Positions 1 through 64,000 of a stretch of 64,000 bases of DNA are shown one piece after another. The position numbers and the translations under genes were made by a program. Each line of letters starts with the position of its first letter. Positions within the stretch are counted from its first letter, which is position 1. This DNA comes from Flavobacterium sp. (GTDB lineage: Bacteria > Bacteroidota > Bacteroidia > Flavobacteriales > Flavobacteriaceae), in NCBI RefSeq assembly GCF_024710485.1, contig NZ_JANJUQ010000023.1, positions 1 through 64,000 of the forward strand. Direction: 5' to 3'. The notes beneath the pieces are model-generated. The model saw nothing but the letters and a program-made list of their open reading frames with translations. It was not told the origin of the DNA and made no database searches.

Positions 1-323
1 AATCCGTTCACGGATTCAATTACCGGCGTTTTTAATTTTTCTACGAAATCAAATAACAATTCCTGACCTTGAGCGGCCAATTGCGCACCTTCTTCCACGC
101 TGAATTCGGCAAATTCCGAAATATCAGCTCCGGCTACAAAGGCTTTTTCGCCCTCGCCGGTCACAATAATCACTCTTACTTTTGTATCGTTTTCCAAGCT
201 TTCAAAGGCGTCGTGCAATTCCTGAATGGTGGCTTTGTTTAAAGCATTTAATTTAGACGGACGGTTGATAGTAACTTGTCCGATGCCATTGTCTATGGCG
301 ACTAGTATGTTTTCGAAGTTCAT
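1..323 (-). CDS. Enoyl-CoA hydratase/isomerase (crotonase family), N-terminal part
   Basis: The reading frame starts at an ATG at 323 and runs off the left window edge, leaving about 107 N-terminal residues. It has the crotonase N-terminal pattern: a short strand, then INRPSKLNALN near residues 19-29, and the oxyanion-hole block FVAGADISEF near 65-74. Family members hydrate or isomerise acyl-CoA thioesters, mostly in fatty-acid beta-oxidation; the catalytic glutamates lie beyond the window, so the exact substrate cannot be given. It is the last visible member of a minus-strand group after the sensor kinase, with a 53-base gap. Confidence 0.88.
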   Translation of the reverse strand, partial: MNFENILVAIDNGIGQVTINRPSKLNALNKATIQELHDAFESLENDTKVRVIIVTGEGEKAFVAGADISEFAEFSVEEGAQLAAQGQELLFDFVEKLKTPVIESVNG

Positions 324-376
324 ATTTTTAGGTATTAGATTGCTATTATGACTAACGCAATTTTGCGCTTAATTTT

Positions 377-1843
377 CTATTTCACGATGGGAAGTGATAC
401 GATAAAAGTAGAGCCTTTCCCAAGTTCTGATTCAAAAGTAATGGTTCCTTTGTAATTTTCAATAATGTTTTTGATGATGCCTAATCCCAATCCCATACCG
501 CTGGTTTTGGTGGTAAATTTAGGTTCGAAGATACGCTCGGTGTTTTCGGTATTGATTCCGATACCATTGTCTTTTACGGCAATAATCACATTGTCTTCTT
601 CGGCATTAACCGAAACCAAAACAGCTTTTTCGGATTGTTCTTCGGGTATGGCTTGTATGGCATTTTTAACCAAATTGGTAATGATGCGAATGAGTTGCGT
701 TCTGTCCATCACCGTAATAATTTCTTCTGAATTGCTTTCGAATCGGATAAAATCTTCATTAAAAATGTCTAATGAAAACTCTACCACTTCCACCACATTC
801 AACGTTTCGTTTTGTTGTGCCGGCATCGAAGCAAAGTTGGAAAAGGCCGAAGCCACGGCGCTCATCGTATCGATTTGTTGGATTAAGGTTTTCGAGTAAT
901 CGTCGAGTTTTTGTTTCAAATTCGGATCGTTGGCGTCAAATTTTCGTTGGAAACTTTGCACCGTCAAACGCATCGGAGTCAACGGATTTTTGATTTCGTG
1001 GGCGACTTGTTTCGCCATTTCGCGCCAAGCTTGTTCTCTTTCACTTTGGGCGAGCATGGTAGCACTTTCCTCCAATTTATCAACCATTTGGTTATAGGCG
1101 TTAATCAAGGAATTGATTTCACGGCTGTTGGCTTCGATGACAATTTTTTCGTTTTTCTGATTCAGACTCGTTTCGTTGATTTTGTCTGAAATGGTTTTAA
1201 GCGATTTGGTGATGTAACTTGCCAGAAAATAAGCCAAAGCAAACGCAATAATCAACATGAACGAATACACCTGGCTCAAGCGCAATAAAAACTGACGCAG
1301 CTCTTTTTCGTAAAAACCATCGTCTTCCACATAGGGAATGTTCAAAATGCCGAGAGGTTTGAATTTATCATCTTTAATCTGACTGTAGGAAGAGCGGTTT
1401 TTGACACCGTCGATGTTTTTGATGTCAACGTATCTTTTATCAACGGAAGATTGTACCAGTTTTAAGATGTAGTTTGGAATCGGCGGTGCGACTTTATCTA
1501 CTGAAAAGGTTGATTTAGACGATTTAACCAATTTGCCTTCCAGAGAATAAATGTTAATCTCCAAGTTGTGAATATCGGACAACTCGTGGATTTTATCTTT
1601 AAAAATCAGTTTCAGATTTTCCGGCGTTAGCGGATAAGTTGTCGTAGAAAGGACATAATTAATATGTTCTTTGATGGCAAACTCTTTTCGGTCTAAACGC
1701 TCTTGGTGGTAATCTTTGGCTTCGTTTTTAAATTGAATAATCGAAATCGACGCCATCAACACCGACGCAATCACTATCAATATAATCATCGACAGGAAAA
1801 TCCTGGTACGAAGCGATAGCATGGATAGTTTGATGTTCAGCAT
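377..1843 (-). CDS. Membrane sensor histidine kinase with HAMP domain (NtrY-like)
   Basis: The 488-residue protein has a transmembrane segment at about 14-34, an extracytoplasmic sensor region at 35-190 and a second membrane segment at about 192-212. A HAMP linker follows, then the dimerisation/phosphoacceptor helix with AHEIKNPLTP (His282), the N-box NLVKNAIQA near 390, G1 box DNGIGI near 425 and G2 box GMGLGLG near 449. All kinase motifs are intact, so it should autophosphorylate. No response regulator is adjacent, so its partner is unknown. The H-box followed by NPLTPMRL resembles NtrY-type kinases. A second ATG at codon 8 is also possible as start. It lies 20 bases downstream of hemJ, probably by operon position rather than by a haem role. 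Confidence 0.9.
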   Translation of the reverse strand: MLNIKLSMLSLRTRIFLSMIILIVIASVLMASISIIQFKNEAKDYHQERLDRKEFAIKEHINYVLSTTTYPLTPENLKLIFKDKIHELSDIHNLEINIYSLEGKLVKSSKSTFSVDKVAPPIPNYILKLVQSSVDKRYVDIKNIDGVKNRSSYSQIKDDKFKPLGILNIPYVEDDGFYEKELRQFLLRLSQVYSFMLIIAFALAYFLASYITKSLKTISDKINETSLNQKNEKIVIEANSREINSLINAYNQMVDKLEESATMLAQSEREQAWREMAKQVAHEIKNPLTPMRLTVQSFQRKFDANDPNLKQKLDDYSKTLIQQIDTMSAVASAFSNFASMPAQQNETLNVVEVVEFSLDIFNEDFIRFESNSEEIITVMDRTQLIRIITNLVKNAIQAIPEEQSEKAVLVSVNAEEDNVIIAVKDNGIGINTENTERIFEPKFTTKTSGMGLGLGIIKNIIENYKGTITFESELGKGSTFIVSLPIVK

Positions 1844-1863
1844 TTTTCAGTGTTCAGTGGTCA

Positions 1864-2403
1864 CTATTTTTTCTCCCGAATTCGTTTGTAAAACTTAAAG
1901 CCTAACATAATCAAAATCGAAAACAAAAAGATGCCGATTACGCCGTAAATCCAGTTGAAAGCATTCTTTAAAATTACTAAAAAAACCACGGCAAACAAGA
2001 TAATCGTAGCGCCTTCATTCCACAACCGCATGAAGTTGGAACTGTATTTAAATTCGTCCTTTTGCAACTGATTATAAATTTGATGACACTTAAAATGGTA
2101 AGCGAACAACAACACTACAAATCCCAGCTTCACACGCATCCACGACATTTGTAACCAAGTCGGATTTAAATACAACAACCACAATGCGAAAAAAGTCGCC
2201 AAAACCGAGCTTGGCCAAGTAATAATGTACCACAAGCGATAAGTCATGATTTTGTATTGGTTGAGCAAGATTTCTCGCTCGGGCGAAGGTTTGTCGTTGG
2301 CTTCAATTTGGTACACAAACAAGCGCACTATGTAAAACAAACCCGCAAACCAAGTGATGACAAAGATGAGGTGCAGCGATTTGATGTAGTTGTAAAGTTC
2401 CAT
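1864..2403 (-). CDS. hemJ: Protoporphyrinogen IX oxidase HemJ (CopD-like membrane protein)
   Basis: This 179-residue integral membrane protein has about four hydrophobic helices. It carries the two residues known to be essential in the HemJ family: a His in the first helix (His11, in LHLIFVITWFAG) and a Lys in the third (Lys92, in WMRVKLGF). HemJ oxidises protoporphyrinogen IX to protoporphyrin IX, the step just before ferrochelatase. The gene starts one base after the hemH stop codon, so the last two haem steps are encoded together. No hemG or hemY gene is visible in the window. The assignment combines family motifs with strong context. Confidence 0.9.
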   Translation of the reverse strand: MELYNYIKSLHLIFVITWFAGLFYIVRLFVYQIEANDKPSPEREILLNQYKIMTYRLWYIITWPSSVLATFFALWLLYLNPTWLQMSWMRVKLGFVVLLFAYHFKCHQIYNQLQKDEFKYSSNFMRLWNEGATIILFAVVFLVILKNAFNWIYGVIGIFLFSILIMLGFKFYKRIREKK

Positions 2404-2404
2404 T

Positions 2405-3418
2405 TTATTTACTCCAATCGTTTACCCAATTGGCCACGACTTGACACCATTCGTCTTCATCGTTCAAACAAGGTACGGCAAAAAATTCTTCGCCTCCGTT
2501 TTCTATAAATTCTTCATTGGCGCGCATGGCAATTTCTTCCAATGTTTCCAAACAATCGGCCACAAAAGCCGGTGTCACTACGGCTAATTTTTTAATGCCT
2601 TTTTTCGGCATTTTGTTGATTTCGACATCGGTGTAAGGCGTTAACCATTTGTCACCGGCCAAACGCGATTGGAAAGTTTGGCTGTATTTGCCTTCCGGAA
2701 TTCCGAGTAATTCTACCACTTGTCGCGTAGTTTCATAGCATTGATGACGGTAGCAAAACTCATGCGCCGGAGAAGCCGTTACACAACATTTGTTATCAAT
2801 CGTACAATGGGATTTGGTCACATCTGTTTTGCGAATATGGCGTTTCGGAATCCCATGGTAGGAAAACAATAGATGGTCGTATTCAAAGCCTTCCAAATGT
2901 TTCTTGATAGAATGTGCCAAAGCTTGAATAAAATCGGGTTTATTGTAAAACGCCGGTACTTTGGTGATTTTCATTTCCGGGAAATGCTTTTGTTGCAATT
3001 CATCAGCCAAAGCCCAAATGGTTGTTGTGGAAGCCATGGCATATTGCGGATACAAAGCCAACAACATCACATCGGTTACGCCTTTGTCTTTCAACTCTTG
3101 CAAGCCTTTTTGAATGGTCATCGAACCGTAACGCATGGCCAAAGCCATCGGGACATCGACTAACTTTTCTACCTTTTGGTGCATTTTTTTGGAAATTACA
3201 ATCAATGGCGAACCTTCATCGGTCCAAATCTGACTGTACGCTTCCGCCGATTTTTTCGGACGGGTTTGCAAAATAATGCCTCTTACTAATAAGGCTCTCA
3301 ATAAATACGGTACGTCAATAACGTATTTATCCATTAAAAATTCATCTAAATACGGCTTAACATCTTTGGCTGTTGGACTTTCGGGTGAACCAAGATTGAC
3401 TAATAATACTCCTTTCAT
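2405..3418 (-). CDS. hemH: Ferrochelatase
   Basis: The protein inserts ferrous iron into protoporphyrin IX. It opens with the family signature GVLLVNLGSP and contains the conserved catalytic histidine in FSYHGIPKRH (His188), followed by a Cys-rich stretch (KCC...FCYRHQC), and is of usual bacterial length (337 residues). I chose the ATG at 3418 because MKGVLLVNLG begins directly at the conserved strand; an in-frame TTG three codons upstream could add three residues. It is the first gene of a minus-strand group continuing into hemJ and the kinase. It probably acts with the hem genes on the other side of the AraC-type regulator. Confidence 0.96.
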   Translation of the reverse strand: MKGVLLVNLGSPESPTAKDVKPYLDEFLMDKYVIDVPYLLRALLVRGIILQTRPKKSAEAYSQIWTDEGSPLIVISKKMHQKVEKLVDVPMALAMRYGSMTIQKGLQELKDKGVTDVMLLALYPQYAMASTTTIWALADELQQKHFPEMKITKVPAFYNKPDFIQALAHSIKKHLEGFEYDHLLFSYHGIPKRHIRKTDVTKSHCTIDNKCCVTASPAHEFCYRHQCYETTRQVVELLGIPEGKYSQTFQSRLAGDKWLTPYTDVEINKMPKKGIKKLAVVTPAFVADCLETLEEIAMRANEEFIENGGEEFFAVPCLNDEDEWCQVVANWVNDWSK

Positions 3419-3518
3419 TTGTGGCAATTTTATTTTTGATAAAAGTAATGAAACTTCTTTTTTTGACTTTTGATTTATGTATTCTTTATCGATAATGAGA
3501 TATACGAAATCAATTCGA

Positions 3519-4391
3519 TTAGGTATTGGCTTGTAAACTCATTAAATATTTTTTCGGTGTGGTGGCAAATTTCTTTTTGAAAGCCGCAATAAAATGACTG
3601 CCGGTACTGTAGCCGATTTTAAGGCCAACTTCATTCACATTATACGAACCGGAATCCAGCAACTGACGGGCATAATCCATTTTGTAATCGAATAAAAACC
3701 CGTAAACCGTATCACCGTAAATTTGCTTGAAACCCATTTTGAGTTTTTTCAAGGTTAATCCAACCTGATTGGCCAATTCTTCCAAACTTGGCGGCTCTGC
3801 CATATTGGCAATGATAATTTCTTTGGCTTTTTTGATTTTTAGTACGTTTTCTTCGTCGATTAAAAACGGACATTGTTCGGCGTTCGGATCGTCGTTGCGG
3901 TTGAAGAACAAACTCAACAATTCGTAACCTTTTCCTTTATAGTATAGGTTTTTGATGGAAGGATTGAGATTATAGTGAAACATCTGATTGAGTACGATAG
4001 CCATTGACGGACTGATGTCACTTTCATTGTAATACTTGCGATCCTTGTTTTCTTTACTTAAAAACGGAATGTGTTCGGCATCATCGGTAAACAAGCCGTG
4101 GAATTTTTTGATGGAAACTAAAATAGTAATCAACCACGATTTAGGTTCGATTTGCACATTGAGCGGCAATTCTTTTTCTGGATTGTAAAACAGCAAACAT
4201 TTTTCCTCTTTTAAATCGAGCGTGTAATTGCCTTTGTTAAAGATGAATTTCGCGCCGCCTTTTAAGCCAAAGTGAAACTGAATCAAGCCCATAGTCACCG
4301 GGCGTTCAAAAGTGGTTACTTCATCAGTGTCGTTTTGAAAACGAATCAAAATAAAGTCGTCGTCAATTTTTATTTCTTCTTTAGAACCCAT
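3519..4391 (-). CDS. AraC-family transcriptional regulator
   Basis: The C-terminal third carries the double helix-turn-helix of the AraC/XylS family: a first helix pair around PPSLEELANQVGLTLKKL and a second around VNEVGLKIGYSTGSHFIAAFKKKF, ending at KYLMSLQ. The N-terminal part (about 190 residues) is a probable ligand-sensing domain with no recognised motif. I place the start at the ATG at 4391; the frame extends 27 codons further to a GTG at 4472, but that extension reads unlike protein. The gene is divergent from hemA and 100 bases downstream of hemH, so it is a candidate regulator of haem synthesis. That role is inference from position only. Confidence 0.87.
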   Translation of the reverse strand: MGSKEEIKIDDDFILIRFQNDTDEVTTFERPVTMGLIQFHFGLKGGAKFIFNKGNYTLDLKEEKCLLFYNPEKELPLNVQIEPKSWLITILVSIKKFHGLFTDDAEHIPFLSKENKDRKYYNESDISPSMAIVLNQMFHYNLNPSIKNLYYKGKGYELLSLFFNRNDDPNAEQCPFLIDEENVLKIKKAKEIIIANMAEPPSLEELANQVGLTLKKLKMGFKQIYGDTVYGFLFDYKMDYARQLLDSGSYNVNEVGLKIGYSTGSHFIAAFKKKFATTPKKYLMSLQANT

Positions 4392-4586
4392 AGCGATATT
4401 TTTTCGTATATGTTTTGGAAGCGAAATCAAAATGTTATTTAGAATGAGTCTACATAAAACAGTTCTAAGCACTTGATTTCATTACAAATTTAAAAGAAAT
4501 AACGATAAAAAGACAAAAGCGTTTAAAAATAACATTGAGCGACACAAAAAGTTCTTTTAGCGTTACTTTTATAAAATCGATAGCAA

Positions 4587-4594
4587 TAACTTTG
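4587..4594 (+). promoter_or_regulatory. Possible hemA promoter -7 element
   Basis: TAACTTTG matches the Bacteroidota -7 consensus TAnnTTTG and lies 27 bases before the hemA start, inside the 229-base divergent region shared with the AraC-type gene. I see no TTG at the expected distance for the -33 element, so only the -7 half is supported. Confidence 0.45.
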
Positions 4595-4620
4595 TTTCAC
4601 TTTTAGGGAAAGAGCAATTT

Positions 4621-5877
4621 ATGGAACACGGAAACATATCCAAGCACAGTACTTTTTATGCGGTTGGCTTAAGTTATAAAAAAGCCGATGCCGAAATGAG
4701 AGGGAAATTCAGCTTAGATGATAACGGCAAAAGCAACGTTTTAGCCCAGGCAAAAGCCGAAGGTATTGAAGCACTCATCGTGACTTCAACGTGTAACCGA
4801 ACCGAAATTTACGGTTTTGCCCAACATCCTTTCCAACTGATTAAATTACTTTGTGAAAACAGTCAAGGCACCGTGGAAGACTTCCAAAAGGTAGCTTATG
4901 TATATAAAAATCAAGAAGCCGTTTCCCACATGTTTCGTGTCGGGACCGGTTTAGACAGTCAGATTTTAGGCGATTTTGAAATCATCAGTCAAATCAAATC
5001 GGCCTTCGTAGAAAGCAAAAACCGTCATTTGGCTAATGCTTTTATGGAGCGATTGGTAAACGCGGTGATTCAGGCCAGCAAACGCATTAAGAATGAAACC
5101 GAAATTTCTTCAGGTGCGACTTCCGTCTCTTTTGCAGCCGTGCGTTACATCTTTAACAATGTAGATGACATCGCTAACAAAAATATTCTCCTTTTCGGAA
5201 CCGGAAAAATAGGAAGAAATACTTGTGAAAATTTGGTAAAACACACCAAACACGAGCAAATCACTTTAATCAATCGCACCAAAGACAAAGCCGAACGTTT
5301 GGCCAGAAAACTAGATGTGATTGTGAAAGATTATGTCGATTTGCAACTGGAAATCCAAAAAGCCGATGTGTTAGTCGTAGCCACCGGCGCCCAAAATCCA
5401 ACCGTGGACAAAGCGATTTTGAACTTGAAAAAACCATTGTTGATTTTGGATTTATCCATTCCGAAAAATGTGAACGAAAATGTTCAAGATGTTAAAGGTG
5501 TAACCTTGGTTCACATGGATCATTTATCACAAATGACTGATGAAACTTTGGAAAACCGTAAAAAACACATTCCAGCGGCTGAAGCCATCATCGAAGAAAT
5601 CAAAGACGAATTCATCGCTTGGACCAAACAACGCAAATTTGCGCCTACCATTCACGCCTTAAAAGAAAAACTTAATTCCATTAAAGACGGCGAGCTCAAC
5701 GTGCAACGCAAAAAACTGGCCAACTTCGATGAAGAACAAGCCGAGTTAATCAGCGCTCGCATCATCCAAAAAATCACCAATCATTTTGCCAATCATTTAA
5801 AAGATGACAATACGATGGTTGACGAAAGCATCGAGTGGATTGAGAAAATTTTTCAGATAGAAACGACTTCCAAATAA
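4621..5877 (+). CDS. hemA: Glutamyl-tRNA reductase
   Basis: First committed enzyme of the C5 haem pathway: it reduces glutamyl-tRNA(Glu) to glutamate-1-semialdehyde with NADPH. The catalytic cysteine is in TSTCNRTEIYG (Cys58), and a Rossmann-type NADPH site appears as LFGTGKIGRNT near residue 192. The C-terminal helical dimerisation domain is present and the 418-residue length is normal. It heads the plus-strand hemA-C-D-E-F-B series; hemC starts one base after its stop. Glutamate-1-semialdehyde aminomutase (hemL) is not in the window. Confidence 0.97.
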   Translation: MEHGNISKHSTFYAVGLSYKKADAEMRGKFSLDDNGKSNVLAQAKAEGIEALIVTSTCNRTEIYGFAQHPFQLIKLLCENSQGTVEDFQKVAYVYKNQEAVSHMFRVGTGLDSQILGDFEIISQIKSAFVESKNRHLANAFMERLVNAVIQASKRIKNETEISSGATSVSFAAVRYIFNNVDDIANKNILLFGTGKIGRNTCENLVKHTKHEQITLINRTKDKAERLARKLDVIVKDYVDLQLEIQKADVLVVATGAQNPTVDKAILNLKKPLLILDLSIPKNVNENVQDVKGVTLVHMDHLSQMTDETLENRKKHIPAAEAIIEEIKDEFIAWTKQRKFAPTIHALKEKLNSIKDGELNVQRKKLANFDEEQAELISARIIQKITNHFANHLKDDNTMVDESIEWIEKIFQIETTSK

Positions 5878-5878
5878 A

Positions 5879-6808
5879 ATGGCCAAAACAATCAGAATAG
5901 GTACTCGCGACAGCGAACTAGCCCTTTGGCAAGCCCACACCGTTCAAAAAAAACTCAACGATTTAGGCTATTCCACCGAAATTGTAGCGGTGAAATCGCA
6001 AGGAGATATCATTTTAGACAAACCTTTATACGAATTGGGTATCACGGGAATTTTCACCAAAACGTTAGACATTGCCATGATTAACGGCCAAGTTGATATT
6101 GCTGTACATTCCATGAAAGATGTGCCAACGGCTTTGCCTACCGGTATTGTACAAGCGGCCGTTTTGGAAAGAGCCAATGTGTTGGACATTTTAGTCCACA
6201 AAGGCACCACCGATTTTTTAAACGAAAAAGCCACCATTGCCACCGGAAGTTTGCGCCGACAAGCCCAATGGCTTAATAAATACCCGAATCATAAGGTAGT
6301 GGATTTACGTGGTAACGTGAATACCCGCATGCAAAAGTTGCAAGATAATGATTGGAGCGGAGCCGTTTTTGCAGCAGCAGGTTTAGAGCGCATCAACTTA
6401 AAACCGGATACTTTTATCAACCTCGATTGGATGATTCCCGCGCCGGCACAGGGTGCTATGGTAGTGGTAGCGATGGGTAACGACGATTTTACAGTAGATG
6501 CCGTTTCGCAATTGAACGATATAGAAACCGAAATTTGTACTTACATCGAAAGACAATTTTTAAGAACCTTAGAAGGCGGTTGTACAGCACCTATCGGGGC
6601 TTTGGCCAAATACAATCCGCACGATGACACGATTGAGTTTCACGGATGCTTACTTTCACTAGATGGTCAACAAAAATTCGAAATCATCAAAGCAGTCGAC
6701 ATATCAGAATGGAAGAAGTTAGGGTTTTTTACCGCTAAAGAAATACTAGATAACGGTGGAAGTAAATTGATGGAAGAAATTAAAAAACAGCTCAAATCAA
6801 AAGGCTAA
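5879..6808 (+). CDS. hemC: Hydroxymethylbilane synthase (porphobilinogen deaminase)
   Basis: It joins four porphobilinogen units into hydroxymethylbilane on a covalently bound dipyrromethane cofactor. Cys235 in LEGGCTAPIGAL is the cofactor attachment residue. IRIGTRDSELALWQA at the start and HSMKDVPT near 77 are family signatures. The length of 309 residues is typical. Only one base separates it from the hemA stop and three from the hemD start, indicating cotranscription. Confidence 0.97.
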   Translation: MAKTIRIGTRDSELALWQAHTVQKKLNDLGYSTEIVAVKSQGDIILDKPLYELGITGIFTKTLDIAMINGQVDIAVHSMKDVPTALPTGIVQAAVLERANVLDILVHKGTTDFLNEKATIATGSLRRQAQWLNKYPNHKVVDLRGNVNTRMQKLQDNDWSGAVFAAAGLERINLKPDTFINLDWMIPAPAQGAMVVVAMGNDDFTVDAVSQLNDIETEICTYIERQFLRTLEGGCTAPIGALAKYNPHDDTIEFHGCLLSLDGQQKFEIIKAVDISEWKKLGFFTAKEILDNGGSKLMEEIKKQLKSKG

Positions 6809-6811
6809 AGC

Positions 6812-7483
6812 ATGGAAACTCAAATTCGCCTATTGTCAACCCGAAAGCTTTTGGACCACCAAAAGCAGTTGCTGTTGAGTGCGGATTTCTCTGTTGATGA
6901 GGCCGATTATATTGATGTAGTTAGCAAGTCTTTCCATCTGCAAAGTATCAACGACTATCTTATTTTTACTAGTCAGAATGCCGTAGAGAGCATATTGCAA
7001 AATGAAAAAGCCACGGAACTCAAAACCAAAAAATGTTTTTGTGTAGGTGTGAAAACCAAAGCCATGCTGGAAACTAACGGATTTGAAGTCATAGCAAGCG
7101 CAGACTACGCTTCAGAATTGGCCTCCATCATTTGCAACCAATATGACAAGAGCACTTTCACGTTCTTTTGCGGGAATTTGAGAAGGGATATTTTACCTGA
7201 TGCCTTGCGCTTGGCCGGAATCACTTTCGAAGAAGTGGAAGTGTATGAAACCCGATTAACGCCGCACAAAGCCGCCGGTGATTTGAACGGGATTTTATTT
7301 TTCAGTCCGTCTGGCGTGCAAAGTTTTTTGAAAGAAAATGAATTGCAAGATGAGGTTTGTTTCTGCATCGGAAGCACCACTGCCAAAGCCTTGAGAGGCA
7401 TTACCAACAAAGTGGTGACCGCCAATCAACCTACTATGGAAAGTACGATTGCAAAAAGTGTAGCATTTTTTAATAAAATATAA
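6812..7483 (+). CDS. hemD: Uroporphyrinogen-III synthase
   Basis: The 223-residue protein fits the poorly conserved HemD family: two Rossmann-like halves, with [11 protein letters not shown] in the first and [13 protein letters not shown] in the second, the latter being the best-kept family motif. The enzyme cyclises hydroxymethylbilane to uroporphyrinogen III with inversion of ring D. Its place between hemC and hemE strongly supports the call, since sequence alone is weak for this family. Confidence 0.92.
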
Positions 7484-7512
7484 TTGGGCAACACCCAAAG
7501 CAAATAATAATT

Positions 7513-8538
7513 ATGATTAAAAACGATTTATTCCTTCGCGCCTTAAACAACGAAACGTTAGAACGTCCGCCGGTATGGATGATGCGTCAAGCCGGTAGGT
7601 ATTTACCGGAATTCAGAGCGTTACGTGACAAATACGATTTCTTTACCCGTTGTGAAACCCCGGAATTAGCGGCCGAAATCACGGTACAACCCATCCGAAT
7701 TGTAAAACCTGATGCCGCCATTTTGTTCTCGGATATCTTGGTAGTACCAAGGGCGATGGGAATCCACGTGGAATTGAAAGACAATCTCGGGCCGATTATC
7801 CCGAATCCTATTCGTACGATGGAACAAGTCAATCAGGTTTTTGTGCCAAATATTCACGAAACTTTGGGTTACGTAATGGATGCCGTAAAACTCACCAAAG
7901 AAATGTTGAACGACGAAGTGCCGTTAATTGGTTTCGCCGGTTCACCCTGGACGATTTTCTGTTATGCGGTAGAAGGCAAAGGCTCTAAAAGTTTTGATAC
8001 GGCTAAAGGATTTTGTTTCTCCAATCCGGTAGCCGCGCACACTTTGTTGCAAAAAATCACCGATACGACCATTTTATATTTGAAAGAAAAAGTAAAAGCG
8101 GGTTGTAATGCCATTCAAATTTTCGATTCTTGGGGCGGTATGTTGTCTCCGGAAGACTATAAAGAATTCTCTTGGCAATACATCAACCAAATTGTAGAAG
8201 CTTTGGCAGAGGAAACCAAAGTCATCGTCTTCGGAAAAGGTTGTTGGTTTGCTTTAAACGATATGGCCAAATCCAAAGCATCAGCCTTAGGCGTTGACTG
8301 GACTTGCTCGCCAAGAAATGCCCGTTATTTAACCGGTGGCAAAATCACGTTACAAGGGAATTTCGACCCAAGTCGATTACTGTCACCTATACCAACTATC
8401 AAAAAAATGGTACACGAAATGATAGACGAATTCGGCAAAGACAATTACATCGTAAACTTAGGACACGGCATTTTACCTAACATTCCGGTAGACCACGCCA
8501 AAGCGTTTGTAGAAGCGGTGAAAGAATATCAAAAGTAG
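7513..8538 (+). CDS. hemE: Uroporphyrinogen decarboxylase
   Basis: It decarboxylates the four acetate side chains of uroporphyrinogen III to give coproporphyrinogen III. The N-terminal signature [17 protein letters not shown] (from residue 19) supplies the conserved arginines, and [12 protein letters not shown] plus the C-terminal [10 protein letters not shown] are also diagnostic. The TIM-barrel length of 341 residues is normal. It follows hemD by 29 bases on the same strand. Confidence 0.97.
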
Positions 8539-8565
8539 TTCACAGTTTCAGTCACAGTTAACAGA

Positions 8566-8596
8566 AACTGCGATTGAAAACTGCGATTGAAAACTG
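8566..8596 (+). repeat. 13-base tandem repeat before hemF
   Basis: The unit AACTGCGATTGAA occurs twice in perfect tandem, followed by a partial third copy (AACTG). It ends six bases before the hemF start codon and is preceded by looser copies of the same theme (CACAGTTTCAGTCACAGTT). It may arise by slippage; a regulatory role is not shown. Confidence 0.75.
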
Positions 8597-8601
8597 AAAT
8601 A

Positions 8602-9504
8602 ATGAAAGACAAATTCTATCCATACATCCAAAACCTTCAAGACCAAATCTGTGCTGCTTTGGAAGCCGTTGACGGTCTAGCGAAATTCCGCGAAGACCTA
8701 TGGCAACGTCCCGAAGGCGGCGGTGGCAGAACGCGTGTGATTGAAAATGGAGCCGTTTTCGAAAAAGGCGGCGTTAATATTTCAGCGGTTCACGGCAAAT
8801 TGCCGGATACGATGCAAAAAATGTTCGGCGTAGGTGAAGCTGATTTTTTCGCGTGCGGACTTAGCTTGGTCATTCACCCGGAAAATCCAATGGTACCCAC
8901 CGTTCATGCCAATTGGCGCTACTTCGAAATGTATGATGATAACGGCAATGTAATCAATTCCTGGTTTGGCGGCGGACAAGATTTAACGCCGTATTACCTG
9001 TTTGAAGAAGATGCGAAACATTTTCACCAAACGTGTAAAACCGCTTGCGACAAGCATAACGCCGAGTTTTATCCGAAATATAAAAAACAATGCGACGCCT
9101 ATTTCTGGAACGTACACCGTAACGAAGCCCGTGGCATTGGTGGCTTGTTCTTCGATTATTGCAAAGCTAATGAGCAAATGTCGATGGAAGATTGGTACCA
9201 TTTTGTGACGGAAGTCGGCAACAGTTTCTGTGAAGCTTATGTTCCGATTGTAGAGCGAAGAAAAGCATTGCCATACACCGAAGCCCAACGCAACTGGCAG
9301 GAAATCCGCCGCGGACGTTATGTGGAGTTCAATTTGGTACACGATAAAGGCACGTTATTCGGCCTGAAAACCAACGGTCGCATCGAATCGATTTTGATGA
9401 GTTTGCCACCACACGTGCAATGGGTGTACGACCATCATCCGGAGGCCGGCAGCGAAGAAGAGAAATTAATTAAAGTATTAGAAAAACCAATTGATTGGGT
9501 TTAA
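8602..9504 (+). CDS. hemF: Oxygen-dependent coproporphyrinogen-III oxidase
   Basis: The enzyme oxidatively decarboxylates coproporphyrinogen III to protoporphyrinogen IX using O2, so this is the aerobic route; no hemN is in the window. Family features are the RPEGGGGRTRVIENG block near residue 32, NPMVPTVHANWRYFE near 96, GGGQDLTPYYL near 124 and RGRYVEFNLVHDKGT near 237. I use the ATG at 8602, giving 300 residues; an in-frame TTG five codons earlier lies within the tandem repeat and is less likely. Confidence 0.96.
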   Translation: MKDKFYPYIQNLQDQICAALEAVDGLAKFREDLWQRPEGGGGRTRVIENGAVFEKGGVNISAVHGKLPDTMQKMFGVGEADFFACGLSLVIHPENPMVPTVHANWRYFEMYDDNGNVINSWFGGGQDLTPYYLFEEDAKHFHQTCKTACDKHNAEFYPKYKKQCDAYFWNVHRNEARGIGGLFFDYCKANEQMSMEDWYHFVTEVGNSFCEAYVPIVERRKALPYTEAQRNWQEIRRGRYVEFNLVHDKGTLFGLKTNGRIESILMSLPPHVQWVYDHHPEAGSEEEKLIKVLEKPIDWV

Positions 9505-9560
9505 GCAAGAATAAAACAACTTTAAACCTTAAACTTTCAAACAATTTTAAACCACATACA

Positions 9561-10559
9561 ATGTTCCCATTACAAAGAGGCAGAAGATTACGCGTTAACG
9601 AAAGTATTCGTTCGTTAGTCCGCGAAACTACTTTAAGTCCGGCCGATTTCATGTTTCCCATGTTCATCGCCGAAGGTGAAAATTACCAATCCGAAATTCC
9701 ATCCATGCCGGGCATTTTCCGTCGTTCATTGGATTTAACGGTGGAAGAAGTCAAAGAATTATTCGCTTTAGGCATTCGCGCCGTGAATATTTATGTGAAA
9801 GTCGATGAAAGCTTAAAAGACAACACCGGCAAAGAAGCTTGGAATCCCAACGGATTAATGCAACGCGCCATTCGCGCTATCAAATCGGCTTGTCCGGAAA
9901 TGATTGTCATGCCCGATGTAGCTTTGGATCCATATTCGATTTATGGTCACGATGGCATCATCGAAAACGGTGATGTAGCCAACGATGCCACCAACGACGC
10001 CTTAGTCAAAATGGCCGTTTCCCATGCCCAAGCCGGCGCCGATTTTGTAGCACCCAGCGACATGATGGACGGACGCGTTTTAAGATTACGCCAAGGTTTA
10101 GATGCCGCAGGTTTTCAACAGGTTGGGATTATGAGTTATTCGGCCAAATACGCTTCCGCTTTTTATGGTCCGTTCCGCGATGCATTGGACAGCGCACCAA
10201 GAGAAGCCGATGTAGTCGTTCCCAAAGACAAAAAAACTTACCAAATGGACTACGCCAACCGCATCGAAGCCGTAAAAGAAGCCTTAATGGACGTAGAAGA
10301 AGGCGCTGATATGGTCATGGTCAAACCGGGAATTGCTTACCTAGACATCGTTCGCGAAGTTAAAAATGCCGTGAATGTTCCGGTGACGGTTTTCCACGTA
10401 TCGGGCGAATACGCCATGATTAAAGCCGCTGCCGAAAGAGGTTGGCTCGACCACGACAAAATCATGATGGAGCAGTTAATGTGTATCAAACGCGCCGGTG
10501 CCAGTTTGATTTCGACGTATTTTGCCAAAGAGGCAGCGATTTTATTGAATCAAAAGTAG
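9561..10559 (+). CDS. hemB: Delta-aminolevulinic acid dehydratase (porphobilinogen synthase), non-zinc type
   Basis: It condenses two 5-aminolevulinate molecules to porphobilinogen. The two Schiff-base lysines are Lys196 (in SYSAKYASAFYGPF) and Lys255 (in MVKPGIAYLD). At the position of the catalytic zinc cysteines the protein reads DVALDPYSIYGHDG, without cysteine, which is the magnesium-responsive form of the family. I chose the ATG at 9561 because MFPLQRGRRLR starts the conserved region; the open frame extends 22 codons upstream into non-conserved sequence. It lies last in the hem series although it acts second in the pathway. Confidence 0.96.
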   Translation: MFPLQRGRRLRVNESIRSLVRETTLSPADFMFPMFIAEGENYQSEIPSMPGIFRRSLDLTVEEVKELFALGIRAVNIYVKVDESLKDNTGKEAWNPNGLMQRAIRAIKSACPEMIVMPDVALDPYSIYGHDGIIENGDVANDATNDALVKMAVSHAQAGADFVAPSDMMDGRVLRLRQGLDAAGFQQVGIMSYSAKYASAFYGPFRDALDSAPREADVVVPKDKKTYQMDYANRIEAVKEALMDVEEGADMVMVKPGIAYLDIVREVKNAVNVPVTVFHVSGEYAMIKAAAERGWLDHDKIMMEQLMCIKRAGASLISTYFAKEAAILLNQK

Positions 10560-10621
10560 GAGCGACCCGAGCGATAGCGAATTGGCGTAGCGAATGGCTT
10601 GGGATTAATCAGTCATCTCTA

Positions 10622-10666
10622 TTCCCGCTGTCCGCGCTACAAGGTAGCTTGCTCCCATCGGGGCTA
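10622..10666. repeat. Dispersed repeat family A, short copy
   Basis: The segment starts with TTCCCGCTGTCC and ends with CCCATCGGGGCTA, with a small hairpin-forming middle (GCTACAAGGTAGC). The same two ends recur in the opposite orientation around 20688-20789, with a different middle. It sits between hemB and the cytochrome gene, and AT-poor sequence from 10560 may belong to it. Confidence 0.7.
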
Positions 10667-10696
10667 AAAGAAAAGCGTATTGCATTTTTGTATACT

Positions 10697-11071
10697 ATGA
10701 AAAAGATATTGTTACTATTATTTGTCATCACTTTCGCTTCTTGTAAAAAGGAAGCTGAAGATAATTTCAGTCAACCCAAAACCGACGAAACTGCAGTAGC
10801 CGTTTCCGGAGAAGAATTGTTTTCGGGCAAAGGAACTTGCACCGCATGTCATTTGCCCGACCAAAAAGTCATCGGACCAAGCATAGCCGAAATCGCCAAA
10901 ATCTACAAAGAAAAAAACGGCAGCATCGTAGCCTTCCTCAAAGAAGAAGCCGAGCCGATAGTTGATCCAAGTCAGTATGAAACCATGAAAACCAACTTCG
11001 CCATCACCAAAAAAATGAGTGAAGCCGAGTTGAAAGCTTTAGAAGAGTACATTCTAAGTTTTTCGAAATAG
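10697..11071 (+). CDS. Monohaem cytochrome c lipoprotein
   Basis: The 124-residue protein has a lipoprotein signal peptide with the modified cysteine at about residue 16 (ITFASC) and one haem c site, CTACH (Cys48, Cys51, His52). A downstream methionine in the KTNFAITKKMSEAE region is a plausible sixth ligand. It is a class I cytochrome c, probably an envelope electron carrier for a terminal oxidase; its partner is not visible. The start is the ATG at 10697. A longer frame begins inside hemB and crosses the repeat, and is rejected. It lies downstream of the hem genes but 137 bases of repeat-containing sequence separate it. Confidence 0.88.
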   Translation: MKKILLLLFVITFASCKKEAEDNFSQPKTDETAVAVSGEELFSGKGTCTACHLPDQKVIGPSIAEIAKIYKEKNGSIVAFLKEEAEPIVDPSQYETMKTNFAITKKMSEAELKALEEYILSFSK

Positions 11072-11079
11072 TGTCTCTT

Positions 11080-11155
11080 GTCTTTCCGAATGGAATGAGG
11101 AATCACATAACGGTTTTTGTTTTTGAAGTGTGATTTCTCCTTCGTCGAAATGACA
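11080..11155. repeat. Dispersed palindromic repeat family B, copy 1
   Basis: An imperfect inverted repeat: GTCTTTCCGAATGGAATGAGGAATCACATAA on the left (given here as one arm of two parts around GAATGAGG) and GTGATTTCTCCTTCGTCGAAATGAC on the right. Similar elements occur at 35527-35612 and 60862-60933. It separates the cytochrome gene from ogt. Confidence 0.75.
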
Positions 11156-11186
11156 ATTTTGAGCGTTTATTTGCTACCTTTAGCTC

Positions 11187-11657
11187 ATGGAAACTGCTTT
11201 TATAGAATCGCCTTTAGGAATCACCAAAATTATGGGCGATGCTAATGGTATTGCTGCAATATCAGTATTGAGTGAAGGTGAAAAAACCTCAAAAATTCCG
11301 GAAAGTCTTAAGGAATGTGTTGCCCAACTACAAGAATATTTCAGAGGGGAACGCAAGGAATTCGATTTCAAAATCAATCCGCAAGGCACCGATTTTCAAC
11401 AAAAAGTTTGGCAAGAATTGTTGAACATTCCGTTTGGCAAAACGATGTCTTATCTCGATTTATCCAAGAAATTAGGCGATGTCAAAGCCATCAGGGCCGT
11501 AGCATCGGCTAACGGAAAAAACCCATTGTGGATAGTCGTTCCCTGTCATCGTGTTATTGGTACTGATGGTTCGTTAACGGGTTATGCCGGCGGATTATGG
11601 CGCAAAAAGTGGTTACTGGAACACGAAAGCCCAAGCGTACAACAATCACTTTTTTAA
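11187..11657 (+). CDS. ogt: Methylated-DNA-[protein]-cysteine S-methyltransferase
   Basis: It repairs O6-alkylguanine by moving the alkyl group to its own cysteine in a suicidal reaction. The active-site signature IVVPCHRVIG is present (Cys120), and the helix-turn-helix that inserts into DNA lies just before it (KAIRAVASANGKNP). Length is 156 residues, the single-domain Ogt type without an Ada regulatory half. It is followed after 64 bases by an exonuclease gene on the same strand. Confidence 0.93.
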   Translation: METAFIESPLGITKIMGDANGIAAISVLSEGEKTSKIPESLKECVAQLQEYFRGERKEFDFKINPQGTDFQQKVWQELLNIPFGKTMSYLDLSKKLGDVKAIRAVASANGKNPLWIVVPCHRVIGTDGSLTGYAGGLWRKKWLLEHESPSVQQSLF

Positions 11658-11721
11658 AATTTTTCTTTCATATTTAAAATAAATCCGTACTTTTAAATCA
11701 GTTATTTCTTAATATTTTGTC

Positions 11722-12435
11722 ATGATTGAAAAAATTCCACTCAACAATATACTCTTTCTCGACATCGAAACCGTTCCGGAAGAAGATAACTTCAACGCTT
11801 TAGACGATGAGATGAAACTGCTTTGGGAACAAAAAACCCAATACCAAAGACGCGACGAATACACCCCCGAGGATTTTTACGACCGCGCCGGTATTTGGGC
11901 AGAGTTTGGTAAAATCGTTTGTATTTCCGTTGGGTATTTTGCCAATAAAAACGATATTAGAAATTTTAGAGTTACCTCATTTTTCGGAGAAGAAAAAAAG
12001 ATTCTAAAGGATTTTGCCAATTTGTTAGATACGCATTTCAGCGGTGCGCAGCATTTATTGTGTGGTCACAATGCCAAAGAATTCGACTTTCCGTTTATTG
12101 CCCGCCGCATGATTATCCATCAAATTGCCATTCCCAATAAACTCAATCTATTCGGAAAAAAGCCATGGGAAATCCCGCATTTGGATACTTTAGAATTATG
12201 GAAATTCGGCGATTACAAGCATTTTACCTCTTTAAAACTGTTGACTAAAATATTAGGCATTCCTTCTCCCAAAGGTGATATTGACGGGAGTCAAGTAGCC
12301 CACGTTTTTTATGTAGAAAAAGACATAGACAGAATTGTGACTTACTGTGAAAAAGACGTCATCGCTGTGGCACAAATCTTCCTTCGATTGCGTCGGGAGG
12401 ATTTATTAATAGAAGATGAGATTTTACATGTATAA
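11722..12435 (+). CDS. 3'-5' exonuclease, PolB-like proofreading family
   Basis: The 237-residue protein has the DEDD exonuclease pattern: LFLDIETVPE (Asp14, Glu16) at the start, CGHNAKEFDFPFIARR in the middle and YCEKDVIAVAQIFLR near the end. This matches the stand-alone family related to the proofreading domain of family B DNA polymerases. It probably degrades DNA in repair, but its substrate is not known from sequence. A strong bidirectional terminator follows directly. Confidence 0.87.
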   Translation: MIEKIPLNNILFLDIETVPEEDNFNALDDEMKLLWEQKTQYQRRDEYTPEDFYDRAGIWAEFGKIVCISVGYFANKNDIRNFRVTSFFGEEKKILKDFANLLDTHFSGAQHLLCGHNAKEFDFPFIARRMIIHQIAIPNKLNLFGKKPWEIPHLDTLELWKFGDYKHFTSLKLLTKILGIPSPKGDIDGSQVAHVFYVEKDIDRIVTYCEKDVIAVAQIFLRLRREDLLIEDEILHV

Positions 12436-12464
12436 AAAAGGAGGTCAATTTGACCTCCTTTTTT
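12434..12464. terminator. Bidirectional intrinsic terminator
   Basis: A perfect inverted repeat, AAAAAAGGAGGTCAA followed by its reverse complement, with A- and T-tracts on either side. It overlaps the stop codons of both converging genes, the exonuclease and the subtilase. Confidence 0.92.
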
Positions 12465-15402
12465 AGTTTCTTTTCAGTACTATTTTTTTGGTGATACTAC
12501 CTATACTGTTGTCAATTTGAACCAGATAAACTCCGTCCTGAATTCCATCTAAACCAATAGTTGTTTCTACCTGATTGGTTTCTTGCTTGCAAACCATCCT
12601 ACCTTGTAAATCATAAACCGTTAAAGTTGTTTTTTCATTCAAAGAAGGAATAGTAATAGTCAGAATACCCGATGTTGGGTTCGGATGTAAAATAGTATTT
12701 TGTAGCGGATTATCCGAAACATTCAGTACAGTGGGTTGAACGCGACAAATATTAAGGCTAAAATTAGTGATAGCACCGCCGTCTTCATTGTATGGATCGA
12801 TTACACGTAACACCCAAATACCGTTGGCATTCAAATTGTTTAAAGCACTCAGATTGTCCAGAGGTGCTATAAGACCACTGATTGCCGGATTGCCAATACA
12901 AGAAGGACCGCCACCAGCATCGTCATAAGTGCAATTGATATTGTCTTCACCACCACAAGCTTCTTGTTGAAGCATGATTACAGGACTTCCTATACTAGCC
13001 GGACCTTCCAATGTAATGGTTAAATCTTGTACCCAAGTATGGTTAATGGCTACATTAACATTGAGATCCCCTATACTATAATCTCCTGTAACGGTTACCG
13101 GCACAAAAGCTTCTGAATTAGCTACCTGAGCAATAGCGGCATTGGAGTAATCATTGGCAGTAAAATTTACATCACAAAACAAATTACCGGTTGTAAAATT
13201 ATAAAAAGAGGCACTGTTGATGGAAACGCTCCCACAATTGTTCATTGGAACTACTCTCCAAAAATAACGTGTCGCTTGGCTTAAACCATTGATGGTATAT
13301 GAATTAGTGTTCACATATTCATCCGCTATTAAGCTGGAAAAGTTATTAAACAAGGATACCTGAACATGATAGCTTATGGCATTCGCTTGTGCAGCCCAAT
13401 TAAGGTTAACAGTTGTAGACAAACCATTTTGTCCATCCGTTGGGGAAGCAATTGCAATAGGTTGAAAAGAGGCACTGTAAACACGCAATGTTTTGTATCT
13501 GGTTTCTATTTCTGAACCATTAGAACCACGGATACCTACATAATACTCACCAGGAGTCACATTCGATAAACCGGAAATCGTCATAGTAACTAGTCCGTTA
13601 GCACTCATGGAACTTGGAGAAAAGCTTGCAGTGGCACCAACCGGTAATCCAACCGCTGAGAAGTTTGTTGTACCGGCTCCTACTTGAGCGTAGTTAAAAG
13701 TGTAAGTCGCATTTTGCGTAGAGCATACAGTTAAATCGGCTGAGTTAGAATTCAATGAGAAAGCAGAACTAATTCCTGTAACCACTAGAGAAAATCTTTG
13801 ACTTCCGGTAACTAAATTACCTTTGTGAGTAACAGTGATAACATATTCTCCGGCAGGTGGATTGTCAATTTTAATTAATTCAACATTATCAACATTATTA
13901 TCAGAATTTCTAACAGCCGGAACAGTTGGGCCGCTAAGTTTCCAAGGATAATAAGTAATTCCGTTTCTGGTAATTCTGATATCCAAATCATTCACTAAAA
14001 CCGGAGTAGGATCATTAGGACCATTAACCCCGGAATTAATAGGTCCCGGTAAATCTGTCCAAGTTATAGAGGCCATGAGCGGAGTGGTTCCACTTGAGTT
14101 TATCGTTGTAGTATACGTTTGATTGTTGTTCAAATTCTCTTCAGAAACCCATGAAGTAAGACCATTATTGCTCAAAGTTTCAGCGGCACGTTTAGCGTTC
14201 AATAATCCCCAACCAAATATGGCATCTGGTCCGACCAAACCGGCATCGTCAGCAGTATGACAGGCCAATCCCTTTAAAGTGGCAGCACGCATGAAATTAG
14301 TTGTCAAGTTTCGGTAGTGTTGTTGTAAAAGAATCAGTGTTCCGGCTACATTTGGAGAAGACATTGAAGTACCGCTTAAGGTTGCAGTTCCTATATCACT
14401 GGAATTACTGGTTGATATTACACTGGTTCCGTTTCCTGTAATGTCAGGTTTAATGCGCAGATCATCTGTTGGTCCTTGGCTGCTGGAACCATTGATTGTT
14501 ATGTTTCCGATTACATTTCCGGTTGAGCCAATTAAAACATCTAAACAATTGGCTACAACCAAGTTATTTTTAGCGGTTTTGTCTCCTACAAGTTTATCAT
14601 ATCCAAAAGTAATCGGGTCGCTGTTGTCATTGTTACCACCATCATTCCCTGCCGACATAACCGCCAAGTAATAAGGTGCGTTATAGGCTACATCGTCCCA
14701 TTCATTGGCACCAAAAGTATAAGAACCGATATACCAAGAGGGTAAAGTGTTTCCGTTATTAGTAATGGGTGTTCCGTAAGAGTGGTTTGAAACTAACATT
14801 CCCATTTGGGCTTCTGAGATGGCTTCTGCTACATCGTCGTTCCAATCAAAAGTTCTGGCTAAAGCTTGGGGAGCCATTCCTTTTACAGAAGCAGGACTAC
14901 CACTTGCAACCATAGTACCGGTAACATGCGTGGCGTGACCACTAGTCCCCGAACTGGTTTCATCTACTACAGTAACTCTTCCTTCAAATGCAAAATGACT
15001 GGATCTAACATTACCACCATCCCAAACTCTGGCAGTCATACCTTGTCCGTTTAGATTTAATCCCATTGAGCCTGTACTGTGTAAAAAACTTGCTCGTGTA
15101 GTTAATGCAGCATTGACATTTTCAGTAGAATAATAAATCGGATAACCATCAGGAGTTAATCGCATTAACTCTAATAGATTACCGTCCTCTTTTTTTACAA
15201 ATAATGGCCAACCTTTGGCTACTGCTTGCGCTTGGGCTTTCTCTTTTTCAGCTTTAGCTATTTTCCGATAATGCGCTTCTTTAGCTTTTAATTGAGCCAT
15301 ATCGTATTGGGCGGTAATTGTTTTAACTTCTTCAGGCGTTTGCCCGAAAACCGGAGTAGAAACTAACGCCAATAGCATTAAAGGTAGTAAATGATTTTTC
15401 AT
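12463..15402 (-). CDS. Secreted S8 (subtilisin-like) serine peptidase with T9SS sorting domain
   Basis: A 979-residue exported protease. A signal peptide occupies residues 1-20 (ending VSTPVFG). The catalytic triad is Asp128 (ARVWDGG), His156 (SGHATHVTG) and Ser346 (SGTSMSSPNVAG). A fibronectin III-like module lies at about 650-750, followed by a P-domain-like region (CDVNFTAND to FSLNICR). The end carries the type A T9SS sorting domain, with HPNPTSG and a terminal GVYLVQI...KKIVLKRN. It should cross the outer membrane through type IX secretion. The ATG at 15402 is chosen because the signal peptide begins there; an upstream TTG adds 13 unrelated residues. The gene stands alone. Confidence 0.95.
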   Translation of the reverse strand: MKNHLLPLMLLALVSTPVFGQTPEEVKTITAQYDMAQLKAKEAHYRKIAKAEKEKAQAQAVAKGWPLFVKKEDGNLLELMRLTPDGYPIYYSTENVNAALTTRASFLHSTGSMGLNLNGQGMTARVWDGGNVRSSHFAFEGRVTVVDETSSGTSGHATHVTGTMVASGSPASVKGMAPQALARTFDWNDDVAEAISEAQMGMLVSNHSYGTPITNNGNTLPSWYIGSYTFGANEWDDVAYNAPYYLAVMSAGNDGGNNDNSDPITFGYDKLVGDKTAKNNLVVANCLDVLIGSTGNVIGNITINGSSSQGPTDDLRIKPDITGNGTSVISTSNSSDIGTATLSGTSMSSPNVAGTLILLQQHYRNLTTNFMRAATLKGLACHTADDAGLVGPDAIFGWGLLNAKRAAETLSNNGLTSWVSEENLNNNQTYTTTINSSGTTPLMASITWTDLPGPINSGVNGPNDPTPVLVNDLDIRITRNGITYYPWKLSGPTVPAVRNSDNNVDNVELIKIDNPPAGEYVITVTHKGNLVTGSQRFSLVVTGISSAFSLNSNSADLTVCSTQNATYTFNYAQVGAGTTNFSAVGLPVGATASFSPSSMSANGLVTMTISGLSNVTPGEYYVGIRGSNGSEIETRYKTLRVYSASFQPIAIASPTDGQNGLSTTVNLNWAAQANAISYHVQVSLFNNFSSLIADEYVNTNSYTINGLSQATRYFWRVVPMNNCGSVSINSASFYNFTTGNLFCDVNFTANDYSNAAIAQVANSEAFVPVTVTGDYSIGDLNVNVAINHTWVQDLTITLEGPASIGSPVIMLQQEACGGEDNINCTYDDAGGGPSCIGNPAISGLIAPLDNLSALNNLNANGIWVLRVIDPYNEDGGAITNFSLNICRVQPTVLNVSDNPLQNTILHPNPTSGILTITIPSLNEKTTLTVYDLQGRMVCKQETNQVETTIGLDGIQDGVYLVQIDNSIGSITKKIVLKRN

Positions 15403-15438
15403 AGTTTGTTGTCCAAAAATGTAGTTATTTAAAGGCCA

Positions 15439-15446
15439 CAAATATA
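15439..15446 (-). promoter_or_regulatory. Possible subtilase promoter -7 element
   Basis: On the minus strand the sequence reads TATATTTG, matching TAnnTTTG, 36 bases upstream of the chosen start. No clear -33 TTG is seen. The 224-base region to 15626 also holds the start region of the divergent membrane protein gene. Confidence 0.4.
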
Positions 15447-15626
15447 TAAATCCTAACGGATTGCAGGATACTTTTAGAAAATAATCATAAAAATTTATAA
15501 ATTGTTTAATTATTTTTAATCAATCAAAAAAAAATTAACAAAAGGTTCTGACCGTGTTAATCGATTCCTTCTAAATAATTTTCCTCTGCATTTTCAGAAA
15601 TAGTATATTTACCGAAAAACAATAGT

Positions 15627-17066
15627 ATGGTTTTAAGTAGATTCTGGTTGGTCATTTTCGTGGCTTCCATTGCTTTTGTAATGTTCAGTTTATTTTCCGG
15701 AGATAGTTATTCTATTGATTATGTCTTGAACGGAAAAAAAGACGATCCGATTTTGGTTTCGGAAAAATACTTAAACGAAATCCCGAAATTTATCCAAGAC
15801 AGCATCCAAAAAAGCGAGGAAAAATCGTTTGTCCTTAATAAAAATGTTTTAAATGCAGACACCACTTATGTCTTCAAAAACCAAACGGTAAAAATTTACA
15901 GCGGCATTCAAAAATCGGATGGGTTACTGCCGACGTGTAAAAACAGTTTGCTCGATTTAATTATCCCTCTTATTGCTTATTTGGCCTTCTTTTGCGGGTT
16001 AATGGAATTGTTGATTGTTTCCGGAGCCGCCGAAAAACTGGCTAAAAGATTAAGTCCGGTTTTCGCCAAAGTCTTTCCTTCAGTACCTAAAAACCACGAA
16101 TCTATATCGTACATGACTTTAAACTTTGCCGCCAATTTCCTCGGATTGGATTCGGCCGCGACACCTTTTGGTTTAAAAGCCATGCAAAGTTTACAGGAAA
16201 TCAATCCGGAAAAAGAAAAAGCCAGCGATGCCCAAATCATGTTTATGTGTTTGCACGCTGCCGGATTAACCTTAATTCCAACTTCTATTATCGGGTATCG
16301 CGCTGCAGAAAACGCTGCCAATCCGGCCGATGTGATGTTGCCGTGTATCATTACTTCTTTTATCGGAACCATAGCGGCCATGATTATTGTTGGTATCCGC
16401 CAAAAAATCAATTTCATGAGCGCTACTTTAATTGTGGCTTTGATGACAGTAATCGCTGCCATAGTTGGTTTGTTGTTTTACATTAATGGTTTGGATTTGG
16501 TAGGCAAAAACTTTTTTACCGCCAATTTATCCGGGTTGATGTTAGTTGGTATTATTGCTTTTACCTTGGTGTTTTCTTTTATCAATGAGAAAAAGTTTGT
16601 GGATAAAAGCACCACTATTTTCGACGCATTTGTAACCGGTGCCAATAATGGTTTGCAAACCGGAGTTAAAATTTTCCCTTATGTAATGGGTATGTTGGTG
16701 GCCATTTCTTTCTTCAGAAACAGTGGTCTTTTTGAAATCATCAGCAATTGGATTTCGTTTGCTTTTTCCAATATCGGGGTGAGTAAACAAATCACCGATT
16801 CCTTACCTGTGGCCATGCTACGCCCTTTTAGTTCCGGTGGTTCACGTGGTTTTATGATTGACGCGATGCGTAACTTCGGCCCCGATTCGTTTACCGGGCG
16901 TTTGAGTTGTATTTTCCAATGTAGTGCCGAAACTACGTTTTATGTGATTGCAGTCTACTTCGGAAGTATCAATGTAAAAAATACTCGATACACGCTTGGC
17001 ACTATGCTTTTAGTGGATTTAATCTGTGTGATTACAGCGATTTTTGTAGCGAGTTGGTTTTTTTAG
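15627..17066 (+). CDS. Fused SpmA/SpmB nucleoside-recognition membrane protein
   Basis: The 479-residue protein has many hydrophobic segments. It joins two gate domains that are separate SpmA and SpmB proteins in Bacillus. The SpmA-like half has LNFAANFLGLDSAATPFGLKAM near residue 170, and the SpmB-like half has VAMLRPFSSGGSRGFM near 395. A periplasmic insertion follows the first membrane helix. In sporulating bacteria these proteins affect spore core dehydration; the role in non-spore-formers is unknown and probably concerns solute transport. It is followed by fumarase after 91 bases. Confidence 0.85.
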   Translation: MVLSRFWLVIFVASIAFVMFSLFSGDSYSIDYVLNGKKDDPILVSEKYLNEIPKFIQDSIQKSEEKSFVLNKNVLNADTTYVFKNQTVKIYSGIQKSDGLLPTCKNSLLDLIIPLIAYLAFFCGLMELLIVSGAAEKLAKRLSPVFAKVFPSVPKNHESISYMTLNFAANFLGLDSAATPFGLKAMQSLQEINPEKEKASDAQIMFMCLHAAGLTLIPTSIIGYRAAENAANPADVMLPCIITSFIGTIAAMIIVGIRQKINFMSATLIVALMTVIAAIVGLLFYINGLDLVGKNFFTANLSGLMLVGIIAFTLVFSFINEKKFVDKSTTIFDAFVTGANNGLQTGVKIFPYVMGMLVAISFFRNSGLFEIISNWISFAFSNIGVSKQITDSLPVAMLRPFSSGGSRGFMIDAMRNFGPDSFTGRLSCIFQCSAETTFYVIAVYFGSINVKNTRYTLGTMLLVDLICVITAIFVASWFF

Positions 17067-17127
17067 TAGATGATTGGGTGTACATTAATTTAGCAACTAT
17101 TTCATTTCAGCAATCGAGCACTTTGCT

Positions 17128-17135
17128 TAACTTTG
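17128..17135 (+). promoter_or_regulatory. Possible fumarase promoter -7 element
   Basis: TAACTTTG matches the TAnnTTTG consensus and is 23 bases upstream of the fumarase start. The -33 element is not clear. Confidence 0.45.
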
Positions 17136-17157
17136 TCGTTTAAACTAACACACCAAA

Positions 17158-18759
17158 ATGGACTTTATATACCAAGATCCGTATCCTATTTTGAAAGACG
17201 ATACGCAATACAAAAAAATCACTTCCGAGTACGTAAAAACCGAACAATTAGGCGACCGAGAAATCCTAACCGTTGACCCTAAAGGATTGGAATTGTTAGC
17301 ACAAGAAGCGATGACAGATGTGTCATTTATGCTGCGTACTTCACATTTACAGAAATTGCAAAACATTCTAAACGATCCGGAAGCGACGGATAACGACCGA
17401 TTCGTAGCCTACAACTTATTGCAAAATGCAGCAGTTGCCGTGGAAGGTGAATTACCCTCTTGTCAAGATACCGGAACGGCCATTGTGATGGCAAAAAAGG
17501 GCGAAAATGTTTATACCGGTGAAGATGATGCCGAATGGTTGTCGAAGGGCATTTTCAACTCCTACCAAATGAAAAACCTGCGTTACTCTCAAATCGTGCC
17601 GATTTCGATGTTTGAGGAGAAAAACTCCGGTTCGAATCTTCCGGCACAGATTGATATTTATGCCAAAAAAGGAGCGAGCTATGAATTTTTGTTTTTGGCC
17701 AAAGGCGGCGGAAGTGCCAACAAAACTTTCTTATACCAAAAAACCAAATCGCTCTTAAACGAAAAATCGATGGATGAATTCATCCGCGAAAAAATAAAAG
17801 ATTTAGGCACTTCGGCTTGTCCGCCCTATCACTTGGCTTTAGTCATTGGCGGTACTTCGGCAGAAGCCAACTTGGCTGCCGTGAAAAAAGCGTCAGCAGG
17901 TTATTTTGATAACTTACCAACGACCGGCAACATGGCCGGTCAGGCGTTTCGCGACTTAGAATGGGAGCAAAGGGTATTACAAATTTGCCAAGAAAGTGCT
18001 ATAGGTGCTCAGTTTGGCGGTAAGTATTTTGCCCATGATGTCCGCGTTATTCGTTTGCCAAGACACGCTGCTTCTTGTCCGGTTGGCTTGGGCGTTTCAT
18101 GTTCGGCCGATAGAAATATCAAAGCCAAAATTACCAAAGACGGTATTTTCTTGGAGCAGTTGGAAACCAATCCGCAACAGTTTCTACCGGCAGTGCCGCC
18201 GCATTTGGAAGCACCGGTGGAAATTGATTTGAACCGACCAATGAGCGAAATCTTGGCCGAGTTAAGCAAATATCCAATCAAAACCCGATTGAAATTAAAC
18301 GGAACCGTAATAGTAGCTCGTGATATTGCACACGCCAAAATCAAAGAATTACTCGATGCCGGTAAACCAATGCCGGAGTATTTCAAAAATCATCCGGTGT
18401 ATTACGCCGGTCCTGCTAAAACGCCGGAAGGCATGCCATCAGGAAGTTTTGGACCAACTACTGCAGGCCGTATGGATGTGTATGTAGACGAATTCCAAAG
18501 CCACGGCGGCAGCATGATTATGTTGGCCAAAGGCAATCGCAGTAAAGACGTAATGAATGCTTGTAAAAAATACGGTGGCTTCTATTTAGGGTCTATTGGC
18601 GGACCGGCAGCTATTTTGGCCAAAGAAAATATTTTGAAAGTTGAGGTAGTGGATTTCGAAGAATTAGGTATGGAAGCTGTTCGCAAAATCACCGTGAAAG
18701 ATTTCCCGGCGTTTATCATTACAGACGACAAAGGAAACGACTTCTTTGCTAATTTATAA
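17158..18759 (+). CDS. fumA: Fumarate hydratase, class I (iron-sulfur)
   Basis: It interconverts fumarate and malate in the citric acid cycle using an oxygen-labile [4Fe-4S] cluster. The protein is a single chain of 533 residues with both parts of the class I enzyme. A conserved cluster cysteine lies in [10 protein letters not shown] (Cys102), and [16 protein letters not shown] near 219 and GVSCSADRN near 317 supply further cysteines. The C-terminal half contains [12 protein letters not shown]. The symbol follows the Escherichia coli class I enzymes and could equally be fumB. A small unknown gene follows by one base. Confidence 0.94.
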
Positions 18760-18760
18760 G

Positions 18761-19156
18761 ATGTTGTTTACCGATACTTTTTCCGAATTCTACAACAACG
18801 TCAAAGACAGTTTGACCGATGGTACTTTTGCCAAACTGACCTTGGCTAAAACCATCGGCAACACTGATTTGATGAACATTTATGTGCGTCCGATTGTTGA
18901 AGAAGAGGTTCTGAAATTAGAATTGAAGTACAAATTCCAAAGAGAAGAAATTGACGAAATCCATACGATTGATTCGGCCTTTTCCAGATTATTGGAGTTT
19001 ATCAACAATCCGTTTTTGTCGGCCATATTGTTCACTACCGAATTTGATTTGGTGTACAAGCTCAATAAAAAACGAGCTGTCAGCATCACCGAAGCTGCTC
19101 CGAGTTTTGCCCACGCTTCGCCGGTGTTGTTGGAATATTTAGATCAGCAACAGTAA
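18761..19156 (+). CDS. Small protein of unknown function downstream of fumarase
   Basis: I do not recognise this 131-residue protein. It has no signal peptide, membrane segment or cysteine cluster and looks like a soluble, mostly helical cytoplasmic protein (LFTDTFSEFYNNVKDSL at the start). It begins one base after the fumarase stop codon, so the two are almost certainly cotranscribed. A strong terminator follows at 19172. The longer frame from a TTG at 18746 overlaps fumarase and is less likely. Function is unknown. Confidence 0.8.
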   Translation: MLFTDTFSEFYNNVKDSLTDGTFAKLTLAKTIGNTDLMNIYVRPIVEEEVLKLELKYKFQREEIDEIHTIDSAFSRLLEFINNPFLSAILFTTEFDLVYKLNKKRAVSITEAAPSFAHASPVLLEYLDQQQ

Positions 19157-19171
19157 TTGTAGATCATGAAA

Positions 19172-19209
19172 AAACCACAAATTTCAATGGAAATTTGTGG
19201 TTTGTTTTT
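19172..19209. terminator. Intrinsic terminator between converging genes
   Basis: A 14-base perfect stem (AAACCACAAATTTC and its complement) with a four-base loop, followed by TGTTTTTA on the plus strand and preceded by A-rich sequence, so it can serve both the plus-strand fumarase pair and minus-strand scoB. Confidence 0.88.
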
Positions 19210-19224
19210 ATGACAGATATTCGA

Positions 19225-19881
19225 TTAAATCACCATTTCCGGAATATCGCCTTCAATGATTAATTCAGCTTCTGTTGAGGCTATAATGTGTTCAACCGAA
19301 ACACCGGGTGCGCGTTCCAATAGCTTGAAACCTTTTGGTGTGATTTCCATAACCGCCAATTCGGTTACTACTTTTTTCACACACCCAACACCGGTTAACG
19401 GGAGTGTACATCTTTTCAGAATTTTGCTTTCGCCAGCTTTGTTAACGTGCATCATGGCTACAATAATATTTTCAGCTGAAGCTACTAAATCCATGGCACC
19501 GCCCATACCTTTGACCATTTTACCTGGGATTTTCCAGTTGGCGATGTCGCCGTTTTCGGCTACTTCCATAGCGCCTAAAATAGTTAAATCTACTTTCTGA
19601 CTGCGGATCATGCCAAAACTGAAAGCTGAGTCGAAGAAACTTGCGCCAGGTAAGGTGGTGATAGTTTGTTTTCCGGCATTGATGACGTCGGCGTCTTCTT
19701 CTCCTTCGAATGGGAATGGACCCATACCTAATACACCATTTTCAGATTGAAATTCTACCGAAATATCAGTACGTACATAATTGGCCACCAAAGTCGGAAT
19801 CCCGATACCGAGGTTGACAAAATAACCGTCTTTTACTTCTTTGGCTATTCTTTTTGCGATGTCGTTTTTATCTAAAGCCAT
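19225..19881 (-). CDS. scoB: 3-oxoacid CoA-transferase, subunit B
   Basis: The second subunit of succinyl-CoA:3-oxoacid CoA-transferase, which moves CoA between succinyl-CoA and acetoacetate. It carries the catalytic glutamate in the family motif SENGVLGMGP (Glu47). The 218-residue length is typical of the split bacterial enzyme. It begins two bases after scoA ends, so the two subunits are cotranslated. The pair allows use or formation of acetoacetate. Another 3-oxoacid acceptor remains possible. Confidence 0.93.
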   Translation of the reverse strand: MALDKNDIAKRIAKEVKDGYFVNLGIGIPTLVANYVRTDISVEFQSENGVLGMGPFPFEGEEDADVINAGKQTITTLPGASFFDSAFSFGMIRSQKVDLTILGAMEVAENGDIANWKIPGKMVKGMGGAMDLVASAENIIVAMMHVNKAGESKILKRCTLPLTGVGCVKKVVTELAVMEITPKGFKLLERAPGVSVEHIIASTEAELIIEGDIPEMVI

Positions 19882-19883
19882 GA

Positions 19884-20585
19884 CTAATCTCTTTTACGGG
19901 TTGTACGTTGCTCAATTCTCTTTTCAAATGTTGAACCTTTGAAGATGCGTTGCACCATAATGCCCGGGATGTGAATTTGATTTGGGTCAAGTGTTCCAAC
20001 GGGAACCAATTCTTCTACTTCGGCGATGGTGATTTTGGCAGCACCGGCCATAGGTGCATTAAAGTTACGAGCAGTTCCTTTGAAAATCAGGTTACCGGCT
20101 TCGTCACCTTTCCAGGCTTTTACGATGGAGAAGTCGGCTTTGTAGGCCAATTCCATAATATGCATTTTGCCGTTGAATTCGCGGACTTCTTTGCCTTCAG
20201 CGACTTCGGTTCCATAACCGGCCGGTGTAAAGAAAGCCGGTATTCCGGCTTGTGCAGCGCGGCATTTTTCGGCCAACGTTCCTTGTGGCGTGAGTTCTAC
20301 TTCCAATTCTCCCGACAACATTTGGCGTTCGAATTCGGCATTCTCTCCTACGTAAGAGGAAATCATTTTTTTGATTTGTCGTTTTTGAAGCAATAAGCCC
20401 AATCCGAAATCATCCACCCCGGCATTGTTGGAAATACAGGTTAGGTTGGTTGTCCCTTTTTTAACCAATTCGGCTATACTGTTTTCGGGTATACCACAAA
20501 GTCCGAAGCCGCCCAGCATGATGGTCATGCCATCTTCTATGCCTTGCAGCGCTTCTTGTACAGAGTTCACTTTTTTATTAATCAT
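19884..20585 (-). CDS. scoA: 3-oxoacid CoA-transferase, subunit A
   Basis: The 233-residue first subunit of the same CoA-transferase, with the family's glycine-rich CoA-binding motif [13 protein letters not shown] near residue 22 and the [11 protein letters not shown] region near 123. It starts at an ATG at 20585 and is the first gene of the two-gene operon with scoB. Upstream lies repeat-containing sequence to 20789. Confidence 0.93.
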
Positions 20586-20647
20586 ATGGATTGTAGTGTA
20601 GTTTGTGCTGTAAATTTAGGAATTAAATAGTGAATGCTGAAAATAAA

Positions 20648-20678
20648 AAATCCCATCTACTAAAGGTGAATGGGATTT
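20648..20678. other. Weak hairpin upstream of scoA
   Basis: AAATCCCAT and ATGGGATTT form a nine-base inverted repeat with a 13-base loop. It could be a terminator for a minus-strand transcript from the PBP1A gene or part of the neighbouring repeat; neither is certain. Confidence 0.45.
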
Positions 20679-20687
20679 CGGTATGTC

Positions 20688-20789
20688 TAGCCCCGATGGG
20701 AACGGCATCCTTTTTTAGGATTGGCCTGAGCATTTGTGAAGGCATATCAATCCTGAAAAAGATACAGTGGACAGCGGGAAACAGCTCCT
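20688..20789. repeat. Dispersed repeat family A, long copy
   Basis: Read on the minus strand this starts AGGAGCTG, then TTCCCGCTGTCC, and ends CCCATCGGGGCTA, the same ends as the copy at 10622-10666. The middle holds arms CAATCCT/AGGATTG and a run ATCTTTTTC against GGATTTTTTCC-like sequence, so it can fold. It fills the gap between PBP1A and scoA. Confidence 0.75.
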
Positions 20790-20794
20790 AAAAA

Positions 20795-23104
20795 TTACAT
20801 TTCAAATTCGTCGGTACTTTGTTCTTCCGGATTGTCGACGGCTGTCGAATCCGTTTCGGCTTTTGGCGGTGACCAACAATCGACCTTAATCGACAAGTTG
20901 TCTGGTCGTTGGAACGGATCTTTAGAAATTTGCAGGTCTTTGTCTTCGTAACATTTTTTCATCATATAACCCCAAATCGGTAATGCAGCCGTGGCACCTT
21001 GTCCGTAAGTAATGCCTTTGAAACGGGCGGAACGGTCTTCGCAACCTACCCAAACGCCGGTCACTAAATTCGGCACCATACCAATAAACCAACCATCGGA
21101 TTGGTTTTGAGAAGTTCCGGTTTTACCCGCAATTGGGTTGGTAAACATGTACGGATAGCCGGTCCAACGATTGTCGCCACTTCCGCCGCTTTGGGTACGC
21201 AAACGCACACCCGAACCACTTTCAGTTACGCCTTCTAACAATTTGATTACGGCATAGGCGATGTCTTTATTTAACACATCATGCGTATCCGGTACAGGTT
21301 CGTACAATACAACACCGTTTTTATCTTCGATTCTGCTGATGAATTGCGGTTTGACGTAAACACCTTGGTTGGCAAAGGTACTGTAAGCGGCAACCATATC
21401 TTCCACCGTAATTTCTACAGCCCCTAAAGCAATAGAAGGTTGGTTCGGAATATTGGATTTTACACCTAATTTTTTGGTCAATGCCGCAACGGCTTCCGGT
21501 CCGGTTTTATCGATTAATTTCGCCGAAACGGTATTGATGGACAAAGCCAAAGCGCGTTTTAAAGTTACCATGCCTCGGTATTGGTGGTCGGAGTTTTTAG
21601 GTTCCCAATCTTCGGTAACATTGTGACGACCTTTGTGAATCATGAACGGACTGTCGATGATGGAATCGCAAGGTGACATGCCTAATTGTTCGATGGCTGT
21701 GGCGTATACAAACGGTTTGAAAGTCGAACCTACTTGTCGGGCGCCTTGTCCAACGTGATCGTATTGGAAATATTTGTAATCGATACCGCCCACCCAAGCT
21801 TTGATGTGACCGGTTTGCGGTTCCATCGACATCAATCCGGCTTGCAGGAAGTGCTTGTAATAGCGGATGGAATCGCGCGGTGTCATGGTGGTGTCAATTT
21901 CTCCTTTCCAAGAGAAGATTTTCATTTTGGTTTTCACATCGAAGGAAGCGATGATTTCTTCTTCGGTTTTATCCATGTCTTTCATCACACGCCAACGTTC
22001 CGAGTTTTTCATGGCTTGCGTCATGATGCGGTTGGTTTCTTCGTCGGTGATGTTAACGAAAGGCGCATTTTTGTTTTCTTTTTGTTGAGAGAAGAATTCC
22101 TCTTGCAGGTTTTTCATGTGCGCTTGTACGGCTTCTTCGGCATGTTCCTGAATTTTGGAATCGATGGTAGTGTAAATTTTCAGACCATCGGAGTAGATGT
22201 CCCAATCACTGCCGTCCGGGCGTTTATTTTCTTTGGCCCAGTTTTTCATGTATTCCCGGAGATATTCTCGGAAATAAGTCGCTGTTCCTTCTTTGTGACT
22301 TTCCGGGTGGAAATTCAAAACAATCGGTTTCACGGCTAAAGTATCTCTGGAAATTTTGGTGAGTACTTTATTGCGAACCATTTGGTCTAATACAGTGTTT
22401 CTTCTGTTTTTAACTTTTTCCAAACGACGCAGTGGATTGTAGAGCGAAGGATTCTTCAGCATTCCTACAAACATAGCGGCTTCGTCTATGGTTAAGTCGC
22501 GCGGTTCTTTACCGAAATACACTTTAGAGGCAGAGCGAATTCCAACCGCTGTGTTTACGAAATCAGCTTTGTTTAAGTACATGGCGATGATTTCGTTTTT
22601 GGTGTATTGGCGTTCCAATTTAACTGCGATAATCCATTCTTTGGCTTTTTGAATCACACGGAAGAGGAAGAATTTTGATCCTTCACCGTGGAAAAGCAAT
22701 TTGGCCAACTGTTGCGTTAATGTACTTGCCCCACCGCTTCTTCCTAATTGCAATGCGGCACCGAAAGTTCTTTTGGCATCAATCCCTGAGTGCTCATAAA
22801 AACGCTCATCTTCGGTAGCGACTAAGGCTTTTACCAAATGAGGAGGTAAATCTTCGTATTTGATTGGCGTACGGTTTTCGTTGTAAAACTTACCGATGGT
22901 TACACCGTCGGAAGAAATGATTTCGGTGGCCAAATTGGATTCGGGATTTTCCAAGTCTTCAAATGACGGCATGGCGCCGAAAAATCCCCAAGAAGCCAAG
23001 AAGAAAAACAACACCATGGTTCCCAGGCCATAGAAGAACAGTCGCCAAAATTTCTTTTGGTAGTATTTAATGTCTTTAACTGTGGATGCTTTTTTTTGTG
23101 CCAT
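20795..23104 (-). CDS. mrcA: Penicillin-binding protein 1A (bifunctional transglycosylase/transpeptidase)
   Basis: This class A PBP polymerises and cross-links peptidoglycan outside the inner membrane. It has a short cytoplasmic tail and a membrane anchor at about 24-44. The glycosyltransferase 51 domain follows with ATEDERFYEH (catalytic Glu98) and GGASTLTQQLAK. The transpeptidase domain has the SxxK serine in GSTFKPF (Ser460), the SxN motif SIN at 522 and the KTG motif KTGTS at 661. The 769-residue length is typical. It is the last gene of the ricT-gldH-mrcA group, with a five-base gap after gldH. Confidence 0.95.
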   Translation of the reverse strand: MAQKKASTVKDIKYYQKKFWRLFFYGLGTMVLFFFLASWGFFGAMPSFEDLENPESNLATEIISSDGVTIGKFYNENRTPIKYEDLPPHLVKALVATEDERFYEHSGIDAKRTFGAALQLGRSGGASTLTQQLAKLLFHGEGSKFFLFRVIQKAKEWIIAVKLERQYTKNEIIAMYLNKADFVNTAVGIRSASKVYFGKEPRDLTIDEAAMFVGMLKNPSLYNPLRRLEKVKNRRNTVLDQMVRNKVLTKISRDTLAVKPIVLNFHPESHKEGTATYFREYLREYMKNWAKENKRPDGSDWDIYSDGLKIYTTIDSKIQEHAEEAVQAHMKNLQEEFFSQQKENKNAPFVNITDEETNRIMTQAMKNSERWRVMKDMDKTEEEIIASFDVKTKMKIFSWKGEIDTTMTPRDSIRYYKHFLQAGLMSMEPQTGHIKAWVGGIDYKYFQYDHVGQGARQVGSTFKPFVYATAIEQLGMSPCDSIIDSPFMIHKGRHNVTEDWEPKNSDHQYRGMVTLKRALALSINTVSAKLIDKTGPEAVAALTKKLGVKSNIPNQPSIALGAVEITVEDMVAAYSTFANQGVYVKPQFISRIEDKNGVVLYEPVPDTHDVLNKDIAYAVIKLLEGVTESGSGVRLRTQSGGSGDNRWTGYPYMFTNPIAGKTGTSQNQSDGWFIGMVPNLVTGVWVGCEDRSARFKGITYGQGATAALPIWGYMMKKCYEDKDLQISKDPFQRPDNLSIKVDCWSPPKAETDSTAVDNPEEQSTDEFEM

Positions 23105-23109
23105 ATTTT

Positions 23110-23595
23110 TTAGTCTGTAGATTCAATTCTAAAGCCAACATCAGAGATGCCGTCTAAAGAAGTAACGCCTTCAATTTTTCCGGTTTGTCTTAGCGCGTGT
23201 TTGATGTGTATTTTGTACAATCCTTTTTGAGTGAAGCTCACCTTGTCTTTATAGAACAGTTTGTTTTCTTTGATGTCGGTAAAACCTTCCCCAAGAAGCG
23301 TGCCATCCGGATTGGTCATTTGGTATTCTAAAGTATCTACTTTTACTTGCTTGTTGGGCTGCTCTAGGGATACTATCAAAAACAAATTATTGAAAGGATA
23401 GTCATTATTATTCCTAATGTTGACATACAAATTATACGTTTTTTTAGAATCCAACTGAGGCAAATCAAAAGAAACTATGCTGTCTTTATGCCATGATTTA
23501 CCCACTGATTGGTAGTCATCAAAAACTCTTTTTTGGTCGCAGGAGATGAGCGAAAAAAAGATTAAAATAAAGAGAATACTACTTTTTATCTTCAT
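23110..23595 (-). CDS. gldH: Gliding motility lipoprotein GldH
   Basis: A 161-residue lipoprotein with signal peptide and modified cysteine at about residue 19 (FSLISCDQ). The remaining sequence, with a YNLYVNIRNNNDYPFNNLF stretch and LGEGFTDIKENK, fits the GldH family of Bacteroidota, which is needed for gliding and linked to type IX secretion function. Its start overlaps the ricT end by 17 bases and mrcA follows closely. The ricT-gldH-mrcA order places it among envelope genes. Confidence 0.92.
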   Translation of the reverse strand: MKIKSSILFILIFFSLISCDQKRVFDDYQSVGKSWHKDSIVSFDLPQLDSKKTYNLYVNIRNNNDYPFNNLFLIVSLEQPNKQVKVDTLEYQMTNPDGTLLGEGFTDIKENKLFYKDKVSFTQKGLYKIHIKHALRQTGKIEGVTSLDGISDVGFRIESTD

Positions 23596-24829
23596 TCTTT
23601 TTCTGAATTATATTTGGTTTTTTTCCTTGCGGCCTTTGCTTTTGTTTAGGTCTTTCATTTGTTGTGTTATTGTTAGCAACATCAGAAGTTTTGGCTTTAT
23701 TTCGGTTACGGTTTTTATTTTTGTTTTTGCTTTTTCGCGGTTGGTCGAAGCGGGTTAAGCTTTCCTGACCCATAGCGTTGTTGAAATCTTTTTCCGGTTC
23801 GGCTACTACTTCAACAGCAAAATCTTCTAAAGAACTTACTTTTTTGCCTTGCTTGTTTTGGGCAATAATTTCTTTGACTTGCTCTATATTTAACACATGC
23901 CAGTTGGCAAAGTTATCGTAGTAAGCAAACCACATTAATCCCTTGAAAATATCTTGCTTTTGACAAACAGCATCGCCTTTTTCGGTTTTGAGTTTGGTTT
24001 CAAAATCCGGAAAATCTTTTAAGGCATCCATATAAGTATCTAACTCATAGTTCAAACAGCATTTCAATTTACCGCATTGTCCGGCTAATTTTTGTGGATT
24101 TAAAGACAGTTGTTGGTAACGCGCAGCTGAGGTGTTTACGCTTCTGAAATCCGTTAGCCAAGTAGAGCAACACAATTCTCTTCCGCAAGAACCGATACCG
24201 CCTAAACGAGAAGCTTCCTGACGGAAACCGACTTGCTTCATTTCGATGCGGGTATTGAATTCGCGCGCGTAATCTTTAATTAACATTCTGAAATCTACAC
24301 GGTCGTTAGCGGTGTAGTAGAAGGTTACTTTGGAGCCATCGCCTTGGAATTCAATGTCTGAAATTTTCATTTCCAGTTTGTGCGCAATTGCCAATTCGCG
24401 GGCTCTGACTTTCATCGGCTCTTCTTTATCGCGGGCATCGCTCCAAATATCGATGTCTTTTTGAGACGCTTTACGGTACACTTTCGGAATTTCCGAGCTG
24501 GTATGATTTACGCCTTTTTTCTTCATTTGGATTTTAACCAATTCTCCGGTTAAAGTCACTATGCCCACGTCATGTCCTGGCGAAGCTTCGGTCGCTACAA
24601 TATCGCCTATGCTTAAAGTAAGCTTTTCCGTATTGCGAAAAAATTCTTTTCTCCCGTTTTTAAATCGCACTTCCACACAATCAAAAGGCGCTTCTCCATT
24701 GGGCAAGCTCATATTAGCTAACCAATCGAAAACCGTTAATTTGTTGCAGCTATCGGTGCCGCAAGTCCCATTATTTTTGCATCCTTTAGGCGCACCGCCA
24801 TCAGATGTTGAACAACTTGTACAAGCCAT
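23579..24829 (-). CDS. ricT: PSP1/RicT-family iron-sulfur protein
   Basis: The PSP1 domain family includes Bacillus RicT (YaaT), a partner in RNA maturation complexes that carry iron-sulfur clusters. The protein starts with a Cys-rich tail (MACTSCSTSDGG...CKNNGTC). Two conserved cysteine motifs follow in the PSP1 domain: GSCGRELCC near 209 and GKLKCCLNYE near 250. The last 80 residues are basic and low-complexity (KSKNKNKNRNRNKAK), consistent with binding nucleic acid. It is 416 residues long, first in the ricT-gldH-mrcA group. Its job in Bacteroidota is not established. Confidence 0.85.
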   Translation of the reverse strand: MACTSCSTSDGGAPKGCKNNGTCGTDSCNKLTVFDWLANMSLPNGEAPFDCVEVRFKNGRKEFFRNTEKLTLSIGDIVATEASPGHDVGIVTLTGELVKIQMKKKGVNHTSSEIPKVYRKASQKDIDIWSDARDKEEPMKVRARELAIAHKLEMKISDIEFQGDGSKVTFYYTANDRVDFRMLIKDYAREFNTRIEMKQVGFRQEASRLGGIGSCGRELCCSTWLTDFRSVNTSAARYQQLSLNPQKLAGQCGKLKCCLNYELDTYMDALKDFPDFETKLKTEKGDAVCQKQDIFKGLMWFAYYDNFANWHVLNIEQVKEIIAQNKQGKKVSSLEDFAVEVVAEPEKDFNNAMGQESLTRFDQPRKSKNKNKNRNRNKAKTSDVANNNTTNERPKQKQRPQGKKPNIIQKKNEDKK

Positions 24830-24856
24830 AATTTGTATATAGATATATTGGTCATC

Positions 24857-24874
24857 TCATTTTTGAATGAGACT
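24857..24874. other. Small hairpin in the ricT leader
   Basis: TCTCATT and AATGAGA form a seven-base inverted repeat with a four-base loop, about 30 bases upstream of the ricT start. It would lie in the 5' untranslated RNA. The rest of 24830-25005 is AT-rich and shows no gene. Confidence 0.4.
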
Positions 24875-25005
24875 ACGGATGATAAACGTTAAAAGTGTAA
24901 AGATAGTATTTTTTAAAGTTTTTAAAATTCTTTCGAATAATATTTGATTTTGTTTTTTTATAAGATAATTTTTCTATTTTAGCGGTCTAACCTAAAATAA
25001 ATTAG

Positions 25006-25425
25006 ATGAGAATGAAAAGAATAAGCCTATTGACTTTGGCGATTTTATCAAGTTTTGTGATTTCTTGTTCGTCTGATGACGGACCGTCAACATCCGGAGA
25101 TTTAACTGGAAAATGGTATTTTAAAGAGTATAGAGTGTTTGGACAAACCATTCCTTATGATGATCATGAAGAATGTGGTAAAGATTACCTTCAATTTAAT
25201 GCAGATGGAACAGGTGCCAATGTTGATGTATGGGATTGTGTAGAAGATGTTGCATCATTTGAATACACAAGATCAGGTAACAATCTTACCATTACTTCCG
25301 ATGGCGTAACCGATGTGGTTCAAATAACTGAACTTACTTCAACTAAATTAAGGGTTAAAACCACATCTGATTTTGATGATGACGGGGACGATGAAACAGT
25401 AATTATAGTTTTAACAAAAAACTAA
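25006..25425 (+). CDS. Lipocalin-like lipoprotein
   Basis: A 139-residue lipoprotein with a signal peptide and lipobox cysteine near residue 21 (FVISCSSDDG). The mature part resembles the lipocalin-like domain of Bacteroidota, with the LTGKWYFKEY strand near the start, DYLQFNADGTG and a C-terminal IIVLTKN strand. It is probably an outer-membrane or periplasmic small-molecule carrier, with unknown ligand. ATG codons at 25006 and 25012 are both possible starts. It stands alone and ends in a clear terminator. Confidence 0.8.
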   Translation: MRMKRISLLTLAILSSFVISCSSDDGPSTSGDLTGKWYFKEYRVFGQTIPYDDHEECGKDYLQFNADGTGANVDVWDCVEDVASFEYTRSGNNLTITSDGVTDVVQITELTSTKLRVKTTSDFDDDGDDETVIIVLTKN

Positions 25426-25430
25426 AAAAT

Positions 25431-25458
25431 AAAAACCGAGAGAAACTCGGTTTTTTTT
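25431..25458. terminator. Intrinsic terminator
   Basis: AAAAACCGAG and CTCGGTTTTT form a ten-base stem with a five-base loop followed by eight T. It ends the lipocalin gene and, read on the minus strand, lies just past the ferredoxin stop codon. Confidence 0.9.
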
Positions 25459-25687
25459 ATGTTGTTTTCACTGCAATTATATGCACCGGACAAGCTTTTT
25501 GGGCCAATTCGCAGTTTTCTACGATGGTATGGTCGGCCGATTTTAAGGTGTGAAATCCTTTGGCATTGACTGATTTCAGCAATACCGATTTTCCGTCTTT
25601 TTTCGACATTTGAAATTGTCCCGGCGCCATTTCCACACAGTAGTTGCAGCCGATGCATTTGTCTCTTTGCAAGGTAACGATGACCAT
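25457..25687 (-). CDS. 4Fe-4S ferredoxin
   Basis: A 76-residue ferredoxin with one complete [4Fe-4S] binding set: Cys11, Cys14 and Cys17 in CIGCNYC and Cys66 in ACPV. Cys59 is extra. It is a cytoplasmic single-electron carrier. Its ATG overlaps the stop codon of the U32-family gene by one base, so the two are translationally coupled and it may donate electrons to the tRNA-modifying proteins upstream. That partnership is inference from gene order. Confidence 0.9.
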   Translation of the reverse strand: MVIVTLQRDKCIGCNYCVEMAPGQFQMSKKDGKSVLLKSVNAKGFHTLKSADHTIVENCELAQKACPVHIIAVKTT

Positions 25688-26928
25688 TAGTTGGCTACAA
25701 TTTTATACATTTTGTCGGATAAACGAATGCGGAACGGCACCTTTAAAGTACAACTGTCGCCTTTGGCCGCTTTTTCTAAAGGCAAATCGTTTACCATCAT
25801 ATCTTCTACTATCATTTCCTGAGCGCCGGTGCTCGGACCGGTAATCAAAATTTTATCGCCTTTTTTGATGTCGTAGGCTTCTATTTTGAATTCGGCCACA
25901 TTCGATTTCGGGAAGTAATGCATGCCTTTGCCAATGTATACTTTTTTCTGCGTAGCACTCGAACCCGGATTGTCGCTCCATTCGCCCAATTTCTGCCCTA
26001 AATAATAGCCACTCCAAAATCCACGATTGTAAACGGTCGAAAGGGATTCCATCCAAACCGTAACTTTTTCTTTGGTAAAAGTGCCTTCGTAATAAGCATC
26101 AATGGCTTCGCGATAGGTTTTAATTACAGTGGCGACATAATCAGCAGCGCGCCCGCGACCTTCAATTTTCAATACTTTGATACCGGAATCGATAACTTGA
26201 TCTAAGAAATCAATGGTACATAAATCTTTAGGCGACATCATGTATTCGTTGTCGATTTCAATTTCGAAACCACTTTCTTGGTCAATTACCGTATATTTTT
26301 TGCGACAGTTTTGCTTGCAAGCGCCGCGATTGGCCGATGAATTATGCGAATGCAAACTCAAGTAGCATTTGCCTGAAACCGCCATGCACAAGGCACCATG
26401 ACCAAAAATTTCTATTTCCACCAAGTTGCCGCTTGGGCCTTTGATTTGTTCTTTTTCGATGGCTTCGGTGATTTTCTTCACTTGACGCAAACTCAGCTCG
26501 CGCGACAATACGATGGTATCGGCAAACATCGCATAGAATTTTACCGTTTCGATATTAGTCACATTCAGTTGAGTGGAAATGTGCACTTCCATACCCATCG
26601 TTCTGGCGGTCATGATTACCGCTTGGTCGGATGCGATTACTGCGGTTATTCCGGCTTCTTTGGCTTTGGTTAAAAGCGTTTTTACGATGGATAAATCGTG
26701 ATCGTATATAATCGTATTTAAAGTCAGATAAGTTCTGACGTTCTTCTCATTACATCGACGTGCAATTTCGGGTAAATCCTCTAAAACAAAATTCACCGTG
26801 GCACGTGCTCGCATGTTCAATTGTTCAACACCAAAATAAATCGAATCACAACCATTGTCTAAAGCCGCTTGCAGTGATTCGAAGTTGCCGGCCGGAGCCA
26901 TCAATTCAATTCGTCCTGAAGTGGTCAT
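25687..26928 (-). CDS. trhP: U32-family protein, probable tRNA U34 hydroxylation protein TrhP
   Basis: The 413-residue protein matches the peptidase U32 family: IELMAPAGNFESL at the start and the family signature EIFGHGALCMAVSGKCYLS (Cys181, Cys188), with CKQNC (Cys204, Cys208) and KDLC (Cys237) giving cysteines likely to hold an iron-sulfur cluster. Characterised family members TrhP use prephenate to make 5-hydroxyuridine at tRNA position 34. The C-terminal 80 residues form a separate domain. An almost identical domain ends the neighbouring TrhO protein. Gene order with trhO and ferredoxin supports a tRNA role over peptidase activity, but substrate specificity is not proven. Confidence 0.85.
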   Translation of the reverse strand: MTTSGRIELMAPAGNFESLQAALDNGCDSIYFGVEQLNMRARATVNFVLEDLPEIARRCNEKNVRTYLTLNTIIYDHDLSIVKTLLTKAKEAGITAVIASDQAVIMTARTMGMEVHISTQLNVTNIETVKFYAMFADTIVLSRELSLRQVKKITEAIEKEQIKGPSGNLVEIEIFGHGALCMAVSGKCYLSLHSHNSSANRGACKQNCRKKYTVIDQESGFEIEIDNEYMMSPKDLCTIDFLDQVIDSGIKVLKIEGRGRAADYVATVIKTYREAIDAYYEGTFTKEKVTVWMESLSTVYNRGFWSGYYLGQKLGEWSDNPGSSATQKKVYIGKGMHYFPKSNVAEFKIEAYDIKKGDKILITGPSTGAQEMIVEDMMVNDLPLEKAAKGDSCTLKVPFRIRLSDKMYKIVAN

Positions 26929-28286
26929 TAGCTTAAAATTTTAAATAATTTATCGGATAAACGAATACGGAAAGGCACTTCAAAAGTGACTTTGTCACCG
27001 GCTTTTGCTGTGGTTTTTTCTTGTCCGTTGACCATCATTTTTTCTAATACCAATTCTTGGTTTCCGGTTGTTGGTCCGCTGATTAGGATTTTGTCGCCAA
27101 GGTTTAGTTCATGATTTTCCATCAAAAACAAACCTACTTCGGCTTTGGTATAGTAATGTTCGGCTTTGGCAACCAATACTTTTTTGACTTTTATTTTTTG
27201 GCGAATGTCTTTCGTTTCTTGCGCTTTCGCCAAAGGAATGTTTGGCAAGTCGCCGGAGTGTTTGAAACGCAAATTCTCGGAACGGCCTTTGCGGAAGATT
27301 TTGTTGCCCACTTGTTTACCGCGTCGCAATTTTACTTGTTCGGCTAACGGTAAATGGGTAGTTTCCAAACATTCGGTAGAACAACAATTTTCCATCAACG
27401 CTTTACAATCGTCACATTGGATAAATAATAAATGACAACCGTCGTTGGCGCAATTGGTGTGATTGTCGCAAGGTTTGCCGCATTGGTGACATTGTGAAAC
27501 GATATCGTCTGTGATTCTTTCACCCAATCGATTATCGAAAACAAAGTTTTTCCCGATGAATTTGCTCTCCAAATTTTGCTCTTTAATTTGACGCGCGTAG
27601 TTAATGATGCCTCCTTCCAATTGGAACACATTTTTAAAACCTTGGTGTTTGAAGTAAGCCGAAGCTTTCTCGCAACGAATACCGCCGGTGCAATACATGA
27701 CCAGGTTTTTGTCTTCTTTAAAGTCTTTCAATTGTTCGTTGATAATCGGCAAGCTTTCGCGGAAGGTTTCCACATCGGGCGTGATGGCATTTTTAAAATG
27801 ACCAACTTCGCTTTCGTAGTGGTTTCTGAAATCGACTACAATCGTATTCGGGTCCTCTAAAATTTGGTTGAATTCAGCCGCGCCCAAGTGAACACCTTTG
27901 TTGGTTACGTCAAAGGTTTCATCGTTTAAGCCGTCGGCTACAATTTTGTGGCGGACTTTTATGGTAAGTTTTAAAAACGAATGGTCGTCGTGTTCTACGG
28001 CTACGTTTAGGCGAATGCCTTTCATAAAATCGTAGGCTTCTAAGGTATCGCGGAAGGCTTCAAAGTTTTCGGCCGGTACACTCATTTGGGCGTTGATGCC
28101 TTCGTGAGCTACGTAAATTCGGCCCAAAGCATCAAGTGCATTCCAGGCAATAAACAATTCGTCTCTAAATTTTTTAGGATCTTCAATTTTAGCGTAGGTG
28201 TAGAAAGACAACGTAAGGCGTTGTTGGCCGGCTTGGTCAATCAGCTCGGCTCTTTCTTCTGCGCTTAAGGTGTTATACAGTTGCAT
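26928..28286 (-). CDS. trhO: Oxygen-dependent tRNA uridine-34 hydroxylase TrhO with U32-type C-terminal extension
   Basis: TrhO (YceA) is a rhodanese-domain protein that makes 5-hydroxyuridine at tRNA wobble position 34 with O2. The N-terminal domain (about 22-110) is followed by a rhodanese domain with the active loop MYCTGGIRCEKA (Cys199, Cys205). Then comes a Cys-rich region, CHQCGKPC...CDDCKAL...CCSTEC, that may bind zinc. Residues about 365-452 are an extra domain homologous to the end of the adjacent U32-family protein. I use the ATG at 28286; the frame continues 52 codons upstream without conserved sequence. It is first in a three-gene operon with one-base overlaps. Confidence 0.9.
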   Translation of the reverse strand: MQLYNTLSAEERAELIDQAGQQRLTLSFYTYAKIEDPKKFRDELFIAWNALDALGRIYVAHEGINAQMSVPAENFEAFRDTLEAYDFMKGIRLNVAVEHDDHSFLKLTIKVRHKIVADGLNDETFDVTNKGVHLGAAEFNQILEDPNTIVVDFRNHYESEVGHFKNAITPDVETFRESLPIINEQLKDFKEDKNLVMYCTGGIRCEKASAYFKHQGFKNVFQLEGGIINYARQIKEQNLESKFIGKNFVFDNRLGERITDDIVSQCHQCGKPCDNHTNCANDGCHLLFIQCDDCKALMENCCSTECLETTHLPLAEQVKLRRGKQVGNKIFRKGRSENLRFKHSGDLPNIPLAKAQETKDIRQKIKVKKVLVAKAEHYYTKAEVGLFLMENHELNLGDKILISGPTTGNQELVLEKMMVNGQEKTTAKAGDKVTFEVPFRIRLSDKLFKILS

Positions 28287-28371
28287 GCTATAAACGTTTA
28301 AGTGAGAATATGTAGGAACTCTAAATGGAAGAATTCGGTGCAAATTTACATTTTTTTTGGGCAATAAAAAA

Positions 28372-28400
28372 CCCAAACCATTTTTACATAGTTTGGGCTT
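28372..28400 (-). terminator. Terminator of the small lipoprotein gene
   Basis: Read on the minus strand, CCCAAAC and GTTTGGG form a seven-base stem with a 12-base loop, followed by TTTTTTATT. It lies downstream of the 28424 gene and upstream of trhO. Confidence 0.65.
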
Positions 28401-28423
28401 TTCCGTCATAGCAATTCTCCCCT

Positions 28424-28810
28424 TCAATTTATAATTACGCAAGAACCGTCAATACATTCAATATTGTTTGGTGGTAAAACGACAGCACAATCAGAAATAG
28501 CATTGGTTTGAATGTTAAATTGATGTTCCATTTCGTTATACTCTGTTACCAAATCTTCTAATTGAGCTAGATTTACAGCACTTGAAAAAAGCAAATATTC
28601 TTTCGGACCACCACAAGGTTTACTTCCAAACGCAATGTAATTACAGGCACCGGTACAGGTAGCACTATTAATCAAACTCATTACTTCAGCTTTTTTGGCG
28701 TCGAGCATTTCTTGTGTAATGACATTGCTCTCCTGATTGGTATCAGAGTTGGAACAATTCACAGCCAAAAATGAGAAAGCAAGTAAGCAAAATATCAAAT
28801 TATTTTTCAT
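28424..28810 (-). CDS. Small lipoprotein of unknown function
   Basis: I do not recognise this 128-residue protein. It has a lipoprotein signal peptide with the cysteine at about residue 20 (FLAVNCSN) and six further cysteines, including CTGAC and a C-terminal IECIDGSC pair, which suggests disulfides in the periplasm. I chose the ATG at 28810; a GTG 21 bases upstream is less likely because it moves the signal peptide inward. It is monocistronic, ended by the hairpin at 28372. Confidence 0.78.
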   Translation of the reverse strand: MKNNLIFCLLAFSFLAVNCSNSDTNQESNVITQEMLDAKKAEVMSLINSATCTGACNYIAFGSKPCGGPKEYLLFSSAVNLAQLEDLVTEYNEMEHQFNIQTNAISDCAVVLPPNNIECIDGSCVIIN

Positions 28811-28870
28811 AAATGAATTTGTTTTATTCACTAGATAATAAAACCTTTTAAAGGTTGCGTCTTAAATTAA

Positions 28871-28896
28871 AAAACCTTTCTGTTAAGAAAGGTTTT
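28871..28896 (-). terminator. Terminator of the bacilliredoxin gene
   Basis: On the minus strand, AAAACCTTTCT and its complement form an 11-base stem with a four-base loop followed by T-rich sequence, just beyond the bacilliredoxin stop codon. Confidence 0.85.
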
Positions 28897-28903
28897 AAAT
28901 TTT

Positions 28904-29314
28904 TTAGCAAAATTCTGCGTAAGCATCTTTAAGATTTTCGGCTATCATTTCTGCCGGACGACCTTCAATGTGGTGACGCTCTAGCATGTGCACTAATTCG
29001 CCGTTTTTGAATAACGCCATACTTGGTGACGAAGGCGGGAACGGGAACATTTCTTCTCTGGCTGCATCTACCGCTTCTTTGTCAACGCCGGCAAAAACGG
29101 TGATTAAATGATCGGGTTTTTTAGCGCCGTCTAAACTCATTTTCGCACCCGGACGGGCATTTCTCGCCGCACAACCGCAAACCGAATTGATTACTACTAA
29201 GGTTGTTCCTTCTGCCTTAATAGCGTTTTTCACGTCGGCAGCTGTATATAATTCTTGAAAACCGGCTTCTGTTAACTCAGCGCGCATCGGTAATACCATT
29301 TCTTCTGGATACAT
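28904..29314 (-). CDS. BrxA/BrxB-family bacilliredoxin
   Basis: The 136-residue protein matches the YphP/YqiW family, thioredoxin-fold proteins that remove bacillithiol from protein cysteines. The active motif is CGC (Cys46-Gly-Cys48) in [24 protein letters not shown] near residue 96 supplies the cis-proline region. It stands alone with its own terminator and a TATCTTTG box (TAnnTTTG type) at 29365-29372. Family members are widely found in Bacteroidota; bacillithiol is the presumed substrate. Confidence 0.92.
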
Positions 29315-29443
29315 AATTTTTATTTTAAATATTTGATATTAAATATGAGATACAAAATCAGTTGCAAAGATAAGGAGAATTCTAAACCGAAGTTTTAAAG
29401 AAATGATAAAGATTTCTTATTCGGGCATAACCTGAAAAACAAT

Positions 29444-30037
29444 CTATCCGTTTTTCATTCGGCTTTTTAAAATGGTTTCTACATCGGTCAATCCGAAACC
29501 TTTGACTTTAAGTAGCAGCAGATAGTGGAACAGCAAATCGGCGGCTTCATTCAGAAACAAATCTTTGTTATTGTCTTTGGCTTCTATGACCAATTCTACT
29601 GCTTCTTCACCTACTTTCTGCGCTATCTTATTGATGCCTTTTTGAAGGAGTGAAGCCACGTAAGAATTCGCATTTTGATTGGCGATTCTGTCCTCAATTA
29701 CTTGTTCCAATTGGTTTAAAAACGGCATTGGCGTTTCGTCTGCAAAACAGGAATTCGTTCCGTTGTGGCACGTTGGTCCGCTTGGAATTACTTTGATTAA
29801 CAAGGTATCTTGGTCGCAATCTTCTTTAATGGAAACGACTTTCAAATAATTTTCGGAAGTTTCGCCTTTAGTCCACAAGCGGTTTTTACTGCGACTGAAA
29901 AAAGTAACTACTTTTTCTTCTTGGGTTTGTCGCAAGGCTGCTTCATTCATATAACCCAGCATCAGCACTTGTCGGGTTTGATAGTCCTGAATAATGGCCG
30001 GAACCAAGCCGTTCGTTTTGGAAAAATCTATAGTCAT
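29444..30037 (-). CDS. hisIE: Bifunctional phosphoribosyl-AMP cyclohydrolase / phosphoribosyl-ATP pyrophosphatase
   Basis: The N-terminal HisI domain has SKNRLWTKGETSENYL near residue 50 and cysteine/histidine zinc ligands in CDQDTLL and GPTCHNGTNSCF. The C-terminal HisE domain contains the MazG-like helix pattern KVGEEAVELVIEAK and NEAADLLFHYL. It performs steps 2 and 3 of histidine synthesis. It is the last gene of the his operon, overlapping hisF by four bases (ATGA). The fused 197-residue arrangement is common in Bacteroidota. Confidence 0.96.
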   Translation of the reverse strand: MTIDFSKTNGLVPAIIQDYQTRQVLMLGYMNEAALRQTQEEKVVTFFSRSKNRLWTKGETSENYLKVVSIKEDCDQDTLLIKVIPSGPTCHNGTNSCFADETPMPFLNQLEQVIEDRIANQNANSYVASLLQKGINKIAQKVGEEAVELVIEAKDNNKDLFLNEAADLLFHYLLLLKVKGFGLTDVETILKSRMKNG

Positions 30038-30786
30038 CGTACAGGAATATTTCGGGTTTTTAAAAGGGTTTTTAAATAGGGTATAGCGACTTCATTAAAG
30101 TGAAAAATACTGGCTGCCAGTCCGGCACTGACTTCGGTTTGGGTAAACAACTCGATAAAATCATTGGCACTTCCTGCACCACCGGAAGCAATAACCGGAA
30201 TAGTAACGGCTTGGCTTATCGCGTTTGTAATTTCCAAAGCAAAACCGTCTTTAGCACCATCGTTGTTCATAGAGGTTATTAAAAGTTCTCCTGCGCCGAG
30301 TGCTTCAGCCTTTTGAGCCCAATCGATGGCTAAGATTCCGGTCGATTCGGTACCGCCTTTTACAAAAACATACCAATCGTTTTCGACTTTTTTGATGTCG
30401 ATAGCGACCACTACACTTTGGCTCCCGAAAGCTTCGGCGATTTGCGTTATGAGTTTCGGATTAGCCACGGCAGCCGAATTGAGGCTGACTTTATCTGCAC
30501 CGGATTGTAACAATAATTGCGCGTCTTCCACCGATTGAATGCCGCCGCCAACCGTAAACGGAATATTGATTTCTTTGGACAATCGCGTAACCAAATCCAC
30601 CAAAGTTTTGCGACCTTCCAAAGTCGCGCTGATGTCTAAAAACACCAATTCGTCCGCGCCGTTTTTAGAATAAAAGGAAGCTAAGGCTACCGGATTTCCG
30701 GCATCTTTTAGGCCTAAAAACTGAACACCTTTTACCACGCGTCCGTCTTTAATATCCAAACACGGGATGATTCTTTTCTTTAACAT
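30034..30786 (-). CDS. hisF: Imidazole glycerol phosphate synthase, cyclase subunit
   Basis: HisF and HisH form the synthase that makes imidazole glycerol phosphate and AICAR. The (beta/alpha)8 barrel starts [18 protein letters not shown] and has phosphate-binding SGGAGS near 205. Length is 250 residues. Its start codon overlaps hisA's end by seven bases and its stop overlaps hisIE by four. Confidence 0.97.
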
Positions 30787-31493
30787 AATTGGTTTAAGTT
30801 TTCAATTTTAATAGTGCCTTCGTATAAGGCTTTTCCAATGATGGCGCCTTCGCAACCCAGCTTTTTCAACTGTTCCAAATCGGCCAATGTAGTCACGCCG
30901 CCACTGGCAATTAAATTCACTTTGGTCTTTTCCAAAATAGCAGTGTACAATTCGTTTGATGTTCCTTGCAGCATACCATCTTTGGCGATATCGGTGCAAA
31001 TGACTGTCGAAATCCCTTTGGTAACATAGTCGGCTATGTAGTCGACAACGTCCAATTCGGAAGTTTCCTGCCAACCAAAGGTTGCAATCTTTCTATTCAA
31101 ACAATCAGCACCTAAAATGATTTTATCGCTGCCGAATTCGGTTAACCAACTTAAAAATTCAGTCGGATTTTTAGCTGCAATACTGCCGCCGGTGACTTGA
31201 CGAGCGCCGTTTTCAAAAGCGATTTCCAAATCTTTGTGCGACTTTAATCCGCCACCGAAATCAATTTTCAAGTTGGTTTTGGTGGCTATTTGATACAAGA
31301 TTTTATGGTTGACAATGTGGTTGGATTTGGCACCGTCTAAGTCAACTAAATGCAAATATTGTAGGCCGTTGTCTTCAAAATATTGGGCGACTTCCAACGG
31401 ATTCTCATTGTAGATTTTTTGTGTCTTGTAATCGCCTTTGGTCAAACGGACACATTTGCCGTTGATAAGGTCTATAGCCGGTATGATTCTCAT
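30780..31493 (-). CDS. hisA: Phosphoribosylformimino-5-aminoimidazole carboxamide ribotide isomerase
   Basis: It isomerises ProFAR to PRFAR, the substrate of HisF-HisH. The barrel begins [17 protein letters not shown], with the [11 protein letters not shown] and [12 protein letters not shown] phosphate motifs. I chose the ATG at 31493, immediately before the conserved barrel start, giving 237 residues; a GTG six codons upstream is possible. It overlaps hisF by seven bases. Confidence 0.96.
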
Positions 31494-31544
31494 GTTTTTA
31501 TTTTTTGCCACGGATTACACTGATTTTCACAAATTATTCCGTGT

Positions 31545-32123
31545 TTATAGTTTTAAAAAATTTAATAAAAGTTGTTCGCCTGCTTGTGATGATTTTTCGG
31601 GATGAAATTGCGTCGCATAAAAATTATCCTTTTGCATCGAAGCGCTAAACGGAACGATATAATCACAAACAGCAGTGGTTTCTTGGCTGACTTCCGCATA
31701 ATAACTGTGAACGAAATAGAAATTTTCTTCGGTTGAAATTCCATTGAACAGAGCAGAATTTAATGCTGAAATAGTATTCCAACCCATATGCGGTACTTTC
31801 AATTTGGGTTCGAATTTCTTTACTCTTGCGTCAAAAATCCCTAAACATTCCGTGTTGCCTTCTTCCGAAAAACGACACAACAATTGTTGTCCAAGACAAA
31901 TGCCTAAAACCGGTTGTTTGAGGTTTTTAATCACTTCGTCTAACCCTTTTTCTTTTAAGTATTGCATGGCTGAACTCGCTTCGCCAACGCCCGGAAAAAT
32001 CACTTTTTCGGCTTGTTGGATGAGTTTCGGGTTATCGGTTACTATACTCGAATACCCCAATCTTTCCAAGGCATTTTGCACGGAAGTAATATTGCCCGCG
32101 TTATATTTTACTATGGCTATCAT
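31545..32123 (-). CDS. hisH: Imidazole glycerol phosphate synthase, glutamine amidotransferase subunit
   Basis: HisH hydrolyses glutamine and sends ammonia to HisF. The class I amidotransferase triad is visible: Cys76 in [10 protein letters not shown] and the His/Glu pair in [13 protein letters not shown]. Length is 192 residues. It overlaps hisB by four bases (ATGA) and is separated from hisA by 51 bases, a stretch of which reads like a dispersed GCCACGGATTACAC element. Confidence 0.97.
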
Positions 32124-33211
32124 AAGATTCCTTTGGTGCTTGGGATGGTATTAGTTCCGTCTTTTTGTACGGCCATTTTTATCGCTTTTGCGAAGGCTTT
32201 GAAAATCGATTCGATTTTGTGGTGCTCGTTGTTGCCCTCGGCTTTGATGTTCAAGTTGCATTGCGCGCCATCGCAAAACGATTTGAAAAAGTGCGAGAAC
32301 ATTTCGGTAGGCATTTCACCGATTTTTTCTCGGGTAAATTTTGCGTTCCAAACCAACCACGAACGACCGCCGAAATCCAAAGCCACTTGCGCCAAACAAT
32401 CGTCCATAGGCAACAGAAACCCGTAACGATTGATGCCTTTTTTGCTTCCTAAAGCTTGTGAAAAAGCGATGCCCAAAGCGATGCCGACGTCTTCAATGGT
32501 GTGGTGTTCATCGACATACAAATCGCCGTTGACTTGAATGCTGAGGTTGATATTCCCGTGTTTGGCAATTTGGTCGAGCATGTGGTCAAAAAAGCCTAAA
32601 CCGGTAGTGATGTTACTTTTCCCGTTCCCATCTAAATTGATTGCGATGGCGATTTCGGTTTCTTTTGTTGTTCGATTCACCGTAGCAGTTCGCGGCTGAT
32701 TTTTCAAAAACCGGTAAATGCTTTCCCAAGAAGTAGTGGTTAAAACGGCTTTGTCATTGGTTTCCGCCGAAATAAAAATGGCTTGACTTCCTAAATTTTG
32801 TGCCAATTGAATATCAGTAATTCGATCGCCTATGACAAAGGAGTTTTTCAAATCGTAGTTGCCTTTGACGTACTGTTGCAGTAAAGCCGTTCCCGGTTTT
32901 CGGGTTGGTAAATTTTGTTCGGGTAACGAAACGTCGATAATCACATCGGCAAATCGGATGCCTTCGTTTTCAAAGGCTTTGAGCATCTTGTTGTGCGCCG
33001 GCCAAAAGGTGTTTTCCGGAAACGAAGCGGTTCCCATGCCGTCTTGGTTGGTGACCATGACCAATTCGTATTCGAGTTCTTGAGCAATGCGCGACAAGTA
33101 TTGAAATACCTTAGGATAAAACTCGAGTTTCTCCAAAGAGTCGACTTGAAAATCAATCGGCGGTTCCACGATTAACGTACCGTCTCGGTCTATAAATAAT
33201 ACTTTTTTCAT
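32120..33211 (-). CDS. hisB: Bifunctional histidinol-phosphatase / imidazoleglycerol-phosphate dehydratase
   Basis: The N-terminal HAD phosphatase has FIDRDGTLI at residues 6-14 and carries out histidinol-phosphate dephosphorylation. The C-terminal dehydratase has paired histidine motifs, HHTIEDVGI and NEHHKIES, that bind manganese. At 363 residues it is the fused form of enterobacteria and many Bacteroidota. Both ends overlap its neighbours by four bases, consistent with translational coupling. Confidence 0.97.
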
Positions 33212-34221
33212 ATAGTAACTAATTGAAGTGCGTAAAGTAATTGCTGGTTTTCTTGCGGTGTTCCGACGGTAATTCTGATGGTATCTTTCACCACCGAACT
33301 GCGATTGCGGGTGATGATTTGTTGTTCGATTAACTGCTCGTAAATCGCGGTAGCATTTTCCATTTCAACCAATAAAAAATTGGCTTCCGACGGATAAACT
33401 TGGGTTATGAAATCCAGTTGTTGCAACGCATTTTTAAGCTTTTCGCGTTCCGATTTTAAAATTTTCACGGTGTTTTGAAATTGAGTTTCATCGGCTAAAG
33501 CTTTTACCGCGGCTTCCTGGTTCAGTTGACTGATGTTGTAAGGCGGTTTTACTTTTTGCAGTACAGAAATAATCGTTTCATTGGCATACGCTACGCCGAT
33601 ACGAGCCGCCGCCAATCCACGCGCTTTGCTGAAAGTTTGCGACACGATTAAATTGGGATACTTCTGAATTTTGGGTACCAATGAAGGTTGCTCACTGAAG
33701 TCGATGTATGCTTCATCCAGAAAGACAATGCCTTTGAAATTTTCAATAATGTATTCCAGATTTTCTAATGTATTTCCGGTCGGATTGTTGGGCGAACACA
33801 GGTATAAAATTTTCGCGTTTTGGGCTAAAATCGCTTCTGTATTCAACTGAAAATTTTCGGTTAACGGAATGGGAACGATTTTCAAATTATTGATGTTAGC
33901 ATACACTTCATACATGCCGTAAGTGGGCGGACAAATGATGATTTGATCTTGACCGGGTTCGCCAAAAACACGTTGTACCAAGTCGATGATCTCGTCGCTG
34001 CCGTTGCCGATTAAGATGTTTTGGATGCCGACTTTTTGTTGACCGCTTAAGATTTGTTTCAAGCGCCATTGGTACGGATCGGGATAGCGATTTAAATTGC
34101 CGTACGGATTTTCGTTGGCGTCTAAAAAGATACCTTGATTGCTTTTGTATTCGTCTCTGGCACTGGAATAGGGTGTGAGCAAAAGAATATTTTTTCGAAT
34201 GAGATTAGTCATATTATCCAT
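33208..34221 (-). CDS. hisC: Histidinol-phosphate aminotransferase
   Basis: This PLP-dependent enzyme makes histidinol phosphate from imidazole acetol phosphate. The Schiff-base lysine is Lys199 in SQTFSKARG, and SPNNPTGN and [10 protein letters not shown] are family motifs. Length is 337 residues from the first ATG at 34221, which overlaps hisD by eight bases; the second ATG at 34212 would leave one base between them and is equally possible. It overlaps hisB by four bases. Confidence 0.96.
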
Positions 34222-35503
34222 TTTGTAATTTTTTTAATCGAATAGTTACCGCGTTTTTATGTGCGTCTAATTGTTCGGCTTCTGCCATAATTTCAATCGT
34301 TGGACCAAGGTTTTGCAAGCCTTTCGAAGTGAGTTTTTGAAACGTAATTTTTTTGACAAAACTGTCTAAGGAAACGCCGCTGTAATTTTTGGCAAAACCA
34401 TTAGTAGGTAAGGTGTGATTGGTGCCGCTGGCATAATCTCCGGCGCTTTCACAGCTGTAATTACCTAAGAAAACCGAGCCGGCATTTTCGATAAAACACA
34501 GCATGTTTTCTGCATCTTCTACCGCTAGAATCAAGTGTTCCGGAGCGTAAAAATTGCTGAAAGCAATGCTTTGTTGGATGCTGTCAAAAACAATGGCACG
34601 ACTGTTTTCCAAAGCTTTTTCAACTACGGATTGCCGCGGTAAAACGGCTTTTTGTTGCTCGATAGCCGAAGTTACTTTTGCGACAATAGCTTCTGAATTG
34701 GTTACCAAGACAACCTGGCTATCACCACCGTGTTCCGCTTGGGAAAGCAAATCGGAAGCTACAAAATCAGGGTCGCAACTGTCATCGGCAATCACCAAAA
34801 GTTCACTCGGACCGGCCGGTAAATCGATGGCAGTACCTAATTGTTGGGCGTATTGTTTGGCTGCCGTAACAAACTGATTTCCGGGGCCGAAGAGTTTTTC
34901 TACTTTGGGAATATCATCCGTTCCGAAAGTCATGGCGGCGATGGCTTGGATCCCGCCGACTTTATAAATTTGCGTCACACCGGTCAATTGCGCCGCATAC
35001 AAAATGGCCGGATTGAGATTGCCGTTTTTATCGGGTGGCGAACACAAGATGATGTTTTGACAACCGGCAATTTGAGCCGGAATGGCCAACATTAAAACCG
35101 TAGAAAAAAGCGGTGCTGTTCCGCCCGGAATGTAAATTCCAATAGTATTAATTGCCCGACTTTCGCGCCAGCAAAACACACCCGATGTGGTTTCTATTTT
35201 CTTCGAAATTTCTTTTTGCGATTGGTGAAAGCGTTTGATGTTTTCGGCAGCGGTTTGTATCGCTTTTTTTAAATCGGTCGGCACTTCAGCTACCGCTTTT
35301 TCTATTTCAGTTTCGGAAACTTTTAAGCTGTCCAAAGTCACACCATCGAAATATTGGGTGTACTTTTTCACCGCTTTACTGCCGTTTTTTTCAATGTCGT
35401 TGAAAATCGACTTTACGGTTTCGTTCAAATCGGCTGAGGAAACTGTTTGGCGTTGGGCTAAGGTTGACCATAGTTCCTGACTTGGGTTGAGGTATGTTTT
35501 CAT
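34214..35503 (-). CDS. hisD: Histidinol dehydrogenase
   Basis: The enzyme oxidises histidinol to histidine in two NAD-dependent steps with a zinc ion. Conserved blocks include IYIPGGTAPLFSTVLMLA, AGPSELLVIAD, DLLSQAEHG and HTLPTNGFAKNYSG. The 429-residue protein starts at ATG 35503. A longer frame begins in the dispersed repeat upstream (ATG at 35554) and is rejected because its 17 extra codons come from repeat DNA. The preceding gene hisG is separated by 122 bases. Confidence 0.96.
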   Translation of the reverse strand: MKTYLNPSQELWSTLAQRQTVSSADLNETVKSIFNDIEKNGSKAVKKYTQYFDGVTLDSLKVSETEIEKAVAEVPTDLKKAIQTAAENIKRFHQSQKEISKKIETTSGVFCWRESRAINTIGIYIPGGTAPLFSTVLMLAIPAQIAGCQNIILCSPPDKNGNLNPAILYAAQLTGVTQIYKVGGIQAIAAMTFGTDDIPKVEKLFGPGNQFVTAAKQYAQQLGTAIDLPAGPSELLVIADDSCDPDFVASDLLSQAEHGGDSQVVLVTNSEAIVAKVTSAIEQQKAVLPRQSVVEKALENSRAIVFDSIQQSIAFSNFYAPEHLILAVEDAENMLCFIENAGSVFLGNYSCESAGDYASGTNHTLPTNGFAKNYSGVSLDSFVKKITFQKLTSKGLQNLGPTIEIMAEAEQLDAHKNAVTIRLKKLQNG

Positions 35504-35526
35504 GTTTTTAGTGTTAAATTTAATTT

Positions 35527-35612
35527 TGTCATTTCGACGAAGGAGAAATCGCATAATGAGATTGCTAAGTCAATTCGCCATCGATAGTGTCTTTGTCAAT
35601 TGGAATGACAAA
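35527..35612. repeat. Dispersed palindromic repeat family B, copy 2, inside the his operon
   Basis: TGTCATTTCGACGAAGGAG with AAATCGCATAA on the left and CAATTGGAATGACAAA on the right form an imperfect inverted repeat similar to copies at 11080 and 60862. It lies between hisG and hisD and would be transcribed with the operon. Confidence 0.75.
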
Positions 35613-35625
35613 TAGGCTTTGACTA

Positions 35626-36483
35626 TTAGCGAATCATTTTTTCAATCGGAATAATTAAAATGCCTTCGGCGCCAAGGGTTTTGAGTTGTTCGATGCGATT
35701 CCAATAATCATCTTCCTGAATCACCGAATGCAAACTGCTCCAGCCTTCGTTGACTAAAGGCAAAACGGTAGGCGATTTCATGCCCGGCAGTATGGCACAA
35801 ATGCTTTCGATAGCAGAATTGGGTGCGTTGAGTAAGATGTATTTGTTTTGTTTCCCTTCGCGCACCGATTGGATTCGGAACAATAATTTGTTTAGGATGG
35901 CTTGGGATGCTTCGGTTACATTCGCATTGGCAATGAGTACGGCTTCGCTTTTCACGACGGTCTCCACTTCTTTTAAACCGTTCATCAACAATGTACTTCC
36001 GGTGCTGACAATGTCGAATACGGCATCGGCTAAACCAATACTGGTGGCAATTTCAACACTGCCGCTGATTTCTTCGATGAAGACTTGGATGTTGTTTCGA
36101 TTGAAAAAATCAAGTAGGATTTTAGGATAACTGGTGGCAATTCGCTTGCCTTCGAAATACGTTAAATCGGTATAGCTTTCGTCTTTCGGAATGGCCAAAG
36201 ACATGCGACAACCGGCAAAACCCAGTTGTTGAATTACTTTTACATCTTTGCCTTTCTCCCAAACTTCATTTTCTCCCAAAATACCAATGTCGGCTACGCC
36301 TTGCTCCACGTATTGCGGGATGTCATCGTCGCGCAGGAATAGAATTTCAACAGGGAAATTTTGGGCAACGGCTTTAAGTTTTCGTTCGCCATTGGAGATT
36401 TTGATGCCGCACTCTTCCAAGAGCTGGAGAGACTTTTCGCTTAAGCGGCCGCTTTTTTGAATAGCAATTTTTAAGGTACTCAT
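35626..36483 (-). CDS. hisG: ATP phosphoribosyltransferase (long form)
   Basis: The first enzyme of histidine synthesis joins ATP and PRPP. It is the long form: a catalytic domain of about 220 residues with LKIAIQKSGRLSEKS at the start and the PRPP site region VFDIVSTGSTLLMNGL near 165, plus a C-terminal regulatory domain in the last 70 residues (with GAEGILIIPIEKMI at the end) that usually binds histidine for feedback inhibition. Length 285. It is the first structural gene after the his leader. Confidence 0.96.
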   Translation of the reverse strand: MSTLKIAIQKSGRLSEKSLQLLEECGIKISNGERKLKAVAQNFPVEILFLRDDDIPQYVEQGVADIGILGENEVWEKGKDVKVIQQLGFAGCRMSLAIPKDESYTDLTYFEGKRIATSYPKILLDFFNRNNIQVFIEEISGSVEIATSIGLADAVFDIVSTGSTLLMNGLKEVETVVKSEAVLIANANVTEASQAILNKLLFRIQSVREGKQNKYILLNAPNSAIESICAILPGMKSPTVLPLVNEGWSSLHSVIQEDDYWNRIEQLKTLGAEGILIIPIEKMIR

Positions 36484-36501
36484 TTTTAATTAGGTATAAA
36501 A

Positions 36502-36563
36502 TCTGAGTATATCGCGAAGTGTATAAATACAATAAACCCGTCTTGATATACTCAGACGGGTTT
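36502..36563 (-). promoter_or_regulatory. his operon attenuator hairpins
   Basis: Read on the minus strand, stem A is AAACCCGTCT (36563-36554) with AGACGGGTTT (36543-36534), a ten-base stem with loop. Stem B is TCTGAGTATATC (36556-36545) with GATATACTCAGA (36513-36502), a 12-base perfect stem followed by TTTTAT. The two stems share bases 36545-36556 and cannot form together. The segment 36589-36596 (TGATGTAT in the transcript) can pair with 36551-36544 (GTATATCA), allowing two GU pairs, and also with the His-codon run. This is the layout of a classical attenuator; the fold is inferred. Confidence 0.7.
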
Positions 36564-36596
36564 TGAATTATGTTTTTGATTAGCTACAATACATCA

Positions 36597-36653
36597 TTAA
36601 CTCGCCTGGTTGCAAGAATGATGATGATGTAATTGTGCGATAATCGTGTTCAT
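36597..36653 (-). CDS. hisL: his operon leader peptide
   Basis: A short frame not expected to be enzymatic: ATG AAC ACG ATT ATC GCA CAA TTA then four CAT histidine codons, then TCT TGC AAC CAG GCG AGT and TAA, an 18-residue peptide (MNTIIAQLHHHHSCNQAS). It begins about 12 bases after the likely transcription start and is 113 bases upstream of hisG. Four consecutive His codons directly upstream of a his operon are the hallmark of a leader peptide that senses charged tRNA(His). The hairpin set downstream fits this. Identity rests on sequence and position, not on a family match. Confidence 0.85.
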   Translation of the reverse strand: MNTIIAQLHHHHSCNQAS

Positions 36654-36671
36654 GTTTTTATTTTAATGCCA

Positions 36672-36679
36672 CAAAACTA
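36672..36679 (-). promoter_or_regulatory. his operon promoter -7 element
   Basis: The minus strand reads TAGTTTTG, matching TAnnTTTG, 19 bases upstream of the leader-peptide ATG. Candidate -33 TTG elements are at 36694-36696 (14-base spacer) and 36704-36706 (24-base spacer); neither gives an ideal spacing. 36680-36740 contains nothing else that I recognise. Confidence 0.6.
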
Positions 36680-36740
36680 TGGAGAAGTTTTGACAACGAA
36701 ACGCAATTTTATAAAGTTTAACATTTGTTTAGAATGGATT

Positions 36741-37880
36741 TCAGCGGAAGATTCTGCGGATAAGCGCTATAATGAAGAGCCTTTTCGGGCAACGCCAAAT
36801 GACTTGTAAATCTTCGGCAAAGGAAGTTTCTTCATCCAAAAACTTAAAGATAACGGCAGGATTTCCCTTTTGAAACATAGCCGAAAAAATGGTCGAACCC
36901 AAGTGGTTTTTTCGGTCTAAAATATCCAAAAGCAATAAGTCGTAAAACCAGAATTTATTGATTTTGTGAAATTTTGTTAAGTCGTTTTCCTTTAACAAAA
37001 AGGCCGTTAAGGCTTTCGATTTCTTCACGGTGTTTTTAAACGTATAACCTGTGCTGGCTTTGGTCCAACCGCCTGCTGCCCCTATATTTAGGATGTTTTT
37101 GCTGTTGTTTTTCCAAAACGGATAACAGGTCATCGGAATGTTGCCTTGTTCTTTTTCTATTAATTCGTAATTCGTAATTCCTAATTTTTCAATGTACTTC
37201 TGAATTTCTGATTCGTATTCTTCCTTGGGTAATAAGTCTTTGGAGAACAAAGTGTATTCCAATAAGGCTTCGGTTTCGGAGGTTGGCAACACGTACATGA
37301 ATCGCGTATTGCCACGTTGTTCCACAGAAAAATCCATGAAAGTCGCACAATCGGTAGTGAAAACAGGTTCTTTACTTTTGATAAACCAACCGATAAAGTG
37401 TTGGTGTAGAAACGGAAATTTCGATTGATTATCCACTAGATTCGGACTAAAAATCGAATTAAAAATTTGATTGCAGGTAAAACTTTCATTTTTGGTTTTA
37501 ACCACACAATGGTGTCTTAATTCTTGAAAATCGAGCACTTTTTGGTTGAGGAAAGTGATGTTGTCTTCTTTGGCGATTAAGTCGAAAACACGCTTGTAAA
37601 AATCCAAGCCGTTCACCATTTTGTATTCGTAAGGTTGGAGATTTAGGCGTCTTTCAAACGATTCGTTTTTGAACCAAGCGGCTTGCCATTTGGCAAAGGC
37701 TAAATCGTCAAACCATGTTTTATCGTCCCAAAAACACCAAGTGCGGTCGTTGGTTTTTTTCGAATTTTCGTCGATTAGTAAAATGGTTTTGTCTTTGAAT
37801 TTTCCGGACAGTACCATTTCATAAACGGTCATTAGTGCGGATAATCCGGCGCCGGTAAAGATGTAATGGTAGTGTTTCAT
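36741..37880 (-). CDS. crtY: Lycopene beta-cyclase
   Basis: It converts lycopene to beta-carotene. The N-terminal FAD-type site is YIFTGAGLSALMTVYE, followed by the ILLIDENSKKTNDRTWCFWDD motif region typical of CrtY. Length is 379 residues from the ATG at 37880; an in-frame TTG adds two codons. No crtI or crtB is adjacent, so the carotenoid genes are split. It fits the yellow pigmentation of Flavobacteriaceae (zeaxanthin type), which is inference. Confidence 0.92.
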   Translation of the reverse strand: MKHYHYIFTGAGLSALMTVYEMVLSGKFKDKTILLIDENSKKTNDRTWCFWDDKTWFDDLAFAKWQAAWFKNESFERRLNLQPYEYKMVNGLDFYKRVFDLIAKEDNITFLNQKVLDFQELRHHCVVKTKNESFTCNQIFNSIFSPNLVDNQSKFPFLHQHFIGWFIKSKEPVFTTDCATFMDFSVEQRGNTRFMYVLPTSETEALLEYTLFSKDLLPKEEYESEIQKYIEKLGITNYELIEKEQGNIPMTCYPFWKNNSKNILNIGAAGGWTKASTGYTFKNTVKKSKALTAFLLKENDLTKFHKINKFWFYDLLLLDILDRKNHLGSTIFSAMFQKGNPAVIFKFLDEETSFAEDLQVIWRCPKRLFIIALIRRIFR

Positions 37881-37910
37881 AGTCAATTAGTGGTAACAAA
37901 TATACTTGAA

Positions 37911-38747
37911 TTATTTGTGCTTTGGTTCGTAAATTAATCGAAAGAAAGTGCTAAATCTCTCGTTTTCTCTTTTGATAGGAATACCGGTAACGATACCAAT
38001 AAGCAGATTGTCGGCTATACCAACACGCATTTGCGGTCTGATGGTCATATCGAAATCGCTTTGCTGTAGCTGTTTGTTGAATTCTACTCCGATAAAATTT
38101 CGCGTACCGTCAATCATGTAATGAAAATTGGAATTAATTTGCCAAAGCGAATGTATGGTTTGGCTTTTGAAATGTTGTTCCAATAATGGTCCGCTGTACA
38201 ATAAAGTATGGAAATTTTGGCCCCATCGTTTAGCGGCAACAAAAAACGGGTTGAAAATATTTCCTGTAAAAACAGTTTCTTTTCGGTAGTGGTTGAATTC
38301 ATTCATTTCAAATTCGTGGATGTAGCCAATTGCGAGAGAAGTTTTGGCTTTTTCGGCCACTAAGAAAGTATATTGCGTTGCCAGTTTTAGGCTGTTCAGT
38401 TTGCTTTGAGGCGCTAAAGTATTTTGTTCGGTTGGATAATAAAACGAGAAAGGGAGTTCTATTTCAAAGCCCAATCGGTCTATTGGCGCCCATTCATATT
38501 CTACTAAAGCGTTGTAAATATCGTAACTTTTGTTGTCGGTGATGCCAAACCCGATGTTCCATTCTTTTTCCCCTTTTCGGGCACCTAAATCTCTGATTAA
38601 ATCGATGTAAAGCGGTTCAGCGTGCAGCACTTTTGCGGGTTCTTTGTTTGTTTCCACTTCCCGGATATACAAACTGTCGAGTAAATGGTTTTGAGCATTA
38701 AGCTTGGAGTAGGCCATTAGTAAAGCTGCCCATAAAAAATGTTTCAT
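37911..38747 (-). CDS. Putative envelope protein of unknown function
   Basis: I do not recognise the function. The 278-residue protein has a signal peptide (MKHFLWAALLMAYSKLNA), then HAEPLYIDLIRDLGARKGEK near residue 42, a block that looks like a conserved motif, followed by alternating hydrophobic strands (WNIGFGITD, LGFEIELPFSF, VGIADNLLIGIVTG). The pattern suggests an outer-membrane beta-barrel. It sits between crtY and the iron block and has no cysteines of note. Confidence 0.75.
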   Translation of the reverse strand: MKHFLWAALLMAYSKLNAQNHLLDSLYIREVETNKEPAKVLHAEPLYIDLIRDLGARKGEKEWNIGFGITDNKSYDIYNALVEYEWAPIDRLGFEIELPFSFYYPTEQNTLAPQSKLNSLKLATQYTFLVAEKAKTSLAIGYIHEFEMNEFNHYRKETVFTGNIFNPFFVAAKRWGQNFHTLLYSGPLLEQHFKSQTIHSLWQINSNFHYMIDGTRNFIGVEFNKQLQQSDFDMTIRPQMRVGIADNLLIGIVTGIPIKRENERFSTFFRLIYEPKHK

Positions 38748-38821
38748 GAATATAAGTTTAAATTTAACAATAATGATTGGCTTTTAATTGAATTGTAAAA
38801 GCAAGAAGTGGTTATTGTAAT

Positions 38822-39208
38822 TTAAACTTCCGGCGGCGGATAAGTGTTTTCTGAAAATGATGATTTAACTTTTTGTGATTTCCACAAACACACCGGGTCT
38901 GAAAATGAGGGATTATGCAATAAAGATTCTGGGATGTTTGATTGCAGAATATAGTGGTCTATTTGAAGGTTTTTTTTGATTGGTGATTGATGTTCGGTGT
39001 CGTTATCGTCCAACTCTTGTATACTATTTTCGAAATCAAGGATTTTTTCAACCACAATTTCAATTACACTTTCTAGGTCGTTAAAGGTTAAATCTTCCGT
39101 TTTGTTTGATAGTACATCCGGAGCGTCAACACTAATGTTAAGCAGGTATGCTGCTAACAAGAAGCACAGGATTTGGTTGATTTTAATAGGACCCGATTGC
39201 AATATCAT
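38822..39208 (-). CDS. Small hypothetical protein next to a TonB receptor
   Basis: A 128-residue protein with one hydrophobic segment at about 8-24 (INQILCFLLAAYLLNISV), then an acidic coil-prone stretch and the C-terminal end TYPPPEV. I do not recognise it. The start at 39208 is chosen over a longer one at 39232. It lies 50 bases downstream of the first TonB receptor gene on the same strand and may be cotranscribed, so it may serve in metal uptake or sensing. Confidence 0.65.
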   Translation of the reverse strand: MILQSGPIKINQILCFLLAAYLLNISVDAPDVLSNKTEDLTFNDLESVIEIVVEKILDFENSIQELDDNDTEHQSPIKKNLQIDHYILQSNIPESLLHNPSFSDPVCLWKSQKVKSSFSENTYPPPEV

Positions 39209-39258
39209 TCTACAAAAATAGGCGTAGACCAACTTTAAAGTTGTTTATTAAATGTTAA

Positions 39259-41307
39259 TTAATAGACTGTATATCGCAATCCGAGAAATGCTCGAATTCC
39301 TTGATTGGGTGCATAAACATACGTGGGATCAAAAGTCAGCGCATATGGATTTGACGGTGTGGCCATAACGTTTCCGTTAGTGTCGAAGGTCACATTTTGG
39401 TCAAAAGGATCATTAGCACGGGCAATTAAAAACGGATTTCCTTTGTTAGGCGTCCAGTTTAAAATGTTTTTGATTCCTCCGTAGAACTCAAAATGGCGGA
39501 TTTTTTTATAAGTAAATTGGATGTTTTGCAAACTCCACGGTTGGGAATATTCGGCTCTCGGATCGAGCGGTCCTAACAGCGGTAAGCGCATTTGTCCGTA
39601 AAGATTTCCGGTGTAATCAATTGATAAATACCAGTTGGGAATATCATAAGAAATCGTCCAATTGATGCTGTATTTTTCGGTTAAAATCGGTCGGGAAGCC
39701 ACACCGTTCTGTACGTTTTTCGGATCCATTACGGTAAAACCTAGGATGGATTTGATGCCATAAGGAGAAACCCAATCGATATTGCCGCTAACCCCAATTG
39801 TTTCGGAGTAGCCATTGAGGTTTCGATAGATAATTTGGTTAGGATTGGTGTCGTAATCCGGAATGATTTGGTTGGTAAAATAAGTATACCAAGCCGACAA
39901 TTCAAAGCCCAAGAACGAAGCATCTTCGAAGCGGATTTTTTTGAGGTAATTCAAATTGACATTATAGGATTTCTCGGGCGCCAGATTTTCGGAGATAATT
40001 ACTTCTCGGGCACCGGTAAGTGCGGCATGTTCTTCGGTGAAAAGATTCACAATTCGGAAGCCAGTACCGGCATTAATTCGGAACACATCATTTCGAGTTG
40101 GATTCCATTTGTAGGCGATGCGTGGTGTAAAAATACTGCCGTGATTGTTGTTGTAATCGTATCTTGAACCAAGTAGCAAATGGTGTTTTTCTGCCAACTT
40201 AATTTCGTCTTGCAGAAATACACTGTAGATATTCGACTTGTCAACGTTAATTGTAGCGGAGGTATTGTCGTTGTAAAATTGATGGCGAAAAGCAGCACCG
40301 AGCAGTAAATTGTGACTCTTGAGTTTTTTATCCCAAGTATATTGCCCGAAACCAATTTTTTGTTGGGCCAAATACAAGGTCGTACCGTATACCGAATTTT
40401 GGTCGTGTGCCGTAGCCGAAAAAGAAAGGAACATCGCTTCTTTAACCGGCAGTTGGTATTTGCCCAGAAACTCGAAGCGAGTCGTGTAGATGCTTTCTCC
40501 GTAAACTTCATTGTCACCTCGATAGCTTTTATTCCATTGCATTTCGCCACCCCAACGGTCTTCGTAAAAGAAGCGTCCGGCCAGGGTAAACTCCTTTTCA
40601 CTTTTTCGATTGAAACTCCATTTGTTGAATACGGAAACTCTTTCTTGTAGGGTAACATCGGTGAAATTATCACGATTGTTGTCTATTGGGCTATTGTAAT
40701 TGTAATAGTTGAGTCCGATTAAGGATTCGGCGGTCTGACCTATATTGGTTTTGAAACCCAAATCGACATTGTTTTCCAGCCAAGAAGTCGAAAAGACATC
40801 CGCAGTAAACAGAGGCGCATTTTTGGTTTTTTTGGTGATGATGTTGATTAATCCTCCCACGGCTTCGCTACCGTACAAACTGGAAGCCGGACCTTTGATT
40901 ATTTCTATACGGTCAATTAACGAATTCGGAATTCCCGACAATCCGTAAACTGTAGCAAGTGCGCTAACAATGGGCATGCCGTCAATGGTTACCATTGTAT
41001 ACGGACCTTCCAAACCGTTAATGTGAATGTCGCCGGTATTGCAGATGTTGCAGTTGAGTTGCGGGCGAACACCGTTCACGTTTTGTAAAGCTTCAAATAC
41101 GTTGGAAGTCGGGTTTTTCTTTAAGAATGCAGTAGTGTAAATTTCCACCGGAACCGGTGTTTCCAAACGCGAAACCGGTTTTAAAGTGCCCGAGATTACC
41201 ACTTCTTCCAATGCCTCAGATTTTCCCTCAGACGAAATCGTGTCTCGTACTTGGGCATGTAAAACAAAGAAATTTAGGCAAACATAAACCAATAAAAACT
41301 TTTTCAT
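39259..41307 (-). CDS. TonB-dependent outer-membrane receptor (metal/haem type)
   Basis: The 682-residue receptor has a signal peptide (MKKFLLVYVCLNFFVLHAQ), a plug domain beginning EALEEVVISGTLKPV (a TonB-box-like region is expected near residues 30-40), and a 22-strand-type barrel ending in an aromatic residue (GLRYTVY). The plug holds NCNICNTGDIHINGLEGPY, a Cys-x-x-Cys pair, ahead of TMVTIDGMPIV, and RIEIIKGPASSLYGSEAVGG. It imports a metal or metal complex; the substrate is unknown. I use ATG 41307, where the signal peptide begins. Its promoter overlaps a palindrome shared with dtxR, so it is probably repressed by metal. Confidence 0.88.
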   Translation of the reverse strand: MKKFLLVYVCLNFFVLHAQVRDTISSEGKSEALEEVVISGTLKPVSRLETPVPVEIYTTAFLKKNPTSNVFEALQNVNGVRPQLNCNICNTGDIHINGLEGPYTMVTIDGMPIVSALATVYGLSGIPNSLIDRIEIIKGPASSLYGSEAVGGLINIITKKTKNAPLFTADVFSTSWLENNVDLGFKTNIGQTAESLIGLNYYNYNSPIDNNRDNFTDVTLQERVSVFNKWSFNRKSEKEFTLAGRFFYEDRWGGEMQWNKSYRGDNEVYGESIYTTRFEFLGKYQLPVKEAMFLSFSATAHDQNSVYGTTLYLAQQKIGFGQYTWDKKLKSHNLLLGAAFRHQFYNDNTSATINVDKSNIYSVFLQDEIKLAEKHHLLLGSRYDYNNNHGSIFTPRIAYKWNPTRNDVFRINAGTGFRIVNLFTEEHAALTGAREVIISENLAPEKSYNVNLNYLKKIRFEDASFLGFELSAWYTYFTNQIIPDYDTNPNQIIYRNLNGYSETIGVSGNIDWVSPYGIKSILGFTVMDPKNVQNGVASRPILTEKYSINWTISYDIPNWYLSIDYTGNLYGQMRLPLLGPLDPRAEYSQPWSLQNIQFTYKKIRHFEFYGGIKNILNWTPNKGNPFLIARANDPFDQNVTFDTNGNVMATPSNPYALTFDPTYVYAPNQGIRAFLGLRYTVY

Positions 41308-41322
41308 TTGGCAAAATATAAA

Positions 41323-41338
41323 TTTAGACAAAACTAAA
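41323..41338. promoter_or_regulatory. Candidate DtxR/MntR-type operator overlapping the receptor promoter
   Basis: TTTAGACAAAACTAAA has perfect five-base inverted arms (TTTAG/CTAAA) around six bases. On the minus strand it contains TAGTTTTG (41336-41329), a TAnnTTTG box for the TonB receptor. It lies in the 89-base divergent region shared with the DtxR-family gene. Confidence 0.6.
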
Positions 41339-41396
41339 AATATCTTTTGACACATAAAAATAAATTTCTTTTCTTTGTGTAAAAGAATAAATTAGC

Positions 41397-42044
41397 ATGA
41401 CCACCTCGGAAGAAAATTATTTGAAAGTCATTTACCATTTGTCGCAAGTCTCGCCCAAAGGCGTGAATACGAATGCCATTGCCGGTATGCTCGAAACCAA
41501 AGCGTCGTCGGTCACGGATATGTTGAAGAAACTATCGGATAAGGATTTGGTTTCCTATCAAAAATACCAAGGGGTAACTTTGACGGAAAAAGGCTTTTTA
41601 TCGGCCAAAATGATTGTCAGAAAGCACCGTTTGTGGGAAGTTTTTTTGGTGGATAAACTCCAATTCTCTTGGGATGAAGTTCATGAGATTGCGGAAGAGT
41701 TAGAGCATATCCAGTCGATAGCATTAATCGACAAATTGGATGCTTTTTTGGGACATCCCGATTTTGATCCACACGGCGATCCGATTCCGAACCGACAAGG
41801 CGAAATCAAGAAAACGTCCAAACTGTTATTGTCTGAAGCCGAATTGAATCAAGAATACCAATGTGTTGGCGTGAAAGATTCGTCTTCCGAATTTTTAAAG
41901 TATCTCGACAAACAAAAAATTGCTTTGGGTTCAGTTTTCAAAGTCATTGAAAAAGAAAGTTTCGACGATACGCTTACTGTTGAAATCAACGCACAAGAGA
42001 AAATCATTTCTAATAAAATTGCCAATAACTTATACGTTCAATAA
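41397..42044 (+). CDS. DtxR/MntR-family metal-dependent transcriptional repressor
   Basis: The 215-residue protein begins with a winged helix (EENYLKVIYHLSQ, AIAGMLETKASSVTDMLKKL) that binds DNA. A metal-binding/dimerisation domain follows with HRLWEVFLVDKL, EIAEELEHIQS and HPDFDPHGDPIP, and a FeoA/SH3-like C-terminal domain ends the protein. These are the hallmarks of DtxR/IdeR/MntR regulators. Iron or manganese is the likely effector. It is divergent from a TonB receptor and followed by a ZIP transporter after two bases, so it likely represses the nearby uptake genes. Confidence 0.92.
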   Translation: MTTSEENYLKVIYHLSQVSPKGVNTNAIAGMLETKASSVTDMLKKLSDKDLVSYQKYQGVTLTEKGFLSAKMIVRKHRLWEVFLVDKLQFSWDEVHEIAEELEHIQSIALIDKLDAFLGHPDFDPHGDPIPNRQGEIKKTSKLLLSEAELNQEYQCVGVKDSSSEFLKYLDKQKIALGSVFKVIEKESFDDTLTVEINAQEKIISNKIANNLYVQ

Positions 42045-42046
42045 CT

Positions 42047-42865
42047 ATGTACCAATCCATAATCGATTATTTTAGCAGTATTGACCCAATTTTAGCGGCT
42101 TTTTATGCGACCATGTTTACTTGGTTTTTGACCGCTTTGGGTGCTTCTTTTGTTTTCTTTTTTAAGAATATGAACCGAATTGTACTCGATGGTATGCTCG
42201 GTTTTACAGGTGGTGTGATGATAGCGGCCAGTTTTTGGAGCTTGCTCTCGCCGGCTATTGAAATGAGCGAAGGCGAAGGGTTTGTAAAAGTGATTCCCGC
42301 TGCGGTTGGATTTTTGTTAGGCGCGATGTTTATTTTCGGCTTAGACAAAATTTTGCCGCATTTGCACATCAACTTTAAAGAAACCGAAGGGATGAAATCG
42401 CCTTGGCAAAGAACGACCCTTTTGGTACTAGCTATCACATTACACAATATACCCGAAGGTTTAGCGGTTGGTGTACTTTTTGGCGGAGTGGCTGCGGGTA
42501 TTCCGGAAGCTTCTATAGCCGGAGCCGTAACTTTAGCCATAGGTATCGGAATCCAAAACTTTCCCGAAGGGATTGCGGTTTCCATGCCTTTACGCCGTAT
42601 GGGTATGAGCCGATGGAAGAGTTTTATGTACGGCCAATCTTCTGCTATAGTAGAACCGATTGCCGGGGTTTTGGGTGCTGTGGCCGTAACTTTTTTCACG
42701 CCTTTATTGCCGTATGCCTTAGCTTTTGCTGCGGGAGCGATGATATTTGTGGTAGTTGAAGAAGTGATTCCGGAAACCCAACAAGATAAAAACACCGACA
42801 TCGCCACTTTGGGCTTAATAGGCGGTTTTATCGTGATGATGACTTTAGATGTGGCTTTGGGTTAA
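42047..42865 (+). CDS. ZIP-family divalent metal transporter
   Basis: An eight-helix membrane protein of 272 residues. The metal sites appear in TLHNIPEGLAVGVLFGG (helix IV) and GIQNFPEGIAVSMPL (helix V), the His/Asn/Pro/Glu signatures of ZIP transporters. Family members import zinc, iron or manganese. It starts two bases after the DtxR-family stop codon, so the repressor and the transporter share an mRNA. Its stop codon overlaps the stop of the Cys-rich gene on the other strand. Confidence 0.92.
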   Translation: MYQSIIDYFSSIDPILAAFYATMFTWFLTALGASFVFFFKNMNRIVLDGMLGFTGGVMIAASFWSLLSPAIEMSEGEGFVKVIPAAVGFLLGAMFIFGLDKILPHLHINFKETEGMKSPWQRTTLLVLAITLHNIPEGLAVGVLFGGVAAGIPEASIAGAVTLAIGIGIQNFPEGIAVSMPLRRMGMSRWKSFMYGQSSAIVEPIAGVLGAVAVTFFTPLLPYALAFAAGAMIFVVVEEVIPETQQDKNTDIATLGLIGGFIVMMTLDVALG

Positions 42866-42984
42866 TGACAACCACAGTCGCCATCGCCGCAGTTTTTCTT
42901 TGATTTTTTGCTTTTAAAAAGCGGTTTTATCAAAAAAAATGCGGCCAGTCCAACAAGGCAATAGGTGATTATCGTTTGTAACAT
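42862..42984 (-). CDS. FeoB-associated Cys-rich membrane peptide
   Basis: A 40-residue peptide: one hydrophobic segment (TIITYCLVGLAAFFLI), a lysine-rich stretch (KPLFKSKKSKK) and a Cys/His tail (NCGDGDCGCH). This is the layout of the FeoB-associated Cys-rich membrane proteins of Bacteroidota. It lies downstream of feoA-feoB-receptor on the same strand, just past the receptor's terminator. The tail-to-tail overlap with the ZIP gene is four bases. Role is thought to be with Feo iron import, but not proven. Confidence 0.8.
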   Translation of the reverse strand: MLQTIITYCLVGLAAFFLIKPLFKSKKSKKNCGDGDCGCH

Positions 42985-42995
42985 AGTATAAAAGT

Positions 42996-43028
42996 AAAAA
43001 GGTTTTCACCATAATGAAAACCTTTTTT
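42996..43028. terminator. Terminator of the second TonB receptor
   Basis: AAAAAGGTTTTCA and TGAAAACCTTTTTT form a 13-base stem with a six-base loop. On the minus strand it follows the receptor stop codon and ends in a T-run. Confidence 0.85.
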
Positions 43029-43031
43029 GTA

Positions 43032-45269
43032 TTAAAGTTTGGCGCCTACAGAAATATAGAAGGTTCTGCCTTCGCCCGCTAAAATTCCGGGACCGGGATA
43101 ACCGCCGGCTCTTCGGGTGGCGTATTCTTCGTCTAACAAGTTATTGATACCGGCGCGAAGGTTATAGTTTTTCAAGAATTTGTATTCGGCTGAAAAGTCA
43201 AACACTTGATATTCTTCTAATAAACCGGTTAAACCATTGGCTGATGGTGTTTTTGTGTTATTAGCATCGGTATAAATTTTACCCGACATGCGGTATTGTA
43301 CTGTAGCCGATAGGTTGTTATTCCCCCAAGAAAGACCAAAATTGTGAATGTATCTCGGTGCATTTTCCACGCGGTTTCCGGATAAGTTACTTTCGGTAAT
43401 GGTTACGTTTGGTGCGCTTCCGGTTGCAGTATACACTTTAAAATCGGTGTAACGACTGTCGATAAAACTCACCGACGCGAACAAATCTAAGTTACCGTAT
43501 GGTTTTTCTACTTCAAAGAAACGGGTAATGTTTAAGTTAAAAAAGCCTTCAATTCCTTTGTTTACGGTTTCTCCCAAATTGGTTCTGTAGATGTAAGTAC
43601 CTTGTGTCGGATCGTTGTTCACAAACTGACGCACGCCGCCGATTCGGTTGTTATAGCTCAAGTAGAACAAGCTGAAATCGAAGTTCAAATAGTTTTTATA
43701 TGTACCTCTGAAACCTAAATCGGCATTATAGCCGTCGGCATCTTTTAAGTTCGGATCGATGACATCGGTTACAGCCGGAGGCGTTAAATCGGAGAACAAT
43801 ACCGGGCGATACGCTTGGGTAATGTTGGCGTAAACATTGGTGGTTCTGAATTTATATTCCAAACCTAAACCAAATAACGGTTGGTTTCTGGAGATGGTTT
43901 TATTTGGTAAGGCTACTTCATTGCCGCTGCTGATACCAAATCTTCCCTCGGCTTCCGATTTGATGTACTCGTAACGAACACCCGGAGTTACGCTGAATTT
44001 TTCGGTTACTTTGAATTGGTTTTCTGCAAACACCGCTACGTTTTGGGTGGTGAAATCTAAGTCGCGTGCAAATTCACCGTCTATCGACAAATCAAAATCG
44101 GATCCGGTTGTGCCTCTTCCTTCTTGTTTGCGTTCGGTATTCGCTTTGTACAATCGAACCCCAAAAGCCAGGTTGTTATCGATTTTACCCAATTTGTATT
44201 TGAATACGTTACGGTTTTCCAAACCAAAGTTTTTGTAGTAATCGCGATCCACTCTTCGGTTGGCGTAATCGTTGGTTGCCGGATTGATAACATCTTCCAC
44301 ATTAGGTGCAGCGGTAAAACCAACACTGTTGCGTTCGCCTATAAGTCCGAATAACTTAGTGTCGGAAGTCAATCGTTCGCTGATTTTAGTTTCTAAGTGA
44401 ACGGAGAATAAATTCCACGGCGTACCAAACCAGTTTCTTTCTCTTAGCGACTGACGCGGATCATTGTTAAATTGCTCATCGGTTAAACCACCGGCTTGTT
44501 GCATTTTGTAATCCATATTGGTATATTCTGCCGAAAGTTTAGTGTCTTCTGTAAATTGGTATTCCACAAAAGCATGGGTGTTTCTCACGGTATATTCGCT
44601 ATTTTCCCTCCAACCATCGCCACTGCGAGAATGATTGTAAACATAATAAGAGAATTTTTTGTATTTACCGCCAAGGGCATTGTAGCTGCTCATTAGGCCA
44701 TAGCTTCCTAAGGTATTTTGGGTTTCGAATGAGAATTTTTTCTTGGTTTCTCTTTTTAAAACATAATTTAAAGTACCGCCAAACTGTGGTCCGAATTGCA
44801 ACGAAGCGCCGCCACGCACCAAGCTGATAGTTTCAACGGCTTCTAAAGGCGGATTGTAATATGCTTCCGGATAACCGAAGACATCAGAAGAAATATCATA
44901 ACCGTTTTGACGGGTGTTGAGTTCCCAACTTCTATTCGGACTCAAGCCGCGTACGCCAACGTTGATTTGGATACCGGAACCATCGTTTTCCCACACCGTT
45001 ACTCCCGGAATACGGGCAAAAATTTCACGGGCATTGTTATTGGTTAAGTTACCGTTGATGTTAGACAACTTTAAAACTTCATTCTTTTTTCCCGAAAACA
45101 ATACATTGTCTTTGGTTTCAGGCATTCTTTCCGGACTTTGTTGTTTCGGAATGATGATTACCGGAGCTAATCTTTTAACGGTATCGTTGGCTTCGGGTTC
45201 AAACTGGTCTTGGGCTTTAACAGAGTAGGTTGCTAACAGGGAGATGAGCAAAAAGGATAAACGTCGCAT
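43032..45269 (-). CDS. TonB-dependent outer-membrane receptor (FecA-like)
   Basis: A 745-residue receptor with signal peptide (SLLATYSVKAQ), plug domain containing NNAREIFARIPGVTVWENDG and SLVRGGASLQFGPQFGGTLNYV, and a long barrel ending FYISVGAKL. The plug and DIDxNARQNGYDISSDVFGY-like region resemble FecA-type iron-siderophore or iron-citrate receptors. No FecR-like regulator is near. It lies 106 bases downstream of feoB on the same strand but has its own strong-looking promoter with a TTG-N19-TATCTTTG arrangement and two copies of the operator-like motif. Confidence 0.9.
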   Translation of the reverse strand: MRRLSFLLISLLATYSVKAQDQFEPEANDTVKRLAPVIIIPKQQSPERMPETKDNVLFSGKKNEVLKLSNINGNLTNNNAREIFARIPGVTVWENDGSGIQINVGVRGLSPNRSWELNTRQNGYDISSDVFGYPEAYYNPPLEAVETISLVRGGASLQFGPQFGGTLNYVLKRETKKKFSFETQNTLGSYGLMSSYNALGGKYKKFSYYVYNHSRSGDGWRENSEYTVRNTHAFVEYQFTEDTKLSAEYTNMDYKMQQAGGLTDEQFNNDPRQSLRERNWFGTPWNLFSVHLETKISERLTSDTKLFGLIGERNSVGFTAAPNVEDVINPATNDYANRRVDRDYYKNFGLENRNVFKYKLGKIDNNLAFGVRLYKANTERKQEGRGTTGSDFDLSIDGEFARDLDFTTQNVAVFAENQFKVTEKFSVTPGVRYEYIKSEAEGRFGISSGNEVALPNKTISRNQPLFGLGLEYKFRTTNVYANITQAYRPVLFSDLTPPAVTDVIDPNLKDADGYNADLGFRGTYKNYLNFDFSLFYLSYNNRIGGVRQFVNNDPTQGTYIYRTNLGETVNKGIEGFFNLNITRFFEVEKPYGNLDLFASVSFIDSRYTDFKVYTATGSAPNVTITESNLSGNRVENAPRYIHNFGLSWGNNNLSATVQYRMSGKIYTDANNTKTPSANGLTGLLEEYQVFDFSAEYKFLKNYNLRAGINNLLDEEYATRRAGGYPGPGILAGEGRTFYISVGAKL

Positions 45270-45274
45270 TTTTA

Positions 45275-45289
45275 TTTAGATTAAATCAA
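45275..45289. promoter_or_regulatory. Operator-like motif downstream of the receptor -7 box
   Basis: TTTAGATTAAATCAA lies five bases downstream (minus-strand sense) of the TATCTTTG box, at the likely transcription start of the FecA-like receptor. The same motif with the same spacing occurs before feoA. Confidence 0.6.
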
Positions 45290-45294
45290 CGCAG

Positions 45295-45332
45295 CAAAGA
45301 TACTTTGTATTTTTATTTAGACAAAATATAAA
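45295..45332 (-). promoter_or_regulatory. FecA-like receptor promoter with overlapping motif
   Basis: Minus strand: -7 box TATCTTTG at 45302-45295, 19-base spacer, -33 TTG at 45324-45322, an ideal Bacteroidota promoter. The TTTAGACAAAATATAAA motif (45316-45332) overlaps the -33 element. Confidence 0.7.
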
Positions 45333-45375
45333 TAATAAAATTTTAGAATTTTTTTAGCCTAAAAAGGCGCCGTAT

Positions 45376-47481
45376 TTACTTCAAAAGTTGGTAGGCAATT
45401 AAGGAAGACAGATAGGCAACACCACTCATGAAAACCAACTGAATTACAGGCCATTTCCAGCTGTTGGTTTCCCTTTTTACGATGGCTAGCGTACTGATAC
45501 ATTGCATGGCAAAGGCGTAAAATAGTAAGAGTGAAACACCGGTCGCAAAGTTGAAGACTTTGGTGCCGTCCGGATGAATTTCGGCGTTCATGCGGTTTTT
45601 GATGGTGGTTTCTTCTTCGCTGTGGCTGCCAACGCTGTAAATAGTGGCCAAAGTTCCCACAAATACTTCTCTTGCTGCAAAAGAGCTTACCACAGCAATT
45701 CCGATTTTCCAATCGTAACCCAACGGTTCAATAACCGGTTCAATGGATTTCCCCATGATGCCGATATAAGAATTCTCTAATTTATGGGCGCTGATTTGGT
45801 CGTTTAGGTATTCCAAATCATCCAAACGGTTTTCCGCTTTGACTTTCTTGATGACCAAGCTTTCTGCGTTGTCAAAGCCTTTGGCCGGACCGTGAGAGCC
45901 TAAAAACCACAAAATAATCGATAAGGTGAGAATGATTTTTCCGGCACCTAACACAAACGACTTGGTTTTTTCCACTACATTAATGGCTACATTTTTAAAC
46001 AACGGTAATTTGTAGTTTGGCATTTCCACTACAAAATACGATTTGGTTTTGAGGTCGAGTATTTTATTCAAAAGATAAGCCGAAAAAATCGCCATTCCAA
46101 AGCCAAGCAAGTAGAGCAACATTAGTGTAGCACCTTGTAAACTAAAAATGCCCAATACTCTTTTTTCCGGAATGATTAAGGCAATTAAAATGGCATAAAC
46201 CGGTAAGCGTGCGGAGCAAGTGATGAAAGGAGTAACCAATATGGTAATTAATCGTTCTTTCCAATTTTCAATGTTTCGGGCACTCATAATGGCCGGAATA
46301 GCACAAGCCGTTCCCGAAATTAAAGGCACGACGCTTTTTCCGGAAAGTCCGTAGCGGCGCATGATTTTGTCCATTAAAAATACCACGCGGCTCATATAAC
46401 CGCTTTCTTCTAAAACGGAAATAAACAAAAATAAGAAGGCAATTTGCGGGATAAAAATCACGATACCGCCTATACCGGGAATGATTCCTTCACTAATCAA
46501 ATTGGTCAGTTCACCCGGTGCCATATTCGTTTTGGTGTAGTTGGCCAAATTGGCAAAAGTGCTGTCAATAAATTCCATCGGTATACTTGACCAATCAAAA
46601 ATGGATTGAAAAATCAGGAATAAAATCCCAAAGAAAATTGCGTAGCCGTAAATTTTGTGTGTTAGGATTTTATCGAGTTTCAAACGCCAATCCGAGGCTG
46701 AAGAAAGATCTATTTTTTGTCCGATTTTTAAAGTATCATTGATAAACTGATACCGTTTGATGGTTTCTTTTTGTTGCAGTCGTTTTAAGTCGGCATGCGA
46801 TTTGGCAAAGGAACTTTCGATTTCCTTTCGTTCCAAATTCATGAAATTCACATCTTGCGTAATGACCAACCAAAGTTTGTACAATAACTGATCCGGGAAC
46901 GCATTTCGGAGTTTGTTAAAATACTCCGGGTCAATTACAGAAGCGTTCAAACATGGTTCTGTAGATAGGTTTTTATAGTCTACTATCGCATTTTTCAAGT
47001 CATTAATTCCGCTGCCTTTTCGCGTACTAACCAAAACAACTTTAGTTTTTAATTGGGCTTCCAAAAAAGGAATATCCAATGAAATGCCTTTCGCTTTCAT
47101 TCGGTCCACCATATTGATGACCAAAATGGTTGGAATTTCCAAATCTTTAATCTGGGTGAAAAGCAGTAAGTTTCGTTTCAGGTTTTCAACATCTGTAACC
47201 ACAACGGCTACATCGGGGAAGAGTTTGTCGTTTTTATTCAACAACAATTCAATCACCACATTTTCATCAATCGAACTAGCATTCAAACTGTAGGTTCCGG
47301 GTAAATCCAGTATGTTCGCCTTGATGTTATTGGGTAGTTTACAAAACCCCAGTTTTTTGTCTACTGTTATCCCGGGATAATTCCCAACCTGTTGGTTTAA
47401 ACCGGTGAGTTCATTAAAAACAGAGGTTTTTCCGGTATTCGGATTGCCGATTAGCGCTACAGTAATGTTTTGAATGCTCAT
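45376..47481 (-). CDS. feoB: Ferrous iron transporter FeoB
   Basis: Main permease for ferrous iron. The N-terminal G domain carries G1 GNPNTGKT (12-19), G3 DLPGTYSL (59-66) and G4 NMVD (123-126). Two gate domains follow in the membrane region, with IVIFIPQIAFLFLFISVLEESGYMSR split across one gate and SGTACAIPAIMSARN in the other. At 701 residues it is full length. It starts four bases after feoA and is part of feoA-feoB. Confidence 0.96.
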   Translation of the reverse strand: MSIQNITVALIGNPNTGKTSVFNELTGLNQQVGNYPGITVDKKLGFCKLPNNIKANILDLPGTYSLNASSIDENVVIELLLNKNDKLFPDVAVVVTDVENLKRNLLLFTQIKDLEIPTILVINMVDRMKAKGISLDIPFLEAQLKTKVVLVSTRKGSGINDLKNAIVDYKNLSTEPCLNASVIDPEYFNKLRNAFPDQLLYKLWLVITQDVNFMNLERKEIESSFAKSHADLKRLQQKETIKRYQFINDTLKIGQKIDLSSASDWRLKLDKILTHKIYGYAIFFGILFLIFQSIFDWSSIPMEFIDSTFANLANYTKTNMAPGELTNLISEGIIPGIGGIVIFIPQIAFLFLFISVLEESGYMSRVVFLMDKIMRRYGLSGKSVVPLISGTACAIPAIMSARNIENWKERLITILVTPFITCSARLPVYAILIALIIPEKRVLGIFSLQGATLMLLYLLGFGMAIFSAYLLNKILDLKTKSYFVVEMPNYKLPLFKNVAINVVEKTKSFVLGAGKIILTLSIILWFLGSHGPAKGFDNAESLVIKKVKAENRLDDLEYLNDQISAHKLENSYIGIMGKSIEPVIEPLGYDWKIGIAVVSSFAAREVFVGTLATIYSVGSHSEEETTIKNRMNAEIHPDGTKVFNFATGVSLLLFYAFAMQCISTLAIVKRETNSWKWPVIQLVFMSGVAYLSSLIAYQLLK

Positions 47482-47485
47482 GTTT

Positions 47486-47722
47486 TTACGGTTCGAGGAT
47501 TTCTACTTCAATTTCATGAGCGGTTTCTTTCCGAATAGCCAAATGAGAACCGTTGTTTACATTAAGGTAAATAGGATCGCCCAGCGGTGCAATTTGAATA
47601 ATCTCCAACTCATTGTCGGGCAAGCAACCCATTTCCAAAAGTTTCAACGGAATTTTATCCAAATCCACATGCGTGATGATGGCTTTGTCTCCTATTTTTA
47701 ATAAATCAACGGTAGTTTTCAA
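47486..47722 (-). CDS. feoA: Ferrous iron transport protein A
   Basis: A 78-residue SH3-like protein that works with FeoB at the cytoplasmic side. LLKIGDKAIITHVD at the start and LKLLEMGCLPDNELEI match FeoA. First gene of feoAB. The promoter region upstream has TACTTTTG (47749-47756, minus strand) and the motif TTTAGATTGAATTAA at 47729-47743, suggesting metal control. Confidence 0.93.
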   Translation of the reverse strand: MKTTVDLLKIGDKAIITHVDLDKIPLKLLEMGCLPDNELEIIQIAPLGDPIYLNVNNGSHLAIRKETAHEIEVEILEP

Positions 47723-47728
47723 TGCTTA

Positions 47729-47756
47729 TTTAGATTGAATTAAGATTGCAAAAGTA
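47729..47756 (-). promoter_or_regulatory. feoAB promoter -7 box and operator-like motif
   Basis: TACTTTTG at 47756-47749 on the minus strand matches TAnnTTTG. Five bases downstream begins TTTAGATTGAATTAA (plus-strand 47729-47743), the same relation as before the FecA-like receptor. No clear -33 TTG is visible. Confidence 0.6.
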
Positions 47757-47796
47757 GCGATAAAAAAAGAAAACAGAATGATAAATATCAGTTTAA

Positions 47797-48471
47797 CTAA
47801 TTTTTATCTTCTGTTAACAGCCATTGAATGTCTTCAATTAACTTTTTAACTTCTTCTTTCTTCGTACCGTCATAAAAACCGCGAACGCGTCTTTCGGCAT
47901 CCACTAACACAAAATTTTCGGTGTGAACCATGTCGTACAATTCTTCAGGCTTACCAAGTTTGACTGCCAAATACGATTTGCGTGCCATGCTGTAAATGTC
48001 TTTTTTATCGCCGGTAACCAAGTTCCATTTCGAATCGATGACGCCTTTTTCCAAGGCATATTTTTTCAGCACCGGAACACTGTCAATTTCAGGGGTTACA
48101 GTATGAGAAAGAATCATCACTTTAGGGTTATTGGCAAACGCTTTTTGAATGTCAATCATATTCGTGGTCATAATAGGACAGATAGAGCCGCAAGTGGTGA
48201 AGAAGAAATCGGCCACATAAATCTTGCCCTCATAATCTTTTTGAGTGATGGTTTTTCCGTTTTGGTTGGTAAACGAGAAATCACCTATAGTATGGTATTT
48301 GGCTACATATTGTACAGTGCTGTCCACCAGTTCAGGATTAACATCAGCCGGGTTGTAAATCGGCAACGTCTTTTGAGGCTTTAGTGCGTTGTAAAACAAG
48401 GAAACGGTAATTATGGAGAACAGTACAAAAGAGAGAATTAAAATCCGATATTTTTTGATAAAATCCAACAT
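47797..48471 (-). CDS. SCO1/SenC-family copper chaperone-like protein
   Basis: A 224-residue membrane-anchored thioredoxin-fold protein (anchor about 10-28). Copper ligands are Cys94 and Cys98 in TTCGSICP and the later His in YDMVHTENFVLVD. SCO proteins help assemble the CuA site of cytochrome oxidase or act in redox sensing. The ATG at 48471 is chosen; the frame runs 12 codons further. No cytochrome oxidase genes are near. Confidence 0.9.
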   Translation of the reverse strand: MLDFIKKYRILILSFVLFSIITVSLFYNALKPQKTLPIYNPADVNPELVDSTVQYVAKYHTIGDFSFTNQNGKTITQKDYEGKIYVADFFFTTCGSICPIMTTNMIDIQKAFANNPKVMILSHTVTPEIDSVPVLKKYALEKGVIDSKWNLVTGDKKDIYSMARKSYLAVKLGKPEELYDMVHTENFVLVDAERRVRGFYDGTKKEEVKKLIEDIQWLLTEDKN

Positions 48472-48608
48472 TTGGTTTTTTTGACAAAAGTACGAAAGCG
48501 CCATCATAATTGTAACGATAATCCGCTAATCAACACTTATAATTTTGTTAAAAAATCGATTGTAAAGTCATAATCGGTAAATTTGTAAGTCTAACTTATT
48601 TCAAACCT

Positions 48609-50660
48609 ATGAAAAGAAATACTATTGCTAAAGTAGCGATGCTGGCTTTGGTTACGCTCAGTACTGCTCCACTAAATGCACAAGAAAAGAAACCGGGCAT
48701 CGATTTGTCTTTAATGGACAAATCAGTTCGCCCAAACGATGATTTTTTCAACTTTGTTAACGGAACTTGGGTAAAGAACACCGAGATTCCGGCCGACCGT
48801 ACCCGTTGGGGAAGCTTTGACGAATTGCGTCAAAAAACCGACGTAGATGCCTTAAATATCTTGGAAGAAGCGGCTAAAAATCCGGCCTATAAATCCAATA
48901 CTGATCAAGGCAAAGCCATTAATTTGTACCGCACCATTATGGATACGGTGGCCCGAAATAAAGCCGGTATCAAACCTTTAAAGCCTTATTTGGACAAAAT
49001 CAACAAAGTTAAATCGGTAGCCGATTTGCAAAAATTAATGTTGGAAATGGCTTCAAGAGGTGGAATTGGATTTTTCGGTGTTGGTGTTGGTACCGATGCT
49101 AAAAACAGCAACCGCAACGTGGTGAATGTTGGTCCGGGTTCCTTGGGTTTACCAGACAGAGATTATTACGTTTCTGATGATGCTGATTCCAAAGAAAAAA
49201 GGCAGAAATACGTAGCGCATGTTGCCAGAATGTTGGCTTTCTTGGGTGAAAAACCGCAAGTGGCTCAGAAAAATGCCGAAAATATTTTGGCTCTAGAAAT
49301 TGCGATGTCTAAGCCAAGATTAGACAGAGTGGAACGCAGAGACCGCAGAAAAACGTATAATCCGATGACGGTAGCCGACTTGCAAAAATTAACGCCGGCC
49401 ATACAATGGGAGAGTTATATTACCGGTTTAGGGTTGCCAAAAGTGGACACGGTTATTGTGTCGCAACCGCGCTATATGGAAGCTTTGCAAAAAATATTTA
49501 CCGAAAACAAATTGGAAGATTGGAAAGCTTATATGCGTTGGACTTTACTCAATGACGCAGCCGGAAAATTATCGACTGAATTGGAAACGGCCAATTGGGA
49601 ATTTTACAGCAAAACCTTAAGCGGTGCCATCAAACAACGTCCTCGCAAAGAAAGAGCGTTGCAAGTCATTAACGGCGCTACCGGTGAAGCTTTAGGAAAA
49701 TTATACGTTGAAAAAATGTTCCCGGCTGAGGCCAAAACCAAAGCGGCGAATATGATTAAGAACGTGATCAAGGCTTATGAAATTCGTATCAATAATTTGA
49801 CTTGGATGTCGCCTCAAACCAAATTGAGCGCTATCGAGAAATTGAACAAGATGACGGTTAAAATCGGTTATCCTGATAAGTGGAAAGACTATTCGGCTCT
49901 TGCCATCCAAAGTCCGGAAGAAGGCGGAACGTATTTTGACAACGCCATGAATATTGCCAATTGGAGTTTCAAAAGAAACATCGATAAAATGGGCAAACCG
50001 GTAGACAAAACCGAATGGGGCATGTCGCCACAAACTGTAAACGCTTATTTCAATCCTTCCAATAACGAAATTGTATTCCCTGCCGCTATTTTGCAACCAC
50101 CGTTTTACGATTACAAAGCGGATGAAGCGGTAAATTATGGTGGTATCGGAGCTGTTATCGGTCACGAAATCTCCCATGGTTTTGACGATTCAGGCTCAAG
50201 ATACAACGCCGACGGAAACTTGGTAAACTGGTGGACGGAAGAAGATTTGAAACAATTCACGGCTTTAGGAACCGCTTTAGCTGATCAATATTCGGCTTTA
50301 GAGCCGCTACCGGGAATTAAAGTAGACGGTAAATTTACTTTGGGCGAAAACATAGGCGACTTAGGCGGTATAAATGCGGCTTACGACGGTTTGCAATTGT
50401 ATTTAAAAGAGAACGGCAATCCGGGCTTGATTGACGGTTTTACACCGGAACAACGTTTGTTTATTTCTTGGGCGACCATTTGGAGAAGTAAAATGCGCGA
50501 TGAAGCGATTAAAAATCAAGTGAAAACCGATCCGCATTCGCCGGGCATGTACCGCGCTTATGTGCCGTTGTTGAACTTAGATACATTCCACCAAGCCTTT
50601 GGCATCAAACCTGGCGACGGGATGTACCTGGCTCCGGAAAAGAGAGTGAAAATTTGGTAA
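48609..50660 (+). CDS. M13-family (neprilysin-like) zinc metallopeptidase
   Basis: The 683-residue protein has a signal peptide ending near residue 24 (TLSTAPLNAQ). The zinc site is HEISH (His519, Glu520, His523), with the third ligand in GENIGDLGG near residue 578, and NAYFNPSNNEIVFPA upstream matches the substrate-binding region. It should cleave peptides in the periplasm. It is monocistronic and ends in a strong terminator. Confidence 0.95.
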   Translation: MKRNTIAKVAMLALVTLSTAPLNAQEKKPGIDLSLMDKSVRPNDDFFNFVNGTWVKNTEIPADRTRWGSFDELRQKTDVDALNILEEAAKNPAYKSNTDQGKAINLYRTIMDTVARNKAGIKPLKPYLDKINKVKSVADLQKLMLEMASRGGIGFFGVGVGTDAKNSNRNVVNVGPGSLGLPDRDYYVSDDADSKEKRQKYVAHVARMLAFLGEKPQVAQKNAENILALEIAMSKPRLDRVERRDRRKTYNPMTVADLQKLTPAIQWESYITGLGLPKVDTVIVSQPRYMEALQKIFTENKLEDWKAYMRWTLLNDAAGKLSTELETANWEFYSKTLSGAIKQRPRKERALQVINGATGEALGKLYVEKMFPAEAKTKAANMIKNVIKAYEIRINNLTWMSPQTKLSAIEKLNKMTVKIGYPDKWKDYSALAIQSPEEGGTYFDNAMNIANWSFKRNIDKMGKPVDKTEWGMSPQTVNAYFNPSNNEIVFPAAILQPPFYDYKADEAVNYGGIGAVIGHEISHGFDDSGSRYNADGNLVNWWTEEDLKQFTALGTALADQYSALEPLPGIKVDGKFTLGENIGDLGGINAAYDGLQLYLKENGNPGLIDGFTPEQRLFISWATIWRSKMRDEAIKNQVKTDPHSPGMYRAYVPLLNLDTFHQAFGIKPGDGMYLAPEKRVKIW

Positions 50661-50663
50661 AAA

Positions 50664-50695
50664 ATAAAAAACCTCAAGCTGTAACTTGAGGTTTT
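50664..50695 (+). terminator. Intrinsic terminator of the M13 peptidase
   Basis: AAAAAACCTCAAG and CTTGAGGTTTTTT form a 13-base stem with a six-base loop followed by A/T sequence. It can also serve the minus-strand lipoprotein gene at 50721. Confidence 0.9.
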
Positions 50696-50720
50696 TTATT
50701 TATGGGTATATCAATACGAA

Positions 50721-51158
50721 TTAGTTAGAAGGAACTTTTTCATAGCGAGCAACATCACAATAATTTTCCTGTAAACAAGAAAGTCTTAATTCGGTTTCTG
50801 TTAGTAAGCTAATTATTGTACTCCCATTATTGTTAATTCCGTTTGGGTTGGAGTCATAAAAAAAATTAAGTTTATTATTGTTGGTAACAGTAAATGTGCC
50901 GGTATATTGATAGTTTTGATGTAATTGAGAGAAAGTTTTATCACTATTAAATGTGATGTAATCATCATTTTCATAGGCGTTAAAAATCGGCATATTATTT
51001 TCATCAAACACATCATGTACATAAATTCCTTTAAATTCCCATGTACCAATTAATTCTTCAGGAATCGGAGTTTCCAGCTCATTTTCCGCTTCAGTTTCAC
51101 TTTTAGAACAACTTATAAAGGTTGTGATTAATAGCAGTAATAGCGTGATATTTTTCAT
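50721..51158 (-). CDS. Lipocalin-like lipoprotein, second copy
   Basis: A 145-residue lipoprotein with signal peptide and lipobox Cys at about 17 (TTFISCSKSE). The domain opens IGTWEFKGIYV and has DYITFNSDKTFSQ, resembling the lipocalin-like proteins of Bacteroidota, such as the one at 25006. Ligand unknown. Region 51159-51299 upstream shows no gene. Confidence 0.75.
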   Translation of the reverse strand: MKNITLLLLLITTFISCSKSETEAENELETPIPEELIGTWEFKGIYVHDVFDENNMPIFNAYENDDYITFNSDKTFSQLHQNYQYTGTFTVTNNNKLNFFYDSNPNGINNNGSTIISLLTETELRLSCLQENYCDVARYEKVPSN

Positions 51159-51299
51159 AAAAAAATCGTTAGAACAACTCTAATGTAAGAAAATATTTTA
51201 CATAAATAAAGTTTACAGATGTTTTTTTCCATTAAAAAGGAATATTGTTTTGCTGCTCTTGCTAAGATGTCAATAAATCTATTAAGTATGCTCCAGGGT

Positions 51300-52103
51300 T
51301 TACAGCTCTGGTTTTATAAACGAATAGTTCAAAACCCGGGCAATTTTTTCAGAATCAATCCTTTTCCCAACCGATATATTCCCTTCTTCAAATTCCGGCA
51401 AAGGCAACCCTAATGCAATCGCTTTTTGGGTATAATAGTCTTTTCGGGTTGGATGATACGGCGCTACGGCATTGAACACTTCGCCTTTAGTATTTTGGGC
51501 AATGACTGCTTCGATGATGCCGATACAATCGTTTTGATGGATTAAATTAATCGGTGCTTCGGGGTTTTCCAGGTTTTTTCTTACGGCTAAAAAATGTATC
51601 GGATGTCGGTTTTCGCCTAACAATCCGCCAAATCGAATCACCGTAGTTTTAAAGTTGGTGTTGGCTTGCAACAATTTTTCGGTGGCTAACAATTGCCTGC
51701 CGCTTTCGGTATCGGGTTCGGGTTGGCTGTTTTCGGTCACGATGGTATTGTCATCGGCATACACCGAAGTCGAACTGATAAACACCACATGATTGATGGT
51801 TGATTGCGCTATAAAAGGAACAAGCGCCGCTATTTTCGCTACAAAATTTTCCGCACCATCACTTCTCAGTTTCGGCGGAATATCAATAATTAAAATTTCG
51901 GATTCTGATAAAAAAGCTTCTATGTTCCCCATGACTTTATTTTCCGTCAATCGAATAGAATAGGCTTGGATGTTGGCCGACTCCAATATGGCTAGTTTGG
52001 CTTCAGAAGTGGTAGAACCTTTTACCGAAAAACCTTTTGATATAAGTGATTTGGCGAGTGGTAATCCCAACCAGCCACAACCTAAGATACTGATTTTTTT
52101 CAT
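51300..52103 (-). CDS. NAD(P)-dependent SDR/epimerase-like protein
   Basis: A 267-residue protein with a Rossmann fold start, KISILGCGWLGLPLAKSL, and the VFISSTSVYAD motif, whose Ser/Tyr may act as in SDR catalysis; the Lys partner is not clear. It resembles the YeeZ-type family of unknown substrate. Its start overlaps the M28 gene's end by four bases (ATGA), so the two are cotranslated. Confidence 0.84.
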   Translation of the reverse strand: MKKISILGCGWLGLPLAKSLISKGFSVKGSTTSEAKLAILESANIQAYSIRLTENKVMGNIEAFLSESEILIIDIPPKLRSDGAENFVAKIAALVPFIAQSTINHVVFISSTSVYADDNTIVTENSQPEPDTESGRQLLATEKLLQANTNFKTTVIRFGGLLGENRHPIHFLAVRKNLENPEAPINLIHQNDCIGIIEAVIAQNTKGEVFNAVAPYHPTRKDYYTQKAIALGLPLPEFEEGNISVGKRIDSEKIARVLNYSFIKPEL

Positions 52104-54487
52104 CGACGCAGTGTGTCTTTAGTTACCGAAGTGCTGTCTTTAACTATAGTTCGGCGGTAATTTTGGGTAACGGGTTCGACCGGTTTTGCGGTAGCTTTCA
52201 CCTTTTGGCGAATCATCACGGCATCATTAAGGACAAAAGGCGTCGGAATCATCCAGCTTTTTCTTTTGGCCACGCTGAATTGCGGGTTCGTTAACAAATC
52301 GAAGGAACTTTCCACCAAGTCCAAATCCAATTTTTGATTGGCCGGAATGGAAAATTCGAGTTCCAAAGGGATATTATCTACCACGTAATAACTCAGCAAT
52401 TTGCCATCGGTTTTGCCCGAAATATTGCTTTTAAATTCAATCGATTGCACGCCATTGGCTTTAAAATTATTGATTGTGATACCACGGTTGTTAAAAATAT
52501 CGTAGCGGTTTACGGTTCGGTTCGGCGAAATTTTAATGCGGTACAGGTGTTGGTTGCCTTTAACGGTATCGCGCAAAAATTCCACAGTCGGTTTCGCGAT
52601 GTTCTTCATTGGTGCTTCGGCCATAAAGGTAAATTCTGAACCATATTTACTGTACAGCTTGTTGGTGTTTAGGGGTTTTCCGCTCTTCGGATTATCGCCT
52701 AAATAGGCTTTCGTCCATTCGTCTAAATTCACATCATAGGTAGTCCAAAAAGCTTTGTTAGAGTCAGTATCCAACGCATAGACCAAACTGTTGGGCTTGG
52801 CTTTGCCGTAAGTGTAACCCGATTCCTGATGGGCTTTGATAAACAATCCGATGGCTAAAAGAATAAAAAATGTCGCCCAAATTCCTTTCTTTTCATACGA
52901 GCCGAAAATAGGCAGTAAAAGTGCAAACGTGAGTGCGGTCAATATCGAAGTGCCAAACATGACTTTTAACCCTAAGCCAACCGGAAACATCTGAATTAAG
53001 GGCGCAAGTATTACAAAAGTAGGAATGGCTAAAAGACAGTTCACCATCCAATTTGTTTTTTGGGTTAAGACAAAGTAACCTAACATTAAAGCCGAAGAAT
53101 ATACCGGTAAAATCAGAAAGCCCGCACCTTTGAGTTTTAAGGCAATTCCAATGTTAATTAACAGCCAAAGAAATAACGGAGCAATCAATTGGTTCATTTC
53201 GGGATGGCGTTTGCCGTTGTTTTGATAAAACAGAAAACAAATTCCTATGGTCAAACTGATAAAAGCAAAGCAATATACTTGTCCATTATATGTATATCCT
53301 TGAAGAATGTCTTGGTATTCGGGGTAGAAATTGAGTAGTAATTTCCAGCCAATGTAAGTTGACAAACCTGCTGTAATTATGGCTCCGAAAAGCGGTACAA
53401 AACCTTTTATAATTTCATCTATTCGAAGCACTTGCTTACCTAAACCGATGAATACAAAAAGGAAGAGCAAGGCAAAACCTACTAAGAGCATAGGCAAAAT
53501 CCAAGCAAAAGGATAACTTATAAATCCGAACGGGACCGAGAAATAAACATCATCTGCAGTGGCATTAAAATCGGACAAATCAGCATTGGCAAAATGGTTC
53601 AGAAGCGGGAATAGATAAGTGCCTTGATGCGTGAGGGTTTTGGGATCTAAATGCTCAAATTTATCCTGTGATGTGTGATAATCGTAATGACTGTCTATAA
53701 AAGCAAAATTAAATCCTTGGATTTTTCCGGCTTCTCTGAAAACGGTCAAATCCGTATCGTTGGGCAGCATTTTGTAAACGCTGTACATTAACGAATTCGA
53801 TACCGGATAATTAGCTTTCCCGGCTTTAAAGGCGGCTACCATTTTGGCATTTCCTTCATTGGTTTCCATCAACATATAACTCGGTCCGGATGAGCCGCGG
53901 GCTTCAAAGTTAAGGACCAAGCCTATATTTTTAGCCCATAGATGTTGGGTAACGAAAAGAGCAGCTCCGTTAAGGCCAACTTCTTCGGCATCGCTGAACA
54001 AAATGATAATGTCGTTTTTGTTAGCGGATTTATTGTGTAAAAACGCCCGAACACTTTCAATAATTGTGGCCACGCCCGAAGCATCGTCGCTGGCACCATG
54101 AGAAAAGGAATGTGGTGCACTGTCGTAATGCGCCAACAGCAGTAACGCTTTAGAATCCGTAGTGCCTTTAATCTTGGCGATGATATTTTTAGCCTTAACC
54201 AAAGTACCTTTTTCAGTCATGGCAAAGCCTTCCTGTAAGGTAGTTTTCAGGCCTAAACCTTGCAATTCTTTCTGCAGATAGTTAGCTACCGTTTTATGAT
54301 TTTGTGAGCCTACAAAATGAGGTTTGACAGACATGTTCTTAACAATGTCAAGCGCTCTTTTGGTAGAGAATTCAGACAGAGGTGCTTCTGTGGTGTCATA
54401 GCTTTGCGGCATCATAAAGTAGAAGATACCGCTAAGTATTGCGGTCAAAAACAAAAAGCTAATCAGAGAAGGTTGGTTGTTTTTCAT
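52100..54487 (-). CDS. Large M28-family membrane aminopeptidase
   Basis: A 795-residue protein with an N-terminal membrane segment at 9-25, an M28 zinc peptidase domain at about 40-310 and several (about eight) hydrophobic segments at 325-560, followed by a soluble C-terminal domain. The zinc-binding motifs are LLAHYDSAPHS with SHGASDDASGVA, FSDAEEVGLNG and the histidine in FIDSHYDYHTSQD. This architecture fits Fxna-type peptidases, with the peptidase facing the periplasm. Substrate unknown. Confidence 0.9.
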   Translation of the reverse strand: MKNNQPSLISFLFLTAILSGIFYFMMPQSYDTTEAPLSEFSTKRALDIVKNMSVKPHFVGSQNHKTVANYLQKELQGLGLKTTLQEGFAMTEKGTLVKAKNIIAKIKGTTDSKALLLLAHYDSAPHSFSHGASDDASGVATIIESVRAFLHNKSANKNDIIILFSDAEEVGLNGAALFVTQHLWAKNIGLVLNFEARGSSGPSYMLMETNEGNAKMVAAFKAGKANYPVSNSLMYSVYKMLPNDTDLTVFREAGKIQGFNFAFIDSHYDYHTSQDKFEHLDPKTLTHQGTYLFPLLNHFANADLSDFNATADDVYFSVPFGFISYPFAWILPMLLVGFALLFLFVFIGLGKQVLRIDEIIKGFVPLFGAIITAGLSTYIGWKLLLNFYPEYQDILQGYTYNGQVYCFAFISLTIGICFLFYQNNGKRHPEMNQLIAPLFLWLLINIGIALKLKGAGFLILPVYSSALMLGYFVLTQKTNWMVNCLLAIPTFVILAPLIQMFPVGLGLKVMFGTSILTALTFALLLPIFGSYEKKGIWATFFILLAIGLFIKAHQESGYTYGKAKPNSLVYALDTDSNKAFWTTYDVNLDEWTKAYLGDNPKSGKPLNTNKLYSKYGSEFTFMAEAPMKNIAKPTVEFLRDTVKGNQHLYRIKISPNRTVNRYDIFNNRGITINNFKANGVQSIEFKSNISGKTDGKLLSYYVVDNIPLELEFSIPANQKLDLDLVESSFDLLTNPQFSVAKRKSWMIPTPFVLNDAVMIRQKVKATAKPVEPVTQNYRRTIVKDSTSVTKDTLRR

Positions 54488-54560
54488 TGTTGGTTAGTGG
54501 TTTGCTTTTTCTTCTGAACCATTTCCTATGGCAGCAAGAAGTAAATACAAGGTAAATGTA

Positions 54561-54911
54561 CTAAATATCTTTTTTGACCAACACATAAAAATCATTCTCA
54601 ACCGCCATATAGCCTTGGTCATATATAAAATAATAAGTATTCCCGCTTTTAGTAGTTCGGATGTTGGTCAAATACTCAAAGTCAAAACCTTTGTTGAGGA
54701 GTTTCAAACGAGAGGTTTTTGACTTCCCTTCGGTGTTCAATTCTGCCAATATGCGATAATTCCTCCGAAGTTTGTTATTTGTGTTACGCATGTAATTGTT
54801 GCAGTCTTTGTTCATTTTGTTGTTGAAAGCATTTCTACAGCCGTCGCCACAAAACTTTTTATCTTCTCTGCCAATAATTCTTTCGCCACATTCTAAACAA
54901 TATTTCTCCAT
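54561..54911 (-). CDS. Small zinc-ribbon protein of unknown function
   Basis: The 116-residue protein starts with MEKYCLECGERIIGREDKKFC and CRNAF, a Cys4 zinc-finger-type set (CxxC...CxxxC) like the DUF2116 zinc ribbons. The rest is basic and rich in N and K, perhaps binding nucleic acid. I do not recognise the function. It stands alone, divergent from ssb. Confidence 0.75.
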   Translation of the reverse strand: MEKYCLECGERIIGREDKKFCGDGCRNAFNNKMNKDCNNYMRNTNNKLRRNYRILAELNTEGKSKTSRLKLLNKGFDFEYLTNIRTTKSGNTYYFIYDQGYMAVENDFYVLVKKDI

Positions 54912-55028
54912 AACCTTTCGTATTTATTATAAGTAGATAAAATCCTATAAAACACAAACGAATGTACGAAAAATATTTCTATTTACAAACGATTACAATT
55001 ATTTACAGTCGAAAGTAAATGGTAAGAA

Positions 55029-55071
55029 ACCGACTATTTTTTTCTTCCTGTCACAACTTTGCCTAGTCGGA
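55029..55071. other. Inverted repeat upstream of ssb
   Basis: CCGACTA and TAGTCGG form a seven-base inverted repeat 29 bases apart, about 60 bases before the ssb start. It may be a regulatory site or a leader hairpin. The rest of 54912-55129 is AT-rich with no gene. Confidence 0.4.
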
Positions 55072-55129
55072 ATTCAAATCCGGACAATTCAAATCAGCGA
55101 ATAACAATAACATTTAAATTTTAAAAGCC

Positions 55130-55462
55130 ATGAATGCCATGAGAAACAAAGTACAATTAATCGGTCACGTAGGACAAGACCCGGAAGTAAAAGACCTCGA
55201 AGGAGGAAAAAAAGTAGCTAATCTTACTCTGGCTACTAATGATTACTACACCAATGATAAGGGTGAAAAAGTGGAAAACACCGAGTGGCACAAAGTATCT
55301 GCTTGGGGAAAAACTGCTGAAATTATTGAGAAGTATGTAGTCAAAGGTAAAGAAATAGCTGTTGAGGGAAAACTCACCCACAGAAGCTACGAAGACAAAG
55401 ACGGAACGAAGCGCTACGTGACCGAAGTAGTTGCGAATGACATTTTGTTGTTAGGTAAATAA
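55130..55462 (+). CDS. ssb: Short single-stranded DNA-binding protein
   Basis: A 110-residue OB-fold protein: NKVQLIGHVGQDPEV, TLATNDYYTN, EWHKVSAWGKTAEI and VEGKLTHRSYEDKDG. It ends at NDILLLGK directly after the OB fold and has no flexible linker or acidic tip of the kind that recruits partner proteins. It is probably a minor paralogue used in competence, stress or plasmid handling rather than the main replicative SSB. ATGs at 55130 and 55139 are both possible starts. Confidence 0.92.
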   Translation: MNAMRNKVQLIGHVGQDPEVKDLEGGKKVANLTLATNDYYTNDKGEKVENTEWHKVSAWGKTAEIIEKYVVKGKEIAVEGKLTHRSYEDKDGTKRYVTEVVANDILLLGK

Positions 55463-55469
55463 AGTGTCT

Positions 55470-55514
55470 TCTTTTGACTTCCTCATTTTAAATTGAATGA
55501 GGAAGTTCAAAAGA
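55470..55514 (+). terminator. Long hairpin downstream of ssb
   Basis: TCTTTTGACTTCCTCAT pairs with ATGAGGAAGTTCAAAAGA (one-base bulge) eight bases after the ssb stop codon. It is not followed by a clear T-run, so it may terminate or protect the mRNA end. 55515-55620 shows nothing else. Confidence 0.6.
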
Positions 55515-55620
55515 CTTGGTTTTATAGTTTAACTGTTCTGATTCCCATAAAGTAGAATAGACTACCATAATTATTGGTGCAACGCTACGTCAAAAAGTTT
55601 GTAACTGAAGAATGTAGTTA

Positions 55621-55650
55621 AAAAAAAGCCTTCTAATCTTGAAGGCTTTC
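55621..55650 (-). terminator. Terminator overlapping the small Cys-rich gene
   Basis: On the minus strand, AGCCTTC and GAAGGCT form a stem with a seven-base loop, followed by eight T. The stop codon at 55633 lies in the loop. Confidence 0.85.
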
Positions 55651-55833
55651 TATTTTATTGAGCTTTTTAAAAATATCAAACATTGGACATTTTTTGCAGC
55701 GTTTGGCTTCCGACTTTTTGTATTTCTCACAACATTCGGCCTTGCAATCGTCTGAAATCAAAAGTGATTTCAGCAGTAGCTTTTTTTGCTTTTTGTCTTT
55801 GTCTTTGACTTTATTTTTTTCTTTTTTACTCAC
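55633..55833 (-). CDS. Small Cys-rich basic protein
   Basis: A 66-residue protein starting with a GTG codon: a very Lys-rich N-terminus (SKKEKNKVKDKDKKQKKLL), then CKAECCEKY and KRCKKCPMFD, i.e. C-x3-CC-x10-C-x2-C, a likely zinc or iron-sulfur site. No ATG precedes the conserved part. Flavobacteria carry short proteins of this type, with no known function. Its terminator overlaps its stop. It lies 20 bases downstream of ferritin, on the same strand, so it may share its transcript. Confidence 0.7.
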   Translation of the reverse strand: MSKKEKNKVKDKDKKQKKLLLKSLLISDDCKAECCEKYKKSEAKRCKKCPMFDIFKKLNKIESLQD

Positions 55834-55852
55834 TTTTTTGTGTATAAATCAA

Positions 55853-56374
55853 TTAAGGCTTGGCGTCCAAAGCAACAGAACTAGTTACGGCCAATTGTTG
55901 AATGTCGCGGTCAAATAAATACAATCCGCCACGGTCTTCCCCAATCAAATTGATTTTATCTAAAATGGTTTTGGCTTGCGCTTCTTCTTCAATTTGTTCT
56001 GCTACGTACCATTGTAAAAAGTTATGTGTAGCATAATCTTTTTCACCTAAAGTGATGTGTACCAATTCATTAATAGAATTAGACACAAACAATTCATGTT
56101 GGTACAATTCCTCAAACATTTCTTTAAAAGTTCCGAATTCAGTTTTAGGCGCTTTCAATTCGGTTATTTTGGCATGCGAACCTCTTTCGTTCACATACTT
56201 TACCAATTTTAACATGTGCTGACGCTCTTCATCAGACTGGTTGAACATGAACTGTGCAACACCTTCCAAACCTTGAGCCTCAGCCCAACAAGCCATAGAA
56301 AGGTAAATTTGTGACGATTCCGCTTCTATGCGAATTTGATTGTTTAATGCTGTTTCAATGTTAGTTTTTAACAT
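55853..56374 (-). CDS. ftnA: Bacterial non-haem ferritin
   Basis: A 173-residue four-helix-bundle iron-storage protein. Ferroxidase ligands are visible as Glu in NQIRIEAESSQIYL, Glu and His in QSDEERQHMLKL and Glu in AEQIEEEAQAK. It oxidises and stores Fe(II). The region 56375-56403 gives its start region. It is followed by the small Cys-rich gene. Iron control is likely but no TTTAGA motif is seen nearby. Confidence 0.94.
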   Translation of the reverse strand: MLKTNIETALNNQIRIEAESSQIYLSMACWAEAQGLEGVAQFMFNQSDEERQHMLKLVKYVNERGSHAKITELKAPKTEFGTFKEMFEELYQHELFVSNSINELVHITLGEKDYATHNFLQWYVAEQIEEEAQAKTILDKINLIGEDRGGLYLFDRDIQQLAVTSSVALDAKP

Positions 56375-56403
56375 AATTTTTTCTTTTGGGTAAAGTTAGA
56401 AAA

Positions 56404-57027
56404 TTATTTGTTCATCAATTCTTGTAATAACGTTAAAAATTGCCCTACATGATAACCATCAGCCAATCCGTGGTGGACATGTACAGCAATCGCCATACTT
56501 TTTTTGCCGTTTTCTTCAGTCATTTTTCCATAGGAGATTTTCGGACAACTGTCGGGCCAAGTAAAACTTCGGGCGTGCGAATAAGAGGTGAAATCTATCC
56601 AAGGCACAGCTGAAAAGTGAATCAAATTGATTTCGAAATTGCGGGTGATTAATCCGGGAGTGACTTGAATTCGAGCAATTTCTTTTCGCGTAATCTCCGC
56701 AAAAGTGGCCAAATTTTCATCAAATTCTACCAAAGAAAAGCCAAAAGTATTGTCGTCTCTTAATATGGTTGCCGAGGCATCGATTCGGTCAAAAACAAAG
56801 ACTTCATCATCAATTATGCGATACCGAAAATTTTCCACGGCATTTACAGCCAACAAGGTTTTGTGCAAATAATACGTAAAAAAAGAAACGCCTAATTCCT
56901 TAGCTTTCGCATAAGCTTTGGTACAATCTACGCGGGTTGTAACGCCAAAAAACGGTTCTTCCATTTGCTTGAAAAAAGCAAAGTGTTCTTTGCGATTCCA
57001 AGCGTTCAAGTCTAATTTATGTTTCAC
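56404..57027 (-). CDS. Chloramphenicol acetyltransferase-like protein
   Basis: The 207-residue protein matches the type A CAT fold: RKEHFAFFKQMEEPFFGVT near the start, SAVPWIDFTSYSHA, and the catalytic histidine motif HVHHGLADGYHVGQF near 188. It should transfer acetyl from acetyl-CoA. Whether chloramphenicol is the substrate cannot be said: chromosomal relatives often act on unknown alcohols. It begins one base after the HAD gene's stop. Confidence 0.85.
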   Translation of the reverse strand: MKHKLDLNAWNRKEHFAFFKQMEEPFFGVTTRVDCTKAYAKAKELGVSFFTYYLHKTLLAVNAVENFRYRIIDDEVFVFDRIDASATILRDDNTFGFSLVEFDENLATFAEITRKEIARIQVTPGLITRNFEINLIHFSAVPWIDFTSYSHARSFTWPDSCPKISYGKMTEENGKKSMAIAVHVHHGLADGYHVGQFLTLLQELMNK

Positions 57028-57028
57028 T

Positions 57029-57718
57029 TTAGGATAATAAAAGAGGTAAAACTTCGGTGATTTTTTCCAAAGCTTTAAAGTTTGGATGTTCTACTTTGTG
57101 ATTGATTTTTTCGTGTTCCCAAGTCGTATGAAATGGAATGTGAACCGCATGTCCGCCAATATTCAACACCGGTAACACATCAGATTTTAAGGAGTTGCCA
57201 ATCATAAAAAACTCTTCAGCTTTGATGTCCAAACGCTTCAATAAGTCTTCATAATCCTTCTCTTTTTTGTCTGACATCACTTCGATATGGTGAAAATAAT
57301 GGCCTAAACCGGAATTGTGTAGTTTTCTTCTTTGGTCCAATAAATCACCTTTGGTGGCTACAACCAATTTGTACTTACCGTTCAACGCTTGCAAAGTCTC
57401 CTCCACACCGTCAAGTAATTCAATTGGTTTTTGTAGCAATTCTTTGCCGTATTCGGTAATTTTTTCCACAACCTCAATCGATATGGTTTTGTTGGAAATA
57501 CGCATCGCAGCTTCTATCATAGACAAGATATAACCTTTGATGCCATAACCATACAATTCTAAATTGGCAATTTCGGTTTTAAATAATTCCTGCGATAAGC
57601 CTTGATGTGATAAATAATCACTCATCAAGGCACAGAACTTTTCTTCGGTTTCCTGAAAATAAGGTTCGTTGACAAACAAAGTGTCATCGGCATCGAAAGC
57701 GATTACTTTAAGATTCAT
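57029..57718 (-). CDS. HAD-family hydrolase
   Basis: A 229-residue haloacid-dehalogenase phosphatase with the catalytic AFDADDTLF (Asp9 and Asp11), motif II VVATKGD, the Lys in SDKKEKDYEDLL and motif IV FMIGNSLKSDVLP. It is a cytoplasmic magnesium phosphatase, substrate unknown. It starts 14 bases after metG's stop and is cotranscribed with the acetyltransferase gene. Confidence 0.88.
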   Translation of the reverse strand: MNLKVIAFDADDTLFVNEPYFQETEEKFCALMSDYLSHQGLSQELFKTEIANLELYGYGIKGYILSMIEAAMRISNKTISIEVVEKITEYGKELLQKPIELLDGVEETLQALNGKYKLVVATKGDLLDQRRKLHNSGLGHYFHHIEVMSDKKEKDYEDLLKRLDIKAEEFFMIGNSLKSDVLPVLNIGGHAVHIPFHTTWEHEKINHKVEHPNFKALEKITEVLPLLLS

Positions 57719-57732
57719 ATCCGTTTATTTTT

Positions 57733-59790
57733 CTAACTAATCAAAGCACCGTTCCCAACACCATCCGCATCCGGATTCACAAAAACCAATTGACCTTCTT
57801 TGTTGTTGGTCATTAAAATCATTCCTTGGCTTTCCACGCCACGTAAGGCTCTTGGCGCCAAATTCACCAATACCGTTACGCGTTTTCCAATCACTTCTTC
57901 CGGAGAAAAATGTTCGGCTATACCCGAAACGATAGTGCGAACGTCTATACCGGTATCCACTTTTAAAACCAATAATTTATTGGCTTTCGGCATTTTTTCG
58001 GCTTCTAAAATGGTACCGACACGCAAGTCTAATTTTGAAAAATCTTCAAAAGTTGTTGTAGGTTTTTGAGGTTCTACCACTTGGTTTTCCATAATATTGG
58101 CTTTTTTAGTGGCTTCGAGTTTGTCTATTTGTTTCTGAATTTCCGCGTCTTCAATTTGGGCAAATAAAATTTCGGCTTGACCAATTTGGTGACCGGCTTT
58201 CGTCAGGTTCCATTGGTCGAATGCCAAATTCCAGTGGTTCAATTGGATGTTCAGCATCTTACATAGTTTTTGCGAAGTAAACGGCAAAAACGGTTCGGAT
58301 AAAATGGCTAAGGCCGAAGCGATTTGCAAAGCCACATACATTTGGGTTTGCACGCGCTCCGGATTGGTTTTTACCATTTTCCAAGGTTCTTCATCGGCCA
58401 AGTATTTGTTGCCTAAACGGGCTACATTCATCAATTCGACTTGCGCTTCTCTGAATCGGTAACGCTCTAAAGAACTGGCAATCACTGCCGGATACGCTTT
58501 GAGTTCGGCTAAAGTTTGTTCATCAACTTCAGTTAGTTCATTCGGAGCCGGCACTATGCCATTGTAATATTTGTTGGTTAAAACGACTACACGGTTGATA
58601 AAATTACCGAAAACAGCCGCCAATTCGTTGTTGTTTCTGGCTTGGAAATCTTTCCAAGTGAAGTCGTTGTCCTTAGTTTCCGGTGCATTGGCCGTTAACG
58701 CATAGCGCAATACGTCTTGCTTTTCCGGGAAGTCGATTAAATATTCGTGCAACCAAACTGCCCAGTTTTTGGAAGTCGACAGTTTGTTGCCTTCTAAATT
58801 AAGGAATTCGTTCGCAGGCACATTATCGGGTAAAATGAAACTACCTTCGGCTTTCAGCATGGCCGGGAAAATGATGCAGTGAAATACGATGTTGTCTTTC
58901 CCGATGAAGTGCACCAATTTAGTATCTTCTTTTTTCCAATAATCTTCCCAATTTTTACCCTCACGAGCGGCCCATTCTTTGGTGGCCGAAATGTATCCGA
59001 TAGGCGCATCAAACCACACATAGAGTTTTTTGCCTTCAGCACCTTCTACCGGTACGTCGATGCCCCAATCCAAATCGCGGGTCACGGCACGAGGTTTTAA
59101 ACCATCGTCTAACCATGATTTCACTTGTCCCAATACATTGGTTTTCCAATCTTTCGCATGGTCTTCTAAGATCCATTTTTGCAAAAAGTCTTGGTAGCGG
59201 TCTAACGGTAAAAACCAGTGTTTGGTTTCCTTGATAATTGGCGTTTCTCCGGTGATAGTAGATTTCGGATTGATTAAATCAGTAGCGTTTAAAGTAGAGC
59301 CGCAACGTTCGCATTGGTCGCCGTAAGCTTCCGGATTTTCACATTTCGGACAAGTTCCGGTGACGAAACGATCAGCCAAAAACTGCTCGGCTTTGGCATC
59401 GTATAATTGCTCAGTAACTTCTTCGATAAAGTCGCCGTTGTCGTATAATTTTTTAAAAAAAGCAGAGGCCGTTTCGTGGTGAATTGCAGCGGAAGTTCTG
59501 GAATAGTTGTCGAAAGAAATTCCGAAGTCTTCGAACGATTTTTTGATAATACCGTTGTATTTGTCGATGACTTCTTGCGGTGTAATGCCTTCTTTTTTGG
59601 CTTTCATGGAAATGGCTACACCGTGTTCATCGCTACCGCAAATAAAGGCTACATCTTTACCTTGCAATCGTAAATAACGCGCATAAATATCGGACGGAAT
59701 GTAAACGCCTGCCAAATGTCCGATGTGAATCGGACCATTGGTATACGGCAATGCCGCCGTAATAGTATATCTTCTTGGATTTTCTAACAT
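57733..59790 (-). CDS. metG: Methionine-tRNA ligase
   Basis: Class I synthetase of 685 residues. The HIGH motif is IHIGHLAG (22-25) and the KMSKS equivalent is NKLSTSKNW. Zinc-binding cysteines are CPKCENP...CERCGS. A C-terminal EMAP-type tRNA-binding domain occupies the last 110 residues ([14 protein letters not shown]). I chose the ATG at 59790, placing the Rossmann strand directly after; the frame extends 13 codons upstream. It shares a divergent promoter region with LD-carboxypeptidase. Confidence 0.96.
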
Positions 59791-59830
59791 ATTCAGATAA
59801 ATAGACTGCAAAAATAACTTTTTAGCCACG

Positions 59831-59855
59831 AAATCCCGAATTAATTTTGGGATTT
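59831..59855. other. Inverted repeat in the metG/LD-carboxypeptidase divergent region
   Basis: AAATCCC and GGGATTT, seven bases each, 11 bases apart, about 40 bases upstream of metG and of the LD-carboxypeptidase gene. It could be an operator or a chance palindrome. Confidence 0.35.
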
Positions 59856-59896
59856 GTTTACTTTTGGGATAGCCAATTTACAATCATTTTCGATTC

Positions 59897-60853
59897 ATGC
59901 GAATCCTTTTAATTTTTGTTTCACTAATTACTTTTTCTTCTTATTCCCAAAACAAGATGATTACACCACCTTATCTCCAAAAGGGCGACACCATTGCTAT
60001 CGTTTCTACCGCACGAAAAAATATCGACGACAACTTAAAACCTACTATCGACATGCTGGAAGGTTGGGGCTTGAAGGTTAAAATAGGCAACACTATCGGG
60101 TTGGATTATTTCCAATTGGCCGGAACCGATGACCAACGTGCAGCCGATTTTCAGGAGCAGATGGACAACCCGAACGTCAAAGCCATTTGGTGTGTTCGAG
60201 GCGGTTACGGTACGGTGAAAATCATCGATAAATTGGATTTTACGCAATTCAAGAAAAACCCTAAATGGATTATCGGTTTTAGCGATGTAACAGTTTTACA
60301 TAGTCATTTGAACCGTATGGGCATCGAATCTTTGCATGCCATTATGCCCGTGAGTGTGGCTCGAGCAACCGATGAGGCCAAAAACTCGCTTTGTACCGCA
60401 CTATTTGGCGAGAAATTGCAATACACTTTAGACTGCGATGCGCTCAATCATACCGGAAAGGCCAAAGGCGAATTGGTAGGCGGGAATTTGTCGATTTTAT
60501 ACAGCTTGTTAGGCTCCGAATCGGCGATTGATTGCCACGATAAAATCCTGTTTATAGAAGATTTAGACGAATATTTATACCATGTAGATCGCATGATGAT
60601 GAACCTCAAACGCAACGGTTGTTTGAGCAGTTTGAAAGGCATTATCGTGGGTGGCATGACCGAAATGAAAGACAACGAAATCCCATGGGGCAGAAATGCT
60701 TTGGAGATTATTGAAGATACCGTGAAAGGGCTAAATATTCCTATTATTTACAATTTTCCGGCCGGTCATATCCGAGACAATCGCGCTCTGATATTCGGGC
60801 GACAAATTACGATGGAAGTCACGCCTGAAACGAGTAAGGTAGTATTTGAATAA
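59897..60853 (+). CDS. S66-family LD-carboxypeptidase, exported
   Basis: A 318-residue protein with a signal peptide (MRILLIFVSLITFSSYSQ). The S66 nucleophile is Ser129 in WIIGFSDVTVLH, and RGGYGTVKI is characteristic; the Glu/His partners are in VGGNLS and GHIRDN. It cleaves L,D-peptide bonds to recycle or trim muropeptides. A repeat of family B follows its stop codon. Confidence 0.92.
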   Translation: MRILLIFVSLITFSSYSQNKMITPPYLQKGDTIAIVSTARKNIDDNLKPTIDMLEGWGLKVKIGNTIGLDYFQLAGTDDQRAADFQEQMDNPNVKAIWCVRGGYGTVKIIDKLDFTQFKKNPKWIIGFSDVTVLHSHLNRMGIESLHAIMPVSVARATDEAKNSLCTALFGEKLQYTLDCDALNHTGKAKGELVGGNLSILYSLLGSESAIDCHDKILFIEDLDEYLYHVDRMMMNLKRNGCLSSLKGIIVGGMTEMKDNEIPWGRNALEIIEDTVKGLNIPIIYNFPAGHIRDNRALIFGRQITMEVTPETSKVVFE

Positions 60854-60861
60854 CCTCAAAC

Positions 60862-60933
60862 TTGTCGTTCCGAGGGACGAGGAATCTCATAATCTGAATC
60901 AAGTGATGTGACTCCTCCTTCGTCGGAATGACA
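60862..60933. repeat. Dispersed palindromic repeat family B, copy 3
   Basis: TTGTCGTTCCGAGGGACGAGG with AATCTCATAA and GTGACTCCTCCTTCGTCGG with AATGACAA form an imperfect inverted repeat with arms matching the other two copies. It lies between the LD-carboxypeptidase and YraN genes. Confidence 0.8.
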
Positions 60934-60945
60934 AAAAAGAAAAAA

Positions 60946-61305
60946 ATGGCAGAACACAACGAACTCGGTAAGTTAGGCGAAGAATTGGCCGTGGATTTTC
61001 TGCAGCAAAACGGCTATACCATTTTAGAAACCAATTGGACTTTCCAAAAAGCCGAAATTGATATTATTGCGCAAATCGGTAACACTTTAGCCGTGGTGGA
61101 AGTTAAAACGCGTTCTTCCATAGAGTTTGGTTTGCCACAGGATTTTGTCAAACCCAAGAAAATCCGGTTGTTGGTTAAAGCCGTAAATGAATACGTAACG
61201 AGTAACGATTTAGATGTTGCCATTCGCTTCGATATTATCGCTATTTACAAAGAAGAAAATAGTTATAAAATCGACCATATTCAGGATGCTTTTTATCATT
61301 TTTGA
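60946..61305 (+). CDS. YraN-family putative endonuclease
   Basis: A 119-residue protein of the UPF0102/YraN family: ELGKLGEELAVDFLQQNGY near the start, AEIDIIAQ and VVEVKTRSS, the PD-(D/E)XK nuclease-like core (Asp, Glu-x-Lys). The family is near-universal and thought to act in DNA processing, but its function is not settled. The ATG at 60946 is used; an ATG at 60928 lies at the end of the repeat. Confidence 0.9.
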   Translation: MAEHNELGKLGEELAVDFLQQNGYTILETNWTFQKAEIDIIAQIGNTLAVVEVKTRSSIEFGLPQDFVKPKKIRLLVKAVNEYVTSNDLDVAIRFDIIAIYKEENSYKIDHIQDAFYHF

Positions 61306-61380
61306 TAAGAATTTCTGAAAAAAAGCGTTAAAAATAGATTTTACACTGAATTTCAATAACTTTACTTCAAAAATATTGCT

Positions 61381-63555
61381 ATGAAAAGAATCCTACTATT
61401 CTCATTGCTACTGCAATGTGCTTTGCTCCCGGCACAAAACAGAATTGCAAAACAAGTATCCGAGTTGCAGACCCGGAATACTAATTTCAAAGATTTTTCT
61501 GTGCTGCAAACCAAATCCAATCAGTTTGATGCTCAGGTAAACGGCGTGGTTAATGACGCTACTTTAGCTACAGTTGACGTGTCTAAAGTAAATGAAATTG
61601 CTCTAAACCAATACGAAGCGATAAAGCTTCAAATTCCTTACCAAGGACAGAATATCGAAGTCTTACTTTTTAAGGTTACCCTTTTTACCGAAGATTTTAG
61701 TTTGGATACCGATAAAGGGAAAAATGTGCCTTACCAAAAAGGAGCTTACTATCGCGGTATTGTAAACGGCGATGTGAATTCGGTATCTTCTTTTAATTTC
61801 TTCAACGGAGAGTTCAACGGCATCATTTCCGGAGCGCAATGGGGAAATTTGGTGATTGGAAAATTGGACAGACCCAACAACCAATCGGATTACATAGTGT
61901 ATTCGGATGCTAAGATGAAAGTAGCTAACGATTGGGATTGTTTCACCAAAGAAGAAGGCTATGAAAGAGACCAATCTGCTTTTGCTGCCAGAGAAGTAAA
62001 TACTTTGAAATGTGTAACGTTTTATTTTGAAGTTGATTATACGTTGTTTACCCAAAACGGTAGCGATGTTATTGCCACAACCAATTGGATGACCTCTGTT
62101 TACAATAATGTACAAACGCTATTCACCAATGACGGCATTACCACAGCTTTGAAGTCTATTTTTGTTTGGACTTCCCTTGATCCATATAGTGATATGCCAT
62201 CAGATGCAACTTCCGGAGATTATCTTTGGAGTTTCTCTCAAAACAGACCGGTGTTCAATGGGGATGTTGGTATGTTAGTGAGTATTGATCCCGGAGGATT
62301 AGGCGGAGTAGCTTACTTAAATTCTATCTGCGGACAGTCCAATTATGCCTATTCTGATGTGAACTTGAATTTTGCTTCAGTACCAACTTTTTCCTGGACA
62401 GTACAAGTTATTACTCACGAATTCGGACATTCATTAGGTTCGCCGCATACGCATGGTTGTGTTTGGAACGGTAACAATACCGCAATTGATGGTTGCGGAC
62501 CACAAGCAGGTTATGTAGAAGGCAATTGTCCACAAGGACCTATTCCATCCGCTACGGAGAAAGGAACTATTATGAGTTATTGTCATCTGGTATCCGGAGT
62601 AGGCATCAGTTTTGCCAACGGATTTGGACTACAACCGGCCGCATTAATCAGCAATACGGTGAATTCTAAAAGTTGCTTGAGTAGCGACTGTATTGCTACT
62701 TGTATCAATACCGTTGTTGAAATTCAGATTACTAATATCACTCAAACATCGGCAGTTATTACTTGGAATGACTTGGATACCAGCAGAACAACTTGGCAAA
62801 TTTCGGTTACCGGTTACGGATTGGCTTCTTCTTGGCAAACGGTATCGAGTAATTCTTATACGGTGAATAATTTGCTGCCAAACCGATACTATGAAGTTCG
62901 ATTAAGACCAATTTGTACAGGTATTACACCAACCATAGAAAGAAAAGTTTTTGCTACCAACGGTGATTTTTGTGGTGGGATGGTATTTACGGATACCGGC
63001 GGTACAACAGGAAACCACAGCAATATGGAATCGTTCACCAGAACCATGATTCCTAATCAACCGAACCAAAAATTAATGGCTTCGTTTACAAGCTTTGAAT
63101 TGGAATTTGATTATGATTATTTGTACATCTATGACGGACCGGACACCACTTATCCTGAGTTTTTAGCCGGCGGTTACACCGGAACCAATTCGCCGGGGAA
63201 TATTGTCTCAACAGCAGCAGACGGATCTTTAACTTTCCGATTCTATTCGGATCAATACGTAACGGCTCCGGGTTGGATTGCTACGATTTCTTGTGTCCAA
63301 TCGTTAGGTGTGGCAGGAAATGATTTTATAGATTACAGTTATTATCCTAATCCTACCAATGGCAGCGTGTCTATCAAATCGAAAGATGCCATACAAGAAG
63401 TTGCGGTGTATAATGTTCAAGGGCAATTGTTGTTGCAACAAAAAGGCAATGAGTTGACTGCGGAAGTCGATTTGTCTATTTTCTCTAAAGGCACTTATTT
63501 TTTCAAGTTGAAGATTAACGATAGAGAAACCAATTTCAAGATTTTGAAGATGTAG
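61381..63555 (+). CDS. Secreted reprolysin-like (M12) metallopeptidase with CUB and T9SS sorting domains
   Basis: A 724-residue exported peptidase. A signal peptide (LLLQCALLPAQN) and a propeptide precede the zinc site HEFGHSLGSPH (His346, Glu347, His350, His356), with the Met-turn in GTIMSYC. A fibronectin III-like module lies at about 440-520, a CUB-like domain at about 525-640, and the type A T9SS sorting domain at 650-724, with YYPNPTNG and a terminal ETNFKILKM. It should be secreted through type IX secretion and degrade extracellular protein. Confidence 0.94.
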   Translation: MKRILLFSLLLQCALLPAQNRIAKQVSELQTRNTNFKDFSVLQTKSNQFDAQVNGVVNDATLATVDVSKVNEIALNQYEAIKLQIPYQGQNIEVLLFKVTLFTEDFSLDTDKGKNVPYQKGAYYRGIVNGDVNSVSSFNFFNGEFNGIISGAQWGNLVIGKLDRPNNQSDYIVYSDAKMKVANDWDCFTKEEGYERDQSAFAAREVNTLKCVTFYFEVDYTLFTQNGSDVIATTNWMTSVYNNVQTLFTNDGITTALKSIFVWTSLDPYSDMPSDATSGDYLWSFSQNRPVFNGDVGMLVSIDPGGLGGVAYLNSICGQSNYAYSDVNLNFASVPTFSWTVQVITHEFGHSLGSPHTHGCVWNGNNTAIDGCGPQAGYVEGNCPQGPIPSATEKGTIMSYCHLVSGVGISFANGFGLQPAALISNTVNSKSCLSSDCIATCINTVVEIQITNITQTSAVITWNDLDTSRTTWQISVTGYGLASSWQTVSSNSYTVNNLLPNRYYEVRLRPICTGITPTIERKVFATNGDFCGGMVFTDTGGTTGNHSNMESFTRTMIPNQPNQKLMASFTSFELEFDYDYLYIYDGPDTTYPEFLAGGYTGTNSPGNIVSTAADGSLTFRFYSDQYVTAPGWIATISCVQSLGVAGNDFIDYSYYPNPTNGSVSIKSKDAIQEVAVYNVQGQLLLQQKGNELTAEVDLSIFSKGTYFFKLKINDRETNFKILKM

Positions 63556-63585
63556 GTTGAGAGTTAACCCTATAAGGTCATTTAA

Positions 63586-63620
63586 AAAAGAAGGCGTTTC
63601 ATAATAGGAACGCCTTTTTA
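63586..63620. terminator. Terminator between converging genes
   Basis: AAGGCGTT and AACGCCTT form an eight-base stem with a ten-base loop, followed by TTTTTATTTG. It serves the metallopeptidase and, reversed, mfd. Confidence 0.8.
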
Positions 63621-63642
63621 TTTGTTGTAGTAATGCAATGAA

Positions 63643-64000
63643 TTATTGAGCCATCAATTGCATAAACTCCAGTGCTCGGGATATGGATTTCACATTGTCA
63701 AATGTCAGCAACAATCGCAAACCGTTTTTGGTTTCTTTCTCTTTCATTTTACACAGGTTTCCGTGCTGTTGTACAAATCGCAATACCTTTGAAAATTGTT
63801 TCGAATTGTAATAATCCGATTGTTGGTCGGAGACAAAATAGCCAATCAACTTGCCTTGTTTCATCACAATTTTTTCAATACCCATATGCGTGGCAATCCA
63901 TTTGATGCGAATGCTGTTCAACAAAGCCTTAGCTTCTTTTGGTAATGGGCCAAATCGGTCGATGAGCTTAGTTTCAAAAACCTGCAGTTCTTCCTCGGTT
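63643..64000 (-). CDS. mfd: Transcription-repair coupling factor, C-terminal part
   Basis: The frame enters from the right edge and ends at 63643, giving about 119 C-terminal residues. The visible start ELQVFETKLIDRFGPLPKEA and LLNSIRIKWIAT are typical of the Mfd C-terminal (D7) domain. Mfd removes stalled RNA polymerase and recruits UvrA. The helicase domains lie outside the window. Confidence 0.9.
   Translation of the reverse strand, partial: TEEELQVFETKLIDRFGPLPKEAKALLNSIRIKWIATHMGIEKIVMKQGKLIGYFVSDQQSDYYNSKQFSKVLRFVQQHGNLCKMKEKETKNGLRLLLTFDNVKSISRALEFMQLMAQ

Follow-up and report, generated by a model that had tools for sequence, protein, structure and literature searches.

The his operon in the analyzed window (the whole 64,000-nucleotide stretch of contig NZ_JANJUQ010000023.1 from Flavobacterium sp.) is preceded by a leader that, judging from comparative data and folding models, is very probably a ribosome-sensed attenuator. 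Such an attenuator had been proposed in a first-pass annotation, and this reading is now supported by a His-run leader that is conserved in relatives, by covarying, mutually exclusive terminator and antiterminator helices, and by the dependence of the predicted folds on ribosome position. Downstream of the terminator, the leader carries a third strand, D, which was unseen by the first-pass annotation and goes beyond the published hisG element. We infer, with somewhat better than even confidence, that the attenuator is combined with an action of D on hisG translation, a role suggested by sequence comparison and modeling. The leader ORF and the pairings T5:T3, A1:B, and B:D (Table 1) are supported by comparison of related loci.

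Table 1. Positions of the his leader elements and of the his genes in the window
Feature	Position	Strand	Remarks
Bacteroidota-type -7 promoter box, TAGTTTTG	36672..36679	-	Fits TAnnTTTG
Leader ORF, MNTIIAQLHHHHSCNQAS and stop	36597..36653	-	18 codons; ATG at 36653, TAA ending at 36597; conserved in relatives
Four consecutive His codons (CAT)	36618..36629	-	Read from the sequence; CAT/CAC variation across relatives
Predicted protector hairpin, His codons and AUGAUG 3' of the stop codon	36586..36636	-	Would hide A1 in the untranslated leader; from folding only
A1, antiterminator strand, CAGGCG	36603..36608	-	Within the last leader codons; pairs with the terminator 5' arm
T5, terminator 5' arm, AAACCCGTCT	36554..36563	-	
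B, switch strand, GTCTGAGTATATC	36545..36557	-	Comprises the end of T5 and the loop; can pair with A1, T3, and D
T3, terminator 3' arm, AGACGGGTTT	36534..36543	-	
Terminator U tract, TTTATTGTATTTATA	36522..36536	-	Broken
D, third strand, GATATACTCAGAT	36501..36513	-	3' of the terminator; complementary to B, and to the hisG start over 6 bases (TACTCA)
hisG start region, TGAGTA	36477..36482	-	Begins at the U of AUG and extends into codon 3; could be covered by D
hisG	35626..36483	-	First operon gene; TIGR00070 match above cut-off
hisD, hisC, hisB, hisH, hisA, hisF, hisIE	29444..35554	-	NCBIfam models, above cut-off

The 18-codon frame with four CAT codons was described exactly by the first-pass annotation, which gave no strand; it lies on the minus strand. 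Its assignment to a position ahead of a his operon was also correct, as all eight genes downstream match the models for hisG, hisD, hisC, hisB, hisH, hisA, hisF, and hisIE above their cut-offs and form a complete hisGDCBHAFIE operon. The annotated promoter box ahead of the frame, which fits what we take to be the -7 promoter consensus, was retained, but the gap between box and leader ATG measures 18 bases instead of about 12. Among the cluster representatives, TANNTTTG occurs 8 to 48 bases 5' of the leader ATG in 48/67 sequences, compared to 4.7% of shuffles. The start codon of hisG is located 113 bases downstream of the leader stop codon, and an intrinsic terminator is present in between. In the window, its U tract is degenerate, being interrupted by A and G (TTTTTTGTTTTTAC in the nearest relative, L032), and given this broken tract the terminator of the strain studied may be leaky. 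A same-strand gene located 5' of the leader (36741-37886) resembles a lycopene cyclase below the model cut-off.

The first-pass annotation had suggested that relatives be checked for a conserved short ORF with a His run, and this check was run, with an outcome that does not refute the attenuator. Scanning of the named genomes yielded 526 relatives of hisG, 80 of which were retained as loci, and a frame of fewer than 60 residues with HH was found upstream of hisG in 75 of them. Among 79 further loci of the family, the leader was present in 75 and the terminator core likewise in 75. A His-run leader was not found at five of the 80 named loci (L049, L050, L054, L062, and L111), in which hisG may be under another control. 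For a comparison with dinucleotide shuffles, the regions 5' of hisG were taken, if 250 bases or longer, from the named loci and from further genomes of the family and the phylum, and a frame was counted if it comprised at most 33 letters including the stop and contained HH and at least three His. Such a frame occurs in 173/185 regions versus 55/1,850 shuffles, and an HHH-bearing frame in 161/185 versus 5/1,850. The run codons of the cluster representatives comprise 234 CAT and 30 CAC, an interchange indicating that the His run is retained across synonymous changes. The N-terminal half of the leader peptide is variable, and its last codons (commonly Gln-Ala-Ser or Gln-Ala-Arg) are nearly constant in DNA, as is expected if these codons double as RNA. 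Two loci with divergent versions were noticed: L003, which has no long His run, yet retains ATCAAGCGG against CCGCTTGAT, and L022, which has a different terminator.

Within the family, 112/199 genomes yielded a total of 113 matches to the A1...B pattern, a strict one that overlooks variant sequences; its reversed control matched 12 times. Each matching genome has a single match, except for G024 with two. Thirty matches were fetched, and 29 of them are located directly upstream of hisG. The sole exception (L331, no hisG found nearby) looks like a chance match, and the fetched matches gave no sign of a wider A1...B regulon. In the phylum set, 186/199 loci were used (the other 13 had no ATG close to the aligned start); 166 of the 186 have leader and terminator according to the set rules, 8 have the frame without a terminator, and 12 have no frame. 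The loci from other families of the class and other classes of the phylum (L112 to L173) show many His-run leaders with terminators, and the leader end frequently provides a complementary strand. Their terminator codes are unrelated (GGCTTACC/GGTAAGCC or CCCCG types), which suggests repeated rewiring of one attenuator. Strand D was not recognized in these other terminator types, as judged by scores and by eye without a significance test. A His leader that is widespread in Bacteroidota and has its own pairing code constitutes a ready comparative system.

The covariation alignment comprised 58 of the 70 cluster representatives; those with no listed leader, with a leader reaching past the terminator, or with a terminator-ATG distance outside 38 to 70 were omitted. 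In these 58 sequences, 94.2% of the cells are paired for T5:T3, 87.8% for A1:B, 82.0% for B:D, and 74.7% for D:start, and changes on both sides numbered 34, 22, 53, and 29 versus shuffled means of 11.8, 10.0, 17.3, and 15.5, respectively. Sliding the partner by a single column lowered pairing to 38 to 59% for all four helices. Counts of double-change pairs were matched in 10/500 shuffles for T5:T3 and in 64/500 for B:D, the latter not being above the shuffles; neither A1:B, in double-change pairs (311/500) or pair types (139/500), nor D:start, in its two pair counts (263/500 and 285/500), exceeded them. The covariation score of D:start, matched in 26/500 shuffles, likewise did not stand out from them. 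At single loci, p values of at most 0.05 against shuffled partners were obtained for A1:B in 43/70, for B:D in 48/70, and for the start in 26/68 representatives. Strand swaps between loci reduced complementarity, with z values of 13.4 for B:D, 6.6 for T5:T3, 6.4 for start:spacer, and 4.7 for A1:B; the swap controls with reversed, complemented, or downstream sequences gave -1.9 to 2.3.

Since kinship inflates swap and shuffle tests, the comparison was repeated on phylogenetically independent pairs chosen on a 175-locus hisG tree. The underlying family set comprised 264/279 loci (those without an ATG, without a match, or with an identical stretch were left out), including 202 with the CCGYYTGA core, of which 175 are in the tree. 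For B:D, the own combination was better in 47 of 63 independent pairs, worse in 5, and tied in 11 (sign p 1.3e-9), and the pairing is regarded as firm on comparative grounds. For A1:B, the corresponding numbers were 27, 11, and 27 (sign p 0.014), which is good support for the proposed pairing. D:start is moderately supported, with 31 better, 17 worse, and 12 ties in 60 pairs over 15 bases (sign p 0.059, Wilcoxon p 0.013) and 32, 16, and 14 over 18 bases (sign p 0.029, Wilcoxon p 0.0087). Six controls with downstream windows gave sign p values of 0.22 to 1 for D:start, and the reversed, complemented, and reverse-complemented start controls gave 0.23, 0.49, and 0.79. One control deviated in the opposite direction, namely complemented B versus spacer (21 better, 37 worse, 5 ties; p 0.048). 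A resemblance of B to the hisG start gave z 4.4 in swaps but did not survive the use of independent pairs (22 better, 19 worse, 21 ties), and hence B is not claimed here to be a copy of the start in every lineage.

The relation of D to its two partners was resolved further at the level of loci and positions. The B:D score is at least 18 in 148/202 loci, and D is weak or absent in the other 54. At the 158 positions where B and the start differ, D fits only B in 77, only the start in 17, both in 51, and neither in 13, the register being set by B. A test of a single position of D against codon 4 of hisG was significant (Fisher p 5e-4), but on the tree it traces back to about four changes. Several loci with an unusual hisG start carry a fitting D, e.g., L253 (start ATGACTAAAATC, D TGATTTTAGTT, and a B with ACTAAAATC), L223 (start ATGAGCATT, D ATGCTCA), L106 (start ATGAATAAA, D TTTATTCA), and L079 (start ATGAATACATTA); in L182, the start ATGAGTAT is accompanied by D ATACTCAT. 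Counter-cases are L085 and, at the set cut-offs, 56/202 loci in which D fits B and the start score is low, and in the window itself D:start amounts to 6 bp only. Two other functions of D were considered and rejected: a second terminator, given that at least five T within the eight bases after D were present in only 19/148 loci, and a classical antiterminator, given that D is transcribed later than the terminator.

In folding predictions of the RNA before T3 is made, the mean probability of A1:B (n = 67) was 0.01 with the ribosome at the stop codon, 0.93 with the ribosome stalled where the His run begins, and 0.41 for ribosome-free RNA; the corresponding values for the window were 0.00, 0.86, and 0.00. 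The hiding of A1 by the protector hairpin, as predicted for the untranslated leader of the window, is therefore not general, and termination is not the default in relatives whose leader is untranslated. Shuffling of the sequence that separates the stall site from the terminator still left an upstream pairing of B of 0.49, versus 0.95 for the native sequence. Equilibrium folding of the RNA up to and including the terminator showed no switching, since the terminator prevailed whatever the state of the ribosome (P 0.97, 0.92, and 0.97). As the terminator outcompetes A1:B once T3 exists, antitermination must be kinetic, and the order of synthesis matters. Mean pairing of the hisG start with the spacer was 0.52 with the terminator closed and 0.32 with T3 unavailable, and B takes the spacer in the latter state (0.36 versus 0.00). 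A drop of start:spacer pairing by more than 0.1 on opening of the terminator was predicted for 49% of 68 loci; when the spacers were shuffled or swapped, the share was 11% or 26%, respectively. A rise was predicted for 3% of the loci, and for 13% (shuffled) and 8% (swapped) in these controls. In the window, start:spacer pairing fell from 0.67 to 0.02, but overall start pairing merely from 0.68 to 0.63, which is explained by a local fold within hisG that still covers part of the start.

The proposed mechanism would operate as follows. If histidine is plentiful, the ribosome would reach the leader stop codon and cover A1, T5:T3 would form, and transcription would end; in transcripts escaping termination, B would be held in the closed hairpin, and D would remain available to cover the hisG start codon. 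If histidine is scarce, the ribosome would stall on the His codons, A1:B would form before T3 is made, and RNA polymerase would read through; D would then invade B via the loop bases left free by A1, and the hisG start codon would be released. In a strict version, to which we give slightly less than an even chance, B serves as a decoy of the hisG start region and competes with the real start for the antisense strand D, so that a stalled ribosome would open both transcription and translation. A decoy switch would suit bacteria in which translation begins with little Shine-Dalgarno pairing. If D controls the start codon, the leader would represent a ribosome-sensed switch that governs transcription as well as translation, and if the decoy reading is true, two levels would be governed by a single switch strand that is spread through Flavobacteriaceae and their relatives.

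The main competitor is a plain ribosome-sensed transcription attenuator, in which B:D is just structural in the readthrough mRNA, for example as a stabilizing 5' hairpin or as a block to re-forming of the terminator, and D exerts no translational control. We regard it as unlikely, though by no means negligible. In its favor, A1:B and T5:T3 are supported independently of D, no D was recognized alongside leader, A1, and terminator where the terminator is of one of the other types seen in the phylum, and D follows B more closely than the start codon. A stabilizing hairpin, however, has no need of the very strand that terminator and antiterminator have in common; further points against this reading are that the end of D lies 13 to 24 bases 5' of the ATG in 129 of the 148 loci with a high B:D score, and that D:start outscores the downstream controls.

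An action in trans was considered by analogy, since the trp leader of Sinorhizobium provides an attenuator sRNA that acts in trans. Here, the loop of the terminated leader RNA (10 bases in the window, GAGUAUAUCA) would form a kissing contact with D on full-length hisG mRNA, which would thereby be repressed. The long loop of the window, complementary to D over 9 bases, fits such a scheme, but the predicted terminator loop has at most 8 bases in 127/166 loci, and the complement of D reaches into the closed stem, making a trans action very improbable. It is even less probable that the frame is untranslated and the conserved region another structured RNA switch with incidental His codons; the strong structure of the leader RNA (z -5.3) speaks for this reading, but CAT and CAC interchange inside the runs, and the His run stands before hisG even where the terminator sequences are unrelated. 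A chance ORF, conceivable for a frame of just 18 codons, is refuted by the 173/185 upstream regions versus 55/1,850 shuffles and can practically be dismissed. The attenuator with D acting on the hisG start remains the reading that we favor.

Attenuation in response to amino acids is a textbook mechanism and is known mainly from Proteobacteria and Firmicutes; Vitreschak and others, in a FEMS paper of 2004, reportedly predicted some such attenuators in Bacteroidetes/Chlorobi. One sensor serving two levels is familiar from the trp leader of Bacillus subtilis under TRAP, where a second fold blocks the translation of readthrough transcripts. That system relies on a protein sensor and on blocking of the Shine-Dalgarno sequence, whereas a stalled ribosome and a start-codon strand are proposed here. 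The first-pass annotation regarded the Bacteroidota case as little described, but it has been described in part: a structured element ahead of hisG was reported in 2021 for Flavobacterium psychrophilum, with conservation in other genera of Flavobacteriaceae, together with clues for leader-peptide attenuation ahead of amino acid operons (PMC9723704). It is very probably the same element as the one described here, and the relevant section of that paper gives no anatomy. The attenuator had thus been noticed in part, and strand D and the proposed start-codon lock were not found in the literature searched, which covered few subscription journals. Short leader-peptide-like ORFs are mentioned for Bacteroides in a section of PMC7366714. 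The Firmicutes His attenuators, as outlined in part of PMC9413887, have three to five consecutive His codons, a terminator, and an antiterminator; they belong to another phylum, and that part mentions no third strand.

The Proteobacterial His leader, which is Rfam family RF00514 according to the same part of PMC9413887, shares with the leader studied here the leader peptide with consecutive His codons and, upstream of the his operon, a terminator with an alternative antiterminator, but here A1 lies inside the last leader codons and the third strand D is located 3' of the terminator. RF00514 had no match at the gathering threshold in the window or in the 12 his loci scanned, and it was absent from the ten sub-threshold Rfam matches (E of at most 10) in 36400-36800. 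No Rfam family matched at the leader or at these 12 loci, apart from a tRNA in L142. The Bacteroid-trp leader (RF01692; listed in the relevant part of PMC2864571) is similar in belonging to the same phylum and in having a run of Trp codons and a terminator before trpE; it differs in amino acid and sequence, and the 12 his loci lacked a match to it. Nine strong trpE loci were available for comparison, three of which were analyzed, and WWW leaders were found upstream of trpE in all three (L202, L204, and L208). Both trp loci scanned, L202 and L204, match Bacteroid-trp. The start chosen for L208 is probably wrong, so that D was judged in the two full spacers of L202 and L204, where none was seen by eye. 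Elsewhere in the window, a Flavo-1 RNA (RF01705) is located at 20685-20785 on the plus strand with 67.6 bits.
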